NCBI GenBank assembly: GCA_022483245.1
Contig: JAKVNR010000001.1
Location: forward strand, 124,001-188,000
Length of the DNA: 64,000 nucleotides
Source of the DNA: Lactobacillus sp.
GTDB lineage: Bacteria > Bacillota > Bacilli > Lactobacillales > Lactobacillaceae
Direction of reading: 5' to 3'
Numbering within the stretch: position 1 is the first letter of the stretch; every line of letters begins with the position of its first letter. A program made the translations under genes and the position numbers. The notes beneath the pieces were generated by a model. It was not told the origin of the DNA. It saw only the letters and a list, made by a program, of their open reading frames with translations, and searched no databases. This document shows, one piece after another, positions 1 to 64,000 of the stretch.

Positions 1-680
1 CCAGCATTCGCTAAGTTTGCAAAACCAGTTACTAGGCCAGTAAAGGTGAGCGTAATCAGCAAACATGACAATAAATCAAAGCTAACTTGCCGCAGTTTAG
101 ATTTTTGTTGAATACCCCAGCTGCCTAAGGCTAGCGAAATAAGCAGCAGCGGCAGCAGCAAGTAAAAAATCCACCGCCAGCCTAGCGCTGATATAATAAT
201 TCCGCCGAGCGTTGGTCCGATTGCCGGGGCGATACCAGTAATTAAATTACCAAACCCCATCATCATACCCAGTTTTTGCTGCGGGACCTGTTCCATGATG
301 ATATTGAACATGAGTGGTAATGCAATTCCAGTGCCGATTCCTTGTACTGCCCGCCCAACCAGCAGCATTGGGAAACCGATCGCGAAGGCGTCAATTAGTA
401 GGCCGGCGATAAACAGTAAATTAGCAGTTAAGAACAAGGTTTTGGTTTTAAAGCGTGCTTTTAAAACGGCTGACAGCGGCACGATAATTGCGATAATTAG
501 TAAGTAGATTGAGGTCATCCATTGTACGGTAGAAGTTGAAACCGAAAACTCGCGCATCAGGGTTGGGAAGGCGATATTCATTGAGGTTTCTACTAAAACA
601 CCGCATAGAGACAAAATACCGGTTGCAATAATTGCAGCAATTACTTTACCAGGAATTTTTTCAGTTTCTGTTTCACTCAT
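1..680 (-). CDS. MFS drug exporter, DHA2 type (C-terminus outside window)
   Basis: The reverse reading frame starts at the ATG at 680 and is still open at base 1, so only about the first 226 residues are visible. They show hydrophobic helices in the DHA2 (14-helix) pattern. The N-terminal helix carries a VETSMNIAFPTL stretch, followed by a loop with VQWMTSIYLL, then GRAVQGIGTGIALPL, which is motif C-like and typical of drug:proton antiporters such as EmrB/LmrB. The start ATG overlaps the stop of the upstream marR gene (ATGA), so the two are translationally coupled and probably co-transcribed. The natural inference is a MarR-controlled efflux pump. The substrate cannot be read from sequence. 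Confidence 0.85.
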   Translation of the reverse strand, partial: MSETETEKIPGKVIAAIIATGILSLCGVLVETSMNIAFPTLMREFSVSTSTVQWMTSIYLLIIAIIVPLSAVLKARFKTKTLFLTANLLFIAGLLIDAFAIGFPMLLVGRAVQGIGTGIALPLMFNIIMEQVPQQKLGMMMGFGNLITGIAPAIGPTLGGIIISALGWRWIFYLLLPLLLISLALGSWGIQQKSKLRQVSFDLLSCLLITLTFTGLVTGFANLANA

Positions 681-1105
681 TGACCATTATCTCCCATAAA
701 TTTCAACACTTTGACGACGGTTTGCAGCTCTTCTTCAGAAAAATTGTCTAGCAGGTTTTGCTGGCGTTCTTGAATAAAGTCATGAAAAATCGGTAGGAGT
801 TCTATGGCTTTTTGGGATAGCTTGATCATGCGCTTGCGCCGATCAGACGGAACAATAATCCGCCGCAGCATACCTTTCTTTTCAAGGCGCTGCACCATAA
901 TCGCCGTGGCTGAGCGTTTAATGCCGAGCGCAGTTTCAAGGTTGCTTTGCGGACAAATCGCATTTGGCTGACTGCCGACATAGTTAATCACATTGAACTG
1001 GGCTGTACTTAGATTGTATGGGGCACAAAATTGATCAACTAGACGATTCATCTGAATCGTGGTTTTTCTAACTAAGAGGCCTAAGTCAGGGACAGTATTT
1101 TTCAT
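677..1105 (-). CDS. MarR family transcriptional regulator
   Basis: This 142-residue protein has a winged-helix DNA-binding core around residues 50-100 (SNLETALGIKRSATAIMVQRLEKKG, then the wing with VPSDRRKRMIKLS). The DR-R-K pattern is the MarR wing signature. I chose the ATG at 1105 because AAAGGA lies at proper distance before it. An upstream in-frame extension to 1162 has no ribosome binding site and would run through the promoter. The gene is followed in a 4-bp overlap by a DHA2 exporter. MarR proteins usually repress their own operon and are released by a ligand; the inverted repeat at 1149-1166 is the likely operator. Confidence 0.88.
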   Translation of the reverse strand: MKNTVPDLGLLVRKTTIQMNRLVDQFCAPYNLSTAQFNVINYVGSQPNAICPQSNLETALGIKRSATAIMVQRLEKKGMLRRIIVPSDRRKRMIKLSQKAIELLPIFHDFIQERQQNLLDNFSEEELQTVVKVLKFMGDNGQ

Positions 1106-1133
1106 TGTCAGGTCCTTTCTCTGTTTTTTGATT

Positions 1134-1162
1134 ACTGTAAGGATAAATTTGTTTGATGTCAA
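1134..1162 (-). promoter_or_regulatory. Promoter of the marR-exporter operon
   Basis: On the reverse strand TTGACA (1157-1162) is followed after 17 bp by TACAGT (1134-1139), a perfect -35 and a four-of-six -10. It lies just upstream of the marR start at 1105. Confidence 0.6.
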
Positions 1163-1166
1163 ACAA
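1149..1166. promoter_or_regulatory. Candidate MarR operator (inverted repeat)
   Basis: A perfect 8-bp inverted repeat, TTGTTTGA-TG-TCAAACAA, overlaps the -35 element of the marR promoter. Its size and symmetry fit a MarR dimer site, and its placement would block RNA polymerase. Autoregulation is inferred. Confidence 0.55.
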
Positions 1167-1226
1167 TTTGGAAAAATTAAGTAAAAATAACGAAAATGAG
1201 AAGTAAATTATATTTATGAAATTAGA

Positions 1227-1256
1227 TTGACGATTAAATTTGTGATTTGCTACACT
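1227..1256 (+). promoter_or_regulatory. Candidate promoter of the acid phosphatase gene
   Basis: TTGACG (1227-1232) and TACACT (1251-1256) are separated by 18 bp, 43 bp before the start at 1300. The -10 is four of six. Confidence 0.4.
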
Positions 1257-1299
1257 TGAATTGCAGAGGCAACTTGTCTACATATCGGGAGAATGAATT

Positions 1300-2151
1300 A
1301 TGAAACGCTTATCAAAGCTGTTTACTAAAATTGCTGCTTCTGTTTTGCTGTTAATTGGCGGCGCTAGTTTGGCACAGAACCAGGCGCAAGCCAGCAGCAA
1401 TCTTGGTGAACAGAATGTGATGTCAGTTGCTTGGTATCAAACTTCGGCTGAAGCCAAGGCTTTGTACTTGCAAGGCTACAATATAGCTCGCCGCAATTTG
1501 GACCAAAGCTTGCAAACCCAGTCAGCTAAGCCGCGGGCAATTATCTTGGATATTGATGAAACTGTCCTTGATAACTCACCATTCCAAGCTTACAACGCTA
1601 TTCACAACAAGACTTTTCCATCTTGCTGGAATAAGTGGGTGAAGTACGCTAAGGCTAAGCCTGTTCCTGGCGCAAAGTCATTTTTGAACTATGCCGATTC
1701 TAAAGGCGTTCAAATTTACTACGTCAGTGACCGGTCAGCTGATCAACTGGCAGCCACTAAGAAAAACTTAAAGCGTGAAGGTTTGCCACAAGCTGACAAC
1801 CAACACGTTTTGTTGAAGAAGAAGAGCGACAAGACTAAGGAAGAACGCCGGAAGGCAATTGAAGCCAAAAGTAACGTTATTATGTACTTTGGCGACAATT
1901 TGACTGACTTTAACGATCCTAAATCAACTAGCATGAAGGACCGTTACAACGACGTGATGGAAAATGCTAACCAATGGGGCAGTAAGTATATTATCTTGCC
2001 ATGCCCAATGTATGGTAGCTGGGAAGCTTCTTTATACGGCGGCACTTACGACAAGTCTGCTAGTGCTAAGTCAAAGGCTCGTAAGGCACATTTGACTGTT
2101 TACAACCCAAAGAAGAATAAAGTTCAACATAAAACTGTTACTGAAAAATAA
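1300..2151 (+). CDS. Secreted HAD-family acid phosphatase (P4-like)
   Basis: This 283-residue protein begins with a signal peptide of about 30 residues (basic MKRLSKLF, a hydrophobic core, then AQA before SSN). There is no lipobox cysteine, so it is probably released or cell-wall retained rather than a lipoprotein. The HAD nucleophile motif DIDETVLDN is near residue 85 and the metal-binding GDNLTDF motif near residue 198, both as in class C acid phosphatases (lipoprotein e(P4), OlpA). The family removes phosphate from nucleotides and other monoesters outside the membrane, letting nucleosides be imported. It is a single-gene unit with GGGAG before the ATG and a terminator at 2181. Confidence 0.88.
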   Translation: MKRLSKLFTKIAASVLLLIGGASLAQNQAQASSNLGEQNVMSVAWYQTSAEAKALYLQGYNIARRNLDQSLQTQSAKPRAIILDIDETVLDNSPFQAYNAIHNKTFPSCWNKWVKYAKAKPVPGAKSFLNYADSKGVQIYYVSDRSADQLAATKKNLKREGLPQADNQHVLLKKKSDKTKEERRKAIEAKSNVIMYFGDNLTDFNDPKSTSMKDRYNDVMENANQWGSKYIILPCPMYGSWEASLYGGTYDKSASAKSKARKAHLTVYNPKKNKVQHKTVTEK

Positions 2152-2180
2152 TTGCTAATCAGTCGTTGCTGCTGCCGGAA

Positions 2181-2205
2181 AACTGCCCAAAAGGGCAGTT
2201 TTTTT
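2181..2205 (+). terminator. Rho-independent terminator of the phosphatase gene
   Basis: A perfect 8-bp stem (AACTGCCC / GGGCAGTT) with an AAAA loop is followed by a T tract. Confidence 0.85.
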
Positions 2206-2272
2206 GCGGCTTCCATATGTTAAGATAGAGACGTAATGAATTGAAGAGAGTGAAATGAATAGGAGCATTTTC

Positions 2273-3478
2273 GTGAAACGCACATTAATGACTGCGGGGA
2301 TGATCTCCGCTGGTGTATTAGCAGCTGTTTCGTTAGCTCAAACTAATAGGGTTCAAGCTGCAACTAATGTTCAAACAGATAAAGAAATTGCAACTGTTAC
2401 TTATCAAGGTCCGGGCAAGGTCCGCTTGCTTGACAGTCAGGGTGTTTACCAAGATCAATATTTAACTAGCGGCACGAGATGGAAGACTTTTGCCAAAGGT
2501 ACGATCAGAGATCTTACTATGTATCGCTTAGGCAGCGACAAGCAATGGATTCCGGCTCAATATACTAATTTATCAGCTGCCCCACTTGATAATAACGGTC
2601 AAACTGATCAAGGCACGAATACTCAAACTGATCAAGGTACTAATACTCAAACTGGTGGTCAGACTAACAATCAAACTAGCCAAAACACTGGGCAAACTAA
2701 TAACCCAGCTAATAACCAAGCAGATCAAACTACCGATGATCAAACTCCAGCTGTTCACCAAGCAATTAGTCAGCGGCAAAAAGTTTCTGGCTTAGTGCAA
2801 GTTAACTATCACGGCAATGGACAAGTTCAGCTGGTTAATGAAGCAGGTAATTTTACCAATCAATATGTAAAGAATAATTCCATTTGGAAAGCCTTTGAAA
2901 AGGCTATGATCAATGAACAAGTCATGTACCGGCTTGGTTCTAGTCAACAATGGATTCCAGCTAAATATACTTTAGGTTTAGTACCAAAATCAGGTTATTC
3001 ATCTTCTTGGACTTACCCAATCGCTGGTTTCTACGAAAGTGGCAATTTAACTTCTAGCTTTGGCGCTCATTCAGACCGCAATTGGCATGACGGAATTGAT
3101 ATTATTCCAGACCATGGCGGCAATGAAGACATCCGTGCTATTCACGGTGGGACAGTTTACTTTATTGGCCACCAAGGCACCACCCAAAACGATTTGGGCT
3201 ACTATATCTGCATTAAATCACCGGATGGCTATAATACGGTTTACCAAGAATTTGCCTTTTATCCTGATGAAGCAGCTGCCGCCATTCATGTTAAGGTTGG
3301 CGATGTTGTGAAACCAGGACAGGTTATTTTGACTTTCATTCCAACTACCCACGTTACTCACGTTCATTTGGGTGTCACTCAAAGTGAAGTGAATGCGGCT
3401 GAAAAGTATTGGAACTCTGACAATGGGACTTGGATTGATCCGATGCAGCTGATTTATCGCTACAACCGTGGCTATTAA
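2273..3478 (+). CDS. Secreted M23 peptidoglycan hydrolase with two wall-binding-like repeats
   Basis: I start this at the GTG at 2273 because AGGAG lies 7 bp before it and the product begins with a clean signal peptide (MKRTLMTAG...VQA). The ATG at 2255 would add six residues with a poorer site. The protein has 401 residues. Two similar modules of about 60 residues (roughly 38-100 and 172-236) share the pattern YxGxGxVxLxx...W..F.K......MYRLGS..QWIPA.Y and resemble Lactobacillus cell-surface attachment modules. They are separated by a linker rich in Q, T, N and D. The C-terminal M23 domain has the zinc ligands in HSDRNWHDGID and HVTHVHLG, so it is probably an active endopeptidase. Confidence 0.85.
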   Translation: MKRTLMTAGMISAGVLAAVSLAQTNRVQAATNVQTDKEIATVTYQGPGKVRLLDSQGVYQDQYLTSGTRWKTFAKGTIRDLTMYRLGSDKQWIPAQYTNLSAAPLDNNGQTDQGTNTQTDQGTNTQTGGQTNNQTSQNTGQTNNPANNQADQTTDDQTPAVHQAISQRQKVSGLVQVNYHGNGQVQLVNEAGNFTNQYVKNNSIWKAFEKAMINEQVMYRLGSSQQWIPAKYTLGLVPKSGYSSSWTYPIAGFYESGNLTSSFGAHSDRNWHDGIDIIPDHGGNEDIRAIHGGTVYFIGHQGTTQNDLGYYICIKSPDGYNTVYQEFAFYPDEAAAAIHVKVGDVVKPGQVILTFIPTTHVTHVHLGVTQSEVNAAEKYWNSDNGTWIDPMQLIYRYNRGY

Positions 3479-3501
3479 AAAGCTGATAAAATTTGATTAT
3501 T

Positions 3502-3529
3502 AAGCTGTCTGGCAACAGGCAGCTTTTTT
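3502..3529 (+). terminator. Rho-independent terminator after the M23 gene
   Basis: A 9-bp stem with one G-T pair (AAGCTGTCT / AGGCAGCTT), a 6-nt loop and a run of T. Confidence 0.8.
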
Positions 3530-3569
3530 ATGTGTTATTGGAATTTTAAATAATTACTATCAAAAAATA

Positions 3570-4019
3570 ATGAAACTTGCAGGATTTGACTTTAAAAAGA
3601 TTGATGCAATGACCGGCAGGGAACTTTTCTGTGTCGAGCGGTTGCGTTGCGAAGTATTTGTGACTGAGCAGGAGATTACTTTGCCTGAACTCGATGACGA
3701 TGATTTAAGTGCTATTCAGGTTTTTAAACTTAATGCGCATAAGAACAATGCAGTAGCAACTTGCCGAATTTTTCAAACTGAAGGGGAATGGATGCTAGGA
3801 CGCGTTGCGGTTGCACAAGACCAGCGCGGAACTGGCCTAGGATCAAGACTGATGCGTGCCGTGCATGCTTATTTGCAAATGCGCGGGGTTGATGCCTTGT
3901 TTTGCCATGCGCAACTTCCTGCCCAGGCCTTTTATGAGCAACTGGGGTATGAAACAGTGGGAACGCCGTTTGACGAAGGCGGTATTCAGCATGTGTTAAT
4001 GAAAAAATCATTACGGTAA
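3570..4019 (+). CDS. GNAT family N-acetyltransferase (ElaA-like)
   Basis: This 149-residue protein carries the acetyl-CoA binding motif A as RVAVAQDQRGTGLGSRLM around residues 85-102, then a helix and the FYEQLGYE motif B near the C-terminus, as in GNAT enzymes. The VERLRCEVFVTEQ N-terminus is typical of the ElaA subgroup. The substrate is unknown. No convincing ribosome binding site precedes the ATG, and no better in-frame start is visible. It stands alone between a terminator and the pnuC leader. Confidence 0.75.
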   Translation: MKLAGFDFKKIDAMTGRELFCVERLRCEVFVTEQEITLPELDDDDLSAIQVFKLNAHKNNAVATCRIFQTEGEWMLGRVAVAQDQRGTGLGSRLMRAVHAYLQMRGVDALFCHAQLPAQAFYEQLGYETVGTPFDEGGIQHVLMKKSLR

Positions 4020-4189
4020 CTGCGTTATAGCCGTTATAAGTTCAAAAAAGTTAAATTTTTTTGCATGCCTGTGTTTTCGTAGAAAGTAGCCGTTATCTAT
4101 ACGATATTATAACTGCATATCTTTGACATCCTCACCAAATTTTGGTTAGCTTATTAACCGTCATCATTTTTTGGAAAGAGGTAATTAGT
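4020..4189 (+). other. Leader region upstream of the pnuC-like gene
   Basis: This 170-bp gap contains the decamer TAGCCGTTAT twice (4027-4036 and 4088-4097), a near-palindrome ACCAAA-T-TTTGGT at 4134-4146 and a small hairpin GGTTA/TAACC just after it. pnuC genes in other lactic acid bacteria can be preceded by NAD-sensing RNA or repressor sites. I cannot match this region to a known family by eye. Confidence 0.3.
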
Positions 4190-4967
4190 TTGCAGACAAC
4201 CACAACGAAGAAAACCGCCATTGCTTGGTATGATATTTTTAAACCGAGTTGGTATGTAGAACAGATGCAAGGCTGGACGGCTAGCTCTTACCGGTTGCTT
4301 TTACTAGGGCTTGGAGTTATTTTCGGGATGACCATTGCCGGCAAAATTAATGCTATTTCAATTTTAACGATGCTGGCGGGGATGCTTGGTTTTACTTGCA
4401 CTTTGAGTTATTACCAATGCTAAGCCATTAAACGGCGTCCTGGGTATTGTTTCAGCCGTGATTTACATTATTGTGGCGATCGATGCCCGCAACTATAACG
4501 ATGTGCTCTTGCAATCCATTTATATTGTGCTGCTTGACCTGCCAGTTTTATTGATGCCAAGCTGGGCAAAAGATGTAGATAAAAAAGTCCGCTTTTTAAC
4601 TGAAGAAGGACGAGGCCTGCGCAATTGGCTGCTGACTGCTCTCTTCTTCGCTGTGGTTTTAGGCCTGACTTACTATTCAGATACGCACTGGTTTATCAGC
4701 CCGCGTCCTTGGGTTGATAGTATTGCTGCTACAATAGGGATCACTGGCGCGATGTTAACAACGCTGCGTTTTTCTGATACTTATTTCTTCTGGTTTGCGC
4801 AAGCAATTTTCCCAATCAGTTTATGGGCAATTACTGCCGCACAAGGTGATGCTAATTGGGTTCTGTTTGTGACTTACATTTTATACTTGGCAAATGATTT
4901 AATTACGGTGTTTGATAAAAAAGTTGCTTGGTTCCACCATGAAAAACACCAAGCAATCGAAGCCTAA
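4190..4967 (+). pseudogene. pnuC: PnuC-like nicotinamide riboside transporter, frameshifted
   Basis: Two open segments encode one protein of the PnuC family (a facilitator for nicotinamide riboside, an NAD precursor). The first starts at a TTG at 4190, after GAAAGAGG, and runs to about 4408 ending in GMLGFTCTLS. The second continues in the +1 frame as ITNAKPLNGVLGIVSAVIYIIVAIDARNY to 4967. Removing one T from the TT at 4408-4409 restores a continuous reading frame of about 258 residues with the expected membrane helices. As sequenced the product stops after about 77 residues. It may be a true loss or a base-call error; nothing suggests a programmed shift site. Confidence 0.8.
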
Positions 4968-4970
4968 AAA

Positions 4971-4998
4971 AGAAGCTCAAACGAGCTTCTTTTTTTAT
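4971..4998. terminator. Bidirectional terminator between pnuC and the MFS gene
   Basis: An 8-bp stem AGAAGCTC / GAGCTTCT with loop AAAC, flanked by A-rich and T-rich sides, lies between two convergent genes. Confidence 0.85.
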
Positions 4999-6200
4999 TT
5001 ATTTGGCTAAATTGTTGATGACATTTTTTCTGAATAGCAGCAAATTTAAAACGACTATCGCGGCCGTGACTAAAAAGACCACGTTGTAAGAACTAAACCC
5101 AGAAATCGTTGATCCAAGCAGGGGTCCAATAATATTGCCGATATACATCGCTGATTGATTCCAAGAAAAGATCCGACCGGTCAATTCATTCGGCGTATTT
5201 TTCGTTAGCATCGTCTGCACTTGCGGGAAAAGGCAAGCATCAGTGAAACCGATTAAAAACCGTAAAATTCCAAGTTCCCAAACATTCTGTACAAATGAAG
5301 TCAAGAAGAATAGGGCTGCTGCCCCATAAAAGCCAAAGAGGATAATTTTGTGAGTTCCGATTCGGTCACCCAGGGCGCCAAAACGTGAAGCGGCAAGAAA
5401 AGTTGCAATCCCAGGTAACGCCGCAACAATGCCGGAAACAAATACTACGTTGCCATGATTATGCATTAGTTGCCGGACAAATAAGGACACGATGGGGTTA
5501 ATCGAATTATTGGCTGCTTGGATGATCATTGTCGTCAGCAGTAGGCCAAAAATCAACTGCGGGCTGCGCAAGGCATGAATTACGCCGCTAGTCTTATCCA
5601 GTTTCTTTGACGTGATTGGCTTGAAATTTGGTTCATGCACGAAGAAAACTGACAATAAAAAGCAAATTAAGAGTAAACCGCCCGTAACGAAGAAAGTTAT
5701 CCGATATGAAAAAACAGAGGCGAGCGCCCGCCGATAAAAGGTCCTAGCAGGTTGCCAGCAGTGAAAGCCGATGCCATCGTTCCCAGAGCCTGGCCACTTT
5801 TTTTGCTAGGAACCTGGGTGGCAATTAAAGCATTCGAATTAGAAACATAGCCTGAAACCGCACCTTGTGCCATCCGCAGGAAAAACAGCTGCCAAACGTT
5901 GGTTACAAGGCCCATGGCGGCTAAAATAATGGCCATTCCTAGTGAAGCCCGCAAAATCATCGGTTTGCGGCCTTTTTTGTCGGCTAATTTTCCCCACCAA
6001 GGTGAAACAACTGCTGAGACAAAATAAATACCAGAAAAGACTAAACCTGATAAGAGGTTTAGCTGCCGGTGGGTGAAATGTCCCAAAGTATCAATATACA
6101 GCGATAAAAAAGGCCTGACTTCAGAAAAGGCAATGCCAGCGATAAAGACGCTGATGGAAAGGGCAATGAGGTTTTGCTTCCAAATTTCTTTGTGTTTCAT
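4999..6200 (-). pseudogene. MFS multidrug exporter (12-helix), frameshifted
   Basis: The reverse strand encodes one MFS protein in two frames. The N-terminal half begins at the ATG at 6200 with MKHKEIWKQNL and contains the motif A loop WWGKLADKKGRKP and a GPFIGG helix. The C-terminal half, starting ALASVFSYRITFF, runs to 4999 and carries a second motif A-like loop (RFGALGDRIGTHK). Adding one base to the CCC run at 5727-5729 (GGG on the coding strand) joins them into about 400 residues, the usual length for PmrA/NorA-like exporters. As read, translation ends 9 residues after the break. Confidence 0.8.
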
Positions 6201-6288
6201 GAGAACGACCTTCTGTCAAGGATTGAATTTAATCAACTTTTCATGATAAAACAAGAATAGGAAAAATTCTATTATTTAGGAGGATCTT

Positions 6289-7371
6289 ATGGATAAACAA
6301 GCTGCGATTGCGATGATTAAACGCTTTTGTGATGCAAATGCTACTTCCGGGTTTGAAGATGAACTTGTCAAAATGTTCAAAGACCAGGTAACGCCATTTG
6401 CGGACGTGACCGTAGACGGGATGTTGAATGCTTATGCCAATAAGAAAGAGAATCAGGCCGGCAAGCCAGTTATTCAACTTGATGCTCACTCTGATTCAGT
6501 TGGTTTTATTACCCAGGCAATTCGGCCGAATGGCTTGATTAAGTTTGTTCCACTTGGAGGCTGGGTTAAATATAATATCCCAGCCATAAAAGTTAAAATC
6601 CGCAACCAGGATGGGGAATATATTCCCGGTGTAGTTGCAACTAAGCCGCCGCACTTCATGACTAAGGCTGAGCAAAATAATGTGCCTGAAGTTGCTGACA
6701 TGTCAATTGATGTTGGTTCAACTAGCCGTGAAGAAACGATTAACGATTTCAAAATCAATACTGGCTGCCCAATTTTTGTCGATGTCACTTGCGAATACAA
6801 TGATAAAAACGGTGTCTTCTTTGGAAAAGATTTTGATGACCGCTTCGGTGCCGCTGCCATGGCAGCAGTGCTGGAAAACTTGCAAGGCGAACAAACTAAC
6901 TTCAACGTAGTCGCTGCCTTGTCTTCTCAAGAAGAAGTTGGCCTGCGCGGGGCCTACGTCACAGCTCGCAAGGTTAAGCCAGATGTTTGTCTCGTCCTGG
7001 AATCATGCCCAGCTGATGATACTTTTACCCCGGACTGGTTGTCACAAACTGGTTTAAAACGTGGGCCAATGCTGCGTGATATGGACACAACGTTTTTGCC
7101 AAATCCGCATTTCCAGCAATATGCTTGCGAGTTAGCTGATAAAAATGGCATTCCTTATACGCGCTCAGTCAGAACTGGCGGCGGCCAAGACGGAGCAGCG
7201 ATTTATTACGAACAGGGTGCGCCAACGATTGTGATTGGGATTCCAGTGCGCTATGAGCATTCTCCATATTGCTTCTCTGCCTATAAAGACTTCAAGGCGT
7301 CAGTAGATTTGGCAACGGCTATCATCCGCGACTTAACGGCGGAAAAATTAGCCAGCTTTTCACAGCTTTAA
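6289..7371 (+). CDS. M42 family glutamyl/deblocking aminopeptidase
   Basis: This 360-residue protein matches the M42 metallopeptidases (PepA type), cytosolic oligomeric aminopeptidases that trim acidic or blocked N-termini of peptides. The expected zinc ligands and catalytic residues are present in order: DAHSD near residue 66, the metal-bridging Asp in FDDRFG near 185, the catalytic Glu pair in SSQEEVGLRGA near 212, Glu in LVLESC near 237, and His in RYEHSPY near 325. TAGGAGGATCTT gives a strong ribosome binding site. The next two genes follow closely, so it may head a small operon ending at the terminator at 8271. Confidence 0.88.
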   Translation: MDKQAAIAMIKRFCDANATSGFEDELVKMFKDQVTPFADVTVDGMLNAYANKKENQAGKPVIQLDAHSDSVGFITQAIRPNGLIKFVPLGGWVKYNIPAIKVKIRNQDGEYIPGVVATKPPHFMTKAEQNNVPEVADMSIDVGSTSREETINDFKINTGCPIFVDVTCEYNDKNGVFFGKDFDDRFGAAAMAAVLENLQGEQTNFNVVAALSSQEEVGLRGAYVTARKVKPDVCLVLESCPADDTFTPDWLSQTGLKRGPMLRDMDTTFLPNPHFQQYACELADKNGIPYTRSVRTGGGQDGAAIYYEQGAPTIVIGIPVRYEHSPYCFSAYKDFKASVDLATAIIRDLTAEKLASFSQL

Positions 7372-7384
7372 TTAGGATCGACTA

Positions 7385-7597
7385 ATGAGTAAATTAAAAC
7401 AGTTTTTTAAAAATGTAGCTTTAGCTTGGTGGATGCTTCTAGTAATTACCGTGGCTTTACTCGATATTCGTTACGGCTGGCAAGGTACCATGCGCTTTTT
7501 TAGCTGGGATTATCCCCTGTCGTGGATTTTACTGGCAACAGTTGTCATTACTGTGCTAGCGATAGTTTGGCCTGGAGGCAGTAAGCATGAGAATTAA
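7385..7597 (+). CDS. Small two-helix membrane protein, unknown function
   Basis: Seventy residues with a short basic N-terminus (MSKLKQFFKN) and two hydrophobic segments at about 12-25 and 46-63. It starts 13 bp after the M42 gene stop and its end overlaps the next gene by 11 bp, so it is translated within an operon. I recognise no family. Confidence 0.65.
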   Translation: MSKLKQFFKNVALAWWMLLVITVALLDIRYGWQGTMRFFSWDYPLSWILLATVVITVLAIVWPGGSKHEN

Positions 7598-8255
7598 TGT
7601 GTTGCAGCATACGCCGAATGAAGGATCTGGTGCGATTAAAAGCTGGGCAGACCAGCGCGGTGATGAACTGTATGTCTATCACCCAGCGACTTTTGGTATT
7701 CTACCGGCTGCTGGTGACACTGATATGCTGATTTTGTTGGGCGGACCCATGAGCCCGAATGATGATTTGCCCTGGATTAAGCAAGAACGTGAGTTAATTA
7801 AGCAAGTGCAGGAAGTTGGTAAGCCAATTTTTGGCGCTTGCTTTGGTGCGCAGCAAATTGCGCTAGTTAATGGCGGGGTAGTGAAGGATGCACCAGCTAA
7901 AGAAGTAGGCTGGGCGCCTGTTTACTTACAAAGCAGCCGTATTCCGGGACTGCCGCAGACGACAACGGTTTTGCACTGGCACCAGCAGATGTTTGAACTG
8001 CCAGCCGGAGCAGACTTGCTATTTTCTAGTAAATTATTAAAAAATCAGGGCTTTTTGCTGGGTGATAAAGTAATTGGCCTGCAGTTTCACTTTGAACCGG
8101 AAACTGATAATTTACGAGAAATGGTAGTCAATGATGGCAGCTATGCCGAGCGTGATAATGCTTTAAAGCAAAGTGCAGCTGATATTTTACGACATGGAGT
8201 TCCAGCTGAAAATCGAACGATCATGTTTAAATTATTGGATTATTTGGCTAGCTAA
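7587..8255 (+). CDS. Class I glutamine amidotransferase-like protein
   Basis: This 222-residue protein has the class I GATase triad: the nucleophile Cys in FGACFGAQQ (about residue 89), His in GLQFHFEPE (about 169), and a Glu two residues on (the E of FHFEPE). The family hydrolyses glutamine or gamma-glutamyl amides. As a stand-alone domain it is like GuaA-type GATases of unknown acceptor, or gamma-glutamyl peptide hydrolases. The ribosome binding site GGAGG lies inside the end of the preceding gene and the reading frames overlap by 11 bp. Confidence 0.8.
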   Translation: MRINVLQHTPNEGSGAIKSWADQRGDELYVYHPATFGILPAAGDTDMLILLGGPMSPNDDLPWIKQERELIKQVQEVGKPIFGACFGAQQIALVNGGVVKDAPAKEVGWAPVYLQSSRIPGLPQTTTVLHWHQQMFELPAGADLLFSSKLLKNQGFLLGDKVIGLQFHFEPETDNLREMVVNDGSYAERDNALKQSAADILRHGVPAENRTIMFKLLDYLAS

Positions 8256-8270
8256 TTATTTACATCACAA

Positions 8271-8298
8271 AAAAGGATGCGCATTTGCGCATCCTTTT
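8271..8298. terminator. Bidirectional terminator
   Basis: A 13-bp perfect inverted repeat (AAAAGGATGCGCA / TGCGCATCCTTTT) with a 2-nt centre lies between convergent genes. Confidence 0.9.
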
Positions 8299-8321
8299 AA
8301 CATTGTTATTTTTATCACGTT

Positions 8322-8975
8322 TTAAAATTGATCTTCGTTTCGCAAAATTGAACGAATTTGGTTGGCTAGCATATGGATTGCTACATGGTTGTGGCCACCT
8401 TCGGGCACGATAATATCAGCGTAACGCTTAGACGGTTCAACGAATTGATTGTACATTGGTTTAACAGTCTTCAGATATTGATTAATCACTTGTTCTTGTG
8501 ACCGGGCGCGTTTTTCGGTGTCACGCTTCAAACGGCGAATAAAGCGAATGTCATCATCATTATCAACAAAGACTTTGATATCCATCATGTCGCGCAAGCG
8601 CTTGTCGGTTAAGACCAAGATGCCTTCTAGCAAAATGATGCCAGCAGGTTCAACATGGACAGTTTCGGAACTGCGCGTCAATTTAGTAAAGTCATAGACT
8701 GGCATATCAACAGCTTGCCAATTTAAGAGCTGGTTCAGCTGCTTGATCATCAGGGGCATGTCGTAAGCGTCTGGGTGGTCATAGTTGATCTTGCGGCGTT
8801 CTTCCATTGGGATGCCAGCATTATCTTTATAATAAGCATCTTGCGTAACAGCTAAAATTCGGTCATTAGGCAGTTTCTTGCGAATTTCACGGGCAATTGT
8901 TGTCTTGCCAGAACCGGACCCACCAGCAATCCCAATCACTAAAGGCTTATTTTTTTTCTTCTTGTTAGTTTCCAT
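8322..8975 (-). CDS. udk: Uridine kinase, second tandem copy
   Basis: This 217-residue protein of the uridine kinase/PRK family phosphorylates uridine and cytidine in pyrimidine salvage. It shows the P-loop GGSGSGKTT near residue 18, the nucleoside-binding TQDAYYKD and YDHPDAYDMP region, and the lid RRLKRD. It lies 31 bp downstream of a close paralogue (9007-9642), preceded by its own AAAGGA site, and both end with the same NQFVEPSKRYADIIVPEGG block. The copies differ most in the lid and middle regions. Adjacent duplication followed by divergence is the simplest reading. Confidence 0.88.
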   Translation of the reverse strand: METNKKKKNKPLVIGIAGGSGSGKTTIAREIRKKLPNDRILAVTQDAYYKDNAGIPMEERRKINYDHPDAYDMPLMIKQLNQLLNWQAVDMPVYDFTKLTRSSETVHVEPAGIILLEGILVLTDKRLRDMMDIKVFVDNDDDIRFIRRLKRDTEKRARSQEQVINQYLKTVKPMYNQFVEPSKRYADIIVPEGGHNHVAIHMLANQIRSILRNEDQF

Positions 8976-9006
8976 AATTGTCCTTTCCTGCTAATTTAGG
9001 CTGTTG

Positions 9007-9642
9007 CTAATCGTTTTCGTTTAAAACAGAGCGAATTTTGGTAGAGAGCATATCAATGGCTACATTGTTTTCTCCGCCTTCGGGCACGATTATATCAGCA
9101 TAACGCTTCGATGGTTCAACAAATTGATTATACATTGGCTTTACCGTCGTTAAATATTGGTCAATGATGTAATCAAGTGAGTAACCACGGTCTTTCATAT
9201 CCCGGACTTCCCGTCGAATTAGGCGAATGTCGTCATCAGTATCTACGTAAACTTTAATGCTCATCAGATCACGTAATTCAGGATCAGACAGGACCAAAAT
9301 CCCTTCCAAAATAATAATATCGGCCGGCTTGACGTGGATGGTTTCCTTGCTGCGTAGGTGAGTCGGGAAATCGTAGATTGGCATCTCAATTGCTTCTCGG
9401 TTAAGCAATTGCTTGAGTTGTTCGACTAATAGCTTCATGTCAAATGCATCAGGGTGGTCGAAGTTGATTCTGTCCCGTTCTTCTTTGGTCATGTCAGGGT
9501 GGTCCTTGTAGTAGGAATCCTGGGTCATGATCAAGACCCGGTCTTCAGGCATGTTTTTATAAATTTCATGGGCAATAGTGGTTTTGCCGGAACCAGACCC
9601 GCCAGCAATGCCAATAATGATGGGCTTCTTTTTCTTGTTCAT
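9007..9642 (-). CDS. udk: Uridine kinase, first tandem copy
   Basis: A 211-residue uridine kinase with P-loop GGSGSGKTT near residue 15, TQDSYYKDHPDMTKEERDRINFDHPDAFD for nucleoside binding and the lid RREVRDMKDRG. AAAGGAGCACATA gives a good start at 9642. It is upstream of and about half to two-thirds identical by eye to the gene at 8322-8975. One of the two is probably the housekeeping enzyme. Which one cannot be decided here; the other may have shifted nucleoside preference. Confidence 0.88.
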   Translation of the reverse strand: MNKKKKPIIIGIAGGSGSGKTTIAHEIYKNMPEDRVLIMTQDSYYKDHPDMTKEERDRINFDHPDAFDMKLLVEQLKQLLNREAIEMPIYDFPTHLRSKETIHVKPADIIILEGILVLSDPELRDLMSIKVYVDTDDDIRLIRREVRDMKDRGYSLDYIIDQYLTTVKPMYNQFVEPSKRYADIIVPEGGENNVAIDMLSTKIRSVLNEND

Positions 9643-9713
9643 TATGTGCTCCTTTTGCTGCCTTTTTCTTTATCCGTACTATTCTACCGTAAAATGCGTC
9701 AGATAAAAAACTT

Positions 9714-9753
9714 TTGTGAAGATATGTACAAGCCTTGTGAAGAGTTGTATAAT
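9714..9753 (+). promoter_or_regulatory. Direct repeats and -10 of the amino acid ABC operon
   Basis: Two copies of TTGTGAAGA-NN-TGTA begin at 9714 and 9735, exactly 21 bp apart (two helical turns), the second running into a perfect TATAAT at 9748-9753. No good -35 is seen, which suits an activator-dependent or repressor-covered promoter. Function is inferred. Confidence 0.45.
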
Positions 9754-9787
9754 GACCGTGTAAAAATGGAAAAGAGAGGTGTGCCTC

Positions 9788-10522
9788 ATGGCAATCATAG
9801 ACTTCAAGCACGTCGACAAATTTTACGGCGGCTTCCACGTTTTAAAAGATATTAATTTTCGCGTTAACCGAGGCGAAGTTGTCGTTATTGTTGGACCATC
9901 AGGCTCAGGTAAGAGTACCTTAATTCGGACAATTAATGGTCTAGAAAAGATCAATGATGGGAGTTTAATTGTTGACGGTAAGGATATGACCGATCGCTCA
10001 ACCAATTTCAATGAGTTGAGACGTGATGTGGGCATGGTTTTCCAGCACTTTAACCTATATGCCAATAAAACAGTGCTCGAAAACATCATGTTAGCACCGC
10101 GCATCGTGCTGCACCGTCCAGAGGAAGAAAACCGCAAAGAAGCAATGCGTTTGCTCCAAGAAGTTAACTTAGTTGAAAAAGCCAACAACTATCCGCGGCA
10201 ATTGTCTGGTGGTCAGCAGCAGCGGATTGCGATTGCTCGGTCCTTGGCAATGAAACCAAAGGTGATTTTATTCGACGAGCCAACTTCAGCCTTAGACCCT
10301 GAAATGATTCAAGATGTGTTAGACGTTATGAAGCTTGTTGCCCAAGAAGGTATCACCATGGTTGTGGTAACCCACGAGATGGGCTTTGCCCGCGAGGTTG
10401 GTACCCGGGTCGTCTTTTTAGCTGATGGGGAAATCCTTGAGGATACTGATCCTAATAGCTTCTTTGACCATCCGCAGACCAAACGTGCCCGTCAATTCTT
10501 GAGCAAGGTTATTTCCCACTAG
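9788..10522 (+). CDS. glnQ: Polar amino acid (glutamine-type) ABC transporter ATPase
   Basis: This 244-residue ATPase energises import of a polar amino acid. Walker A is GPSGSGKST near residue 38, the Q-loop is VFQHFNLY, the signature LSGGQQQRIAIARSLA and Walker B VILFDEPTSALDPE. All match the GlnQ/HisP subfamily. I start at 9788 because GAGAGGT sits 7 bp upstream; a GTG nine bases earlier has no site. It heads a four-gene operon (ATPase, binding lipoprotein, two permeases) running to the terminator at 12715. Confidence 0.93.
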   Translation: MAIIDFKHVDKFYGGFHVLKDINFRVNRGEVVVIVGPSGSGKSTLIRTINGLEKINDGSLIVDGKDMTDRSTNFNELRRDVGMVFQHFNLYANKTVLENIMLAPRIVLHRPEEENRKEAMRLLQEVNLVEKANNYPRQLSGGQQQRIAIARSLAMKPKVILFDEPTSALDPEMIQDVLDVMKLVAQEGITMVVVTHEMGFAREVGTRVVFLADGEILEDTDPNSFFDHPQTKRARQFLSKVISH

Positions 10523-10541
10523 TGGAAAGGACGCAAGCTTT

Positions 10542-11375
10542 ATGAAACGAATATGGAAAAAGCTGGGGATTATCTTATCCCTCTTGCTGGTAGCTATTGG
10601 TCTGGCTGGCTGCGGCAATAAAGCAGTGAACAAGTCTAATGTCTATCAACATGTGAAAAAAACTAACACGATTATTTGGGGCGTGCGGAATGATACCCCA
10701 TTGTTTGGGCTGGTTGATCCGAAAACTGGTACTTTGCGCGGGTTTGAAATTGATTTAGCCAAAGCCTTAACTAAAGAAATTTTGGGGCCGACTGGCAAGT
10801 GCAAGTTGTTCCAAGCCAGTGCCAAAACTAAGATTCCTGTTTTGAAAAACGGCAATATCGATGTTTTGCTAGCTACTTGTACGATTACGCCTGACCGGGC
10901 GAAAGTAGTTGACTTCTCCAAGCCTTACTTTGGGGCCGGTCAATCATTGCTAGTGCCTAAAACTAGCAGCCTGCATTCAATTAAGCAGCTGAATAAACCG
11001 GGAACCAAAGTTTTAGCCGTTAAAGGGACGACCGCGATTGCCAATATTCAAAAAGTTGCCCCTAAGGCGAAATTGCTAGAATATGACGACTATGGTCAAT
11101 GTTTTTCAGCCTTGAAATCTGGTCAAGGGGTAGCCATGAGTACTGATAACGGTATTTTGGCTGGTATTGCTGCTAATAACCCTCAATACCACGTCGTCGG
11201 CGGCAGCTTTACGACTGAGCCATACGGAATTGCGGTTGATAAAGGACAGCACCAAATGCGTGACGAAATCAACAAGGCTTTTGCTAAGTTAAAAGCCAAT
11301 GGCACCTATGACCGGCTGCTCAAGAAATGGTTCGCTGATGTACCAGGGTTTAATTACAAGGAAGTGGAAAAATAA
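10542..11375 (+). CDS. Amino acid-binding lipoprotein of the ABC transporter
   Basis: A 277-residue solute-binding protein with a lipoprotein signal: the lipobox LAGC places the lipidated Cys at residue 24. The mature part has the family 3 (PBPb) pattern, including GFEIDLAKAL, DRAKVVDFSKPYF near 125 and the final KKWFADVPGF. It would sit on the outer face of the membrane and deliver glutamine, glutamate or a related amino acid to the permeases that follow. Its stop overlaps the next start by one base (TAATG). Confidence 0.92.
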   Translation: MKRIWKKLGIILSLLLVAIGLAGCGNKAVNKSNVYQHVKKTNTIIWGVRNDTPLFGLVDPKTGTLRGFEIDLAKALTKEILGPTGKCKLFQASAKTKIPVLKNGNIDVLLATCTITPDRAKVVDFSKPYFGAGQSLLVPKTSSLHSIKQLNKPGTKVLAVKGTTAIANIQKVAPKAKLLEYDDYGQCFSALKSGQGVAMSTDNGILAGIAANNPQYHVVGGSFTTEPYGIAVDKGQHQMRDEINKAFAKLKANGTYDRLLKKWFADVPGFNYKEVEK

Positions 11376-12013
11376 TGTGGCAATTATTTACACAGAACTG
11401 GCAAGCATTTTTAACTGGTTTTTGGCACACCATCTTATCCAGCATTATTGCTCTGATCTTTAGTTTCATCCTTGGTTCTGGCTTTGCTATTTTAGAAACT
11501 AATCCGAATAAGTTTTGGCGCGGTGTAGCCAAGGTTTACGTTGAAATCTTCCGTAACATTCCATTGCTAGTTGTTACGATGTTCTTTTACCTGGTTTTGC
11601 CTAAAGTCTTGCCAGCGATGAGCGGGTTTACGGCTGGGACGATTGGCCTGACTTTATATACATCGGCTTTTATTGCTGAAACAGTCCGGTCTGGTTTGCA
11701 GTCAGTTGGGACAGGACAAATGGAAGGCTGTTTAGCTAATGGTTTAAGCTACTGGCAAGCGATGAAAAATGTCATTTTGCCGCAGGCTTTGAAAATTACG
11801 ATTCCGCCACTTGGCAACCAGTTCGTTAACTTGATTAAGAACTCATCAGTGCTTGCCTTTGTTGCCGGCATGGATCTGATGTATCAAGGCGATGTAATCG
11901 CTTCTAATACTTTTCAAACAATTCCTACATATATTATTGTCGGAATTTTCTACTTGATTTTAACTTTGCCGCTAAGTTACTACATGCAGTACTTGGAAAA
12001 GAAATTGGCGTAA
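11375..12013 (+). CDS. Amino acid ABC transporter permease 1
   Basis: This 212-residue HisM/GlnP-type permease has about five membrane helices and the cytoplasmic EAA loop (GQMEGCLANGLSYWQAMKNVILPQALK, residues ~108-135) that docks to the ATPase. It has an N-terminal half similar to the next gene, consistent with a heterodimeric channel. Its start overlaps the binding-protein stop. Confidence 0.92.
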   Translation: MWQLFTQNWQAFLTGFWHTILSSIIALIFSFILGSGFAILETNPNKFWRGVAKVYVEIFRNIPLLVVTMFFYLVLPKVLPAMSGFTAGTIGLTLYTSAFIAETVRSGLQSVGTGQMEGCLANGLSYWQAMKNVILPQALKITIPPLGNQFVNLIKNSSVLAFVAGMDLMYQGDVIASNTFQTIPTYIIVGIFYLILTLPLSYYMQYLEKKLA

Positions 12014-12026
12014 GGAGGATTAGCAA

Positions 12027-12689
12027 ATGCAAAATTGGATTAATGCTTATTCAGCCACAAACTTGCGCTTCTTGCTCCAAGGTCTGTGGGTTACGATTGA
12101 AGTTTCAATCATTTCAATCCTGCTGAGTTTTATTATTGGATTGATTTTGGGGACTTTGCGTTACGTCAAAATTAAATATTTGTCTAAAATTGTTGGCGTG
12201 ATTGTTGACGTGATTCGGAATTTGCCGCTGCTGCTGATTATCTTCTTTACTTACTTCGGTTTGCCAGGCATGGGGATCCGGGTCAACCCGATGATTGCCG
12301 CAATTACTGCTTTGGTTGTGTTTGAATCTGCTATGCTGGCTGAAATTGTCCGGGCCGGGATTGCTGCCGTGCCAGATGGACAAATGGAAGGTGCCCGGTC
12401 AAACGGGATGTCGTACGCGCAAGCCTTGTTCCATGTCGTTTTGCCGCAGGCATTAACAATGATGATTCCAGCTTTATTGTCGCAGTTTGTTTCTTTAGTT
12501 AAGGATACTTCTTTGGCAACGATTATCGTTTTGCCAGAACTTTTGTACCACGCCCAAATCATTTACAGTCAGGATCCAAACTTTATTATCCCGATGTATG
12601 CAATGATTGCGGTAATGTATTTCATTCTTTGCTTCTGTTTGTCGCGGCTGGCTAAATACTTGCAAACGCGGCTGGCCAATGTCTTTTAA
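12027..12689 (+). CDS. Amino acid ABC transporter permease 2
   Basis: A 220-residue partner permease with the EAA loop GQMEGARSNGMSYAQALFHVVLPQAL near residues 116-142, a close match to the loop in permease 1. TAAGGAGG gives an ideal ribosome binding site. It ends the operon before the terminator at 12715. Confidence 0.92.
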   Translation: MQNWINAYSATNLRFLLQGLWVTIEVSIISILLSFIIGLILGTLRYVKIKYLSKIVGVIVDVIRNLPLLLIIFFTYFGLPGMGIRVNPMIAAITALVVFESAMLAEIVRAGIAAVPDGQMEGARSNGMSYAQALFHVVLPQALTMMIPALLSQFVSLVKDTSLATIIVLPELLYHAQIIYSQDPNFIIPMYAMIAVMYFILCFCLSRLAKYLQTRLANVF

Positions 12690-12714
12690 AGATAATTAAG
12701 TGAGGCATTAAAAA

Positions 12715-12745
12715 AATCAGCCTGTGCTAAAAGGCTGATTTTTTT
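12715..12745 (+). terminator. Terminator of the amino acid ABC operon
   Basis: A perfect 9-bp stem (AATCAGCCT / AGGCTGATT) with an 8-nt loop and a T run. Confidence 0.88.
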
Positions 12746-12838
12746 GTGTCATTTACCCACAAAGAACCAATTTATGGCTATAATAGACCTGTGCAGTCTA
12801 CTGGACCCATTCAATATTTGAAAAGGATGCGATTAATT

Positions 12839-13534
12839 ATGCAAAAAGCCGAGCAAGATAAGTTAAAGCAAGAAGCTGCTCGTCAAGCTGCAGCCATGGT
12901 GAAACCAGGCAGTATTTTAGGTGTCGGTACTGGATCGACCGTTAAGTTCTTTATTGATGAATTGACTAAACGCAACCAAACTAGTCCACTGAACTTAAAG
13001 GCGATCGTGACTACTTCTAGCCGGAGCCAGCGTCAACTTGAAGAAAACGGCTTCCACGTTAATGAATTGTCAGAAATTGACCAGGCTGATTTAATTGTTG
13101 ATGGCGCAGACCGGGTTGCCGATAATTTTGATGGTATTAAGGGCGGCGGTGGTGCCCTGACATTAGAAAAAAATGTTGCTGTTAACTCCAAGAAATGCAT
13201 TTGGATTGTTGATGAATCTAAATTGGTCCATCAATTAGGCGACTTCCCACTACCAGTGGAAGTTTTGCCAATTTCTTGTGAACAAGTTAAACGTAAGTTA
13301 GCAGCTCAAGGCTTAAACCCAGAATTCCGTCTGACCGATGATGGCAAGCGCTTTGTGACTCATTATGGCAACTACATTTTAGACTTGCATGTCGATCCGA
13401 TCCCAGTTCCGGCAGGTTTAGCTGATTACTTAGACCATCTGGTCGGGGTTGTTGAACATGGCTTGTTCTTAAATATGTGCGATGAAGTTCTGATTGCGCA
13501 TAGTGATGGCACGATCGAAGATCGCAAGCGCTAA
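12839..13534 (+). CDS. rpiA: Ribose-5-phosphate isomerase A
   Basis: This 231-residue enzyme interconverts ribose 5-phosphate and ribulose 5-phosphate in the pentose pathway. The phosphate-binding loop GVGTGSTVKFF, the DGADRVADNFDGIKGGGGALTLEK block with catalytic Asp/Glu/Lys, and the C-terminal DLHVDPIP region are all present. I start at 12839 (AAAAGGA upstream); the frame is open further 5' but that part overlaps the TATAAT at 12779-12784. A GntR regulator follows 17 bp later, so the two are probably one transcript. The pathway context is the phosphoketolase encoded nearby. Confidence 0.93.
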   Translation: MQKAEQDKLKQEAARQAAAMVKPGSILGVGTGSTVKFFIDELTKRNQTSPLNLKAIVTTSSRSQRQLEENGFHVNELSEIDQADLIVDGADRVADNFDGIKGGGGALTLEKNVAVNSKKCIWIVDESKLVHQLGDFPLPVEVLPISCEQVKRKLAAQGLNPEFRLTDDGKRFVTHYGNYILDLHVDPIPVPAGLADYLDHLVGVVEHGLFLNMCDEVLIAHSDGTIEDRKR

Positions 13535-13551
13535 TTGAAGCGAGTGTTTAC

Positions 13552-14274
13552 ATGGCAGATTTAGTCTATCGAACTGTTATGCACGACGTGAAGGAAAAGA
13601 TTAAGGCTAACGCTTATCCAAGCATGAAATTGCCGGATGAGCGCACGTTAGCCCAGCAATATCAAGTTTCACGGTCGTCATTGAAAAAAGCATTGGCCTT
13701 GCTGGCTGAACAAGGGATTATTTTTAAAAAACGGGGCAGTGGTACATTCATTAACCCGCTCTACTTGAAAAACCAATCACTTTTCAAGTACGAAGGTTCT
13801 AATTTAGGTATTACTGATAGTTTCCACGTCCCAGGCAAGAAACAGAGCATTAAGCTGCTTGATTACCAAGTGGTCACGCCTGACGAAGATTTACGGCAAG
13901 ACTTGTTCCTTGAAGAAGGAAGTTTTGTTTATCAAATTAAGCGTTTACGTTTGCTTGATGGTAAACCGTTCTTGCTGGAAACTGGTTTTATCCCTATTAA
14001 AATTTTGCCAGAATTGAAACCGCAAGTTTTGCAAGGATCGCTGTTTAACTACTTGCAAGATGCATGGGGCAAATCCGTTACCCGTTCATATTTGACGATT
14101 ACTGTTTCACCTTCAACAGCGGATGATCAAAAGATGCTGGAACTTACACCGACTGAGCCAGTTGGGGTGATGAGTGGTATTTTCTTTTTGGACGATGGTA
14201 CTCCATTTGAAGTTTCAAACATGCGCGTGCATTATAAATATATGAAATACAATACTTTTGTTGATCTACATTAA
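13552..14274 (+). CDS. GntR/HutC family regulator with UTRA ligand domain
   Basis: A 240-residue regulator. The N-terminal winged helix (about residues 1-70) has KLPDERTLAQQYQVSRSSLKKALALLAEQG and the wing GSGTF. The C-terminal part (about 90-235) is a UTRA effector domain (YQIKRLRLLDGKPFLLETGFIP...). HutC-type regulators usually sense a sugar phosphate or amino sugar phosphate. It sits downstream of rpiA, suggesting pentose or hexosamine signals, but the target is not shown by the sequence. Confidence 0.88.
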   Translation: MADLVYRTVMHDVKEKIKANAYPSMKLPDERTLAQQYQVSRSSLKKALALLAEQGIIFKKRGSGTFINPLYLKNQSLFKYEGSNLGITDSFHVPGKKQSIKLLDYQVVTPDEDLRQDLFLEEGSFVYQIKRLRLLDGKPFLLETGFIPIKILPELKPQVLQGSLFNYLQDAWGKSVTRSYLTITVSPSTADDQKMLELTPTEPVGVMSGIFFLDDGTPFEVSNMRVHYKYMKYNTFVDLH

Positions 14275-14300
14275 AAAGCACCCCCTGCGGGATGCTTTTT
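14273..14300. terminator. Terminator after the GntR gene
   Basis: AAAAAGCA(C)CCC / GGG(A)TGCTTTTT forms an 11-12 bp imperfect stem overlapping the gntR stop. It also faces the convergent small gene at 14304. Confidence 0.8.
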
Positions 14301-14303
14301 GTT

Positions 14304-14498
14304 TTACACAAATTTTCTCACGAGCCAATAGGCGCCGCCGCCAATCAAGGCGATTGCTAAAACTGGTAGAACTAAGTAGGCCACCAAGGCCCAAATTAAG
14401 GCAATGACAAAAATCCAGGCCAGAACGGTCCAGATGCTGGCACTCAAAATTTTAACGAGCAACCAGACAGAAGCTGCTAGTAAAAGCAGAGATAACAT
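14304..14498 (-). CDS. Small hydrophobic membrane protein
   Basis: Sixty-four residues, almost wholly hydrophobic, forming two helices (about 1-35 and 38-60) and ending in VRKFV. An AAAGGAGGAACAACT ribosome binding site supports the ATG at 14498. No family is recognised; such small proteins are common in lactobacilli. Confidence 0.65.
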   Translation of the reverse strand: MLSLLLLAASVWLLVKILSASIWTVLAWIFVIALIWALVAYLVLPVLAIALIGGGAYWLVRKFV

Positions 14499-14657
14499 AG
14501 TTGTTCCTCCTTTGAATTGCCCATATTTTAGCATGAATTATCTCAAATGTGCCTCAAATAATTGGACCGTATCAATTTGTAAAAAGGTTGTATTTTACGA
14601 AAAACCTGGTAGTATAAATGGTGTTAACAAATCGGATTATTCTACGAGGTGTTTTAA

Positions 14658-17057
14658 ATGTCAGTTAACTACGATTCAAAACAATACCTGGAAAGCATGA
14701 ATGCTCACTGGCGGGCAGCTAACTACCTGTCAGTTGGTCAATTGTTCTTAATGCATAATCCATTGCTAAAGCACGATTTGCAAGCTAGCGATGTTAAGCC
14801 TAAGCCAATTGGCCACTGGGGCACAATTGCACCGCAAAACTTTATTTATGTTCACTTAAACCGGGTTATTAAAAAGTATGGCCTGAACATGTTCTATATT
14901 GAAGGTTCAGGTCATGGCGGCCAGGTAATGGTTTCTAACTCATACTTGGACGGTTCTTACACTGAACGCTACCCAGAAATTACCCAAGATGAAAAGGGGA
15001 TGGCTAAGTTGTTTAAGCAATTTAGTTTCCCTGGCGGTACTGCTTCACACGCTGCTCCTGAAACTCCAGGTTCACTGCACGAAGGTGGGGAATTAGGCTA
15101 CTCTCTGTCACACGGTGCTGGTGCTATTTTAGACAACCCAGACGTCATTGCCGCTGTTGAAATTGGTGATGGTGAAGCTGAAACTGGTCCATTAGCTGCT
15201 TCTTGGTTCTCAGACAAGTTTATCAACCCAATCAAAGATGGGGCTGTTTTGCCAATCTTGCAAATCAACGGTTTCAAGATTTCTAACCCAACAATTGTGG
15301 CACGGATGAGTGATGAAGAATTAACTGAATACTTCCGTGGCATGGGCTGGGACCCACACTTTGTATCTGCCTTTAAGGGCGGCCGTTTCGATGGTGAAAA
15401 AGATCCAATGACTGTCCACGAAGAAATGGCTAAAGTCATGGATGAAGTTATTGAAGAAATTAAGGCTATCCAAAAGCACGCTCGTGAAAATAACGATGCA
15501 AGCTTACCTCGCTGGCCAATGATTATCTTCCAATGCCCAAAGGGTTGGACTGGTCCAAAAGAAAACTTAGATGGCAAGCCAATCGAAAACTCATTCCGAG
15601 CTCACCAGATTCCAATTCCTGTTGCTCAAGACGATATGAAGCACAAAGAATTGCTGGTTAACTGGCTGAAGAGTTACCACCCAGAAGAATTGTTCAATGA
15701 AGATGGCTCACCAAAGGACATTGTTGAAGAAGCAGCTGTGCAAGGTGATGCACGGATGGCTATGAACCCAATCACTAATGGTGGTATTAACCCTAAGCGG
15801 TTGAACATGCCAGACTGGCGTGACTACGGTGTTGACTTTGATAAACCTGGTTCAGTTGACAAGCAAGACATGGCAGAATGGGCTAAGTACTTGAATAAAA
15901 TTGCTGAATTGAACCCAACTACTTTCCGCGGCTTTGGTCCAGACGAATCTAAGTCAAACCGTTTGTTCCAATTGCTGGATGATCAAAAGCGTCAATGGGA
16001 AGAAGAAATTCATGAGCCAAATGACGAAAACCTGGCACCAGCTGGCCGGATTATTGACTCACAATTATCTGAACACCAAGACGAAGGTTGGCTTGAAGGC
16101 TACATTCTGACTGGCCGTCACGGATTCTTTGCTACTTACGAAGCTTTCGGCCGGGTTGTTGATTCAATGCTGACTCAACACATGAAGTGGTTGCGGAAGG
16201 CTAAGGAACAATACTGGCGTCATGACTATCCATCATTGAACTTCGTTTCAACTTCTACTGTGTTCCAACAAGATCACAATGGGTACACTCACCAGGATCC
16301 AGGCATTTTGACCCATATGTTTGAAAAGGGCCGGGCTGACCTGGTTCATGAATATCTGCCAGCTGACACTAACTCATTGTTAGCTGTTTCTGACAAGGCT
16401 TTCCAAGAACGTGAATGCATCAACCTGCTGGTAACTTCTAAACAGCCACGTCCACAATGGTTCAGCAAGGACGAAGCTGCTAGATTAGTTAGCCACGGCT
16501 TAGGTTACATTGATTGGGCTTCTAACGACCAAGGTGCTAAGCCAGATGTGATTTTTGCATCAACTGCTACTGAGCCAACGATCGAAACTTTGGCTGCGAT
16601 CGACTTGCTGCACAAAGAATTCCCTGATTTGAAGATGCGCTACATTAACGTTATCGACGTGATGAAGTTGATGACGCCTGACAAGAATTCAGCAGCTATT
16701 TCTGATGAAGAATTTAACCGTCTGTTCCCAAGCGATGTACCAGTAATCTTTGCATGGCACGGCTTCAAGGATATGATGAAGGCTATTTGGTTTGACCGTA
16801 AGCACTACAATGTTCATGTTCATGGCTACGAAGAAAATGGTGACATTACCACTCCATTTGATATGCGTGTCTTGAATCACATTGACCGCTTCAACTTAGC
16901 TAAGGACGCTATTAACAGCATCCCTGGTATGGCTGACAAGCATGCTGACTTTATCGGCAAATTGGACAGCATTTTAGCTAAGCACCATGACTACATTCGT
17001 GACAACGGCAAGGACTTGCCAGAAGTAACGAGCTGGAAGTGGAGCGGCTTAAACTAG
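14658..17057 (+). CDS. xfp: Xylulose-5-phosphate/fructose-6-phosphate phosphoketolase
   Basis: The 799-residue enzyme cleaves xylulose 5-phosphate (often also fructose 6-phosphate) with phosphate to acetyl phosphate plus a triose or tetrose phosphate, the key step of heterofermentative and pentose breakdown. Family marks include the N-terminal substrate residues [18 protein letters not shown], the GSGHGG loop, the ThDP/Mg motif [10 protein letters not shown] near residue 170, and the middle-domain [21 protein letters not shown] near 530. The length is full. It is monocistronic, with GAGGTG before the ATG and a terminator at 17083. The strong codon bias fits high expression. Confidence 0.97.
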
Positions 17058-17082
17058 TCGGCAACTGACATTTAAAATAACT

Positions 17083-17112
17083 AAGCAAGCACAAATTTGT
17101 GCTTGCTTTTTT
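17083..17112 (+). terminator. Terminator of xfp
   Basis: A 13-bp perfect palindrome (AAGCAAGCACAAA / TTTGTGCTTGCTT) continues into a T run. Confidence 0.9.
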
Positions 17113-17190
17113 GTTCTGTTTAAAACTTATCGCTTTAAAAATAAATATAGTAGAATAGACTTGAATTATTGAAGTGAAAGGCGAATTAAT

Positions 17191-18552
17191 TTGGCTACTA
17201 ATCAGATAATTACAAACTTGCTTGCAACACTAATTATCTTTATCTTTGCGGCTTTCTTTGTTGCTGCCGAATTTGCTTTAGTGCAAACTAGGCCAAGCCA
17301 GCTAGAAGATATGCTGGCTAGTGACAAGGGTAATAAAAAGAAAATCAAGCGCGCCCTGCATATGGTTCACAATTTGAACGAATATCTTTCGACGACGCAA
17401 GTCGGAACAACTCTAGTTGGGGCGATCTTAGGTTGGTTTGCAGCAGATACTTTTGCCGCCCTGCTAGCAAAACTGTTCAATTTAACACCGATGAACCCTT
17501 CTTTAGTAAAATCGGTGAGTGCGATTTTAGGCTTGATTCTGTTGACTTACTTAGAAGTCGTTGTCACTGAAATTGTCCCTAAAAATATCGCTATCGATAT
17601 GCCAGTGAAGATGTTAATGCTGATCGTTACGCCGCTGCAATGGTTCCACACACTGGTCTACCCATTTGTCTGGCTGCTGAACAGCAGTTCGAATGGTCTG
17701 CTAAAACTGTTAGGTTTTCAAGCAGCTGACGAAGAAAATCAGATTTATTCTCAGTCAGAAATTATTAAACTTTCGCGCAATGCCGTGCATGGCGGCTCAC
17801 TTGATAAAGAAGACCTAACTTATATGGAGCGGGCCTTTGAACTAAACGATAAGGTCGCTAAAGATATTATGACTGACCGGACGAGGCTGACAGTGCTTGA
17901 TGCGACCGATACAGTAGCGACAGCTTTGTCTATGTATTTGCGAGAAGGTTTTTCCCGTTTTCCCGTTGTGCGTGACAATGATAAAGATGATATCGTTGGC
18001 TATGTTTACGCTTATGATGTTATTCAGCAAAATGAAGAAAACGGCCATTTGCCAGTCACCCGGATTATTCGGGCAATTATAACTGTCCCAGAATCAATGC
18101 CGATTCAGGATATTCTGCACTTAATGATCAAAAAGCACACTCCGATTGTGCTAGTCGTTGATGAATATGGCGGCACTAGCGGGATTGTAACTGATAAAGA
18201 TATTTATGAAGAACTGTTTGGTTCGATTAAAGATGAAATTGATGATGTTTCAGACGAATACATTATCAAAGATGAAACAGGGCAGGTGCATGTTTCGGGT
18301 AAAACTACCCTGTATGACTTTGAGCGTTACTTCCACCACAAATTACTCGCCTTTCAAGACAGCGACATTATTACCATTGGTGGTTATATGATGGAGCATT
18401 ATCCAGATTTGCAAAAAGATCAAACCATCAATTTAGAAGGATTTGATTTTAAGTTGGTGACGATTGAACAAGGCTTTATGCGCTGGTTCATTGTGCAGCC
18501 GGCTAAGTCAAAAGCGGAAGAGGTCCCAAAGACAGAAGATAAAAACGCTTAG
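17191..18552 (+). CDS. DUF21/CBS/CorC membrane protein (hemolysin-like family)
   Basis: A 453-residue protein with an N-terminal CNNM/DUF21 membrane domain (about 1-190, with AEFALVQTRPSQLE and EIVPKNIAID), a CBS pair (about 210-335, MTDRTRLTVLD...DEYGGTSGIVTDKD) and a C-terminal CorC/HlyC domain. Relatives are linked to magnesium and cobalt transport. The start is a TTG at 17191 preceded by AAAGGCG. The 290-residue gene at 34565 has the same CBS and CorC parts without the membrane domain. Confidence 0.88.
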   Translation: MATNQIITNLLATLIIFIFAAFFVAAEFALVQTRPSQLEDMLASDKGNKKKIKRALHMVHNLNEYLSTTQVGTTLVGAILGWFAADTFAALLAKLFNLTPMNPSLVKSVSAILGLILLTYLEVVVTEIVPKNIAIDMPVKMLMLIVTPLQWFHTLVYPFVWLLNSSSNGLLKLLGFQAADEENQIYSQSEIIKLSRNAVHGGSLDKEDLTYMERAFELNDKVAKDIMTDRTRLTVLDATDTVATALSMYLREGFSRFPVVRDNDKDDIVGYVYAYDVIQQNEENGHLPVTRIIRAIITVPESMPIQDILHLMIKKHTPIVLVVDEYGGTSGIVTDKDIYEELFGSIKDEIDDVSDEYIIKDETGQVHVSGKTTLYDFERYFHHKLLAFQDSDIITIGGYMMEHYPDLQKDQTINLEGFDFKLVTIEQGFMRWFIVQPAKSKAEEVPKTEDKNA

Positions 18553-18571
18553 TCAGACTAAGCGTTTTTTT
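18541..18571 (+). terminator. Terminator overlapping the DUF21 gene stop
   Basis: AAAAACGCTTAGT / ACTAAGCGTTTTT, a 13-bp stem with loop CAG; the TAG stop codon is in the stem. Confidence 0.9.
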
Positions 18572-18583
18572 ACTAGTCAAAAA

Positions 18584-18592
18584 TGGTATAAT
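18584..18592 (+). promoter_or_regulatory. hpt: Extended -10 promoter of hpt
   Basis: TGGTATAAT is a perfect TG-N extended -10 (TATAAT at 18587-18592), 43 bp before the hpt start. No -35 is evident because the region is the terminator T run. Confidence 0.6.
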
Positions 18593-18634
18593 ACAGGTTA
18601 ATCTACGAAAATTTTACACAGAAAGGGCAAGAAA

Positions 18635-19207
18635 ATGGCAACAGGAGAAAATATCGAAGGCATTATTGATCACAAATTGTTTAGCGAGGACGACATTGAA
18701 GAAATGACGGATCGCTTGGGCAAGCAATTAACTAAGGATTATGCTGGTAAATTCCCAGTTGTTATTGGTGCCCTGAAAGGCGCAATTTACTTTTTAACGG
18801 CTTTAACGCCAAAAATTGATGTCAAAATGCAGCTGGATTTCTTGGATGTATCCAGTTACGGCAATGGTTTTTCATCTAGCGGCAATGTTAAATTGATCAC
18901 TGATATTACTTGCGATGTTAAAGACCGTGATGTTTTAATCGTGGAAGATATCGTTGATACTGGTCAAACTCTTAAATTCATGGAAGACTTGATGCGTGAG
19001 CGCGGTGCCAAGAGCGTTAAATGTTGTGCTATGCTGAATAAAACTGCGCGCCGGGTGGACGATGTCACGGTTGATTACTATGGCGCTCATGTACAAAATG
19101 AATTTGTTGTGGGTTTTGGCTTGGATTATTTAAACGCTTATCGAAACATTCCTTATGTTGGCGTGCTGAAGCAATCAGTCATCGATGCACACAAGGATGA
19201 AGAATAA
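18635..19207 (+). CDS. hpt: Hypoxanthine phosphoribosyltransferase
   Basis: This 190-residue enzyme converts hypoxanthine or guanine plus PRPP to IMP or GMP in purine salvage. The PRPP loop is VLIVEDIVDTGQTL near residue 102, the LKGAIYFL segment is the PPi loop near 47, and the C-terminus has the base-binding VGFGLDY. AAAGGGCAAGAAA precedes the ATG. In many Firmicutes hpt lies between tilS and ftsH; here it stands alone. Confidence 0.94.
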   Translation: MATGENIEGIIDHKLFSEDDIEEMTDRLGKQLTKDYAGKFPVVIGALKGAIYFLTALTPKIDVKMQLDFLDVSSYGNGFSSSGNVKLITDITCDVKDRDVLIVEDIVDTGQTLKFMEDLMRERGAKSVKCCAMLNKTARRVDDVTVDYYGAHVQNEFVVGFGLDYLNAYRNIPYVGVLKQSVIDAHKDEE

Positions 19208-19218
19208 TTTTGAGCAAT

Positions 19219-19247
19219 AAAAAAAGAGGCAGCTGTCTCTTTTTTTA
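19219..19247. terminator. Bidirectional terminator between hpt and the permease
   Basis: AGAGGCAG / CTGTCTCT (one G-T pair), with A run before and T run after, lies between convergent genes. Confidence 0.8.
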
Positions 19248-20549
19248 TTACTTGCGTTTTTGCATGATGTAGTACACTGGTAAGCCTAGCATGGTTAGCC
19301 CAATGCCAATCAATGATAAAACTGGTTGATTGATTAAAGTTGCAATTACGATAAACAGGCCGCCACCAATTGAGATGACTGGCACAATTGGATACCAAGG
19401 GACAATATATGGCCGGTTTAGTTTCGGCTCGCGCAATCGCAGGATAATGACGGCAATTGAAACCAGGGTAGTAAAGCCCCACATGACGAAAACTAACATA
19501 TCGGTTAGTAAGTCAAAAGTTCCCAGTAAGATCATGACTAAAGAGTTGCCTAAAATAATCAGAGCAGAAATTGTTGGAACCCCAGTGTTAACGTTGGTTT
19601 GTCCAATATGACCCGAAAAAGGCAGATCGCCGGCTTTAGCTAAAATATAAGGCACTCGAATACCAGCTAAGGTAAAGCCGTTAATTGCGCCGTAAACGGA
19701 AATTAAAATACCAACTGTCACTATTTTACCGCCGATTTTTCCAAATAATTTCATCGAGGCATAGAAGGCAGTATTTTGATTACCCATGATTTCCTTAAAT
19801 GGCAGGACAGTCATGAAAGTGTAATTCACTAAAATATAAATAATAGTGATAATGGTTAAACCAACAATAATTGCCCGTGAAAGGTTCTTTTCAGGGGATT
19901 TCACTTCACCTGCAATATTAGTGACTGAGATCCAGCCATCGTAGGCAAACAGTGCTGATAGGAGCGAGCTGGATAATGCCTGCCAGAAACTTTTGTGCGG
20001 CCCTGCCTGCAATGGAAAAACTGGTACGCCAATCTTATGGGAATTAAAGAGCCCCCAAATGACAATCAGTAAGAGGGGAATAAATTTTAAGACCGTAACA
20101 AAGGCCTGCACAGTTCCAGCAAATTTTGTTCCTAAAAAGTTGCTCAGCACGATAAAGCAGGCTAAACCTAAGGCTACCCAAGTGACTTTATTGCTGCTCC
20201 AACCAAATAAAGCTACAAATTGCTGAGCAAAGACCACGCTTAAGGCGCCAATATTTGCTGGGTAATAAATCAGCATTTGCGCCCAGCCGAATAAGAAGCC
20301 CCAAACACGTCCATAAGTATAGGAAATGTATTTAATCGTGCCGCCAGTGACAGGGAGGGCGGCTGCAATTTCAGAAACTGTGAGGCCGGAGGCAATGGAC
20401 AAGATGCCAGCCAGCAGCCAAACGAACAAGCTCATGGATGGGTGACCAGCCTGAGCGGTAATTGAACTTATTTTAAAAAATACGCCCCCGCCAATTACGG
20501 TCCCAACCACGGTAGCTAGGGCTTGTGAAAATGTAATCTGTCTTTTCAA
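19248..20549 (-). CDS. APC-family amino acid permease
   Basis: About 433 residues with twelve hydrophobic helices. The first helix has VGTVIGGGVFFKISS, the unwound substrate-binding segment of APC transporters, and the protein has the LAT/SteT look (SLLSALFAYDGWISVTNIAGEVKSPEKN). I start at the TTG at 20549 because GAGGAG is upstream; an ATG at 20582 lacks a site. It may exchange or import neutral amino acids, as SteT does for serine/threonine. Substrate is not certain. Confidence 0.85.
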   Translation of the reverse strand: MKRQITFSQALATVVGTVIGGGVFFKISSITAQAGHPSMSLFVWLLAGILSIASGLTVSEIAAALPVTGGTIKYISYTYGRVWGFLFGWAQMLIYYPANIGALSVVFAQQFVALFGWSSNKVTWVALGLACFIVLSNFLGTKFAGTVQAFVTVLKFIPLLLIVIWGLFNSHKIGVPVFPLQAGPHKSFWQALSSSLLSALFAYDGWISVTNIAGEVKSPEKNLSRAIIVGLTIITIIYILVNYTFMTVLPFKEIMGNQNTAFYASMKLFGKIGGKIVTVGILISVYGAINGFTLAGIRVPYILAKAGDLPFSGHIGQTNVNTGVPTISALIILGNSLVMILLGTFDLLTDMLVFVMWGFTTLVSIAVIILRLREPKLNRPYIVPWYPIVPVISIGGGLFIVIATLINQPVLSLIGIGLTMLGLPVYYIMQKRK

Positions 20550-20648
20550 AGCTTTGATTCTCCTCAAATTAACACCCACCATTATACAAAAAAAGAAAAG
20601 TTTAGCCTAAGGTTTATTTTTGCTAGAATATTGGCAGAGGTGTGGCTG

Positions 20649-21356
20649 ATGACAAGATACCGTCACCGGGCGACTTTGCCCGCTTTACTGATTTGCTTAT
20701 TGGTGGCTTTAGGGCTGCTGATTTTTGCCTGGCATCAGTGGCGCACGCGGACTACTTTGCCGTCCAGCAGCAATATGAGCACGATTGGGGTTGAACTGAC
20801 GCAAGAGCAGGGTTTTGTAGACCTGCAAGCTTTGAAAAAGCATGGGATTGATTTCGTTTATTTGCGCGGCACTCAAGGACGCTCATATTTTGATGACAAT
20901 TACGATTTGTATCGAGATAAGCTGCAAAGCGGCGTCATGCCATTTGGAACGGTGGTTCGCTTTAGTAATGAGTCAACTGTCGCCCAACAGCTGGCTTTTT
21001 TTAACAAAAAAATTGGACAGCAGGCGGGGCAACTCCCAGTTATGATTGTTCCGGCAGTTAACGACCGCTCGCCTAAATTCTTGCAAGCAATGGCAAAATT
21101 TGCGGCAGCGCTGCAAAAGCAGGGACAAGCGGTGGTCGTGAGCGATGTTTGCCCTGCTAAATACTTAACTAAAAGTACGCAACGCCTCCTAACTGGCGCG
21201 CAAGCTAATAACTCATCCAGCCGTTATACTTTTTGGCGTTATACCGAACAAGGACGGGTAAAAGATGTTGACCAATTAGCTGGTAAAACTACTATGTTTG
21301 CCTATTTAGGCAGTAGTGGCAGTTTTTCACGGTTATATGAACAGAATTTAAATTAG
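20649..21356 (+). CDS. Membrane-anchored GH25-like protein with degenerate active site
   Basis: The 235-residue protein has an uncleaved-looking N-terminal membrane helix (about 9-30) and an extracellular domain with the GH25 lysozyme layout. GH25 enzymes normally have Asp in an early DVS-type motif, a DxE motif after LP, and a TEG-type loop. Here these read IGVELTQEQG, LPVMIVPAVND and LRGTQGRSY, so the acidic residues are replaced. The fold is likely kept, with binding rather than cleavage as a reasonable inference. AGAGG precedes the ATG at 20649. It is followed 8 bp later by the helicase gene. Confidence 0.65.
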   Translation: MTRYRHRATLPALLICLLVALGLLIFAWHQWRTRTTLPSSSNMSTIGVELTQEQGFVDLQALKKHGIDFVYLRGTQGRSYFDDNYDLYRDKLQSGVMPFGTVVRFSNESTVAQQLAFFNKKIGQQAGQLPVMIVPAVNDRSPKFLQAMAKFAAALQKQGQAVVVSDVCPAKYLTKSTQRLLTGAQANNSSSRYTFWRYTEQGRVKDVDQLAGKTTMFAYLGSSGSFSRLYEQNLN

Positions 21357-21364
21357 GTGACAGC

Positions 21365-22567
21365 ATGTATGAAGAAACGATTTTAAAGCAGCTGCATGAG
21401 CAGGGACTGCATCAACCAGCGCTAATTCAAGCGAAAACTTACCAGCCGATCAAAGATGGTGAAAATTTACTCGCATTGGCTAAAACCGGAACTGGTAAAA
21501 CACTGGCTTATGCTTTGCCGGTGCTTGAGCGAATTAAGAAAATTGGTGGCCAAGCAGTAATTTTTGAGCCGACCGCTGAATTAGCCGTGCAGGTGAGTGA
21601 TGTTATCATGCCATTTGCTAAGGCTCTAGGCTTAAAAACTTTAGGGCTGATTGGCAGCGGCAACCGGCAGCGGCAATTGCAGAAGCTGCGTGAGCGCCGG
21701 CCAGCAATTTTGGTGGCTACGCCCGGACGCTTTTTTGATATTTTGTCGACAGGAAAATTGCAAGCTGCTAACTTGCGGAGTTTAGTGATTGACGAGCCAG
21801 ATGATGTTTTAGAATTTCAAAACTTAGACTTATTCCAAAGTTTAAGCAGGCAGCTGCCAGTTTTATGTCAGGTTTTGCTCTTTGGTGCGACTATGTCAAC
21901 ATCTGTTGCCCGCTGTGAAACGGTCTTCAGCCGCAAATTTTTGCAAATTGATGTACGCGCTGAGCAAGAATTAAAATTGCACCATGAATTCTTGCAAGTC
22001 GATAACGCGCATAAATTAGACTTTTTGCAAAGATTGACCAGGTCAAAGCATTTTAAGGGGATTGTTTTCTTCAATAATAACCGCCGGTTAGAGCATTTCG
22101 CTGGTATTCTGGGTCATACCAAACTCCGTTTTGCGGTCCTAGGGACTAAGATGAGTTCACAAGCTAGACAGCAAGCAAGGCGGCGGTTTATTAAGAGCGA
22201 AGTTAAACTGCTGCTGGCAACTGATTTAGCTGCCCGTGGATTAGACTTGCCGGGAGTGACGGACGTTGTTAATTTTGACCTGCCGGCTAATCAAGCGGAC
22301 TACCTGCACCGAGCTGGCCGGACTGGCCGGATGGGCAAGCCGGGTTTTGTGATCACCTTAGGCGATGACCACGATGCGCGTTCGCTGCGGCAATTAGTTG
22401 GGGATGAGATAAAAATTGAGCGTGTTTACTTTGGTAAAAGCGGCCTGACTACGAAGGCTCCGCAAGCAAAAGTAGAACCAGCGCCAAAACCTAATCATAA
22501 AAAACATCGCCAGCGCCGGCAGCGCAATAAAGGCTACCACCCGCAAAAATGGAGAAAGGAAAATTAA
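21365..22567 (+). CDS. DExD-box RNA helicase (DEPD variant)
   Basis: A 400-residue ATP-dependent RNA helicase. Motifs in order: Q-motif QPALIQAKTYQPI, Walker A AKTGTGKT near residue 40, PTAELA, TPGRFFD, then VIDEPDDVL as motif II, FGATMS as motif III, and ATDLAARGLDLPGV plus HRAGRTGRMG for V and VI. Motif II is DEPD rather than DEAD and motif III GAT rather than SAT. The C-terminus is a basic tail (KKHRQRRQRNKGYHPQKW) that likely binds RNA. The stop overlaps the next start (TAATG). Confidence 0.88.
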   Translation: MYEETILKQLHEQGLHQPALIQAKTYQPIKDGENLLALAKTGTGKTLAYALPVLERIKKIGGQAVIFEPTAELAVQVSDVIMPFAKALGLKTLGLIGSGNRQRQLQKLRERRPAILVATPGRFFDILSTGKLQAANLRSLVIDEPDDVLEFQNLDLFQSLSRQLPVLCQVLLFGATMSTSVARCETVFSRKFLQIDVRAEQELKLHHEFLQVDNAHKLDFLQRLTRSKHFKGIVFFNNNRRLEHFAGILGHTKLRFAVLGTKMSSQARQQARRRFIKSEVKLLLATDLAARGLDLPGVTDVVNFDLPANQADYLHRAGRTGRMGKPGFVITLGDDHDARSLRQLVGDEIKIERVYFGKSGLTTKAPQAKVEPAPKPNHKKHRQRRQRNKGYHPQKWRKEN

Positions 22568-23892
22568 TGGAAGGATTTGTCCGCTGGCTACGCCGCTATG
22601 TGCTGCCTTGGGCTGGTCAAATTGGCCGCATCGGCTGGTTGACAGCGCTACGTGACGCGTTTGTTTCAACTTTGCCAATCAATATTGCCGGTTCGATCGC
22701 GGTTTTAATCGTCAGTTTGGTTCGTGCGGCCGGCACGCAATTGCATTGGACTGCCTTTGTTTTTGCGATGTCGCCGCTAGTGGGGATTGCGAATATCGTT
22801 TGGCAAGGGACTTTTAAGCTGTTTGCTTTGTTTTTTGCTTTTGCTTGGGGATATCAATTAGCAAAAACTTATGAAGTGCCAGCTTTGCCAGCAGCGACCG
22901 TAGCAGTTGCCTCCTTTGCAATGAGCATCGCCAACTTAACGAAAATAAAAGTTGGGGGCCAGCTGATCACGATTAAGCATGCGTTTAATATTAATCAGCT
23001 GTCGACGACTGGTTTGTTTACAGCTATTCTCTTTGGCGGTTTAGGTACCCTAATTTTTATTTTGGCTTGGAAAGGGAAGCTGCAAATTCATTTTCGCTCG
23101 CAGTTGCCGCGGGCCGAATACTATGCGTTTGCAAGCTTGCCTGGTGCCTTAATTGCTATCGGTAGCGTTGGCGTTGTTAATTATTTATTCCAAATCATCA
23201 CCGGCGACTATTTCGGCGATTGGCTGCTTAAATCAATTCAGGCGCCACTAGTTAAATTAGGACAGGGTTTTGGACCAGTCTTATTGATTACTTTTTTAGT
23301 CCAAGTGCTTTGGTTCTTTGGTTTAAATGGCGGCAGCGTGCTAGCACCAGTGATCGAATCAATTTGGCTAACGCCAGAGAACATTAATGTCATGGCGGCC
23401 AAAAATGGACAAGCTGTTCCGTATGCTTGGACGCGCAATTCATTTGACGTGTTTGTGTGGTTTGGCGGAGCTGGCGGGACATTAGTGTTAGTAATTGCAA
23501 TTTTATGTCTCTCCAAACGAACTGATTTTAGAAGTTTGGCTAAAATTGCGCTAGCGCCAAGCGTTTTCAATATTAATGAACCAGTTATGTTTGGACTGCC
23601 GATTATTTTGAATACAGCCTATGTCATTCCGTTTATTTTTGCACCGCTAGTCAATGTTACGATTGCTTACTGGGCGACCCAACTCGGGTGGGTTAATCCT
23701 GTGCAAATTGTCGTCCCAGCTGTGATGCCGCCAATTTTAAATTCATTCTTGGCTACAAACTATGATTGGCGGGCAATTGTCTTGACGATTGTTAATATGG
23801 CGGTGGCTTTTGTGATTTGGCTGCCGTTTGTGATTGCGGCTGACAAGTTGGCCGATCAAGAACAAACTGATGCAGATGGCCTGCATTTTTAA
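22567..23892 (+). CDS. PTS transporter EIIC subunit, cellobiose/lactose family
   Basis: A 441-residue membrane protein of the PTS Lac family EIIC (CelB/LicC): LRDAFVSTLPINIAGSI at the N-terminus, FGLNGGSVLAPV near 265 and APSVFNINEPVMFGLPIILN near 335, the last carrying the conserved NEP substrate/phosphoryl motif. It would move a beta-glucoside, lactose or diacetylchitobiose and needs EIIA and EIIB subunits, neither of which is nearby. AGAAAGGAAAATTA precedes the ATG, which overlaps the helicase stop. Specificity is unknown. Confidence 0.88.
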   Translation: MEGFVRWLRRYVLPWAGQIGRIGWLTALRDAFVSTLPINIAGSIAVLIVSLVRAAGTQLHWTAFVFAMSPLVGIANIVWQGTFKLFALFFAFAWGYQLAKTYEVPALPAATVAVASFAMSIANLTKIKVGGQLITIKHAFNINQLSTTGLFTAILFGGLGTLIFILAWKGKLQIHFRSQLPRAEYYAFASLPGALIAIGSVGVVNYLFQIITGDYFGDWLLKSIQAPLVKLGQGFGPVLLITFLVQVLWFFGLNGGSVLAPVIESIWLTPENINVMAAKNGQAVPYAWTRNSFDVFVWFGGAGGTLVLVIAILCLSKRTDFRSLAKIALAPSVFNINEPVMFGLPIILNTAYVIPFIFAPLVNVTIAYWATQLGWVNPVQIVVPAVMPPILNSFLATNYDWRAIVLTIVNMAVAFVIWLPFVIAADKLADQEQTDADGLHF

Positions 23893-23935
23893 GCTAGGCG
23901 AGCCCATACTAATTATGGTAAAGTAAACCTAGTTT

Positions 23936-24009
23936 GACTTCGTAGCTCAGCTGGATAGAGCGACTGTCTCCTAAACAGTAGGTCGTGGGTTCGAATCTCA
24001 CCGGGGTCA
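23936..24009 (+). tRNA. tRNA-Arg (anticodon CCT)
   Basis: The cloverleaf folds by eye: acceptor GACTTCG pairing with CGGGGTC (two G-T pairs), D-arm AGCTCAGCTGGATAGAGC, anticodon stem ACTGT/ACAGT with loop CTCCTAA giving anticodon CCT (codon AGG), and T-arm GTGGG-TTCGAAT-CTCAC. The discriminator is A and no CCA is encoded. It lies between the EIIC gene and wecB. Confidence 0.95.
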
Positions 24010-24037
24010 TATTTTGAATAAAAAGGGAGAAGCAACA

Positions 24038-25171
24038 ATGCCAATTAAAGTCATGGCCGTTTTTGGAACGCGGCCTGAAGCAATTAAAATGGCACCCTTG
24101 GTGCTGAAGCTGCAAGCAGACCCACGCTTTGAAGAAGTTACGGTTGTTTCGGCACAGCACCGCGAGATGCTGGACCAGGTCTTGGATATTTTTAAAATTA
24201 AGCCAGACTATGATTTCAATATCATGCACAAAAATCAAACTTTGGCTGAAATCACCACGAAAGTGATGATTGACCTCGAGCGGGTCATTCAAAAGGAAAA
24301 ACCTGATATTGTGCTGGTTCATGGTGATACGACCACTTCGTTTGCGGCAGGTCTGGCTACTTTTTACGAACAAACTACCCTTGGCCACGTAGAAGCTGGT
24401 TTGCGGACTTGGAACAAATATTCACCATTCCCAGAGGAAATGAATCGTCAACTGACCGACGTTTTAAGCGACCTCTACTTTGCTCCAACCGAGCTTAGTA
24501 AACAAAATCTGCTGAAAGAAGATCACCCGGCTGAGCATATCTTTATTACTGGTAACACCGCCATTGATGCTTTGCACGAAACAGTACAAAAAGATTACCA
24601 TCACGCTGTGCTGGATGAAATTAAACCTGGGCACAAGATGATTTTGGTGACTATGCACCGGCGCGAAAATCAAGGTGAACCAATGCGGCGCGTCTTTAAG
24701 GTGATGAAGCAGGTTGTTGACAGTCATGACGATGTAGAAATTATTTATCCTGTTCACCTGTCTCCACGCGTACAAGAAGCTGCTAATGATGTGCTGGGCG
24801 GCGATCCGCGTATTCACTTGATTAAGCCGCTGGATGTGGTTGATTTCCACAATTTAGCTAAGCGTTCTTACTTCATTATGACTGACTCAGGCGGCGTGCA
24901 AGAAGAAGCCCCATCACTGGGCAAACCGGTTCTAGTTTTGCGGGATGCGACCGAGCGACCAGAAGGCGTTAAAGCTGGTACCTTAAAAGTTGTTGGTACG
25001 CAAGTTGATAAAGTCAGAACGGAAATGCTTCGGCTGCTTGAAGATCCAGCTGCTTACAAGCAAATGGCTGAGGCTAAAAACCCATATGGCGATGGACATG
25101 CGTCTGATCGAATTATGGATGCAATTGCTTATTGGTTTAAACAAGGCGATCGTCCGCAAGATTTTGAGTAA
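24038..25171 (+). CDS. wecB: UDP-N-acetylglucosamine 2-epimerase
   Basis: This 377-residue enzyme makes UDP-ManNAc from UDP-GlcNAc, used for teichoic acid linkage units or capsule. The N-terminus VMAVFGTRPEAIKMAPLV, the HGDTTTSFA motif, the catalytic VEAGLRTWNKYSPFPEEMNR stretch and the C-terminal TDSGGVQEEAPSLGKPVLVLRDATERPE are all typical. I use the ATG at 24038 (AAAGGGAGAAGCAACA upstream). tagO/wecA at 63497 is a functional partner in wall polymer synthesis. Confidence 0.95.
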   Translation: MPIKVMAVFGTRPEAIKMAPLVLKLQADPRFEEVTVVSAQHREMLDQVLDIFKIKPDYDFNIMHKNQTLAEITTKVMIDLERVIQKEKPDIVLVHGDTTTSFAAGLATFYEQTTLGHVEAGLRTWNKYSPFPEEMNRQLTDVLSDLYFAPTELSKQNLLKEDHPAEHIFITGNTAIDALHETVQKDYHHAVLDEIKPGHKMILVTMHRRENQGEPMRRVFKVMKQVVDSHDDVEIIYPVHLSPRVQEAANDVLGGDPRIHLIKPLDVVDFHNLAKRSYFIMTDSGGVQEEAPSLGKPVLVLRDATERPEGVKAGTLKVVGTQVDKVRTEMLRLLEDPAAYKQMAEAKNPYGDGHASDRIMDAIAYWFKQGDRPQDFE

Positions 25172-25191
25172 AAACTGCTTTTTAACCATAA

Positions 25192-25227
25192 AAATACCGC
25201 TAAGCAATGAATTTGCTTAACGGTTAT
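25192..25227. terminator. Terminator between wecB and gtrA
   Basis: AATACCGCTAAGCA faces TGCTTAACGGTTATT across a short loop, one mismatch and one bulge, with a T run. It serves convergent genes. Confidence 0.75.
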
Positions 25228-25721
25228 TTTTTACGACGTTTGGAATCGATCCGATGCGGATGATTATGCTTTTGGAAAACTGATTTGGTGGTCAAATAGT
25301 TGAAGATACCGACTAAGCATTGGTCGATGATTTTGACAATTATACTTGGCCAATGCAGCCAAGACATGCCGACAACCATGATCAGGTTGTCAGGAATCAG
25401 ACTGAGCAGCCGGTAGAGCATGAATAGACCTAGTTGATAAATAAGCCCGTGCCGCTTGTCTAAGTTTTCCGTAAAGACAAATTTTTTGTTAACGAAAAAC
25501 GAAAAGACATTGGAAATGATAAAGGCCACCGTATTGTCGATGATGATGGCTGAGTGCATCCAATCATGTAAAATAATAAAAGCAGCGGTATTAACCAAGG
25601 CTGCTAAAAAACCACCAACGACATAGGAATAAAAACTGCGGTGCCTTGCCACTAATTTTTTGCCAAGAGCACGAAGCTGCTCACGATCGGCCGCCTGTTC
25701 ACGGCGCTTTGTTTTACCCAT
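25224..25721 (-). CDS. GtrA-like membrane protein
   Basis: This 165-residue protein has four hydrophobic helices flanked by basic ends and the GtrA-family motif FIISNVFSFFVNKKFVF near the middle of the second helix region. GtrA proteins are thought to flip or help flip lipid-linked sugars used for O-antigen, teichoic acid or arabinogalactan decoration. It overlaps the upstream flavodoxin gene by 8 bp (ATGGGTAA), so the two are translationally coupled. Confidence 0.85.
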   Translation of the reverse strand: MGKTKRREQAADREQLRALGKKLVARHRSFYSYVVGGFLAALVNTAAFIILHDWMHSAIIIDNTVAFIISNVFSFFVNKKFVFTENLDKRHGLIYQLGLFMLYRLLSLIPDNLIMVVGMSWLHWPSIIVKIIDQCLVGIFNYLTTKSVFQKHNHPHRIDSKRRKK

Positions 25722-26160
25722 TTAATTGTGCAGCGATTTTTGCGGCTGTTTGATCTAATAAATCCATGTCTTCATCGCTAACTGCGTTTTCAATTTTAAT
25801 GGGGCTAGCGATTTCTTGGGCACCGACTGCTAGAAAGGCTTTTTCCATGTCATCGACTGTTTCACAGTAATGGTCTTTGTACGATTTGTCGCCTGATCCC
25901 ATGACAAAAAAGTGTTTGCCGGTTAAATCCAGTTCTTTTAATTGCTCATAAAAATCTGCGACCTCATCAGTCATGACGCCTTCGCCGTAAGTATAAGTTA
26001 CAAAGACGCAAAGGTCAGCTGCTTCATAAGCTGCAGCATCCGCAAAACTAACATCAGTGCTTTCAACTTCGAAACCAGCATCGGTCAAATCATCGCTAAA
26101 AATTTCGGCCATGTCTTCGTCATTGCCGGTCATACTAGCATAGACAATTTGCACTTTCAT
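25714..26160 (-). CDS. Flavodoxin
   Basis: This 148-residue protein begins KVQIVYASMTGNDEDMAE, an FMN phosphate-binding loop, and has the flavin-ring loops TYTYGEGVM near 60 and GSGDKSYKDHYC near 95, all typical of short-chain flavodoxins. It carries one or two electrons as FMN. AGGAG lies 8 bp before the ATG. It is followed by gtrA in an overlap. Confidence 0.9.
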   Translation of the reverse strand: MKVQIVYASMTGNDEDMAEIFSDDLTDAGFEVESTDVSFADAAAYEAADLCVFVTYTYGEGVMTDEVADFYEQLKELDLTGKHFFVMGSGDKSYKDHYCETVDDMEKAFLAVGAQEIASPIKIENAVSDEDMDLLDQTAAKIAAQLNG

Positions 26161-26221
26161 TTTGATTGCTCCTATCGTTTGCAGTTTAGTATATTTATTA
26201 TAGCAAAATTGATAAAAAGAT

Positions 26222-26242
26222 ACTTTTGTTCAAGCCAAAAGT
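26222..26242. promoter_or_regulatory. Inverted repeat between flavodoxin and map
   Basis: ACTTTTG and CAAAAGT are separated by 7 nt, in the 115-bp gap between the divergent flavodoxin and map genes. It could be an operator; no regulator is known. Confidence 0.3.
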
Positions 26243-26275
26243 TGTAAGATTAACAGTGTAAAAAGGAGAAATATC

Positions 26276-27103
26276 GTGATTACAATTAAATCTTTGCGAG
26301 AGCTGCAAGGCATGCAAGCCTCTGGGCACCTGCTCGCACAAATGTTTGAAGGCCTGCGGCCAGTGATTAAGCCAGGCATCTCAACTTGGGAAATTGAAAA
26401 ATTCTGTCAAAAATTCGTCAAGAGCCGGGGAGGCCGCTTATCTGAACAAGGCTTTGAAGGCTATAAGTATGGAACTTGTATTTCTGTTAATGACGAAATC
26501 GCCCATGCTATTCCGCGCAAGAATAAGATTTTAAACGAAGGCGATATTGTCAGCGTTGATGTAACTGTCAATTTGAACGGTTACGAATCAGATTCATGCA
26601 CGACCTACCCAGTGGGTAAAATTTCAGATGCTGATCAAAAATTGATTGAAGCAACTAAAAAGGCCATGTATCTAGGGATTGCTCAAGCTAAAGTTGGCAA
26701 CCGGATTGGTGATATTGGTCATGCGATTCAAAACTATTTGGAAGTTGAGCATGACTATGGTGATGTACGTGAATTAATCGGTCACGGCATTCAGCCTTCA
26801 ATTCACGAAGACCCAGAAGTACCGCATTGGGGCAAAGCAGGCCACGGCTTGCGTCTGCGTCCAGGGATGACAATTACCGTTGAACCAATGGTTGAAGCCG
26901 GCGGGGATTGGCATATTGACGAACATGTGGTTAGCGACCCCAATGATGACTGGGTTTACTATGCTACTCCAGATGGGTCTAAGGCTGCTCAATTTGAGCA
27001 TACAATCGCCATTACTGAAGATGGTCCGAAGATTTTAACCTTGCAAGAGCCATATGACGGGTTAGAAGAATATATTCCGCATTTTGACGAGCAGACTGAT
27101 TAA
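26276..27103 (+). CDS. map: Methionine aminopeptidase
   Basis: A 275-residue M24 metallopeptidase that removes the initiator methionine. The metal ligands are present: Asp in VSVDVTVN, Asp in ESDSCTTYP, His in IGHGIQPSIHEDP, Glu in TVEPMVEAG and Glu in QFEHTIAIT. The start is a GTG at 26276 with AAGGAGAAATATC upstream. It is slightly longer than the minimal ~250-residue enzyme because of a C-terminal tail with an acidic end. Its stop overlaps the yihY start (TAATG). Confidence 0.93.
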   Translation: MITIKSLRELQGMQASGHLLAQMFEGLRPVIKPGISTWEIEKFCQKFVKSRGGRLSEQGFEGYKYGTCISVNDEIAHAIPRKNKILNEGDIVSVDVTVNLNGYESDSCTTYPVGKISDADQKLIEATKKAMYLGIAQAKVGNRIGDIGHAIQNYLEVEHDYGDVRELIGHGIQPSIHEDPEVPHWGKAGHGLRLRPGMTITVEPMVEAGGDWHIDEHVVSDPNDDWVYYATPDGSKAAQFEHTIAITEDGPKILTLQEPYDGLEEYIPHFDEQTD

Positions 27104-28020
27104 TGAAAAATATGCGTCAACAGGTGCGATGCTTTATTCAGCAGCTGTCACGCGTCCTTGGTCAGGGAGAAATTCTGCAAAGCTCAGTGATTATTGCTTA
27201 CTATGTTTTATTTGGGCTATTTCCACTAATCATGGTAATTGGCAACGTACTGCCATTGTTCAAAATTGATACGCAACCGATTGCTGATTATTTAACCCTG
27301 ATTTTTCCGCAGGAAGTTTCCAATTATGTCATGCCGATTGTTGATACTTTATTGAAAACACAATCGACCGGCTATATGTCCATTGGGCTGATTGCCTATC
27401 TGTGGTCGTTTTCCTGCTTGATTAATGCCATTAGAATTGGCATGAATCGCTTGTATGGCGTTCATAAAGTCGAATTGCGGCTGCCACTAGCTAATTTTCT
27501 TTGGACGCGGGGACTGACGGTCATTACTTCCGCACTACTTATTATGATTTTTATGATCGTGATTGTGCTATTTGGTTTTGGCGATCAGGCGATTAGGCTG
27601 CTGGCTCCTATTTTCCACTTTTCACTGAAGGGATATTTCTGGATTAGGCGTTATCGCTGGCCAGTTGTCATCGCGGTCCTATTTTTAACCGCACTTTATC
27701 TTAACTGGGCCTTGCCAAATATTAGCAGTCGTCACCGAGTGTTGATTCCTGGCACATTAACGACAGTTATTGGCTGGCTGCTGCTTTCGACCTTGTTTTC
27801 AATTTATTTAAACAATTTTAGTTTGACCTGGGAAAACTATGGCATTATCGGCACCTTAATTATTTTTATGCTGTGGCTGAACTTATGTGCTATTATTTTG
27901 CTGTTCGGGACCAGCTGCAATGCTGTTTTGCAACAAATGCGGTTTGGCCGTGTAAAATATAGCGTTTCTGCTTTATCAGATTATTTACGAACAAGAAAGA
28001 ATGAAAGAGTGAAAAAATGA
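27103..28020 (+). CDS. YihY/BrkB family membrane protein
   Basis: This 305-residue protein has about six helices and the family signature [18 protein letters not shown] near residue 28 and [28 protein letters not shown] near 230. Once annotated as ribonuclease BN, the family is now regarded as membrane proteins of uncertain role. It overlaps map upstream and galU downstream (ATGA), forming a three-gene operon. Confidence 0.87.
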
Positions 28021-28898
28021 AAGTCAGAAAAGCTGTGATTCCAGCTGCTGGCCTAGGAACACGTTTTTTACCAGTGACCAAGGCTATGCCAAAGGAAATG
28101 CTGCCAATCGTTGATAAGCCAACGATCCAATTTATCGTCGAGGAAGCCAAAGCTTCAGGAATTGAAGATATTTTAATCGTGACTGGCAAGAGCAAGCGGG
28201 CAATTGAAGACCATTTTGACTCTAACCCAGAACTTGAAGCCAACTTGGAAGAAAAGCATAAGAGCAATTTATTGCATTTAACGCAATCAATTACACAATT
28301 AGGCGTCAACCTTTACTATACTCGCCAGCCATATCCAAAAGGTTTGGGGGATGCGATTTTCCGGGCCTCATCATTTGTTGGGAATGAACCATTTGTCGTT
28401 ATGCTCGGCGATGATTTAATGACTGATAAAGTTCCATTGACTAAGCAATTGATTGATCGTTACGAAAAAACGCATGCTTCCACGATTGCGGTCAAGAAAG
28501 TCCCACATGAGGATGTTTCTAAGTATGGCGTGATTGATCCGGCAACCGAGATTGAACCTGGTTTGTTCAATGTTAAAGCCTTTGTAGAAAAGCCAGCAGT
28601 TGAGCAAGCGCCAAGCGATTTAGCAATTATTGGCCGCTACTTGCTGACCCCTGAAATTTTTGATATTTTGGCTAAACAAAAGCCAGGTGCCGGTGGCGAA
28701 ATTCAGTTAACTGATGCGATCGACACGATGAATAAGACCCAACGCGTCTTTGCCCATGTCTTTAACGGAGAACGGCATGATGTCGGCAATAAGGAAGGGT
28801 ACTTGGAAACTTCGATTGAATATGGTTTGCAGCACCCGGAAACCAAAGAGGCTTTGCGGCAGTACATTATTGACTTAGGCAAAAAGTTATCTAAGTAA
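28017..28898 (+). CDS. galU: UTP-glucose-1-phosphate uridylyltransferase
   Basis: A 293-residue enzyme making UDP-glucose for glycolipids, wall polysaccharide and galactose metabolism. The nucleotide-binding [18 protein letters not shown] near residue 13, VVMLGDDL for Mg/UTP binding near 128, FVEKP near 180, and [10 protein letters not shown] near 226 are as expected. It ends the map-yihY-galU operon at the terminator at 28902. Confidence 0.95.
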
Positions 28899-28901
28899 TT
28901 A

Positions 28902-28932
28902 AAAAATCACTTCTGTGTAGAAGTGATTTTTT
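28902..28932. terminator. Terminator after galU
   Basis: AAAAATCACTTCT / AGAAGTGATTTTT with GTGT loop, perfect, and usable from both sides. Confidence 0.9.
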
Positions 28933-28936
28933 TGCT

Positions 28937-29215
28937 TTAATATAAAATGACTGCTTGCTGATTCATGTCCACTCGCAGACCGAAGAAATTTCGGCTTTCT
29001 CTTTGCTGTTGAACTAAAACTTCAATATCCAAATTTTGACTAGGCCTGAGCAAGTGTTGTAGTTTGCCGATTGTCAGTCCGGGGCCAGTTTGTGTTAATA
29101 AAAGACAGGTTTGCCGGCCAAGCTTGATTTTGGTAATTGGCTGCTGGTCGGGTGATAATAGTTTAAAAGTAGGTTGCAGGTCAGATGTTAAATGTAATAA
29201 ATCAGTTAGTTGCAT
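28937..29215 (-). CDS. Small protein of unknown function
   Basis: Ninety-two residues from an ATG at 29215 (MQLTDLLHL...) ending AVILY. The sequence is mixed hydrophilic without membrane segment or recognised motif. The frame is open further upstream but would overlap the divergent hydrolase gene. No clear ribosome binding site precedes either start, and only 19 bp separate the divergent starts at 29215 and 29235, so the assignment is moderate. Confidence 0.45.
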   Translation of the reverse strand: MQLTDLLHLTSDLQPTFKLLSPDQQPITKIKLGRQTCLLLTQTGPGLTIGKLQHLLRPSQNLDIEVLVQQQRESRNFFGLRVDMNQQAVILY

Positions 29216-29234
29216 GATTTGAATATTCGTAAAA

Positions 29235-30176
29235 ATGAAAAAATTTGCCAAAGGATTGTTAATTGTTGTCACGACGCTGTTGCTTGCTGGTGGATTGCTG
29301 TTATGGGCTGGCTACCGGATAACTGGCCAAGAATTGATGACAGCTTTAACCAGTAAACAAGGCCAAGCATGGACTACCGCGCAAGCACCAGTCCCAACGC
29401 AGCATACTCGTCCTGGCCGCTGGTATTTGCAAACCAGCAAGGAAACGTGGCTTTTGACAAGAAAAGATTGTCGGTTAAAAGCTGATTGGATTAAGGGCAG
29501 CCAAGCTAAAACTGCTGTCTTACTGCCAGGCTACGGCCAGCGCCGTTCAGCCATGTATCAGTATGCCTATTTCTTTAATCAGGCTGGCTACAACGTCTTG
29601 CTAGTCGATAGCCGCGGGCAAGGTGCAAGCGGCGGCAAAGTGAGTTTTGGCTACCAGGAAAAATATGATTTGCAAGCTTGGGCCAAACGAGTTGCCAAAA
29701 CAGTAGGTGCTGATAATCAAACTGTTGTCTTAGGGGTTAGCATGGGCGCCAGCACGGCTTTACAAGCTAGCTCTTTGAACTTGCCGCAGGTGAAAGCGAT
29801 AATTGCTGATAGCGGCTATACTAGCTTTGAGCAGGAATTGAATTATCAGGCGGTGCAAACCCTGCAGCTGCCAAAAGCAGTTAAAAATTTTGTTTTATCA
29901 GCTGCTAATAGCGCTTGCCAGCGGCAAGCTGGTTTTTCACTAAAACAAACTGATGCTCGGGCAGCTTTGCGCCATAACAAATTGCCAATTTTATTTATTC
30001 ATGGTTTATCCGATCACTTTGTACCCGCTAGCATGAGCCGAAAGAATTACCAGGCTGATCAGGGTCCGAAAAAATTATGGTTGGTGCCGCAAGCTGAACA
30101 TATTCAAGCATTAAACGTGACAGAAGATACCTATCAGCAACGAGTGCTGGCATTTTGTCAGCTTTATCTGAAATGA
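29235..30176 (+). CDS. Membrane-anchored alpha/beta hydrolase
   Basis: A 313-residue protein with an N-terminal helix (about 5-27) and an extracellular alpha/beta hydrolase domain. The triad reads: nucleophile Ser in GVSMGAS near 173, Asp in LSDHFVP near 262, and His in QAEHIQA near 290. An oxyanion-type GYGQRRSA lies early. It resembles the surface esterases/hydrolases of lactobacilli and is a paralogue of the frameshifted gene at 37034. The start has no strong ribosome binding site. The next gene is 8 bp downstream. Confidence 0.8.
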   Translation: MKKFAKGLLIVVTTLLLAGGLLLWAGYRITGQELMTALTSKQGQAWTTAQAPVPTQHTRPGRWYLQTSKETWLLTRKDCRLKADWIKGSQAKTAVLLPGYGQRRSAMYQYAYFFNQAGYNVLLVDSRGQGASGGKVSFGYQEKYDLQAWAKRVAKTVGADNQTVVLGVSMGASTALQASSLNLPQVKAIIADSGYTSFEQELNYQAVQTLQLPKAVKNFVLSAANSACQRQAGFSLKQTDARAALRHNKLPILFIHGLSDHFVPASMSRKNYQADQGPKKLWLVPQAEHIQALNVTEDTYQQRVLAFCQLYLK

Positions 30177-30184
30177 GGGAAAAG

Positions 30185-31024
30185 ATGACATATTTATTTG
30201 TAGCCGCGGTGAAACGCAGTTCATATTCAACGCACGCTGCTAGCAATTTAGCAGCAGTAGAATCAGCAGCTCTGCAAGCTGCTGGCTTGAGTACTGCACA
30301 AGTTGACGGTAGAACCACGTCTTTATCTGAAGCAGTTAATCGCTTAGAAAAAGACGCGCAAGTCTATCTTTGGGAACAAAGCAGCCAGCCGCAAACTTGG
30401 ACCAAAGATTTGCTTGAGCCAATTGAACAAGCGCTGACTAAAGCAGAAATTGCTCGGGCCAATCAAGACGAATTTGCACTTGCTGCAGAGTCACAAGCTT
30501 ATGCTGGTTGGCGCAATGGCTGGTTTCAGCAAGAAGTTATTGGCGAGCAGATGGATACGACGATTGCCGCCAATGTCGGCTATCAAGTTTTGACAAGCTT
30601 TGAATCAATTGTCCCACATGGCTCGATTACATTAGGAAACAGTGAACCGCCTGCCGGTGGGGCAATTGTAGCCGTGTTAGTTAATGAAGCTGCGTTAGAG
30701 GCTAATCGAAATGTTAATCCAATCGCTAGAATTAGTGGGCAAGCTGATGATTTGTCTGGGCTATCGGCCAATCTGCGTGCTCAGGATGCGATTGAATTAG
30801 CTTATCCAACGGCTGGTCAAAACTTGTTAGTGCAAGAACGATACCAAATCAGCTCTTCCTTGCTGAATCCGAGCGGTGGCTTGTTAGCTTTAGGCTATTT
30901 GCAGAATAATTTATTGCTATCGGCAACCGCAGAATTAGTGAATGATTTAGTGCAGTTAAATGCAGGCCGCGGGATTGTTGCTGGTGTTGGCGGAGCATTA
31001 GCGTTTCGCCGTGTTAAGCTATGA
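30185..31024 (+). CDS. Degenerate thiolase-family protein lacking catalytic residues
   Basis: The 279-residue product aligns by eye to thiolases (acetyl-CoA acetyltransferases): an early helix pattern ending in AALQAAGL, the FALAAESQAYAGWRNGWFQQEV block, SFESIVPHGSITLGNS (thiolases have GTVTAGNAS), NPSGGLLALGYL and a final GVGGALAFRR. Thiolases are about 390 residues; roughly 100 between the first helix pattern and the ESQ block are gone, including the nucleophilic Cys. The His of the GHP motif is Tyr (GYL), and the C-terminal Cys of the CIGGG motif is Gly. The frame is intact. Start ATG 30185 has GAGGGAAAAG upstream. Confidence 0.65.
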   Translation: MTYLFVAAVKRSSYSTHAASNLAAVESAALQAAGLSTAQVDGRTTSLSEAVNRLEKDAQVYLWEQSSQPQTWTKDLLEPIEQALTKAEIARANQDEFALAAESQAYAGWRNGWFQQEVIGEQMDTTIAANVGYQVLTSFESIVPHGSITLGNSEPPAGGAIVAVLVNEAALEANRNVNPIARISGQADDLSGLSANLRAQDAIELAYPTAGQNLLVQERYQISSSLLNPSGGLLALGYLQNNLLLSATAELVNDLVQLNAGRGIVAGVGGALAFRRVKL

Positions 31025-31025
31025 G

Positions 31026-31041
31026 TTGCAAGCGCTTACAG
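31026..31041. promoter_or_regulatory. Candidate CcpA cre site
   Basis: TTGCAAGCGCTTACAG fits the cre consensus WTGNNARCGNWWWCAW at 15 of 16 positions. It covers the -35 of the promoter at 31026-31054, where CcpA would block transcription when HPr is phosphorylated at Ser46. Confidence 0.7.
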
Positions 31042-31054
31042 GCGACGATATAAT
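31026..31054 (+). promoter_or_regulatory. Consensus promoter of the small RNA candidate
   Basis: TTGCAA (31026-31031), exactly 17 bp, then TATAAT (31049-31054). Expected transcription start is near 31061. The element follows the thiolase-like gene's stop at 31024 and is directed away from any coding gene. Confidence 0.75.
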
Positions 31055-31060
31055 ATAATT

Positions 31061-31210
31061 AGAGGGGAGCATTAACATAAACTTTTATCTCCAAAATTGT
31101 TAGTGAAGCAATAGATTTTCCTTGTTTGCGATTAACAGCAGGCAAGCGTTCCCCTCTAATTGGTCCAGCAGCGGGTTTGCAAATGGCAGCTAAGCCAGCA
31201 GCCTGCTTTT
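31061..31210 (+). ncRNA. Candidate CcpA-regulated small RNA (~150 nt)
   Basis: The predicted transcript starts near 31061 and ends in the T run at 31207. Folding by eye gives: a closing stem AGAGGGGAGC (31061-31070) with GTTCCCCTCT (31148-31157); a 6-bp hairpin at 31096-31112; a 9-bp hairpin CTTGTTTGC/GCAGGCAAG (31121-31146, 8-nt loop, two G-U pairs); and a terminator hairpin. Unpaired UAUCUCC (31086-31092) could pair with a Shine-Dalgarno GGAGA. No open reading frame with a ribosome binding site is seen inside. Architecture and cre control recall Bacillus SR1 and Staphylococcus RsaI in principle, not in sequence. The family is not identified. Confidence 0.6.
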
Positions 31211-31213
31211 TTT
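31170..31213 (+). terminator. Terminator of the small RNA candidate
   Basis: AGCGGGTT(T)GC pairs with GCAGCCTGCT, enclosing an inner TGGC/GCCA hairpin, followed by seven T. Confidence 0.75.
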
Positions 31214-31217
31214 GTGC

Positions 31218-32582
31218 TTATTTTTTGCGTAAGACTAGTTTGGCGATAGCCTCACAACGCGGAGTTTGCGGGAACATATCAACTGACTTAATAACTCTTA
31301 CTTGGTATTTTTCACTAAGTAAAACTAAGTCTTGCGCCAAGGTCGATGGGTTGCAAGAAATGTAGACAAAAGTGCGCGGCTTAGCTGTTAAAATGGTTTT
31401 GATCATGCTTTTAGCCAGACCGGTACGCGGCGGATCAACAATTAAGGCATCGAATTTTAAGCCATCTGCCTGCAAGGCAGGCAAGACTTTTTCAACTGCC
31501 CCTTGGTAGTATTCTGCATTTCGGATATGGTTTAGCTGACAGTTTTTGCGGGCGTCAGCGACGGCTGCAGGAATGGTTTCAATTCCGATCACTTGCTTGA
31601 CGCTGCTGGCTGCCAAAATACCTAAAGTACCAATCCCGCTGTACGCATCAATTAAAGTTTGGCCCGGGCGCAAATCCAGCATTTGCAAAGCGGAATCGTA
31701 TAACTTAACTGTTTGGGCAGGATTTAATTGGAAGAAAGCTTGTGGCGATAAGTGGAAAGTACGGTCATGAATTTTTTCGGTAATAAAGTCCTGGCCCCAT
31801 AATTTTTGGGTTTTGTTGCCCCAAACTTGTGGATTAGTCCATTGAGTAATGTTTTGGAAAATGCCAGTCACATGTGGCAATTGACTAATATCTTTTACCA
31901 GTTCAGATACATGTGCCAGCTGATCGCCAACAGTAATCAAAGTGACCTGTGCTTCTTGCGTAGTGGCCGAAGTTCGAACAACGACTGTTTTTACTCCCGG
32001 CTTTTTGGTCCGCTGGTTAGCAATGTTAATTTTATGCTTGATCAGCAAATCGCGAATTTTCCGCTCCAGCTGCTGGGATAATTTTCCTTGCGTTGGCATC
32101 TGCGGCAAATCAACTAATTGTCGGGTGCCCGGTTCATACAGGCCTAAAGCTAGTTTTCCGCGGAGAATTTCTGCTTGATATTGGGCTTTTTGCCGGTAAT
32201 GCCACGGCTGGTCTGCTGGCGCAGTAGCTTGCACTTTGATTTTTTGATAGGCCCGCGGGCGATATTTGGCTAGACTTTCTCTAATTAAACCGGTTTTGAA
32301 TTTTAATTGAGATGCATAGTTTAAATGAGCCAGCTCTAAGCCACCTGTTTTAGGATTAGCGCCTTTAGGCAGGGCAACTCGGTCAGGACTAACTTCTTTC
32401 AGACGGATTAAACTGCCTTCTAAATAATTGCGCTGGCGGTTAACAATTTTAACCACAGCAACTTCACCTGGCAGAGCACCAGGGACAAAAATAATTTTCT
32501 TGCGGTAGTAGCCGATGCCCTCACCGTTAATACCTAGACGTTTGATAGTGATGATGACCGGATGATAATTTTGCTGTTGCAC
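31218..32582 (-). CDS. rlmCD: 23S rRNA (uracil-C5)-methyltransferase, RlmCD type
   Basis: A 454-residue TrmA-family enzyme. The N-terminal TRAM domain (about 1-60, IKRLGINGEGIGYYRKKIIFVPGALPGE) is followed by the SAM-binding fold with DAYSGIGTLGILAA near 310 and the catalytic Cys in YISCNPSTLAQDL near 414, with the general base Glu in CEAIAKLVL. The iron-sulfur cysteines of E. coli RlmD are absent (GGLELAHL replaces a Cys-rich stretch), as in the Gram-positive RlmCD that methylates U747 and U1939. The start is a GTG with AAAGGAG upstream. Confidence 0.88.
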   Translation of the reverse strand: MQQQNYHPVIITIKRLGINGEGIGYYRKKIIFVPGALPGEVAVVKIVNRQRNYLEGSLIRLKEVSPDRVALPKGANPKTGGLELAHLNYASQLKFKTGLIRESLAKYRPRAYQKIKVQATAPADQPWHYRQKAQYQAEILRGKLALGLYEPGTRQLVDLPQMPTQGKLSQQLERKIRDLLIKHKINIANQRTKKPGVKTVVVRTSATTQEAQVTLITVGDQLAHVSELVKDISQLPHVTGIFQNITQWTNPQVWGNKTQKLWGQDFITEKIHDRTFHLSPQAFFQLNPAQTVKLYDSALQMLDLRPGQTLIDAYSGIGTLGILAASSVKQVIGIETIPAAVADARKNCQLNHIRNAEYYQGAVEKVLPALQADGLKFDALIVDPPRTGLAKSMIKTILTAKPRTFVYISCNPSTLAQDLVLLSEKYQVRVIKSVDMFPQTPRCEAIAKLVLRKK

Positions 32583-32657
32583 GGTGTTACTCCTTTATAT
32601 GTCGCTAAATCTGCATTTATGATAGCGGGAATTTTTCGCGAACACAAATACTGGCTA

Positions 32658-32676
32658 TTTTGCGTATAATAAATTA
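32658..32676 (+). promoter_or_regulatory. recX: Promoter of recX with GCGTATA element
   Basis: TTTTGCGTATAATAAATTAG resembles the element before coiA and recA: over 16 bp starting at GCGTATA it matches the recA copy at 13 positions. It contains TATAAT (32665-32670) and could also work with the vegetative sigma factor. Confidence 0.4.
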
Positions 32677-32697
32677 GAAACAGAAAGGAGTTAGCAC

Positions 32698-33513
32698 TTG
32701 GCAACAATTACCAAAGTCAGCGCTCAAAAGCGCGCTGGCCGCTACAATATTTTTTTAGATGGGCAGTATGCTTTTTCAGCGTCTGAGCAAACGGTAGCAG
32801 AATATGTGCTGCTGCCAGGCAAGGAGCTTTCAGACCAAGAAATTGCTAAAATCAAGCAATTTGATGGGCGCAGCCGGGCTAGCAATTTGGCGGCTAAATA
32901 CTTGAGCTACCAGCCGCGTTCAGTGTATGAAGTGAGCGTTTATTTGCGCAAACATGAGCTGGATGAAGATAGTATCAACGGTGCGATTGCATCCTTGAGC
33001 GACTTGGGATATTTAGATGATGCAAAATATGCACAGCTGTTTATTGATGACGCCTTGCAAGTTGGCAGCAAAGGCCCGGGACAAGTGCGCCAGCAGCTGC
33101 GGAAAAAGGGTTTAGCCGATGAAGTGATTGACCAAGCTTTGCAAGCAGTTTCTGCTGACAAGTGGCAGTTAGTTAGTCAACGGATTTTGCATCCTTTAGC
33201 TGGGCAAGCCAGACGGGTGTCAGAGCAGCAATTAAAGCTCAAGGCTAAAACTAGGCTGCTGAGTCATGGATTTAGCGGCGATTTGTTAGCTGCCGCGCTA
33301 GCTGATTGGCAGCCACCAGTTGATGAAACCAGCCAACTAACAGCTTTGAAAAAACAGGGGATTACTGCTTACAAACGCTTTCGGCGATTTGATCCTGCCA
33401 GCAGACGGCAAAAAATGTACCAATTTTTGCGGCGCCGCGGTTTTTCAAATGAAGAGACAAATGCCTTTTTAGATGGCGAAATTATTAGTCAGAGTGAATT
33501 AGAGGAGTATTAA
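32698..33513 (+). CDS. recX: Regulatory protein RecX
   Basis: This 271-residue protein of the RecX family binds RecA filaments and limits their activity. It has the three-helix repeat pattern, with ARNLAAKYLSYQPRSVYEVSVYL-like and LSDLGYLDDAKYAQLFIDDALQVGSKGPGQVRQQLRKKG in the middle and a C-terminal RRFDPASRRQKMYQFLRRRGF repeat. It starts with TTG after GAAAGGAGTTAGCAC. It sits far from recA, as is usual in lactic acid bacteria, and shares an upstream element with coiA and recA. A GyrI-like gene follows 2 bp after its stop. Confidence 0.92.
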   Translation: MATITKVSAQKRAGRYNIFLDGQYAFSASEQTVAEYVLLPGKELSDQEIAKIKQFDGRSRASNLAAKYLSYQPRSVYEVSVYLRKHELDEDSINGAIASLSDLGYLDDAKYAQLFIDDALQVGSKGPGQVRQQLRKKGLADEVIDQALQAVSADKWQLVSQRILHPLAGQARRVSEQQLKLKAKTRLLSHGFSGDLLAAALADWQPPVDETSQLTALKKQGITAYKRFRRFDPASRRQKMYQFLRRRGFSNEETNAFLDGEIISQSELEEY

Positions 33514-33515
33514 AC

Positions 33516-33995
33516 ATGAGTATTGAGCGAGTTGAAACACCAGTGTTGCACTTTGTGGGCCGCGTTTTTACTGACCACCAGATGAATAAGTCACAATCTT
33601 TTCAAGCAGCTAACCAAGCGTGTGAAAAGGATCCAGCTTTGCAAGAATTGTTCGCACAAGTCGACGCCAACCAGCGTGCTAATTTAGTAGTCTTTGGCCC
33701 GACGAACTTTACTTATTGGTATGGCGTTGTCTCTAAAGATAAAATCGAAAAGCCTGACGGCCTGTTAGCTTACGACTTGCCAGCAGCAGTTTGTGCTGAA
33801 GAAACAACGGCTGGTGGACTCGGCAGTTTCTCGCTGCCGCTAGGTCCAGTTTTGCTATCATTTTTGCAAAAAACGGCAGATGCTGGTTTTAAACTCTATG
33901 CCAACTTAGGCGATTCAGAGACGCCTTATATTTTACGGACAGTTGATTTAGAGGCTAAAAAAATGACCACCAGAGTTTATCTGGCGGCCAAATAG
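33516..33995 (+). CDS. GyrI-like effector-binding domain protein (tentative)
   Basis: A 159-residue protein without membrane segments. The pattern TYWYGVVSKDKIEKPDGLLAYDLPAA (about 67-95), followed by further strands and a final TTRVYLAAK, recalls the GyrI-like/AraC-effector beta-barrel domain, which binds small ligands. The match is by pattern only. It uses GAGGAG inside the end of recX, so the two are co-transcribed. Confidence 0.5.
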   Translation: MSIERVETPVLHFVGRVFTDHQMNKSQSFQAANQACEKDPALQELFAQVDANQRANLVVFGPTNFTYWYGVVSKDKIEKPDGLLAYDLPAAVCAEETTAGGLGSFSLPLGPVLLSFLQKTADAGFKLYANLGDSETPYILRTVDLEAKKMTTRVYLAAK

Positions 33996-34007
33996 GCTTT
34001 ATCTAAA

Positions 34008-34475
34008 TTATTGGCGATCGATGGACAAGTTGTCATATTCAACAAATGCCCCTAAGCAGGTTGAAATGAACATGATCAATAAAACCCAGCCGGTAGCAGT
34101 GTTGACGATAGTATTAAGCGGCAGGACCTTTCGGATAAGCCAGGTAGCCAGCAAACATAAGCCAAAGTCTAAGGCGAAATTAGCTGCTTGGTAAACAGGC
34201 CGCCGGCGAATGCTGAAAAAGCGGATGATTTGTTTGAAAATTCCATCATGAATATTAATAGCAATTAGGTCTAAGGGCCGTTGAATTGTGGCTTTAATTG
34301 CCATCATGAGCATGGCTCCTACCAAGGCGCCAATTAAACTGCGCCACGGGCTGGTTGCATGGTTGACTAAAGCGTTATAGCCAAGACCAATAATAATTAA
34401 GCTGCAAAGATAGGGGATCAGCAGCAAGAAAATAAAAACTGGTAAGTAATGATGATTGCGTTTCATAATCGACAT
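34008..34475 (-). CDS. Four-helix membrane protein, unknown function
   Basis: This 155-residue protein begins with basic residues and has four hydrophobic segments (about 11-32, 43-62, 97-113, 122-143). AAAGGA stands 7 bp before the ATG at 34475. It resembles small regulatory membrane proteins such as YrvL in size and layout, but I see no diagnostic motif. Confidence 0.6.
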   Translation of the reverse strand: MSIMKRNHHYLPVFIFLLLIPYLCSLIIIGLGYNALVNHATSPWRSLIGALVGAMLMMAIKATIQRPLDLIAINIHDGIFKQIIRFFSIRRRPVYQAANFALDFGLCLLATWLIRKVLPLNTIVNTATGWVLLIMFISTCLGAFVEYDNLSIDRQ

Positions 34476-34522
34476 GCCTCAATCCTTTCCCCTAATTTTA
34501 GCATAAAGCCCCCACATGGCTA

Positions 34523-34531
34523 TGCTATAAT
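34523..34531 (+). promoter_or_regulatory. Extended -10 promoter of the corC-prfC unit
   Basis: TGCTATAAT is a perfect TG-N extended -10 (TATAAT at 34526-34531), 34 bp before the start at 34565. Confidence 0.6.
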
Positions 34532-34564
34532 TATAGTATTTGAAATTCGACTAAGGAGAACAAG

Positions 34565-35437
34565 ATGAAAGAAGAGCCCGCCGCTGGCGGAATGTTTTCG
34601 CGACTGAAGCGGCGTTTTAAACCTGTAACGCCGCTTAAGGCAGACGAACAGTTAAAACGCGATTTTTCACGCTTATGGCACAATAAATCGATTGACCAGC
34701 ATGAATATTCGATGCTGACGAGTGTGGTTGATTTTCAAAATCGCATGGCGCGTGAAGTCATGGTGGCTAGGCCCGATGCATTTATGGTTGATGCCCGCAA
34801 GCCGCTACCTGGTTTGCTGGATGAAATTTTGCGGCAGCCATATTCACGCATTCCGGTTTATAACGGTGATAAGGATCATATTATCGGCGTCATTCATATA
34901 CGGACCGTTTTAAGAGAAGCTCGGCGCTTAGGCTTTGATAATTTAACTTATGACGACGTCATGTTTGAACCGTTGTTTGTGCCTGAAACTATTACGCTAG
35001 CCGAATTGCTTGATGAAATGCAAAGTACACAGATGCAGCTGGCGATTTTGCTAGATGAATATGGCGGAGTAGTGGGGTTAGCCACAATTGAAGATTTGGT
35101 TGAAGAAATTGTTGGTCAAATCGAAGATGAGGCAGATCATGCTGAGGCTCAATATAAAACATTGGGTAATGGTCAGTATCTGATCGCCGGTCGGATGCCA
35201 TTAGTTGACTTCAACGAGCAGTTCCATCAGCAGCTGCAAGAAGACGATGTCGACACCGTTGCCGGTTACGTTATCACTAAGTTGGGCATGATTCCGGCTA
35301 AAGGTGAAAAATTGCGCGTGCCAGTAGGCGAGCATGCCTTCTTTACTACGCAGCGGATGCGGGGCTCTCGCTTATTAGACGTTAAGTATACAGAAAAAAC
35401 TATCGAACAAGATAAAAAGGAAGTAGCAGAACATTAA
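34565..35437 (+). CDS. CBS/CorC domain protein without membrane domain
   Basis: A 290-residue soluble protein with a CBS pair (about 60-185, including [19 protein letters not shown]-type [11 protein letters not shown] and [22 protein letters not shown]) and a C-terminal CorC domain (about 200-275). This is the layout of CorC, implicated in Co/Mg handling. CTAAGGAGAACAAG precedes the ATG. Its stop overlaps the prfC start (TAATGA), so both are expressed together. Confidence 0.85.
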
Positions 35438-37008
35438 TGACCAAAGACTTAGCAGCAGCCGTTAACCGGCGCAGAACATTTGCAATTATTTCTCACCCAG
35501 ACGCAGGTAAGACAACGATTACTGAACAAATGCTGCTGTTTGGCGGAATTATTCGCAATGCCGGGACCGTTAAAGCTAGAAAAACCGGTAAATATGCTAC
35601 TAGTGACTGGATGGATATTGAGAAAAAACGTGGAATCTCGGTTACTAGTTCAGTTATGCAGTTTGAATACCAAGGTAAGCGGGTTAATATCCTGGATACG
35701 CCAGGGCACCAGGACTTCTCAGAAGACACATATCGAACTCTGATGGCGGTTGACTCGGCCGTAATGGTAATTGACTCGGCTCGCGGTATTGAACCACAAA
35801 CAATTAAGCTTTTTAAAGTGGTTAGTCAGCGCGGGATCCCTATTTTCACTTTTATGAATAAACTCGACCGGGATGGCCGGGACCCACTGGATTTAATCGC
35901 AGAATTAGAAGACGTCCTGGGTATTGAAGGCGTAGCGATGAATTGGCCAATTGGGATGGGGCAGAGTCTGAAGGGCTTGTATGACTTGCAGCATAACCGG
36001 GTGGAGCTTTATCACAAAAATGATCAAGATCGGTTCGTAGACTTAGATGCTGCTGGTCAATTGCCAGAAAGTGAGCCGTTAAGTCAAGACCCGCTGTACC
36101 AAAAAACACTGGAAGACATTGAGTTAGTTAAAGAAGCTGGCAACCAATTTGATTTGCAAAAAGTTTTAGCCGGCAAACAAACGCCAGTCTTTTTCGGGTC
36201 TGCTTTGACCAATTTTGGGGTCGAAACTTTCTTAGATAGCTTTGTTAAGATGGCCCCAGCTCCAAGCAGCCACTTGGTTAATGGCGATCAAGAATTATCG
36301 CCAGAAGATCCTGAATTCTCCGGCTTTGTCTTTAAAATTCAAGCGAACATGAATCCACGCCACCGCGACCGGATTGCGTTTGTCAGAATTGGCAGTGGTG
36401 AATTCAATAAGGGGCTGGATGTTCATTTGGCTAGAACTGGTCAAATTGTGCGGCTCAATAATGCGACTGAATTTATGTCGAGTAAACGGGTGCAAGTTTC
36501 TGATGCAGTCGCTGGCGACATTGTTGGTCTGTACGATACTGGCAACTTCCAAATTGGTGACAGTATTTATGCAGGTAAGGATGAAATTGTTTATCCGCCG
36601 CTGCCACAATTTACCCCAGAGCTGTTCATGCAAGTCAGCGCTAAGAATGTCATGAAACAAAAGTCCTTCCACAAAGGGATGACGCAGCTTGTTCAAGAAG
36701 GCGCGATTCAGTTATATCGTAATTATTCAACCAATGACTACATATTAGGTGCCGTTGGTCAGTTGCAGTTCGAAGTTTTCTCCTATAGAATGAAAAATGA
36801 ATACAATTCAGAGGTTGAGATGCAGAGCTTAGGCAGCCGAGTAGCGCGCTGGATTGATCCAGACCAGCTTGATCCGAAAATGGCAAGTTCTCGTAACTTA
36901 TTAGTCAAAGATCAAGCCGGCGAGCCTTTGTTCTTATTCGAAAACGCTTTTGCTGAACGTTGGTTTAAGGATAAATATCCAGATGTTAAGCTAACGTCCA
37001 GACTATAG
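35437..37008 (+). CDS. prfC: Peptide chain release factor 3
   Basis: A 523-residue GTPase that recycles release factors 1 and 2. The G-domain has SHPDAGKTT near residue 20, [13 protein letters not shown] for switch [15 protein letters not shown] for switch II, and [10 protein letters not shown]; these are specific to RF3 among translation GTPases. It is the expected length and follows corC with a 1-bp overlap. Confidence 0.95.
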
Positions 37009-37033
37009 TTGGAATAACGAGGATAGATAGATT

Positions 37034-38024
37034 TTGAATTGGATTGGGATTGTAGCCGTGATCGCGGCTATTCTTTTACTGGTTTTTGTAAGCGCTTGCG
37101 CGTACGCGGGGCACTTCTTTATTAACGCTTTTTTGGTTAAGGATTCAACTTGGTACCACGATCATGGTCACCAAATGATGAATCCTGACAATTTCGATCG
37201 ACCAAAAAATATTTATACAGAAACTGAAGATCGTCAAAACGAAGAATCGCATAAATTTTGGGATGAAAATGCGGCTGGCGATTTACAGTTGAAATTAGAT
37301 GGTGAAACACTAGTGGCCCGTGAATTTAAAGGCCAACCTGGTGATCACCGCTGGGTTTTATGTGTGCACGGTTATCGTTCAACTGGTAAGCGTGATATGT
37401 CTTACCCGGCCATGAAATTCGCACGTGCTGGCTACAACGTAGTCGTTCCTGACTTGCGGGCACATGGTAAAAGTACGGGCGAAGTTATCGGCATGGGCTG
37501 GTTAGAAAAAGAAGATGTCAAAGCTTGGGCAAACAAGATTGTTGAATTGGACCCAGCAGCTAAGATCATTCTTTTCGGTGGTTCAATGGGGGCTGCTTCT
37601 GTCATGATGGCCAGTGGGGACCCATTGCCAAAACAAGTGAAAATGCTGATTGCCGATTGTGGTTATTCTTCTGTGTACAACGAATGCCGCTACTTGCTTA
37701 AATCGGCTTTGCATTTGCCAACTGGTCCGATTCTATTTTTTTGCTAATAGCTTTTGCCGCAAGAAAATGGGCTTTGAATTAAAAACTGCTTCAAGTATCA
37801 ATCAATTGCATAAAAATCATTTGCCAGCTTTGTTCATTCATGGAACTGAAGATAAATTTGTTCCCCATACAGCAATTTATAAGAACATGGAAGCAACTCA
37901 AGGACGCAAGATGGGCTTATTGATCAATAAGGCTCCGCACCTATCTTCATGGATTTACGATGAAAAGCGTTACTTTACAGTTGTTGAACAGTTTATTGCC
38001 AATAACTTAGAAAGTGGGAATTAA
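37034..38024 (+). pseudogene. Membrane-anchored alpha/beta hydrolase, frameshifted at a T run
   Basis: The gene starts with a TTG at 37034 (GAGGAT upstream), encodes an N-terminal helix, then an alpha/beta hydrolase domain with nucleophile Ser in GGSMGAA. The frame breaks at seven T at 37736-37742, ending at a TAA 2 codons later. With six T it continues FANSFCRKKMGFELKTASS and supplies the missing triad: Asp in GTEDKFVPH and His in KAPHLSSW, to 38024, about 330 residues. It is a paralogue of the intact gene at 29235. The slip is in a homopolymer, so a sequencing error or phase variation must be considered. Confidence 0.8.
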
Positions 38025-38025
38025 A

Positions 38026-38391
38026 ATGGCGAGTGAAAAAAATAATATGAAATTAGCAATTCTGCTAATTATAGTTGCAGCGACGATGAGTAGCTTGAGT
38101 CAATTGGTTTGGAAATTTGGTGCTGACACGAAGAGTAGCGGCTTAGCTTGGGGCCTTTACATTTTGGGGTTTGTACTAGCAGGCTTAGGTATGGTGATTA
38201 TGAGTGTTGCCTTTCGTTACGGGGAAGTTTCCATTTTGCACCCGATGATGAGTCTGGGCTTTGCCTTGTCAATTGTTTTTGGAGCACTTTTTCTGCAAGA
38301 ATCGATCACGATTGGTAAAGTAATTGGCACGATTTTAATTATCGCTGGATCGGCGCTGCTAGGCTACGAAGGGGGTCGCAATAATGGCTAA
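38026..38391 (+). CDS. Small four-helix transporter subunit (DMT/ArnE-like), first of pair
   Basis: A 121-residue membrane protein with four helices of the drug/metabolite transporter small family; the first helix has SLSQLVWKFGAD and the third RYGEVSILHPMMSLGFALSIVFGALFLQES. It starts right after the hydrolase stop. Its pairing with the next gene in an 8-bp overlap (ATGGCTAA) points to a heterodimer, like ArnE/ArnF (lipid-linked sugar flippases) or paired SMR exporters. Confidence 0.75.
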   Translation: MASEKNNMKLAILLIIVAATMSSLSQLVWKFGADTKSSGLAWGLYILGFVLAGLGMVIMSVAFRYGEVSILHPMMSLGFALSIVFGALFLQESITIGKVIGTILIIAGSALLGYEGGRNNG

Positions 38392-38731
38392 TGGAATGAT
38401 GATTTTCTTTATTTTGCTGTTTACGACCTTAACTGGTAGTATCGGTGCGCTAGCTTTAAAGCAAGGCATGAATAAGATTGAACAACTAACTTTAGTCAAA
38501 ATGCTGACTAACTGGTGGCTGATTTTCGGTGTCTTACTGTATTTGGTAAGTTCAATTGCTAATATTTATTTATACAAATTCTTACCGTATTCGATTGCCT
38601 TTCCGATGACTTCCTTAACTTATGTCTGGACGGTAGTTATTTCTTACTTTACCTTTAAAGAAAAAATAACTCCGCTAAAGATTATTGCTGTTTTGCTAAT
38701 TATTGCCGGGATTGTCATTATCGCTCGGTAA
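38384..38731 (+). CDS. Small four-helix transporter subunit (DMT/ArnF-like), second of pair
   Basis: A 115-residue four-helix protein with TGSIGALALKQGMNKIEQ in helix one and YKFLPYSIAFPMTSLTYVWTVVISYFTFKE in helix three to four, the EamA/ArnE pattern. Its first bases overlap the partner's end, supporting translation of a heteromer. Polarity of substrate is unknown; sugar-lipid transfer or drug efflux are both possible. The terminator at 38752 ends the unit. Confidence 0.75.
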   Translation: MANGMMIFFILLFTTLTGSIGALALKQGMNKIEQLTLVKMLTNWWLIFGVLLYLVSSIANIYLYKFLPYSIAFPMTSLTYVWTVVISYFTFKEKITPLKIIAVLLIIAGIVIIAR

Positions 38732-38751
38732 CAAATAATCACGATAAAAAA

Positions 38752-38787
38752 GGCTGCTTGCTAGGATTTCTAGCAAGCAGCCTTTTT
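38752..38787. terminator. Strong bidirectional terminator
   Basis: GGCTGCTTGCTAG / CTAGCAAGCAGCC, 13 perfect bp, with A run before and T run after. Confidence 0.92.
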
Positions 38788-38793
38788 GTTTAG

Positions 38794-39039
38794 TTATTGG
38801 TTGCTAATAATCACGTGCCGCCGCTCTTTATCTAATTTGATCAGATATTCATCATAATCGCTAAATAATTGAGCAAGTGTTAGGTCGACTTCTTCAGCCC
38901 TGATTCGGTGGTGGCGATTTGACAAATCTGCGCTAATTCGACCAGTTTGGCGGGTCACGATAATAAAAGTATTGCCAATTTTGTAAACTTCTTTGCCCAG
39001 TTCGGGATGTTCTGCGCTAACATCGACTAAATAATTCAT
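38794..39039 (-). CDS. Short hypothetical protein downstream of clpE
   Basis: Eighty-one residues, mixed charged sequence, no membrane segment. Its ATG overlaps the clpE stop (TTAATG), so it is expressed with clpE and probably under the same CIRCE control. No family is recognised. Confidence 0.6.
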   Translation of the reverse strand: MNYLVDVSAEHPELGKEVYKIGNTFIIVTRQTGRISADLSNRHHRIRAEEVDLTLAQLFSDYDEYLIKLDKERRHVIISNQ

Positions 39040-41216
39040 TAAGCTTGTTCCGTTTCTGTTGCTTCGCTAATGACAATCTCATCATCTTTGACGTCGGCCA
39101 ATAAGTTTTTGGCGTCTGGATGATCGAGCTTGAAATCAGCTACTCTGTCTTCAATTTCTTCTTGAATGGTTCTGCGCAATGGCCGTGCGCCCATCTTAGG
39201 ATTATAACCTTTTTCGACCAGCAAGTTTTTATCAGCAGGGGTGACGTTGATTTGCAAGCCTTGATCCTTGACCATGGCGTTAGTCTTAGCCAACATCAAG
39301 TTGACGATTTGTAACAGGTCATCTTTAGTCAACGGGCTAAATTCAATAATGTCATCTAACCGGTTCAAAAATTCTGGTTTGAAGTATTCACCCAAGGCAC
39401 TGCTGAAAGCAGTGTTGTTATCATCATTTTCAGCCGCAAAGCCAACGCTGGCTGTTTTAATGCTTTGACCAGCATTTGAAGTCATGATGATAATGGTGTC
39501 CTTGAAGGAAACAGTCCGCCCTTGTGAATCAGTTAAGCGGCCATCGTCAAGAATTTGCAAAAGCAAGTTCAAAACATCTGGGTGAGCTTTTTCGATTTCA
39601 TCAAATAAAATCAAGCTGTATGGGTTGTGCCGAACTTGTTCAGTCAATTGGCCGGCTTCTTCGTAGCCAACATAGCCTGGGGCAGAACCGATTAATTTAG
39701 AAACAGAGTATTGCTCCATGTACTCTGACATGTCAAAGCGGATCATGGCGTCTTCTGAGCCAAACATTTGCTTAGCTAATTGCTTAGCAAGTTCAGTCTT
39801 ACCAACGCCAGTCGGTCCGACGAAGAGGAAGGAACCGATTGGACGGCCGCTCTTGTTAAAGCCGACCCGGTTGCGCCGAATAGCCCGAGCAACTTTTTCA
39901 ACCGCTTTATTTTGACCAATGACATTCTTCTTTAAATCGGTAGCCAAATCTTTCAGCTGGGTTTCTTCTTGCTTTTGCAAGTCTCCAACTGGGATACCGG
40001 TCTTTTCTTCGACAATTTTGTCCATAATCTTGTCGGTGATTGTTGGCGTCTTATCAGGATCGACTTTTTGATCCTTTAACTTGTCATACTTTTCAATTTG
40101 GTCGCGGTAGTAAGCTGCTTTTTCGTAATCTTCATTCTTTAAAGCAGTTTGTTTTAGATCTTCGGCAGCCTTGATCCGTTCCTTGATTTTGTCTTTATCA
40201 ACAAATGGAATCGTTAAGTTCATGCGTGAACCGGCTTCATCCAGCAAGTCAATTGCTTTATCTGGCAGGAAACGGTCTTGAATGTAACGAGCGCTAAGCT
40301 TAACCGCAGCATTAATTGCTTCATCGGTGTAGTGGACGTGGTGGTAGGCTTCGTAACGAGGCTTGATTCCTTCTAATATTTTGATGGTTTCTTCAATTGA
40401 AGGCTCCTTAACCTCAACCGGTTGGAATCGCCGTGCAAGGGCAGAGTCCTTTTCAATTTCACGGTATTCTTTAATGGTAGTAGCACCGATTAATTGCAAA
40501 TCGCCACGGGCTAAGGCAGGTTTAATAATATTGCCTGCGTCCATCCCGCCCTCAGCATTGCCAGCGCCAACGATTTGGTGAATTTCGTCAATGAAAAGAA
40601 TAATTTCTTGATGGTTTTGCAATTCTTTGATTAATTGTTGCATCCGCTGTTCAAATTGACCACGAATACCAGTGCCTTGTACTAAAGAAACCATATTTAG
40701 CGAAACAATGCGTTTGCCTTGCAACTTAGCTGGCACTGACCCATCAACGATTTCTTGAGCTAGACCTTCAACGACCGCGGTTTTACCAACCCCGGCTTCA
40801 CCAATTAAAACTGGGTTGTTTTTCGTCCGCCGGTTTAAAATTTCGATGACCCGTGCGATTTCATTATCACGGCCGATAACCGGATCGATCTTGCCTTTTT
40901 TGGCAAGGTCGGTTAAGTCTGTTCCATATTGACTGAGGATGGAGTTGCCACCTTGCCGGCCTCCATTTCCGCCGCCCCGTTGTACTTGCGGGCCTTGATT
41001 TTGATTGTTTTGACCTGCTGGTTGCCCATTTAAGGCACTAAAGAAATCATTCAGATCAAAGAAAGAATTATTATCCATATTATTCATGTTCCCTTGTTCT
41101 TGTCTTAATTCTTGATAGCAATGTTGACATAAGCTAATTTCACGGCTTTGGCCATTTACTTTGGCAAACAGGTGAATTGCTGCTGGCCGTTGATGGCAAT
41201 TTTGACAAAGTTCCAT
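39039..41216 (-). CDS. clpE: ATP-dependent Clp protease ATPase ClpE
   Basis: A 725-residue Hsp100 ATPase with the ClpE mark: an N-terminal zinc finger CQNCHQRP...[10 protein letters not shown] (residues 4-40). A glycine/glutamine-rich linker follows, then AAA+ domain 1 (Walker A GEAGVGKT ~140), a UVR-type coiled middle ([29 protein letters not shown]), and AAA+ domain 2 (Walker A GPTGVGKT ~465). ClpE unfolds aggregated or marked proteins for ClpP, chiefly after heat. Upstream is a CIRCE element and an overlapping promoter. GAAAGAGGGC precedes the ATG. Confidence 0.95.
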
Positions 41217-41254
41217 AATTCTTGCTTGCCCTCTTTCTGAAACATTATGGCTTT

Positions 41255-41283
41255 ATTGTATGTTTAGCACTCTGGATAGTCAA
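41255..41283 (-). promoter_or_regulatory. clpE: Promoter of clpE
   Basis: On the reverse strand TTGACT (41278-41283), 17 bp, TACAAT (41255-41260). It overlaps the CIRCE element. Confidence 0.75.
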
Positions 41284-41290
41284 GTGCTAA
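41264..41290. promoter_or_regulatory. CIRCE operator (HrcA)
   Basis: TTAGCACTC-N9-AAGTGCTAA differs from the CIRCE consensus TTAGCACTC-N9-GAGTGCTAA at one position. It covers the -35 and spacer of the clpE promoter, so HrcA should repress clpE until heat stress. Confidence 0.85.
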
Positions 41291-41360
41291 GACTCGGGCA
41301 CAATAATCTGCTTCGATAAGCTATAATGATTAATGTAATAATCTGAAAAGAAGTGGGTCT

Positions 41361-41546
41361 ATGGATTTCGAAAAAATTTTGCAGCAATTAAGTACTGGTG
41401 AGCTAAAAGAGTATCGGGTAAAACCAGAAAATGCGTTTGCATTTCAGGCAGCCTTGCGTCAATTTGGTAAACGGCAAGATATTCGGGGAACCGCGCTGCG
41501 CGGGGGTGAAATCGTTTACCATTTGAAAGAAAATTCTACTAGTTAG
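41361..41546 (+). CDS. Small hypothetical protein
   Basis: Sixty-one residues, MDFEKILQQLSTGEL... ending STS, no recognised motif. TATAAT at 41322-41327 lies upstream. It is divergent from clpE, with the CIRCE element between, and 92 bp before ptsH. Confidence 0.5.
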   Translation: MDFEKILQQLSTGELKEYRVKPENAFAFQAALRQFGKRQDIRGTALRGGEIVYHLKENSTS

Positions 41547-41555
41547 TTTATTGTT

Positions 41556-41584
41556 TTGAACTACAAAAAATGATAGTGTAGAAA
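41556..41584 (+). promoter_or_regulatory. Candidate promoter of ptsHI
   Basis: TTGAAC (41556-41561), 17 bp, TAGAAA (41579-41584), 55 bp before the ptsH start. Confidence 0.35.
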
Positions 41585-41638
41585 TTAAATAGACTAAGGT
41601 TTACAAACGCAAAAGGTAAATGAAGAAGGAGAAAGTTC

Positions 41639-41902
41639 ATGGAAAAGCGTGATTTTCATATTACAGCTCCGACAGGTATCCATGCCCGTCCAGCTACGCT
41701 GTTGGTACAAGCAGCATCTAGATTTAATTCAGACATTAGTTTGGAATGCAATGGCAAATCAGTTAACTTGAAGTCAATCATGGGTGTTATGTCACTGGGT
41801 GTAGCCCAAGGATCTGATGTAACCATTACGGCTGATGGTGAAGATGCGGTTGAAGCCATGAAGACCATTACTGACACAATGAAAAAAGAAGGTTTAGCAT
41901 AA
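41639..41902 (+). CDS. ptsH: Phosphocarrier protein HPr
   Basis: Eighty-seven residues. His15 in GIHARPAT accepts phosphate from EI and passes it to sugar-specific EIIA; Ser46 in [12 protein letters not shown] is phosphorylated by HPr kinase and then acts as CcpA co-repressor. AAGGAGAAAGTTC gives a strong start. ptsI follows 3 bp later. The cre site upstream of the small RNA candidate would answer to this protein. Confidence 0.97.
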
Positions 41903-41905
41903 TTC

Positions 41906-43639
41906 ATGACTAATGCCATTACTGGAATAGCTGCGAGTGCGGGGATTGCCGCTGCTCCAGCTTTTCTTTTTTTAGAGCCAGATTTATCATTTGAACACCG
42001 TCAAATAACTGATCAACAAGCAGAAATTGACCGCTTTGAAGATGCTGTCGCAGTTGCCCGCACGGAAGTGCAAGCATTAGCAGATCAAGCACAAGTCAAG
42101 ATGGGGCAAGAAGCAGCTGATGTCTTCACAGCACATTTGATGATTCTGCAGGACCCTGAATTTGTTGGTGCAATTGAAGAAATTATTCAAGAACAGCAAA
42201 TCAACGCTGAAGCTGCTTTGGCCCAGATCGAGCAAAAATTTGTCAAACTGCTTAGCGGGTTGGCCGGAAATGCTTATATGCAAGAGCGGGTGGCAGACGT
42301 GCGTGACGTGTCTAAACGTTTGCTGGCGCATTTATTAAAGCAGCCACTGCCCGACTTGCAGGCTATTACTTCGCCGGTCATCTTAGTCGCAACGGATTTA
42401 ACACCAAGTATGACCGCGCATGTGAACCCTAAATTTATTAAAGGCTTTGTTACGGATGAAGGCGGTAAAACGTCACATTCGGCGATTATGGCGCGGACTT
42501 TAGGAATTCCAGCGGTTGTGGGCACCGGTAAGGCCACGACTGATATTCGGACTGGTCAACAAATAATTGTTAATGGAACGGCTGGCACGGTAGTTTTATA
42601 TCCAACCACTCAGCAGCTCAAGCAAGCTGAGGCAGAACGGGCAGCTTGGCAGCAGCGATTGCGTGATGAAGAAGCTTTGCGCAACTCGGCTAGCCAGACT
42701 GCTGATGGTCACCGGGTGATTGTAGCGGCTAATTTAGGCCTGCCGTCTGATGTTGAACAGGCACAAAAAAATGGGGCCGAAGCGGTTGGCTTATTCAGGA
42801 CTGAATTTTTGTACATGCATGCTGACCAGTTTCCAAGTGAAGATGTGCAAGTTGAAGCATACCGGCAAGTTTTAAGAGCGATGCCAGACAAGCAAGTCAT
42901 CATTCGCACGATGGATATTGGCGGGGACAAGCGTCTTCCTTATTGGGAGCTGCCACAAGAAGATAATCCGTTTTTAGGGGTACGGGCTATTCGGTTATCC
43001 TTAGCTAACGAAGATGTATTTAGGACGCAGCTGCGAGCACTGCTTAGGGCATCTGCATCTGGACATTTAGGTATCATGTTTCCGCTGATTTCTAATTTAT
43101 CAGAGCTGCGGGCTGCGAAAAAAATGCTGGCTGAAGAAAAAGAAAACCTCCTGCAAGCGGGAGTAAAAATTGGTCAGGATTTGCAAGTTGGAATGATGAT
43201 TGAAGTACCAGCTGCAGCTATTTTGGCTAATCGTTTTGCTAAAGAAGTTGATTTCTTTTCAATTGGCAGCAATGACTTAGTGCAATACACATTGGCTGCT
43301 GATCGGACTAATCGGCAACTGGCACAGTTAAGTCAGCCTTATAATCCTGCCGTCTTGCAACTGATTTGGCGGACAATTAGTGCTGCACATGAAGCTGGTA
43401 TTTGGTGCGGGATGTGCGGCGAGGCTGCCTGTGATCCAATTATGCTGCCACTACTGATCGGGGCAGGACTGGATGAATTTTCAATGAACAGCGGCAGTAT
43501 TTTAACTGTTCGTGATCAGTTGCGCCACTGCTCACAATCCGAGGCAGCTGAGCTAGTAGCGCAAGTGAAAGCGCAAGCTGAAACGGCCAGCGATGTTAAG
43601 AAGCTGGTGCAAGCTTTTCAAAAAAGAGAGAAAGCTTAA
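41906..43639 (+). CDS. ptsI: PTS enzyme I
   Basis: A 577-residue phosphoenolpyruvate-protein phosphotransferase. The active His lies in EGGKTSHSAIMART near residue 190; the PEP-binding barrel shows LFRTEFLYM, RTMDIGGDKRLPY, NPFLGVRAIRLSL and the C-terminal CGMCGEAACDP with the conserved Cys. It starts ATG right after ptsH and forms the standard ptsHI operon. Confidence 0.97.
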   Translation: MTNAITGIAASAGIAAAPAFLFLEPDLSFEHRQITDQQAEIDRFEDAVAVARTEVQALADQAQVKMGQEAADVFTAHLMILQDPEFVGAIEEIIQEQQINAEAALAQIEQKFVKLLSGLAGNAYMQERVADVRDVSKRLLAHLLKQPLPDLQAITSPVILVATDLTPSMTAHVNPKFIKGFVTDEGGKTSHSAIMARTLGIPAVVGTGKATTDIRTGQQIIVNGTAGTVVLYPTTQQLKQAEAERAAWQQRLRDEEALRNSASQTADGHRVIVAANLGLPSDVEQAQKNGAEAVGLFRTEFLYMHADQFPSEDVQVEAYRQVLRAMPDKQVIIRTMDIGGDKRLPYWELPQEDNPFLGVRAIRLSLANEDVFRTQLRALLRASASGHLGIMFPLISNLSELRAAKKMLAEEKENLLQAGVKIGQDLQVGMMIEVPAAAILANRFAKEVDFFSIGSNDLVQYTLAADRTNRQLAQLSQPYNPAVLQLIWRTISAAHEAGIWCGMCGEAACDPIMLPLLIGAGLDEFSMNSGSILTVRDQLRHCSQSEAAELVAQVKAQAETASDVKKLVQAFQKREKA

Positions 43640-43719
43640 TAAATTTTAACGAAACTTCATACTTTATTCATTTTTAGTTGTTAACCTATAATTAGTTAAG
43701 AAATACTAATACTAGTAAT

Positions 43720-43764
43720 CACTTACAAAAAGCACTTACAAAAGTATAGTGATTGTGCTATGAT
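43720..43764 (+). promoter_or_regulatory. spx: spx promoter region with direct repeats
   Basis: CACTTACAAAA occurs at 43720-43730 and 43733-43743, 13 bp apart. TGCTATGAT (43756-43764) is a TG-N extended -10. The second repeat falls at the -35 position, so it may be bound by a regulator of spx. Confidence 0.45.
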
Positions 43765-43809
43765 ATTAGGGAAGCAAAGAACAGCATAACTTAAAGGAGG
43801 CAGACAAAC

Positions 43810-44205
43810 ATGATTACCTTATATTCTTCTCCGAGCTGCACTTCCTGCAGAAAGGCTAAGGCCTGGCTCGATAAGCATGAGCTGGAGTACCATGAACGCA
43901 ATATTTTTGCACAGCCTTTAACTAAAGATGAAATTTTACAAGTTTTAAGCTTAACCGAAAATGGAACTGAGGATATTATTTCCACTCGTTCACGAGCTTT
44001 TAAGAACTTGCATGTGAATATTGACGATTTGTCAATTGATCAACTTCTTGATTTGATCAGTAAAAACCCGAGCTTGCTCCGTCGCCCAATTATTTTAGAT
44101 GATCGTCGTCTGCAAGTTGGTTACAACAAAGACGAAATCAGACGCTTCTTACCAAGATCTGTTCGGAGGTTAGAATTACGCCGGGCACAAGCGATGGTTG
44201 AATAG
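43810..44205 (+). CDS. spx: Transcriptional regulator Spx
   Basis: This 131-residue ArsC-fold protein binds the RNA polymerase alpha C-terminal domain and reprograms transcription under thiol stress. The redox switch Cys10-x-x-Cys13 (SSPSCTSC) is intact, and the [14 protein letters not shown] and [16 protein letters not shown] segments are typical. TAAAGGAGG gives an excellent start. Its degradation is normally promoted by SpxH and ClpXP; a SpxH-like gene lies at 45805. Confidence 0.95.
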
Positions 44206-44218
44206 TTGAATTAAAACT

Positions 44219-44249
44219 GCGTGGGCTTTTAAGGCTCGCGCTTTTATTT
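44219..44249 (+). terminator. Terminator of spx
   Basis: GCGTGGGC / GCTCGCGC, 8 bp with two G-T pairs, loop of 7, T run. Confidence 0.65.
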
Positions 44250-44297
44250 TGTCCACCGAATAAGCTACAATATAAGTAATAGACAGGTGGTGTTAAA

Positions 44298-44894
44298 ATG
44301 TTGCAAGTTGATCGCATCAATCAAAATACTCTGCGAGTTCGCATGGATGCAGCTGAGTTAAAAAAGCGTGGCATTACTATGCTGGATTTGCTCGGCAATA
44401 AATCTGACATTCAAAAATTCTTCTATTCTATTTTAGAAGAAGTTGATAAAGATCATCTTTTTGCTGGAACAGATGCGGTAACTTTCCAAGTGATGCCAAA
44501 TGGCAATGGCCTTGAGCTATTGATTTCTAAAGTAAATGGCGGTGCTGGTGCTTTTAATCAACAGCCAGCTCCTGCGCCAGTCAGCACGCAAGCAATCGTT
44601 AAAGACAATCGCCGCGTCTTTAAGTTAGCTAGTCTTGAAGCCGTTATAGCTTTGGCTGACAGTTTGCAAGTGCAAGACCTCGCGGCTAGTTTGTATAAAT
44701 CGGGTAGGGATTATTATTTAGAATTAGCTTTCTTAGATGATAATTACGCGGAAATGAAACCGCAGGATGCCTGGGCAATTGCCAATGAATTCGGTGAAGG
44801 CATGAGCGATCAGGAATTTACTGACATTAAGACTACAGCTAAGTGTTTGTTGCCACAGGATGCCTTAGCTAGTTTACGTTCATATTTCTCATAG
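44298..44894 (+). CDS. mecA: Adapter protein MecA
   Basis: This 198-residue adapter delivers substrates such as ComK/ComX-type regulators to ClpCP. The N-terminal domain (LQVDRINQNTLRVRMDAAELKKRGITMLDLLGNKSDIQKFFYSILEE, residues 2-50) binds substrate. The C-terminal domain (about 105-198, VFKLASLEAVIALADSLQ...) binds Clp ATPase. AGGTGGTG precedes the ATG. It lies between spx and coiA as in other lactobacilli. Confidence 0.92.
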   Translation: MLQVDRINQNTLRVRMDAAELKKRGITMLDLLGNKSDIQKFFYSILEEVDKDHLFAGTDAVTFQVMPNGNGLELLISKVNGGAGAFNQQPAPAPVSTQAIVKDNRRVFKLASLEAVIALADSLQVQDLAASLYKSGRDYYLELAFLDDNYAEMKPQDAWAIANEFGEGMSDQEFTDIKTTAKCLLPQDALASLRSYFS

Positions 44895-44921
44895 AACAGT
44901 CCATAAATTGTTAAAAGAAAT

Positions 44922-44952
44922 AAAAAGAGCAAGTTTAAACTTGCTCTTTTTT
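44922..44952 (+). terminator. Terminator of mecA
   Basis: AAAAAGAGCAAGTTT / AAACTTGCTCTTTTT, perfect. Its T run is the start of the coiA promoter element. Confidence 0.88.
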
Positions 44953-44968
44953 GCGTATATAAAGTTAG
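44947..44968 (+). promoter_or_regulatory. coiA: Putative competence-sigma promoter of coiA
   Basis: TTTTTTGCGTATATAAAGTTAG recurs almost exactly before recA (60428). The 11 bases GCGTATATAAA and the following TTAG are outside the preceding terminators, so the match is not a terminator artefact. Its position suits a single-element promoter like the streptococcal cin-box (TACGAATA). Recognition by a ComX/SigH factor is inferred. Confidence 0.55.
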
Positions 44969-44979
44969 GAGGGATAAAA

Positions 44980-45813
44980 ATGTATGCAGCTTTGCGTCAC
45001 CAGCAGTTAGTATTAGCCCGAACCGAGGCGTACAAGCACTGGCATTCACCTAAGCCAACTTACCGTTGTCCGCACTGCAGCCATGAAGTGGTTTTGATCA
45101 TTGCTGAAGCTAAGACGCCATATTTTCAGCATTTGAATTTGAAAGGCAGCGGCGGTGAAAAAAACGAGCATGCTTTAGGCAAGCGAGCAGTGAAAGCTGC
45201 CTTAACAGCAGCTGGTTGGCCAGCCCAATTAGAAGTGCCTTTAGCGAATGGGCAAATTCGAGCTGATGTCTTAGCCAGCCCTAAATTAGCGTTTGAAATT
45301 CAGTGCGCGCCTCTTAGCCAGACTGAATTTAGCCATCGCCATCACTGCTATCAGCAGGTGCAGATTATGGATGTGTGGTTAGTAGGTCAGCGGCATTTTT
45401 TAGGCACTAAAATAAAAAAGACGCAGGTGATTTTCCTACGTTTTAATAAGCGATGGCATTGGTATTATTTAGAACTTGATGTTAAACGGAATATCTTGCG
45501 TTTGCAATATAATTTGCAACAAACAGCCTGGCAGCAGCGTTTATGCCGGCAGCAGCAAGAATTTGCGCTAGACGAGCTCGGACTACAGGCCCTCTGGCAA
45601 TTCCATCCAATTTTGCGTTCTTATCAAGCTCAGCCCAAAGCTGAATACTTTTATCTGCAAAAGCAACTAACTCAAAAAACTAAGCTTGGTCTGGAACTAG
45701 GGGAGTATTTATATCTGCGAAAGCAAACTTCAGCTGATTTACCCGCTGCTGCTTTTTCCAGCTGGCAAGTACCGGGTGCTAATTATGATTGGACCCTGCT
45801 TGATCTAGATTAA
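44980..45813 (+). CDS. coiA: Competence protein CoiA
   Basis: A 277-residue CoiA family protein, needed after DNA uptake for recombination in streptococci. It has a zinc-like YRCPHCSHEVVL segment near residue 24, EKNEHALGKRAVK, and the nuclease core VPLANGQIRADVLASPKLAFEIQCAPLS (D and E-x-Q of a PD-(D/E)xK-like fold) near 90. It is shorter than many CoiA proteins (over 300) at the C-terminus. I start at 44980 because AGGAGGG is 6 bp upstream. Its end overlaps the convergent spxH-like gene by 9 bp. Confidence 0.9.
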   Translation: MYAALRHQQLVLARTEAYKHWHSPKPTYRCPHCSHEVVLIIAEAKTPYFQHLNLKGSGGEKNEHALGKRAVKAALTAAGWPAQLEVPLANGQIRADVLASPKLAFEIQCAPLSQTEFSHRHHCYQQVQIMDVWLVGQRHFLGTKIKKTQVIFLRFNKRWHWYYLELDVKRNILRLQYNLQQTAWQQRLCRQQQEFALDELGLQALWQFHPILRSYQAQPKAEYFYLQKQLTQKTKLGLELGEYLYLRKQTSADLPAAAFSSWQVPGANYDWTLLDLD

Positions 45814-46389
45814 ATGTATTTGCTGTGAATTGTTAGTTGTCAAAACTGGCGCCAAATCGCTACGGCTAATTGCACCCTCGAAGATGTAACCAGTTTTGTT
45901 TTGAGCATAGTTGTAAATAACTGTTGTTGGCGTGGTTTGAATGCCAAACTGAGCAACGATTTGTTTGTCTTTTTCTATCGCTTTGCTGACAAACGGACTG
46001 TGGTAATGACTGGCAATATTTTCTGGTTTAACGTCTAACTGTTCAAGCAGCTGATTAGCCAGTAGCTGCGAAAAAGCTTCTTGTTTGGCTAATTTGGCCT
46101 GCAAGTCAAAGATAAAGCTTCTGGCTTTTTTATTGCCAGCTAGCATCTTTAAAGTATAGAAATCAGTTTGTGCTTGCCTCATGGCTTCGGCTGCTTGATT
46201 GAATTCATCCAAGCAGTTGCCACTACAGCCGCGCCGCATTAAATAAGTTTTGATATTATCAAGGGAAACAACCGGCACCATGTGATATGACGCGCTTAAA
46301 TTATGTTCATTTAAGGCTGAAATAACTGTTTGCTCATTGTGGTAACACAGGGTTCCCAAAGGATTGATAAAAAAGAAAACTTCGAACAT
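45805..46389 (-). CDS. spxH: DsbA-family protein, SpxH (YjbH)-like
   Basis: This 194-residue thioredoxin-fold protein starts MFEVFFFINPLGTLCYHNEQTV; in Bacillus YjbH the same place is a CxxC in PLCPECW. Here the first Cys is Gly (GTLC), so only one Cys remains. The rest keeps the helical insert and the cis-Pro loop TTPTTVIYN near 165. YjbH/SpxH is the adapter that hands Spx to ClpXP, which fits the spx-mecA-coiA neighbourhood. AGGAGGAG before the ATG at 46389 fixes the start. Confidence 0.75.
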   Translation of the reverse strand: MFEVFFFINPLGTLCYHNEQTVISALNEHNLSASYHMVPVVSLDNIKTYLMRRGCSGNCLDEFNQAAEAMRQAQTDFYTLKMLAGNKKARSFIFDLQAKLAKQEAFSQLLANQLLEQLDVKPENIASHYHSPFVSKAIEKDKQIVAQFGIQTTPTTVIYNYAQNKTGYIFEGAISRSDLAPVLTTNNSQQIHLI

Positions 46390-46439
46390 AGGCTCCTCCT
46401 GCTTTGTCACTTTAGCAGATTAAAAAGCAATAGGACAAC

Positions 46440-47054
46440 TTAAATGCTCACGCGATGTTGCGTGGCACGGTCAACTTTATTTTGATTGCATTGGTTTGCG
46501 TCAGGGTGAAAATTAAATTTAGCTTGAATTTCTTGGCTGGCTTGCTGAATTGCAGCTGGCTGATGATTTTCAATTTATAATTCGTAATCGGTACTTCCAT
46601 CAGGATAAACAGTTTTATCCAAGGTTAATTCACAGTCGCCAGGCCCAGTTAATAAATGCCGCTGAGTTTTGCTCCATGAGAATTGCTTAAGCTGCGGCAA
46701 TAAATTAGCAAAATTTTGCTGCAGGTAGTGTCCAACTTGGCCTTCCATAAACAGGCCTGCCTGCTGAACTAGTTGCTGAGCCTGACCTAAGTCAAGCTCG
46801 TCATTAATTTCGATTACTTCGTGGTAAGTTGATTGCCGCGGCCTCGGATCAGGCGTTTTCAATGTTTCTTCAGCGCGATCGCTGAACAGACGAATCCGCA
46901 GGCCGCAGTGCTGCTTTCGTAAACTAAAATCAGGAGTATCGTAATAATAATTTGCTTGCTCAAAACTTCGCTTCAATGGATAAGTTTTCAGCAATTGCTG
47001 ATATAAATCTGGCGGCAACAAATATTTGGCTTCAATTTCCTGATTTTTAGACAT
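46440..47054 (-). pseudogene. CYTH domain (YjbK-like) gene with in-frame stop
   Basis: Reading from the ATG at 47054 gives MSKNQEIEAKYLL..., the ExExK motif of the CYTH fold (inorganic polyphosphate/triphosphate or nucleotide cyclases), through RRIRLF-like, LRIRLFSDR and LTLDKTVYPDGSTDYEL, then a TAA at 46575-46577. In the same frame the code continues without shift for 44 codons (ending RATQHRVSI) to a second stop at 46440. CYTH proteins normally have ELE(V/I)E at this point; GAA changed to TAA would give the stop. The full frame is 203 residues, close to the 190 of B. subtilis YjbK. Confidence 0.75.
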
Positions 47055-47138
47055 GATCTTTTCCTTTCTGGTGCTGACTTTATTATAATGAATAGGGATT
47101 AATAATTGTGGTTGAAAGTATTGAATAAGGCAAAAGCA

Positions 47139-47630
47139 ATGAAGGCAATTTTTCCCGGATCATTTGATCCCATTACTAATGGCCATTTAGCGTTAATAAA
47201 ACGGGCAGCAGCTGTTTTTGATGAAGTCGTAGTGGTGGTTGCAAATAATCAAAGCAAGCATCAACTATTTAATGAACAAGAGCGGCTTGCTTTAGTCGCA
47301 GCAGCTGTAAAATCTCTGTCAAACGTCACGGCTTTGCGCCCGCGGCGGCAAGAGTTGACTGTGCAGGTTGCTCAGAGGGTCGGAGCCCAAGTAATTATCC
47401 GCGGGGTCCGCAATGAAACGGATTTTTCATTTGAGCAGGCAATTGCAGCTGTCAATAAGGATTTAGCACCAGATGTTGAAACGCTGCTCCTGCCTAGCCA
47501 AGGAAAATATCAACAGCTTTCATCCACATTAGTGCGTGAGATTGCCAGCTACGGCGGCGATGTATCTACCTTAGTACCGCCAGCAGTCCAAGCAGCTTTA
47601 CTTAAACAAGAAGATAGAATAGGTGATTAA
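47139..47630 (+). CDS. coaD: Phosphopantetheine adenylyltransferase
   Basis: A 163-residue enzyme making dephospho-CoA from 4-phosphopantetheine and ATP. The nucleotidyl-transferase motif GSFDPITNGHLALIKRAAAVFDEVVV is at residues 7-32, with VIIRGVRNETDFSFEQAIA near 90 and LSSTLVREIA near 127. I start at 47139. It is transcribed with relQ, nadK and the pseudouridine synthase: coaD ends in TAA two bases before the relQ start. Confidence 0.94.
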   Translation: MKAIFPGSFDPITNGHLALIKRAAAVFDEVVVVVANNQSKHQLFNEQERLALVAAAVKSLSNVTALRPRRQELTVQVAQRVGAQVIIRGVRNETDFSFEQAIAAVNKDLAPDVETLLLPSQGKYQQLSSTLVREIASYGGDVSTLVPPAVQAALLKQEDRIGD

Positions 47631-47631
47631 A

Positions 47632-48258
47632 GTGGACGATTGGGTAAAATTTTTAAGTCCATATCATGAAGCTGTCGATGAATTAAAAGTGAAATTTAGA
47701 TCGTTGCGACAAAGCTTTTTGACAAATAATGAACACTCGCCCATTGAATTTGTCACGGGACGGGTTAAGACAGTTGAGTCGATTAAAGAAAAAATGCGGC
47801 GCCGCTATATCGATGAATCGGTAATTGAAACTGACATGCAAGATATTGCTGGTATTCGGATCATGTGTCAATTTGTCGATGACATCTATACAGTCGTTGA
47901 CCTAATTCACCAGCGCTCGGATATGGAAGTGATTGAGGAGCGAGACTATGTGCAAAATGCTAAGCCGTCAGGCTACCGTTCATATCACATGGTTATTTCC
48001 TATCCAGTGTTCTTGCCGACCGGGAAAAAAGATTTAATTGCCGAAATTCAAATTAGAACGCTAGCCATGAACTTTTGGGCGACGGTTGAGCACTCGCTGA
48101 ATTATAAGTATCAAGGCAAGTATCCAGATGATGTCTCAAAACGTTTAAAATCAACTGCTGAAGCTGCTTATCAGCTAGACGAAGAAATGTCTTCTATCAA
48201 AGATGAAGTCCAGTCTGCCCAAAAGATTTTTTCTAAGTCAAAGGGTAAGGAAAGCTAA
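47632..48258 (+). CDS. relQ: Small (p)ppGpp synthetase RelQ
   Basis: This 208-residue single-domain alarmone synthetase (YjbM/RelQ) has FVTGRVKTVESIKEKM, DIAGIRIMCQFVDDIYTV, PSGYRSYHMV and EIQIRTLAMNFWATVEHSLNYKY, with no hydrolase domain. It makes (p)ppGpp under wall or amino acid stress. The start is a GTG at 47632 with AGGTGATTAAA upstream; an earlier GTG at 47623 is in frame but less well placed. It is followed directly by nadK. Confidence 0.93.
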   Translation: MDDWVKFLSPYHEAVDELKVKFRSLRQSFLTNNEHSPIEFVTGRVKTVESIKEKMRRRYIDESVIETDMQDIAGIRIMCQFVDDIYTVVDLIHQRSDMEVIEERDYVQNAKPSGYRSYHMVISYPVFLPTGKKDLIAEIQIRTLAMNFWATVEHSLNYKYQGKYPDDVSKRLKSTAEAAYQLDEEMSSIKDEVQSAQKIFSKSKGKES

Positions 48259-49053
48259 ATGAGAGTCGCTCTAGTTTATAATCATCAACCGCAAACATTA
48301 GCTGTCGCGCAAAAATTAGAACATGAATTGCTTGCTAGTGGAATCAAAATCAATGCTGACCAACCTAATGTGGTCATTAGTATTGGCGGTGATGGAACGC
48401 TGCTTAGTGCTTTTCATCGCTATTTACCGTTGATTGATGATGTGCGCTTTATTGGGGTGCATACTGGTCATTTGGGTTTTTATACTGATTGGCGTGATTT
48501 TGAATTAGCTGAGTTGGTGAAAGCGTTAAAACAACGACAGCCAGAAACTGTTAGCTATCCGCTTTTAGAAGTTCGGGTCAAAGAAGACCATCGCGTGCGC
48601 TACTACACTGCTTTAAATGAAGCTTCGATTAAAGGTGGTTATAAAACGCTAGAAGCTGAAGTTGATATTAAAGGACAATTTTTTGAGAATTTTCGTGGGG
48701 ATGGACTCTGCGTGTCAACTCCAACCGGTTCGACCGCTTACAGTAAATCTTTAGGTGGAGCGGTAATTCACCCCACACTAAAAGCCCTGCAAATGACCGA
48801 AATTGCCTCGCTGAACAATCGCTTGTTCAGAACTTTGTCAGCGCCAGTAGTTATTCCGCCAGATCAGTGGATTACGCTCAAACCTAAAGCACGGCCTGAT
48901 TTGCTGTTGGTTGTCGATGGTCACCGAGTTCGGCACCGTCAAATTAGTGAGCTCGACTTTTCAATTTCAAAACATATGATTCATTTTGATCGTTTTAAGT
49001 ATACGCATTTTTGGAACCGAGTGCGTGATTCTTTCTTAGGACAAGATTCATGA
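48259..49053 (+). CDS. nadK: NAD kinase
   Basis: A 264-residue enzyme forming NADP from NAD. It shows the ISIGGDGTLLSAFH motif near residue 36 and the substrate motif TPTGSTAYSKSLGG near 155. The order relQ-nadK-rluD is conserved in Firmicutes. Its stop overlaps the next start by 4 bp (ATGA). Confidence 0.94.
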   Translation: MRVALVYNHQPQTLAVAQKLEHELLASGIKINADQPNVVISIGGDGTLLSAFHRYLPLIDDVRFIGVHTGHLGFYTDWRDFELAELVKALKQRQPETVSYPLLEVRVKEDHRVRYYTALNEASIKGGYKTLEAEVDIKGQFFENFRGDGLCVSTPTGSTAYSKSLGGAVIHPTLKALQMTEIASLNNRLFRTLSAPVVIPPDQWITLKPKARPDLLLVVDGHRVRHRQISELDFSISKHMIHFDRFKYTHFWNRVRDSFLGQDS

Positions 49054-49937
49054 TAAATTTTTTTAAAGAACAGGTTTCCGCAAATGATCCACACGTGTTG
49101 GGTCATTTTTTGCTGAAACGAGGATTTTCCAGACGATCGCTGAAATTTGCCCGCTATCACAATGGCTTGATTTTAGTTAACCACCGGCGGCGATATCTAA
49201 GCTTCCACCTGCAAACAGGGGATGAGGTAATTTTTGTGCCGGGGCAGGAAAAGCCCAACCCATATTTGGTGCCAATCAAAGGCCCACTGCAAATCGTGCA
49301 GGAAACAAACAATTATTTGCTGATCAATAAACCAGCCGGACTGCTAACAATTCCTTCACGCTATGAAGATCGCCAATCATTGGTTAATTATTTGCTGGCC
49401 TATTTTGAAGAATTAGGCTTAACAACTCGTCCGCATATAGTGACGCGTTTAGATCGCCAAACAAGTGGTTTAGTTTTAGTTGGTAAAAATGGCGTTGCTC
49501 AGAGTCAATTTAGTCAACAGTCTGCTGATCAGCTGCAAAAAAAATACCATGCAATTGTGCATGGCAATTTTGATGAATGGACGGGTAGAGTTGATCTCGC
49601 GATTAGTCAAGTGAATAAAACCGTTAGGCGGCGGGTTGCTCCGCACGGTCAAAGCGCGGTGACGTTGTATCAGGTGCTTGATCAGGTGCCGGGAGCTAGC
49701 TTAGTTTCTTTGCGGCTGATGACAGGCCGGACGCATCAGATCCGCGTCCACATGCAGGCGATTGGACACCCGCTTTATGGTGACCAATTATATGGTCGTC
49801 CTGATGACTTTCACCGCCAAGCTCTAAACGCGTATTCCCTGCACTTCTTTGATCCATTTTCTAAACAGGAAAAAGCTGTCGAGGTTCCTGATCCAACCGA
49901 TATGCAGCAATTATGGCGACGGCTTAAGAACGATTAG
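49050..49937 (+). CDS. RluA-family pseudouridine synthase
   Basis: A 295-residue enzyme. The N-terminal part (about 1-60) is an S4-like RNA-binding region; the catalytic Asp is in VTRLDRQTSGLVLVGKN near residue 134, and GRTHQIRVHMQAIGHPLYGD is near 230. It is the YjbO/RluD orthologue of the relQ-nadK cluster and modifies rRNA or tRNA uridines at an unknown site. Its end overlaps the convergent VTT gene by 14 bp. Confidence 0.9.
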   Translation: MINFFKEQVSANDPHVLGHFLLKRGFSRRSLKFARYHNGLILVNHRRRYLSFHLQTGDEVIFVPGQEKPNPYLVPIKGPLQIVQETNNYLLINKPAGLLTIPSRYEDRQSLVNYLLAYFEELGLTTRPHIVTRLDRQTSGLVLVGKNGVAQSQFSQQSADQLQKKYHAIVHGNFDEWTGRVDLAISQVNKTVRRRVAPHGQSAVTLYQVLDQVPGASLVSLRLMTGRTHQIRVHMQAIGHPLYGDQLYGRPDDFHRQALNAYSLHFFDPFSKQEKAVEVPDPTDMQQLWRRLKND

Positions 49938-50619
49938 CACTTTTGCGTTTGGTAATAATTAGGATTAAGTCTAAGCCGATTAAGAGGCAGATGCAGACTG
50001 CAAAAATGAGCAGCCTTTTCCAGTCTAAGTGAAGTAGGGCATCGCCACCGAAAGCGTATAAAAAACTGGCTGGCAAGGTACCACAAATAATCGGCAACAT
50101 GCGCTGCTGCCAACTTGGCAGCAAGTTAATCGAAGCATAGGCAGCGGTCACACTGGGAATAATTGGAATCGCGTAGGCTAGCGTTAAACTAAAATATGGA
50201 CTGCTAGCAGAAGCTGCGTCAGTTAATTTTTTGAAAAGATCTGATTTTTGAGTAGCTTGCCGGTGAGTTAATACATTTAACAGGCGCAATAACAAAAATT
50301 GTCCACAAACAGCCGCTAGCCAGTTAACGCCAAAGCCCAGCCAAGGTCCGTAAAGCAGCCCATTTAACACGCAAAAAATGCTATTTGATAAACCTGGGAT
50401 GGCAGTTGCCAAGGTGCTGAGTAGGAAAAGCAAGACCAAGTCGCGCCAGCCATGGTTACGAATTTTGGCTACTAAGAGTTGTTCATTTTTATGATTGAAA
50501 TGAATTAGTAAGTTTAGTTCTGGAGCATAGTCTAGGTACAGCCGATATAAAATTAACGCACCAATTAAACAGGCAGCGGTAATTAGACAGGTGCGGATAG
50601 TTTTTCGCTTATTCGTAAT
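49924..50619 (-). CDS. VTT/DedA-family membrane protein with apparent ATT start
   Basis: The frame is open from directly after the lactonase stop at 50623. In frame there is no ATG, GTG or TTG until a TTG at 50439, which would cut off the first helix and the loop. AGGAG (in the lactonase end) is 7 nt before an ATT at 50617-50619, giving 231 residues: MTNKRKTIRTCLITAACLIG, a second region with LLVAKIRNHGWRDLVLLFLLST, then VTT features FCVLNGLLYGPWLGFGVNWLA and IIPIIPSVTAAYA-like IPIIPSVTAAYA. VTT/DedA proteins support membrane lipid handling. The ATT start is inferred. Confidence 0.65.
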   Translation of the reverse strand: MTNKRKTIRTCLITAACLIGALILYRLYLDYAPELNLLIHFNHKNEQLLVAKIRNHGWRDLVLLFLLSTLATAIPGLSNSIFCVLNGLLYGPWLGFGVNWLAAVCGQFLLLRLLNVLTHRQATQKSDLFKKLTDAASASSPYFSLTLAYAIPIIPSVTAAYASINLLPSWQQRMLPIICGTLPASFLYAFGGDALLHLDWKRLLIFAVCICLLIGLDLILIITKRKSANRS

Positions 50620-50622
50620 AAT

Positions 50623-51630
50623 TTAACTCCTTTCAAATAAAACGCAGGTTGGCTGTGGTACCGCAACATCTAGCTGCCAGCGGCTTAACAAACCGGTTTC
50701 TGCATTACGACGATAAACAGCTGCGTTATTTGAAGTTTGATTGGCAGCGATAACAAACTGCTGCTGACTGTCCCAATTAAAATCGCGCGGGAAACTGCCA
50801 AAAGTGCTGATTCGCTGAATCAATTCTAAACCGGTCGGTGTAATTTTAAAGACGACTAAGCTATTTTCACCGCGATTGGAAACGTATAAAAAGCGGCCGT
50901 CACGGCTGATGCGGATTGCAGCGGCACCGTTGTGATCATGGAAGGAAGCAGCAGTAGTCGCATAACGCGGTCCTAAACTCAAAACGGCTCCATTTTGCTC
51001 ATAATTTACTACTTGTACTTGGCTGGCTAATTCGCACGCGATATAAATGCGTTGATATTGCCGATCAAAGACTAAATGCCGCGGACCACTGCCAGCAGGC
51101 AATTGCAAATCAGCACTAGGAACTAGTTGATCGTTTTGCAGCTGATAAAAAGCTAGGGAGTCTGTCCCGAGGTCGCAGCAGACCAGATTATTAAATGGCG
51201 TTTCGCCAAAAAAGTGGGGATGAGCTGCTGTTTGCTCTGGCCTAATACTGCTGCCGCGGCGAATCGTTTCAGCTTGTAAAGATAGCTGTCCTTGTAAGTC
51301 ATAGTGATAAACAGCAATTCGGCCGCTATGATAATTGGCCATAAAAAGCAGCTGTTGCTCAGGATCTACTTGCAGGTAGGCAGGCGAAGCTCCCGCTTCT
51401 AGCTGCTGTGATAGGAGCTTTCCATTAATTAATGAATAACAAGCGACTCCGCCCTGATCTGGCAAGCGTTTGATTGCAAAAAGCAAATCGCCGGCTTGCT
51501 GTAAATAAGTAGGGGCCCCAACTTGAATGAAAGGCTTGGGCTGACTTAAGCCAGCCACCGAGTCAAATTCAGCTTGATAAACTCCTGTTCCGCCTTGATC
51601 TGTATAGCCGCCGAATAAAACTTTTGTCAT
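50623..51630 (-). CDS. 6-phosphogluconolactonase-type beta-propeller
   Basis: A 335-residue protein of the lactonase (YbhE/Pgl) family, a seven-bladed propeller: AHPHFFGETPFNN, GSGPRHLVFD and FLYVSNRGENSLVVF are family patterns. It would hydrolyse 6-phosphogluconolactone before the oxidative pentose pathway that feeds phosphoketolase. The downstream VTT gene follows immediately in the same frame. GGAGATCC precedes the ATG at 51630. Confidence 0.85.
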   Translation of the reverse strand: MTKVLFGGYTDQGGTGVYQAEFDSVAGLSQPKPFIQVGAPTYLQQAGDLLFAIKRLPDQGGVACYSLINGKLLSQQLEAGASPAYLQVDPEQQLLFMANYHSGRIAVYHYDLQGQLSLQAETIRRGSSIRPEQTAAHPHFFGETPFNNLVCCDLGTDSLAFYQLQNDQLVPSADLQLPAGSGPRHLVFDRQYQRIYIACELASQVQVVNYEQNGAVLSLGPRYATTAASFHDHNGAAAIRISRDGRFLYVSNRGENSLVVFKITPTGLELIQRISTFGSFPRDFNWDSQQQFVIAANQTSNNAAVYRRNAETGLLSRWQLDVAVPQPTCVLFERS

Positions 51631-51733
51631 GCTGGATCTCCTTTGCTGCCTATTATTTTACTCTATCGCCAGTGGTGTGGGAATGGGCTCTGGTGTGCTA
51701 GAATTTAACACATAAAGAATTGGAGCTGATCTT

Positions 51734-52900
51734 ATGAATCAACAGCCGCCAAAGAATGTTTGGCGCGACTGGTTAGTCAACAACCGTTTTACGATCGCGA
51801 TGATCAACTTACTGTTGTTCTTTCTGGTCATTTTTGTTTTTAATAAAATTTCATTTGTCCTGAATCCTTTTTGGGCATTTTTCAATGCTATTTTTCCACC
51901 ATTATTGCTAGCAGGCCTGCAATACTATTTAATGAATCCAGTTGTTGATTTTTTGCAAAAGCGCTGGCACGTGCCACGCACCGTGACAATTACGATCTTG
52001 TTTGTTTTGTTCGTTCTGTTGCTAGTTTGGTTGTTAAATTGGATTGTGCCAATCGTGCAGCAGCAATTGCAATCGCTGATCAAGAACTGGCCACGCTACT
52101 GGCGTGATGCACAGGCCACGATCCAACACGCTGCTCATGATCCGCACTTGCAGTATATGCATAAGGATTTTAATAAGGCGATCAGCCAGGTGCGCAAGGC
52201 TTTTGCCAATTATGATATGGGTAGCGCGATGTCGAGTATCAACTCAGCAGTCAGCGTAGTTACGATGACATTTATGACCCTGTTAACCGCTCCGTTTGTC
52301 CTGTTCTTTATGTTAAAAGACGGTCATCAATTGCGGCCGGCTATTGCCAAATTTGCTCCTGCTCGTTTTCAAGCATCATTTTCCAAACTGCTTGGCGACA
52401 TTAATCAAGCAGTTGCCCAATATGTACGTGGTCAATTAATCGTGGCTTTTTGGGTAGCCGTGATGTTTGGAGTCGGCTATAGTTTGATAGGTCAAAGTTA
52501 TGCTATTTTGCTAGCCGTGATCGCGGGACTGTGCAACTTAATCCCATATTTTGGGACTTTTATTGCTATGATTCCATCATTGGTGCTAGCAATTATGAAT
52601 TCACCGATGATGCTGGTGAAAGTCTTGATCGTTTTTGCGATTGAACAAACTCTAGAAGGACGGGTCATTAGTCCATTAGTAATGGGCAATAAGATGAAAA
52701 TGCACCCTGTTACAACTATTTTGATTTTGATTGGTGCTAGCGCGGTGGCTGGACTATGGGGCGTTATTTTTGCGATCCCAGTTTACGCGGTAATTAAAAT
52801 TATCGTGCAGCGCGTCTTTAATTATTACCAACGCGTTTCTAGCTTTTATCAAGGGCCAATTGTGGCTGAACCAGAAAGGAAGCCAAAAAAAGATGACTAA
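51734..52900 (+). CDS. AI-2E family transporter (PerM-like)
   Basis: A 388-residue membrane protein with about eight helices in the TerC-like AI-2E/PerM layout: an N-terminal pair, a long cytoplasmic-type middle (about 105-180, with LQSLIKNWPRYWRDAQ), and the C-terminal VAQYVRGQLIVAFWVAVMFGVGY, LIPYFGTFIAMIPS and VISPLVMGNKMKMHPVT. Members export or exchange small molecules or sodium. The ligand is unknown. It overlaps trmL by 8 bp. Confidence 0.85.
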   Translation: MNQQPPKNVWRDWLVNNRFTIAMINLLLFFLVIFVFNKISFVLNPFWAFFNAIFPPLLLAGLQYYLMNPVVDFLQKRWHVPRTVTITILFVLFVLLLVWLLNWIVPIVQQQLQSLIKNWPRYWRDAQATIQHAAHDPHLQYMHKDFNKAISQVRKAFANYDMGSAMSSINSAVSVVTMTFMTLLTAPFVLFFMLKDGHQLRPAIAKFAPARFQASFSKLLGDINQAVAQYVRGQLIVAFWVAVMFGVGYSLIGQSYAILLAVIAGLCNLIPYFGTFIAMIPSLVLAIMNSPMMLVKVLIVFAIEQTLEGRVISPLVMGNKMKMHPVTTILILIGASAVAGLWGVIFAIPVYAVIKIIVQRVFNYYQRVSSFYQGPIVAEPERKPKKDD

Positions 52901-53405
52901 CCACGTTGTATTGTATGAACCGCTGATGCCAGCTAATACCGGTAATATCGCTCGGACATGTGCCGGAACTAACACTGTGTTGGATTTGATTGAACCCTTA
53001 GGCTTCAGTTTAGATGATAAGCACATGAAGCGGGCAGGTTTAGATTATTGGAAAAATGTTGACCTGCACCGTCACGAAAGCTTAGCTGCCTTCATGAAAA
53101 CTTTGGGGCCAAAGGATGAACTATATCTGATTTCTAAATTCTCAGAAAAATCGGTTTATGACCAGACTTACACTGCCCCAGATAAAAATTACTATTTCTT
53201 ATTTGGTAAAGAAACGACTGGCTTGCCGGAAACTTTTATGCGTGAGCATTATCAGCAAAATATTCGGATTCCAATGTCTAATAAAATCAGAGCTTTTAAC
53301 CTGGCTAATTCTGTGGTCATGGTTTTATTTGAAGCTTTGCGCCAACAAGGTTTTCCTGGCATGGAAACGAGTCATCATTATCCAGTTGATAAGTTAAAGG
53401 ATTAA
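52893..53405 (+). CDS. trmL: tRNA (cytidine/uridine-34 2'-O)-methyltransferase
   Basis: This 170-residue SPOUT enzyme methylates the wobble base of tRNA-Leu. It has EPLMPANTGNIARTCAGTNTVLDLIEPLGF at the N-terminus and the knot motifs FLFGKETTGLPE and RIPMSNKIRAFNLANSVVMVLFE. Its start ATG overlaps the AI-2E stop (ATGACTAA); I prefer it to an earlier in-frame TTG inside that gene. Confidence 0.9.
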   Translation: MTNHVVLYEPLMPANTGNIARTCAGTNTVLDLIEPLGFSLDDKHMKRAGLDYWKNVDLHRHESLAAFMKTLGPKDELYLISKFSEKSVYDQTYTAPDKNYYFLFGKETTGLPETFMREHYQQNIRIPMSNKIRAFNLANSVVMVLFEALRQQGFPGMETSHHYPVDKLKD

Positions 53406-53411
53406 TTAACG

Positions 53412-53825
53412 ATGGAAATCAAAAAAATGGAACGCGTGATTGTCGAATCTTTTCACTATGATAATCACGATGAATACAATCCTCATCAAAAATTAGATTT
53501 TACGATTCAACCTGTCTATCATGTCGGTGCTGATGGTCAAAAAGAGCCAGCTAAAGATGGAACTTTTGTCAAAGTAAGTCTTGACTATGATTTAGCTCCG
53601 CAACCAGGCGACTTGAGCTTTTCAGGAATTATTAGCCAAGTGGTTTTATTGCAAGATTATTATGGCGATGGTCAAGACCTAACAGATGAAGAATATCAAT
53701 TGATGTCACAACCGCTAATGGAGACTTTAGGCACGGTTATTTATCAAATTACGCAAGTTACTTTAGAGCAGCCTTTGAATTTGGAATTTGGCATGAAACC
53801 AACCGATGAAGATAGTGAAAATTAG
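53412..53825 (+). CDS. DUF1149 family protein
   Basis: A 137-residue acidic protein typical of Lactobacillales: MERVIVESFHYDNHD, LDYDLAPQPGDLSFSGIISQVVLL and an acidic tail. The family has a SecB-like fold, so a chaperone-like role is possible. It lies 6 bp after trmL and 30 bp before ftsK. Confidence 0.8.
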   Translation: MEIKKMERVIVESFHYDNHDEYNPHQKLDFTIQPVYHVGADGQKEPAKDGTFVKVSLDYDLAPQPGDLSFSGIISQVVLLQDYYGDGQDLTDEEYQLMSQPLMETLGTVIYQITQVTLEQPLNLEFGMKPTDEDSEN

Positions 53826-53855
53826 CTGATATTGAGCAGAGAGGAGGGGAGTTTA

Positions 53856-56252
53856 ATGGCTAAAAAGAAGAAAAGAAAACGCAGCCGGCGCAAACGTAAG
53901 CAAAAATCATATACTTGGTCGATCACCGGCATAGTCTTGCTGATGTGGGCACTGCTAGCTGGAGTAAAGCTAGGGTGGCTTGGCCGTCAACTGGCTAACG
54001 CCCTGCGCTTTTTTGTTGGCGATGGCTACCTGATCTTTGCGATTCTGCTTGGAATTCTGGGCTTAGTTATGGTTGTTTATAATCAACCACCGCATTGGGG
54101 CTGGAAACGCAATTGCGGACTGCTGCTGCTTGCCTTAGGCTTTCTTCTCTGCTTAAGCCAGCGCTATTTTAATCGTCTAATGATTAACCATGGTTTTATC
54201 AATGTCTTTATGCAAGCAATTGGCGGAGAATTTGCACGTGGCCAAGCGGCACATGCCTTAGGCGGCGGAATCATTGGGACTGCTTTATATAGCTGTTTCT
54301 TTCCGCTGATCAGTAGTATAGGAACAGTAATTTTAGGCTGGCTAGGGATGCTAACGGGTCTTTTGATGCTGTTTGACATTAAATTTGTTAGCGTGCTCAC
54401 CGGCGTGCAAAAAGCTGGTCAAGGCATAGTTACAACTAATCAAAAGGCTGGTCATGCTTTGCAGAAGCAGTATCAAGATTTAGTTGAAAAACGCAAAGTA
54501 AAAAATCGGCAAAAACTGCAAGATCCATTGCAAAAAGATGAACAGCCTTTTCCAGATTTGAGCGATTTTAAGTCGCAACAGCCTACTGATGAAACATCTG
54601 ATTCAGTTTCCGATGATGCATCAATTGAATCAGTCGAGCCTGAAATTATCTCACAACCCGAACCGGACTTAAATGAAGTGGTAGCTAATGAACCGGCGAG
54701 ACCACTGTCTCACGGTGACCTAGCAGATGATCAACAGGTGCTGCATAATTTAGGTAGCGTTGAACATCATGATGATTTGGCTAGTGAACCAGTGAAGCCG
54801 GTCACCGGTAATTACCAGCTGCCGCCTGTGTCGCTGCTCGATCCAATTAAACATGTTGATCAAAGCGAAGATCGAGCATTAATTCGGACTAATACCAATA
54901 AGCTTGAACAAACACTGGCTAGCTTTGGCGTTAAAGTAAAAGTCAAAACTGCCGTTTTAGGGCCAACTGTTACGCGTTATGAAGTGCAGCCTGCGGTTGG
55001 CGTTAAAGTTAGCCGAGTCGTTAATTTAGCTGATGATTTGGCCTTAGCTTTGGCGGCTAAAGATATCCGGATCGAGGCTCCAATCCCAGGTAAGCCGTTA
55101 ATTGGGATTGAAGTGCCAAACAAGAACACCTCATCCGTTAATTTTAAAGATGTGATGGAACATCAATCTCAGCGTGCTAAAAAGAATCCACTGGCAATTC
55201 CACTTGGGAAAGATGTGGCTGGCCGGGTCGTTTCAGCTGACTTGCGTAAAATGCCCCACTTGCTGATTGCTGGTTCAACTGGTTCTGGTAAATCAGTAGC
55301 AGTCAATACTTTTATCACTAGCATTTTGATGAAGGCTAAGCCAGACCAAGTTAAGTTGGTTTTGATTGACCCTAAGATGGTGGAACTATCGACTTATAAT
55401 GACGTTCCGCACTTGCTGATTCCAGTTGTCACGAATGCAAGGTTAGCAGCAAATGCCTTACATAAAACTGTAAAGGAAATGGAACGCCGTTATAAACTTT
55501 TTGCCGCCAGTGGAACTCGTAATATGGCTGAGTTCAATCAGAAAGTGCAAGAAAATAATCGTGATAAGAGCAGGCCAGTCATGCAGCCATTGCCGTATAT
55601 CGTGGTTATTGTCGATGAGCTTAGCGATTTGATGATGGTTGCTGGGCACGAAGTCGAAGATGCAATCGTGCGGTTAGCTCAAATGGCACGTGCTGCAGGG
55701 ATTCATATGGTTTTGGCAACGCAGCGTCCAAGTGTCGATGTTATTACTGGTTTGATTAAGGCTAACGTTCCTTCAAGAATTTCTTTTGCTGTTTCAAGTG
55801 GAATTGATTCACGGACAATTTTGGACCAAGTTGGTGCGGAAAAATTAATCGGGCGCGGCGATATGCTCTTTTTGCCAATTGGCGCAGCCAAGCCAGAACG
55901 AATTCAAGGCGCGTACATTTCAGTTGATGAAGTTGAGCGGGTCGCTAAATATGTCAAAGATCAGCAGCAGGCTGTTTATAGCGATGAAATGATGCCAACA
56001 GCTAACGCTGCAAATGATGAAGGTCTGGGCCGTGAAACTGAAGATTTGGATGAATATTATGATGAAGCTGTAGCGCTAGTTCGTAAGCAAAAGTCTGCCA
56101 GCGTGTCAATGCTGCAGCGCAGATTCCGCATTGGCTACAATCGGGCAGCGAGAATTGTCGATCAAATGGAAGCTAATGGTGTTGTCGGTCCATCAGAAGG
56201 GTCGAAGCCGCGCAAAGTATTACCACCAAAAAAGGATGATCAACAAGCATGA
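53856..56252 (+). CDS. ftsK: DNA translocase FtsK/SpoIIIE
   Basis: A 798-residue translocase. The basic N-terminus leads into four hydrophobic helices (to about residue 175), then a charged linker of about 200 residues. The motor follows, with Walker A GSTGSGKSVAVN near 471 and Walker B VVIVDELSDLMM near 585. A C-terminal gamma winged helix (about 740-795, VALVRKQKSASVSMLQRRFRIGYNRAARIVDQME) would read KOPS-like DNA polarity. It moves DNA through the division septum. I start at 53856 (GAGAGGAGGGGAG upstream). Two M16 genes follow in overlap. Confidence 0.95.
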   Translation: MAKKKKRKRSRRKRKQKSYTWSITGIVLLMWALLAGVKLGWLGRQLANALRFFVGDGYLIFAILLGILGLVMVVYNQPPHWGWKRNCGLLLLALGFLLCLSQRYFNRLMINHGFINVFMQAIGGEFARGQAAHALGGGIIGTALYSCFFPLISSIGTVILGWLGMLTGLLMLFDIKFVSVLTGVQKAGQGIVTTNQKAGHALQKQYQDLVEKRKVKNRQKLQDPLQKDEQPFPDLSDFKSQQPTDETSDSVSDDASIESVEPEIISQPEPDLNEVVANEPARPLSHGDLADDQQVLHNLGSVEHHDDLASEPVKPVTGNYQLPPVSLLDPIKHVDQSEDRALIRTNTNKLEQTLASFGVKVKVKTAVLGPTVTRYEVQPAVGVKVSRVVNLADDLALALAAKDIRIEAPIPGKPLIGIEVPNKNTSSVNFKDVMEHQSQRAKKNPLAIPLGKDVAGRVVSADLRKMPHLLIAGSTGSGKSVAVNTFITSILMKAKPDQVKLVLIDPKMVELSTYNDVPHLLIPVVTNARLAANALHKTVKEMERRYKLFAASGTRNMAEFNQKVQENNRDKSRPVMQPLPYIVVIVDELSDLMMVAGHEVEDAIVRLAQMARAAGIHMVLATQRPSVDVITGLIKANVPSRISFAVSSGIDSRTILDQVGAEKLIGRGDMLFLPIGAAKPERIQGAYISVDEVERVAKYVKDQQQAVYSDEMMPTANAANDEGLGRETEDLDEYYDEAVALVRKQKSASVSMLQRRFRIGYNRAARIVDQMEANGVVGPSEGSKPRKVLPPKKDDQQA

Positions 56253-57460
56253 GTGAGCATATCTATTTGTTGCCGGAACATAAGTTTTCAACGGGCAATC
56301 TCGGTTGCTTTTTTTGCTTTCCATTAACACAAGCAAACATTGCTAAAGCTAGTTTGCTGAACTTTATGCAAAACAATGCCAGCCAAAATTATCCGAGCAT
56401 GTATTTGCAAACCAAATATTTAGCTAGCCTGTATGACGCTCATTTTTCAGCATATACGCAAGTGATGGGACAAACTTTGCTAGTTTCTTATACCTTAAAT
56501 TATGTAGAACCTAGGGCAGTTTTAAATCCTGATTATGATTCTCAGCAAGTTGTCTCGGCGTTAGCTGAATTAGTACAGCAGCCACTACTCACACCGATCA
56601 ATTTTCAGTTAGCTAAGTTGCAGTTGCAGGATGCCTGGCATGATTTTTATGATTTGCCAAGTAATTTGGCAGCACAACGCTTTTTTGCAAGCCTATTTGC
56701 TGATCAGCGTGATTTGATATATAGCATTTTTGGCCCTTTAGATACTATTTCGTCTTTACAGCTTAGTGATTTACAAGATTTTTATGACAAAATGCTTCAG
56801 CAGCCAGCGATGTTTATTGGACAAGGAGCTGCTTTGCCATCAGCTGCAGAAATTGCTGGACAGTTCAATCAGCTAGATTTTGGTCAAACTATTGGTGCTG
56901 TAAGCTCTGTTCCCGCTGATCCTCCTGCCAAAGTAGTGACGGAAAAAAATCAATTTGATCAATCACAATTAGTGCTAGGCTTTGTTTATAATGACACTTT
57001 GCCTTATTTCAGCCGTGAAATTTTAGGTGAATTTTTAGCGGCCTATCTGGCTGGAGATGAATCATCAATTTTGTTTCAGCGAGTTCGTGAACAATTAGGG
57101 GCGGCCTATGCAATTGATGGCAGCAATTATCCTGCCTTAAGCTTATTAGTGATTTCTGCATCGCTTGATAAACAGAAAAAAGATATAGCCCAGCAGGCGA
57201 TTACTAAAGCAATTTTGGACTTACAAGCAGGTCAGCTGAACCACGGCTTGTTTGAAAAATGCAAGCAAAATATGATTCGCCGCTTTTTGACCAGCAATGA
57301 TAATGCCGCTGCAATTTTTGAACGTACGGTGATTGGTAAAATGTTTAACTGCGAATTAACTAGCCGTGCTTGCGTGAGAACAGCTGCTCAATTAAGCCCG
57401 GCTGAGTTTTTAGATTTTGCTAGCAAGTTGGAATTAAAAGAAAGCTATTGTTTGCAATGA
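56249..57460 (+). CDS. M16-family peptidase-like protein, probably inactive
   Basis: A 403-residue protein of the YmfF family. It has the M16 two-lobe fold layout but no HxxEH zinc motif in its N-lobe, as expected for the non-catalytic subunit paired with YmfH. It shows ELVQQPLLTPINFQLAKLQLQDAWH-type helices and a C-lobe RVREQLGAAYAID segment, the arginine and tyrosine residues that hold substrate. It overlaps the ftsK stop (ATGA) and the partner gene (ATGA). Confidence 0.85.
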   Translation: MSEHIYLLPEHKFSTGNLGCFFCFPLTQANIAKASLLNFMQNNASQNYPSMYLQTKYLASLYDAHFSAYTQVMGQTLLVSYTLNYVEPRAVLNPDYDSQQVVSALAELVQQPLLTPINFQLAKLQLQDAWHDFYDLPSNLAAQRFFASLFADQRDLIYSIFGPLDTISSLQLSDLQDFYDKMLQQPAMFIGQGAALPSAAEIAGQFNQLDFGQTIGAVSSVPADPPAKVVTEKNQFDQSQLVLGFVYNDTLPYFSREILGEFLAAYLAGDESSILFQRVREQLGAAYAIDGSNYPALSLLVISASLDKQKKDIAQQAITKAILDLQAGQLNHGLFEKCKQNMIRRFLTSNDNAAAIFERTVIGKMFNCELTSRACVRTAAQLSPAEFLDFASKLELKESYCLQ

Positions 57461-58668
57461 GACGACCTACTATTTATCGCCATACCTACCAAACTGGCTT
57501 ACAGGCGCAAATTATCTGCCGGCCAGGTTTTAACCAAAAATTTGCTGGAATTTTGGTTGATTTTGGCAGTGCCGATCCTCAACCTTTACCGGGGCAAGCT
57601 CATTTTTTAGAGCACGTTTTATTTGCTAAAAAGTCTGGCGACTTATCACAACAATTTGAAGCTTTGGGTGCGTATGTTAATGCCTTTACTTCCTACAACG
57701 AAACAATGTTCTATGCAACTTGTTTAGATAATTTTTCGGCTGTAGTTAAATTGCTCTTACAATTAGTAGGGCAGCCAGAATTTACGCAGAAGACGATTAG
57801 TAAAGAACGGCCGATCATTCTGCAAGAACTTGCTTCGTACCAAGATGATCCTAGCTGGCAGCTTGAACGTGATTTGCTTGGACAAATGTATCCAAAAACG
57901 TTGCTGGCAGCTGATATTGCAGGTACCAGAGATGCAGTTGCGGCAACTGATGCTACTAGTTTACAAACAGCTTATAGTGCTAATTATCAACCGACAAAAA
58001 TGCAGCTGTTGATGAGTGGCGATTTTTCTCAAGCCCAAGCCAGTCAACTTTTTAAGCTTGTTCAGCCCTGGCAAAAGCGACTTTTGCAGGTCAAACGAGC
58101 AACTGCTTTTAAACAAGCAGTGCCAACTGAGCAGTGGAGCTCGGAAGTCAGTGGCAGTTTAAATCGTTTTGCTTGCGGGATTAAATTGCCAGATCTTAAG
58201 ATTTTTTTAGCAAATCCACTTCTAGCACAAATGTTGCTTGAATTAATGGTAGAATCGCAATTAGGCATTTTGAGCCCATGGTTCACCCAGACGCAGCAAC
58301 AAGGAATTATTAACTTGCCCCTTGATTTAAGTGTGACTTGCACTCGAGAAGGTGCTTTTGTTAGTATTTTTGGGGTCTCTGAACACCTATCAGCGGCAAT
58401 TGAAGCTGTACAAACTGGGTGGATTAGTAATCGTTTACCAGCAGATTTGTTCGCCTTGCTAAAAAAACAAAGCTTGGCCCAAAGTCTACGCGGACTTGAC
58501 GATTTGCCTTGGCTTGCAACAGAACTCGGCGAAAGTGCCTTGCAAGATCAAGATTATTACCAAACTTTGCAAGACTTGCAGAATTTTAGTTATGCTAGAT
58601 ATGCAGCTTTTGCAAAAAAAATTCAGGCTAATAGCCGTTTTTACGCGGCTCAGCAACCTAAAAACTAG
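57457..58668 (+). CDS. M16-family metallopeptidase, catalytic partner
   Basis: A 403-residue YmfH-type peptidase. The inverted zinc motif HFLEH is at residues 50-54 (GQAHFLEHVLF) with the third ligand Glu about 75 residues later in ILQELASYQDDP. Its start overlaps the previous stop (CAATGA). The pair probably forms a peptide-processing heterodimer; in other Firmicutes it lies, as here, between ftsK and rodZ. Confidence 0.88.
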   Translation: MRRPTIYRHTYQTGLQAQIICRPGFNQKFAGILVDFGSADPQPLPGQAHFLEHVLFAKKSGDLSQQFEALGAYVNAFTSYNETMFYATCLDNFSAVVKLLLQLVGQPEFTQKTISKERPIILQELASYQDDPSWQLERDLLGQMYPKTLLAADIAGTRDAVAATDATSLQTAYSANYQPTKMQLLMSGDFSQAQASQLFKLVQPWQKRLLQVKRATAFKQAVPTEQWSSEVSGSLNRFACGIKLPDLKIFLANPLLAQMLLELMVESQLGILSPWFTQTQQQGIINLPLDLSVTCTREGAFVSIFGVSEHLSAAIEAVQTGWISNRLPADLFALLKKQSLAQSLRGLDDLPWLATELGESALQDQDYYQTLQDLQNFSYARYAAFAKKIQANSRFYAAQQPKN

Positions 58669-58725
58669 GTTGGGACTGCGGCAAATATGATATACTCAAA
58701 TTAAGTTTTTAAGGTAGAGGTTTAT

Positions 58726-59808
58726 ATGGCAGACATTGGAGAGAAATTAAGCGAAGCACGTAAAGCTAAGGGCATGTCAATCTCTGACGTTGAAAAAATC
58801 ACGAAGATTCAAAGTCGTTATTTAACGGCAATCGAAGAAAATGATTACGATAAATTGCCTGGCGACTTTTATGTGCGTGCGTTCATCAGACAATATGCAA
58901 ATGTAGTTGGCCTTGACGGTAAGCAATTGCTGGAAAGTTACCAGCAAGAAGTGCCAGAGGCTAAACCAGATGAGTATGTCGAAGATTCGATCGATAATCA
59001 AACTGAGAAGGTTAAGAAAACAACCCAAAATAAAAAGGGTATGTGGCAGGCTTACTTACCAAAGGCCTTAGGCATTATTGGCGCTCTAGTTGTTATTATG
59101 CTGATTTACTTGGTCTTCTCGCATTTCTTTGGCGGTTCGCAACAAGAAGCAGAAAACAAGTCTAACGATGTGACTGTTTCTCAAACTGCTCCGAAGAAAA
59201 AGAAAAAGACCACAACAGTTAAAAAGACTTCTTCAGTTAAGATTGAAAAAGTTAGTGCCGGAGTTTACCGCGTGCGTGGCTTGAAGTCAAACCGCAAGCT
59301 GACAGTTTCAACTAATGACAGTACCTGGGCTCAAATTACTGCTGGTAGCAGCAAGACTTGGTCTAATACTTTAGCAGCTGGCGATAAACATAGCATGACT
59401 ATCCCGCATGGGACTCAGCAAGTGGTCGTTAACTTTGGCAATGCCAACTCAGCTACAATCAAGATTGCTGGTAAACGGGTACCATTTACGCGGACAAGTG
59501 GCAGTTTGCGGATTACTTTGTTGATTGGTTCAGCATCAACGACAAGTGATACAGACAGTAGTACTGATACAAGTACAACAACTGATACTACTACCAGTTC
59601 TAATACTGATTCTCAGCAAACCCAAACAAATCAAAGTAGCCAGCAAACTAACCAGAACTCTACGACTAATTCAACCACTGGCAGCAGCCAAACAACCACT
59701 GGCGGTTACCAGTCTTCTAATCAGACAACTGGTTCTGGTCAAAGCTCCACTGGACAAGGAACTACTAGTAGCAATACACAAACAAGCGGAGGCCAAAGTA
59801 GCAGATAA
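58726..59808 (+). CDS. rodZ: RodZ-like membrane HTH protein (YmfM)
   Basis: A 360-residue protein: a cytoplasmic helix-turn-helix of the RodZ type (residues 1-75, SEARKAKGMSISDVEKITKIQSRYLTAIEENDYDKLPGDFYVRAFI), one membrane helix (about 110-135), an extracellular beta domain (about 170-265), and an 85-residue tail of S, T, Q, N and G. RodZ links the wall-elongation machinery to the membrane. The tail is low-complexity, as in lactobacillar surface proteins. AGGTAGAGG leads the ATG and pgsA overlaps at the stop. Confidence 0.88.
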   Translation: MADIGEKLSEARKAKGMSISDVEKITKIQSRYLTAIEENDYDKLPGDFYVRAFIRQYANVVGLDGKQLLESYQQEVPEAKPDEYVEDSIDNQTEKVKKTTQNKKGMWQAYLPKALGIIGALVVIMLIYLVFSHFFGGSQQEAENKSNDVTVSQTAPKKKKKTTTVKKTSSVKIEKVSAGVYRVRGLKSNRKLTVSTNDSTWAQITAGSSKTWSNTLAAGDKHSMTIPHGTQQVVVNFGNANSATIKIAGKRVPFTRTSGSLRITLLIGSASTTSDTDSSTDTSTTTDTTTSSNTDSQQTQTNQSSQQTNQNSTTNSTTGSSQTTTGGYQSSNQTTGSGQSSTGQGTTSSNTQTSGGQSSR

Positions 59809-60392
59809 TGAATACGCCAAATAAGTTAACCCTGTTTCGAATTTGTTTAATTCCTGTTTTTATGCTGTTGATCATTTTTCGTTGGCCAGCAGGCAGTGCC
59901 ACTTTTGGCGGCGTGACAATTCCTTGGTTCCAGATTTGGGCTACGATTGTTTTTGCTGGTGCATCTGCAACTGATTGGTTTGATGGACATCTGGCTCGGG
60001 CAAATCATCAAGTCACTACCTTTGGCAAGTTTGCCGATCCACTGGCGGATAAAATGTTGGTCATGACTGCCATGGTTTTCCTGGTAGAGCTGAAAATGGC
60101 ACCTGCCTGGGTAGTTGCCATTATTGTCTGCCGCGAACTGGCGGTGACTGGTTTACGGTTACTATTGGTTGAAAATGATGGCCAAGTCTTAGCAGCTAAG
60201 ATGCCAGGTAAGATTAAGACAACAACACAGATGTTGGCAATTATTTTCTTGCTCCTAAACGACGTTTTCTTTGCAGCTATTCACATTCCAATTGGTGAAA
60301 TTCTGCTGTACGTCTGCTTGTTCTTTACTATTTACTCAGGCTGGGATTATTTCCATCAAAGTAAAGATGTCTTTAAAGGCGGATTTAAGTAA
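59808..60392 (+). CDS. pgsA: CDP-diacylglycerol-glycerol-3-phosphate phosphatidyltransferase
   Basis: A 194-residue membrane enzyme that commits phospholipid synthesis to phosphatidylglycerol. The CDP-alcohol motif D-x2-DG-x2-AR-x8-G-x3-D-x3-D is complete as DWFDGHLAR...GKFADPLAD near residue 60. Its start overlaps rodZ (TAATG). In many Firmicutes cinA comes next; here the terminator at 60404 and recA follow. Confidence 0.94.
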   Translation: MNTPNKLTLFRICLIPVFMLLIIFRWPAGSATFGGVTIPWFQIWATIVFAGASATDWFDGHLARANHQVTTFGKFADPLADKMLVMTAMVFLVELKMAPAWVVAIIVCRELAVTGLRLLLVENDGQVLAAKMPGKIKTTTQMLAIIFLLLNDVFFAAIHIPIGEILLYVCLFFTIYSGWDYFHQSKDVFKGGFK

Positions 60393-60403
60393 AAATTATT
60401 TTA

Positions 60404-60433
60404 AAAGCTCTGGCGCTAAGTCAGAGCTTTTTT
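60404..60433 (+). terminator. Terminator of the ftsK-pgsA unit
   Basis: AAAGCTCTG / CAGAGCTTT, 9 perfect bp, 9-nt loop, T run that continues into the recA upstream element. Confidence 0.85.
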
Positions 60434-60450
60434 GCGTATATAAATTTAGA
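60428..60450 (+). promoter_or_regulatory. recA: Putative competence-sigma promoter of recA
   Basis: TTTTTTGCGTATATAAATTTAG repeats the coiA element: GCGTATATAAA and TTAG are identical and one intervening base differs. Here it is 98 bp before the recA start. Confidence 0.55.
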
Positions 60451-60463
60451 GGGCTAGCGCTTT

Positions 60464-60475
60464 GAACGTGCGTTC
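60464..60475. promoter_or_regulatory. recA: LexA/DinR box of recA
   Basis: GAACGTGCGTTC is GAAC-N4-GTTC, the Gram-positive SOS box (CGAACATATGTTCG in Bacillus). It lies between the competence-like element and the TATAAT at 60508, as expected for SOS control of recA. Confidence 0.75.
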
Positions 60476-60507
60476 GCTTTTCGCTGGCTTTTTCAATTTA
60501 AAGCAAG

Positions 60508-60513
60508 TATAAT
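60508..60513 (+). promoter_or_regulatory. recA: Vegetative -10 of recA
   Basis: TATAAT 28 bp before the recA start. The expected -35 position holds only TGGCTT. Confidence 0.5.
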
Positions 60514-60541
60514 AAAACAGAACTAGTTAAGGAGGAAGAAC

Positions 60542-61645
60542 TTGGCTAAAGATCAAAAGCAAGCAGCGCTGGAAGCTGCATTGAAAAAAATTGAAAAGAA
60601 CTTCGGTAAGGGTGCGGTTATGCGGATGGGCGATAAAGCGGACACGCAAGTGTCAACTGTACCATCAGGTTCATTAGCCTTAGACGCTGCTTTAGGAGTT
60701 GGCGGCTATCCGCGCGGCCGAATTGTAGAAATTTATGGTCCAGAATCATCTGGTAAAACGACGGTAGCGTTGCATGCGGTTGCTGAGGTGCAAAAACAAG
60801 GTGGGACAGCAGCTTATATTGACGCGGAAAATGCGTTAGACCCAGCTTATGCCGAAAATTTAGGCGTTGATATCGATTCGCTTATTTTATCTCAACCTAA
60901 TACTGGTGAAGAAGGCTTGCAAATTGCCGATACATTGATTTCTAGTGGGGCAATTGACTTGGTAGTCGTTGACTCGGTTGCTGCCTTAGTCCCACGGGCG
61001 GAAATTGAAGGCGAGATGGGCGATTCTCATGTCGGCCTGCAAGCACGGCTGATGAGTCAAGCCTTGCGTAAATTATCTGGAACCATTTCCAAGACCAAAA
61101 CAATCGCGATTTTTATTAACCAAATTCGTGAAAAAGTAGGCGTCATGTTCGGGAATCCGGAAACGACCCCAGGCGGACGTGCGTTGAAATTCTATTCAAC
61201 TATTCGATTAGAAGTTCGGCGTGCTGAGCAAATTAAACAAGGCGGTAACGTGATTGGTAACCGGGCTAAGATTAAAGTGGTCAAGAATAAAGTTGCCCCA
61301 CCTTTTAAAGTTGCCGAAGTAGATATTATGTACGGGCAAGGGATTTCACAAACTGGTGAATTACTTGATATGGCCGCTGATAAGGATATCGTTCAAAAGG
61401 CGGGTTCTTGGTATTCATACAATGGCGAGCGGATTGGACAGGGACGTGAAAATGTCAAAACTTATTTGGCTGATCATCCTGAAATGTTCCAAGAGCTGAT
61501 GGTTAAAGTCCGCAAAGCGTATGGAATTGATAAGGAATCAATTGCTGACCGTGAAAATCCAGAAAAGGTGAAGGCACGCTTGGCAGGAGATAAAGCTACT
61601 GATAAACAATCTACTACTGAACCCAGTAAAACAACAAAATCTTGA
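60542..61645 (+). CDS. recA: Recombinase RecA
   Basis: A 367-residue DNA strand-exchange and SOS co-protease. Walker [13 protein letters not shown] is near residue 66, Walker [11 protein letters not shown] near 140, the DNA-binding loop L1 [23 protein letters not shown] follows, and L2 is [22 protein letters not shown] near 205. It starts with TTG after TAAGGAGGAAGAAC. Upstream lie a LexA box and a competence-like element; recX is at 32698. Confidence 0.97.
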
Positions 61646-61649
61646 GCTT

Positions 61650-61686
61650 AAATTGGATTTGTGATTTGCAAATCCAATTTTTTTAT
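61650..61686 (+). terminator. Terminator of recA
   Basis: AAATTGGATTTG / CAAATCCAATTT, 12 perfect bp, then T. Confidence 0.88.
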
Positions 61687-61767
61687 AAATTGACATCTTT
61701 AGCCGAGATCATTAAGATTTTATGTGGCGTGTAACAACTCAAACGAAGTAAAAAGGCGATAGTAATT

Positions 61768-63399
61768 ATGAATGAAATTTATACAATTTCCGTTGCTGTC
61801 GCTGTTGTTTCGATCATACTTGGAGTTGGGATTGGTTATTTACTGCGTAAGCGTCGGTGGGAAAAAGATGCCGCTAACGCTAGTCATGATGCAGAACATA
61901 TTTTAGCCAATGCTCACTCGCAAGTAGAGGCGATCAAAGCTGAAGTGGCGGCTCAAAAAAATGTTGCTGAAGCCGTCAAAAAAGAAGCTGAAAACGCAAA
62001 GAAAGAAAAGCTTATTCAAGCCCAAGAGCAAATCAACCGCATGCGTGAGCAAGCAGAAACTAAACTCAAACAACGGCAGGATGAGCTGGATTTGCGGCAA
62101 AGTCGTCTTCAACGCCAAGCAGATGATTTAGACCATCAAAACAAGAAAATTACGCAACAACAACGTGATTTAGACCAGCAAGCTAAAATAGCTCAGGCAA
62201 AAGATCAGGAGTTAACTGATAATTTGACTCAAGCTAAAGAATTGGTCAATAAACGCCAACAAGCCTTATTGGCCGTATCAAATTTAACCGAAAACCAGGC
62301 TAAACAAATGGTTTTGGATGAGCTTTCTGGTCAGCTAGTTAAAGAACGAGCAGAATTAATCAGAGATAGCGATGAAAAAGTGAAAGCTAAAGCTGACCAT
62401 TATGCTCGCAAAATTATCATTGAAGCTTTACAAAGCAGCGCGGCAGATACTGTTGCTGAAACTACTGTTTCGGTTGTCAATTTGCCAAACGATGATATGA
62501 AAGGGAGAATTATTGGCCGCGAAGGGCGCAATATTCGCTCTTTTGAAGCTTTAACTGGAATTGACTTGGTCATTGATGATACACCTGAAGTGGTGGTTTT
62601 GAGCGGTTTTGATCCAATCAGACGTGAAGTGGCTAAACGGGCGCTAACACGTTTGATTAAGGACGGCCGTATTCATCCTGCTCGGATTGAAGAAATGGTT
62701 GAAAAAGCACGAAAAGAAGTCAATGATGACATTTATGAGGCCGGTGAAGGCGCGTTGATGGATCTTGGCATTCATAAGATGCACCCAGAACTGGTCAAAG
62801 TTTTAGGTCGATTGAAGTATCGAACTTCTTATGGACAAAACGTGCTTCAGCATTCAATCGAAGTTGGTCGTTTATCGGGCGTGATGGCTGCAGAGCTAGG
62901 CCTGGACGAAAAAATGGCGGTACGCGCGGGATTATTACACGATATTGGCAAAGCAATTGATCACGAACTAGATGGTTCGCATGTTGAAATTGGCGTCGAA
63001 CTGGCAATGAAGTATCATGAGCCAGATGTGGTTGTGAATACAATTGCTTCGCACCATGGCGATGTCGCACCACTATCCTTTATTGCTGAATTGGTGGTAG
63101 CCGCAGATGCATTATCATCTGCCCGCCCAGGTGCCAGATCAGAATCGTTAGAAAATTATGTTAAACGTTTGCAGCAGCTGGAAAGCATTGCTAACAGCTA
63201 CCGCGGCGTTAAGCAAGCTTATGCCATTCAGGCTGGTCGTGAGATCCGGGTAATGGTTGAGCCAAGTAAGATTTCTGACGATGAAACAGTGATTCTGGCA
63301 CGCGATATCAAAAATCAGGTTGAAGCGGAAATGGATTACCCAGGCAACATTAAGGTAACCGTTATTCGTGAAAAAAGGGCAGTTGCCATTGCCAAGTAA
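61768..63399 (+). CDS. rny: Ribonuclease Y
   Basis: A 543-residue membrane endoribonuclease that starts decay of many mRNAs. An N-terminal helix (about 3-25) is followed by a long charged coiled coil (to about 200), a KH RNA-binding domain (about 233-295, [32 protein letters not shown]), and an HD domain with [12 protein letters not shown] near 392 and SHHGDV near 430. AAAGGCG is upstream of the ATG. It lies after recA as in most Firmicutes. Confidence 0.96.
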
Positions 63400-63401
63400 A
63401 A

Positions 63402-63427
63402 AAGCTAGCCTAGTGGCTGGCTTTTTT
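63402..63427 (+). terminator. Terminator of rny
   Basis: AAGCTAGCC / GGCTGGCTT, 9 bp with one G-T pair, TAGT loop, T run. Confidence 0.8.
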
Positions 63428-63438
63428 CATGCCTTGAT

Positions 63439-63467
63439 TTGTCAGAATAGCTGGGTCTTTGTATAAT
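63439..63467 (+). promoter_or_regulatory. Promoter of the tagO-like gene
   Basis: TTGTCA (63439-63444), 17 bp, TATAAT (63462-63467), 30 bp before the ATG at 63497. Confidence 0.75.
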
Positions 63468-63496
63468 AAATTGACTGAAGATAAAGGAAACCAGCT

Positions 63497-64000
63497 ATGT
63501 TCAAAATTATTGTTTGTTTATTCTTGCTTGTGATTATCCAAGCAGCTATTACGCCATTCATTCGGCGCTTAGCTTTTGTGCTTGGGGCGGTTGATGATCC
63601 CAATGCGCGCCGTGTTAATAAAAAACCAATGCCGACGATTGGCGGCTTGGGTATTTTTGTGACCTATAATATTGGGTGTTTCATCCTTTTGCGGCCACAA
63701 TTTCCAACTCATGAATTATTTAGTTTATTACTGGCTCAAAGCGTCATTGTACTAACTGGGATGATTGATGATATTCTGGAATTAAAACCCAAGCAGAAGA
63801 TGTTAGGGATCTTTATTGCTGCTTTAGTAGTGTACTTCCTGGCTGGCATTCGCATGAATGAACTAAGCTTGCCACTGGGAGGCAAAATTTATCTTGGCTG
63901 GTGGTCATGCCCAATCACGATTTTTTGGATTTTAGCGCTAACTAATGCTATTAACTTGATTGATGGCTTAGATGGGCTGGCTGATGGAGTTTCGATGATT
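63497..64000 (+). CDS. tagO: Undecaprenyl-phosphate GlcNAc-1-phosphate transferase (3' end outside window)
   Basis: The visible 168 residues belong to the MraY/WecA polyprenyl-phosphate sugar-1-phosphate transferases. There is an N-terminal helix, DDPNARRVNKKPMPTIGGLGIF (nucleotide/Mg region), the catalytic Asp pair in GMIDDILELKPKQK, and NLIDGLDGLADGV at the end of the visible part. It would attach GlcNAc-1-phosphate to undecaprenyl phosphate and start wall teichoic acid or polysaccharide synthesis, a process that also uses wecB at 24038. AAAGGAAA precedes the ATG. The frame is open at the window end. Confidence 0.92.
   Translation, partial: MFKIIVCLFLLVIIQAAITPFIRRLAFVLGAVDDPNARRVNKKPMPTIGGLGIFVTYNIGCFILLRPQFPTHELFSLLLAQSVIVLTGMIDDILELKPKQKMLGIFIAALVVYFLAGIRMNELSLPLGGKIYLGWWSCPITIFWILALTNAINLIDGLDGLADGVSMI

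Follow-up and report, generated by a model that had tools for sequence, protein, structure and literature searches.

The window, i.e., the whole 64,000-nucleotide stretch of Lactobacillus sp. DNA analyzed here, contains a short region between an ORF with weak thiolase similarity and the convergent gene rlmCD, in which a promoter with an overlapping cre operator precedes a predicted small RNA and a terminator-like hairpin. The features are, in order of their position:

30185..31024, plus strand: upstream co-directional ORF with weak similarity to thiolases (ORF list, profile search)
31026..31031, plus strand: -35 hexamer TTGCAA (promoter scan)
31026..31040, plus strand: cre operator TTGCAAGCGCTTACA overlapping the -35 (pattern match)
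31049..31054, plus strand: -10 hexamer TATAAT after a 17-nt spacer (promoter scan)
31061..31213, plus strand: predicted small RNA (start deduced from the -10, end set at the T-run of the terminator-like hairpin)
31061..31070, plus strand: 5' arm of the closing stem P1 (fold)
31071..31104, plus strand: hairpin 1 (31071-31077 / 31098-31104) with the exposed motif in its loop (fold)
31086..31092, plus strand: UAUCUCC, proposed antisense seed against Shine-Dalgarno (SD) sequences (unpaired probability, conservation)
31121..31146, plus strand: hairpin 2 (31121-31129 / 31138-31146; fold, also in the consensus fold with the relative from genome G047)
31148..31157, plus strand: 3' arm of P1 (fold)
31170..31213, start approximate, plus strand: intrinsic-terminator-like hairpin followed by T7 (fold and sequence)
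31218..32582, minus strand: rlmCD/rumA, 23S rRNA uracil-C5-methyltransferase, convergent, used as syntenic anchor (TIGR00479, 388 bits)

The sigma-A-type promoter of the original prediction (TTGCAA-17-TATAAT, 31026-31054) was recovered by our promoter scan with 10 of 12 matches, and as the scan reported eight promoter-like sites in 4 kb versus 5.8 in shuffled sequences, the promoter by itself proves nothing. The cre operator that had been proposed at this promoter was found as a 15/15 match of 31026-31040 to WTGNAANCGNWNNCW, and it extends over the -35 and the beginning of the spacer with the -10 lying outside. Taken alone the loose consensus is unimpressive, because about two occurrences per window are expected by chance and two were observed. 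The stricter pattern TGNAANCGNTTNCA occurs once in the window, namely at the cre itself, with an expectation of 0.16 and at least one occurrence in 14 of 100 shuffled windows. The source genome encodes a CcpA-like protein (394.9 bits, below the curated cut-off of 442.35), and since the cre overlies the -35, we infer that CcpA would bind here and act as a repressor.

Transcription from this promoter would produce an RNA that extends from 31061 to 31213. The predicted fold agrees with the earlier proposal of an RNA of about 150 nt with a 10-bp closing stem, as P1 pairs 31061-31070 with 31148-31157, and it contains the two main inner hairpins together with a weak third one. The region 31061-31212 folds with -50.3 kcal/mol (z = -3.63), and none of 200 shuffled sequences was as good. 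UAUCUCC, which had been singled out as unpaired, indeed has a mean unpaired probability of 0.89 in the window RNA. A terminator ahead of rlmCD had also been expected, and by fold and sequence a hairpin at about 31170-31207 followed by T7 (31207-31213) is present, which is absent from the output of a simple terminator scan; its T-run ends 4 bp before the rlmCD ORF. In the region 31207-31220 a T-run of the terminator hairpin is present on the side of the RNA only. No clear terminator for rlmCD was seen at 31207-31220, so read-through from rlmCD could yield an antisense transcript to the small RNA.

The window RNA has no ORF of at least 12 codons that closes inside it after an SD-like site, which confirms the earlier statement that no frame has a ribosome binding site; a TTG frame at 31126-31365 extends beyond the terminator and has no SD-like sequence ahead of it. 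Counting in the same way in 63 extracted RNAs, with frames running off the RNA end excluded, revealed such an ORF in three of them (G008, G069, and G071; our genome numbers), all starting with TTG, and the frames of the window RNA and its relative in G047 are not the same. The RNA has no conserved reading frame. GAGG-like SD motifs in the 5' arm of P1 of many relatives would suit an mRNA for a very small protein, but with an SD-preceded closed ORF in so few RNAs and none in the window, and with frames that differ between the window and G047, we regard this explanation as highly improbable.

To place the RNA among its relatives, the source genome (1.56 Mb, single contig) and its neighbors were studied in a set of 75 genomes of the genus Lactobacillus. 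Using blastn with the RNA region we identified one close copy (G047, 89% identity) and some short weak matches, and as blastn finds few relatives, the neighbor gene rlmCD was taken as a syntenic anchor. RlmCD was found in 72 of the 75 genomes, and the stretch beyond the rlmCD 3' end was read in 70, leaving out G016 (partial match), G046 (weaker paralogue only), and G063, G066, and G070 (no match). At the rlmCD-convergent place, 59 of these 70 genomes carry a cre with no more than one mismatch that is followed by a -10 hexamer at a distance of 7-9 nt, compared with 2 of 70 upstream control stretches under the same rule. The cre is perfect in 35 of the 59 genomes and carries one mismatch in 24, and its distance to the -10 is 7, 8, or 9 nt in 15, 33, and 11 genomes, respectively. 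Three further genomes have a cre with two mismatches (G009, G039, and G045, the latter probably spurious). The fixed rule finds no cre in eight genomes (G006, G044, G042, G074, G007, G026, G053, and G057): G006 retains P1 and an RNA-like stretch and G044 the motif and P1, the locus of G042 is degenerate, the intergenic stretch of G074 is short and empty, and in the remaining four no RNA unit was recognized beyond the rlmCD 3' end.

Of the 70 genomes, 52 contain the exact motif TATCTCC no more than 480 nt from the rlmCD end, and 49 contain it together with the cre. Variants are AATCTCT in five genomes (G048, G050, G051, G054, and G055), AAATCTT in G052, TATCTTT in G042, and TATTTCC in G062 and G006; G040, G041, and G056 have kept the cre and contain no recognizable motif. 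For a closer comparison, clades were grouped by eye and two alignments were built, A1 with 21 of 25 clade-A and clade-C sequences (the close copies G029, G060, G032, and G061 were dropped) and A2 with 10 of 14 clade-B and clade-H sequences (G034, G058, G059, and G044 were dropped). A1, with a mean column identity of 59%, shows no variation in the twelve columns GTTTTTATCTCC, and the same holds in A2 for TTATCTCCA. The unit is present in L. delbrueckii (G011), L. jensenii (G022), L. gallinarum (G013), and L. kefiranofaciens (G027), whose niches are dairy, vaginal, and gut environments. The comparison of the 70 genomes lends strong support to an RNA gene that has been conserved along with its cre-over-promoter arrangement, while no reading frame has been.

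The genes upstream of the RNA differ between species. In the window, the ORF at 30185-31024 encodes 279 amino acids, apparently a thiolase-like protein that has degenerated or diverged (26.1 bits to Pfam thiolase; 42.6 bits to TIGR01930 with a cut-off of 240.55), and a thiolase-like ORF ahead of the RNA is restricted to the window and G047 (73% identical). The gene at this place is an alpha/beta hydrolase in some species (Pfam; G003 and G011) and an HMG-CoA synthase in G014 (L063:3174-4334; TIGR01835 463.7 bits, cut-off 360.35) and, by Pfam, in G022 (L092) and G040 (L061). The thiolase-like ORF and the HMG-CoA synthase are presumably two genes of the mevalonate-pathway type at the spot upstream of the RNA. 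Thirteen upstream proteins fall into three BLASTP groups with no significant match between groups. As the upstream genes change while the RNA unit and rlmCD stay, the RNA unit is the constant part, which argues for an independent gene.

Alternatively, the RNA could belong to the upstream mRNA as its 3' untranslated region and merely contain a promoter, in which case most of the RNA would arise from read-through and CcpA would act as a roadblock or secondary control. In 55 of 59 genomes, the distance from the end of the nearest upstream frame of at least 100 codons to the cre is 40 nt or less (median 11; the frames of G013, G027, and G056 look wrong, and the gaps of G035 and G049 are larger). 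In the window, the stop codon at 31022-31024 is 1 bp away from the -35, which leaves no space for a terminator and makes read-through likely. The original description as a stand-alone gene therefore holds in part, as the RNA gene is not shielded from transcription of its upstream neighbor. Set against the 3' untranslated region are the three upstream genes without mutual BLASTP similarity that precede the same unit and the conservation of the promoter with its near-fixed cre to -10 spacing of 7-9 nt, and we consider this explanation improbable.

P1 is present in the consensus folds of both alignments, with 11 pairs and 4 of 231 cells broken in A1 and with 12 pairs and 3 of 120 cells broken in A2. 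Three pairs per consensus are changed on both sides. The search for covarying stems was successful for one P1 pair in A1 and yielded none in P1 of A2; at least one further compensatory P1 pair is visible by eye in the comparison of the window with G047. Judged from these pair counts, which are without a shuffle control, the covariation of P1 appears modest, if not thin. Inside the clades P1 is kept mostly as sequence, and it differs from clade to clade, with the arms GUGGAAGAGGUA/UACCUCAUCCAC and GUGGAUAG/UUAUCCGC in clades, AGAGGGGAG/UUCCCCUCU in the window, and AGAGAGGAAG/CUUCCUCUCU in G047. According to an automatic reading, the 3' arm ends at most 16 nt from the terminator in 55 of 60 RNAs. 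The duplex energy of P1 was reached by at most 10 of 200 shuffles in 32 of 60 RNAs and by none in 14. The 28 misses belong to clades B (9), D (10), E (4), and F (3), together with G009 and G044; in most of the clade-B cases the extraction removed part of a P1 arm, and the A2 consensus has the whole arm.

Over 51 RNAs, the unpaired probability of the motif has a median of 0.62 and ranges from 0.10 (G027) to 0.94 (G047), and a median of 19% of the 7-nt windows of the same RNA are more open. In G001, G012, and G049 the 5' arm of P1 is predicted to pair with at least about half of the motif. When the sequences of clades A-E were scored for a hairpin with the motif in its loop, p ≤ 0.05 was reached by 4 of 19 members of clade A and by none of those scored from clade B (7), clade C (5), clade D (6), and clade E (2). 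The hairpin around the motif is therefore weakly supported in clades other than that of the window.

Up to the terminator, the RNA measures about 100 nt in clade E and as much as 316 nt in the longest cases; the lower values obtained for G017 and G042 are probably due to a misassigned terminator. A short form is found in the window and G047, and the larger form of many species carries the further conserved segments CGAACAAGUGA and AUCGUGACUAU (A1), which could not be made out by eye in the short RNAs of the window, G047, and G048/G050. Such a length and interior variation is unusual for a simple antisense RNA. A far-reaching and rather doubtful idea is that of an undescribed genus-wide Lactobacillus riboregulator with a multi-domain large form of about 180-316 nt, in which the SD-like 5' arm of P1 would pair either with the 3' arm, leaving the seed free, or with UUUUUAUCUC, masking the seed, so that only the complete transcript would be active; the window species would then have a reduced form with little beyond P1, seed, and terminator. 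If true, such a riboregulator would couple catabolite control to translation.

Target prediction from the UCUCC segment, as suggested originally, did not bear out: no conserved target emerged. The strict pattern TGGAGATAAAA followed by ATG occurs at 55 places in 37 of 75 genomes and the reversed control pattern at 20, an excess that may be expected because the pattern contains the SD sequence, and 4 of the 55 places are the other strand of the RNA gene itself. Among the 30 of these places that were inspected, recurrences were confined to close relatives, short frames, and one protein that G020 and G044 have in common. In the source genome GGAGATAA followed by ATG is present at seven places, three of which we take to be polA-, fusA-, and dnaN-like starts. 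A search for GGAGATA followed by ATG in eight genomes gave, among the matches listed, 40 places from five genomes, which were picked for A or G after the motif and compared with 14 earlier places. Genes with a GGAGATA-type SD mostly differ from species to species (54 places, among the matches listed). Recurrent among the matches listed were fusA (genome of the window and L. delbrueckii), a site inside an ABC-transporter-like gene (G002 and G013), and a distant similarity between transporters, so that fusA was the sole recurring candidate with its site at a true start. The fusA site was found in 7 of 30 genomes checked (67 with a fusA match), and its carriers include G053, which has no RNA at the rlmCD place, and G048, G051, and G055, in which the motif differs. 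As a site in 7 of 30 species that does not follow the presence of the RNA, fusA was rejected as a conserved target.

Since no conserved target was found, a protein-binding role has to be taken into account, i.e., the RNA gene would be real and controlled by CcpA and its product would mainly bind a protein or another RNA, like a 6S-like decoy or a sponge. The larger form with CGAACAAGUGA and AUCGUGACUAU goes beyond the needs of an antisense seed, and a study on the 6S RNA of lactic acid bacteria describes a cre in about a third of the species, there located over the -35, an own terminator in most species, and a usual place between rarA and uspA (PMC8414754). In the same study, a cre over the -35 is argued to mean repression while a preferred sugar is present, and a roughly 3-fold increase of 6S RNA in an L. 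lactis ccpA mutant is cited (PMC8414754). Non-coding nature and a cre overlapping the -35 are indeed shared with 6S RNA and Lacto-usp. In contrast, the window RNA is located between the thiolase-like ORF and rlmCD and not between rarA and uspA, its predicted fold is a multi-branch junction and not a rod with a central bulge, and the 6S-equivalent Lacto-usp of the source genome (G000) maps to another locus (C1:321559-321646, about 166 kb away). Furthermore, the longest invariant stretch of A1 holds the mostly open anti-SD-like heptamer, and by eye neither of the two additional segments could be recognized in the short RNAs. All in all, a decoy or sponge seems to be a possible, if rather unlikely, main function.

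The covariance models of 6S RNA (RF00013) and Lacto-usp (RF01710) gave no match at the small-RNA locus, and both candidates were rejected by locus, covariance model, and fold; RF00013 itself was found in 0 of 13 Lactobacillus genomes searched, whereas all 8 other Lactobacillales genomes contained it. In agreement with the original prediction, which recognized no family, no Rfam 15 family exceeded its gathering threshold at the RNA in the window and in 10 + 6 relative loci. The nearest match in relatives is SSRC34_2 in L048 (36.9 bits with a threshold of 48, E 0.011), which lies on the other strand and spans the terminator region together with the 3' end of rlmCD. One weak match, to alpha_tmRNA (E 0.23, 10.6 bits, cut-off 50), is presumably a chance hit. 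A tRNA gene at 23936-24009 is the sole Rfam match at gathering level in the window. There is no second copy in the source genome, where besides the gene itself 13 short matches were obtained (best E 0.02), and with regard to mobile elements the window RNA had no match in plasmids and its relative from G013 none in phages.

To our knowledge, few base-pairing RNAs are known in lactobacilli, and among the top-ranked titles and abstracts of the open-licence literature we found no description of this RNA. SR1 of Bacillus subtilis is a glucose-controlled small RNA that regulates an mRNA in trans and also encodes a peptide; the window RNA, compared by description, is set apart by having no SD-preceded reading frame. 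The closest tested case is RsaI of Staphylococcus aureus, which according to PMC9266662 is kept low by CcpA when glucose is abundant and which represses the translation of glcU_2 and fn3K through base pairing at the SD sequence. The same logic is proposed for the window RNA, and the predicted exposure of UAUCUCC fits it; differences are the genus and the tested targets of RsaI, the comparison is one of descriptions, and Rfam links the window RNA to no family. Another lactic acid bacterium small RNA tied to the sugar source, likewise compared by description, is LLMGnc_147 of Lactococcus lactis, for which PMC6085457 gives a length of 102 nt, conservation among lactococci, high levels with cellobiose or galactose, and an increased expression of a PTS cluster.

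Taken together, we assume with a probability of about 0.6 that the locus encodes a new RNA family of the genus Lactobacillus, which is repressed by CcpA and pairs with Shine-Dalgarno regions to block translation. As long as a preferred sugar is plentiful, CcpA together with HPr-Ser46-P would occupy the cre over the -35 and silence the promoter; exhaustion of this sugar, or a poor sugar in its place, would cause CcpA to dissociate and allow synthesis of the RNA. P1 would then zip the RNA ends just ahead of the terminator and leave UAUCUCC exposed, which could pair with GGAGAUA-type Shine-Dalgarno sequences and block translation of target mRNAs. Transcription, CcpA binding, the sign of control as read from the cre position, pairing with mRNAs, and the physiological role are deductions. 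A catabolite-controlled base-pairing RNA would add a post-transcriptional layer to the sugar regulation of Lactobacillus, a genus of economic and medical importance, and the RNA can be tested directly in cultivable strains.

With regard to the spread of the unit, a scan with a strict pattern across named genomes revealed 32 stretches, 22 of them in Lactobacillus; the ten others could be chance, with an estimate of about 4 at even base composition. Among 26 of the 99 matching genomes of the family outside the genus, G109 alone carries the unit. This member (L196, another genus) has a long insertion between the 5' arm of P1 and TTTTATCTCC.
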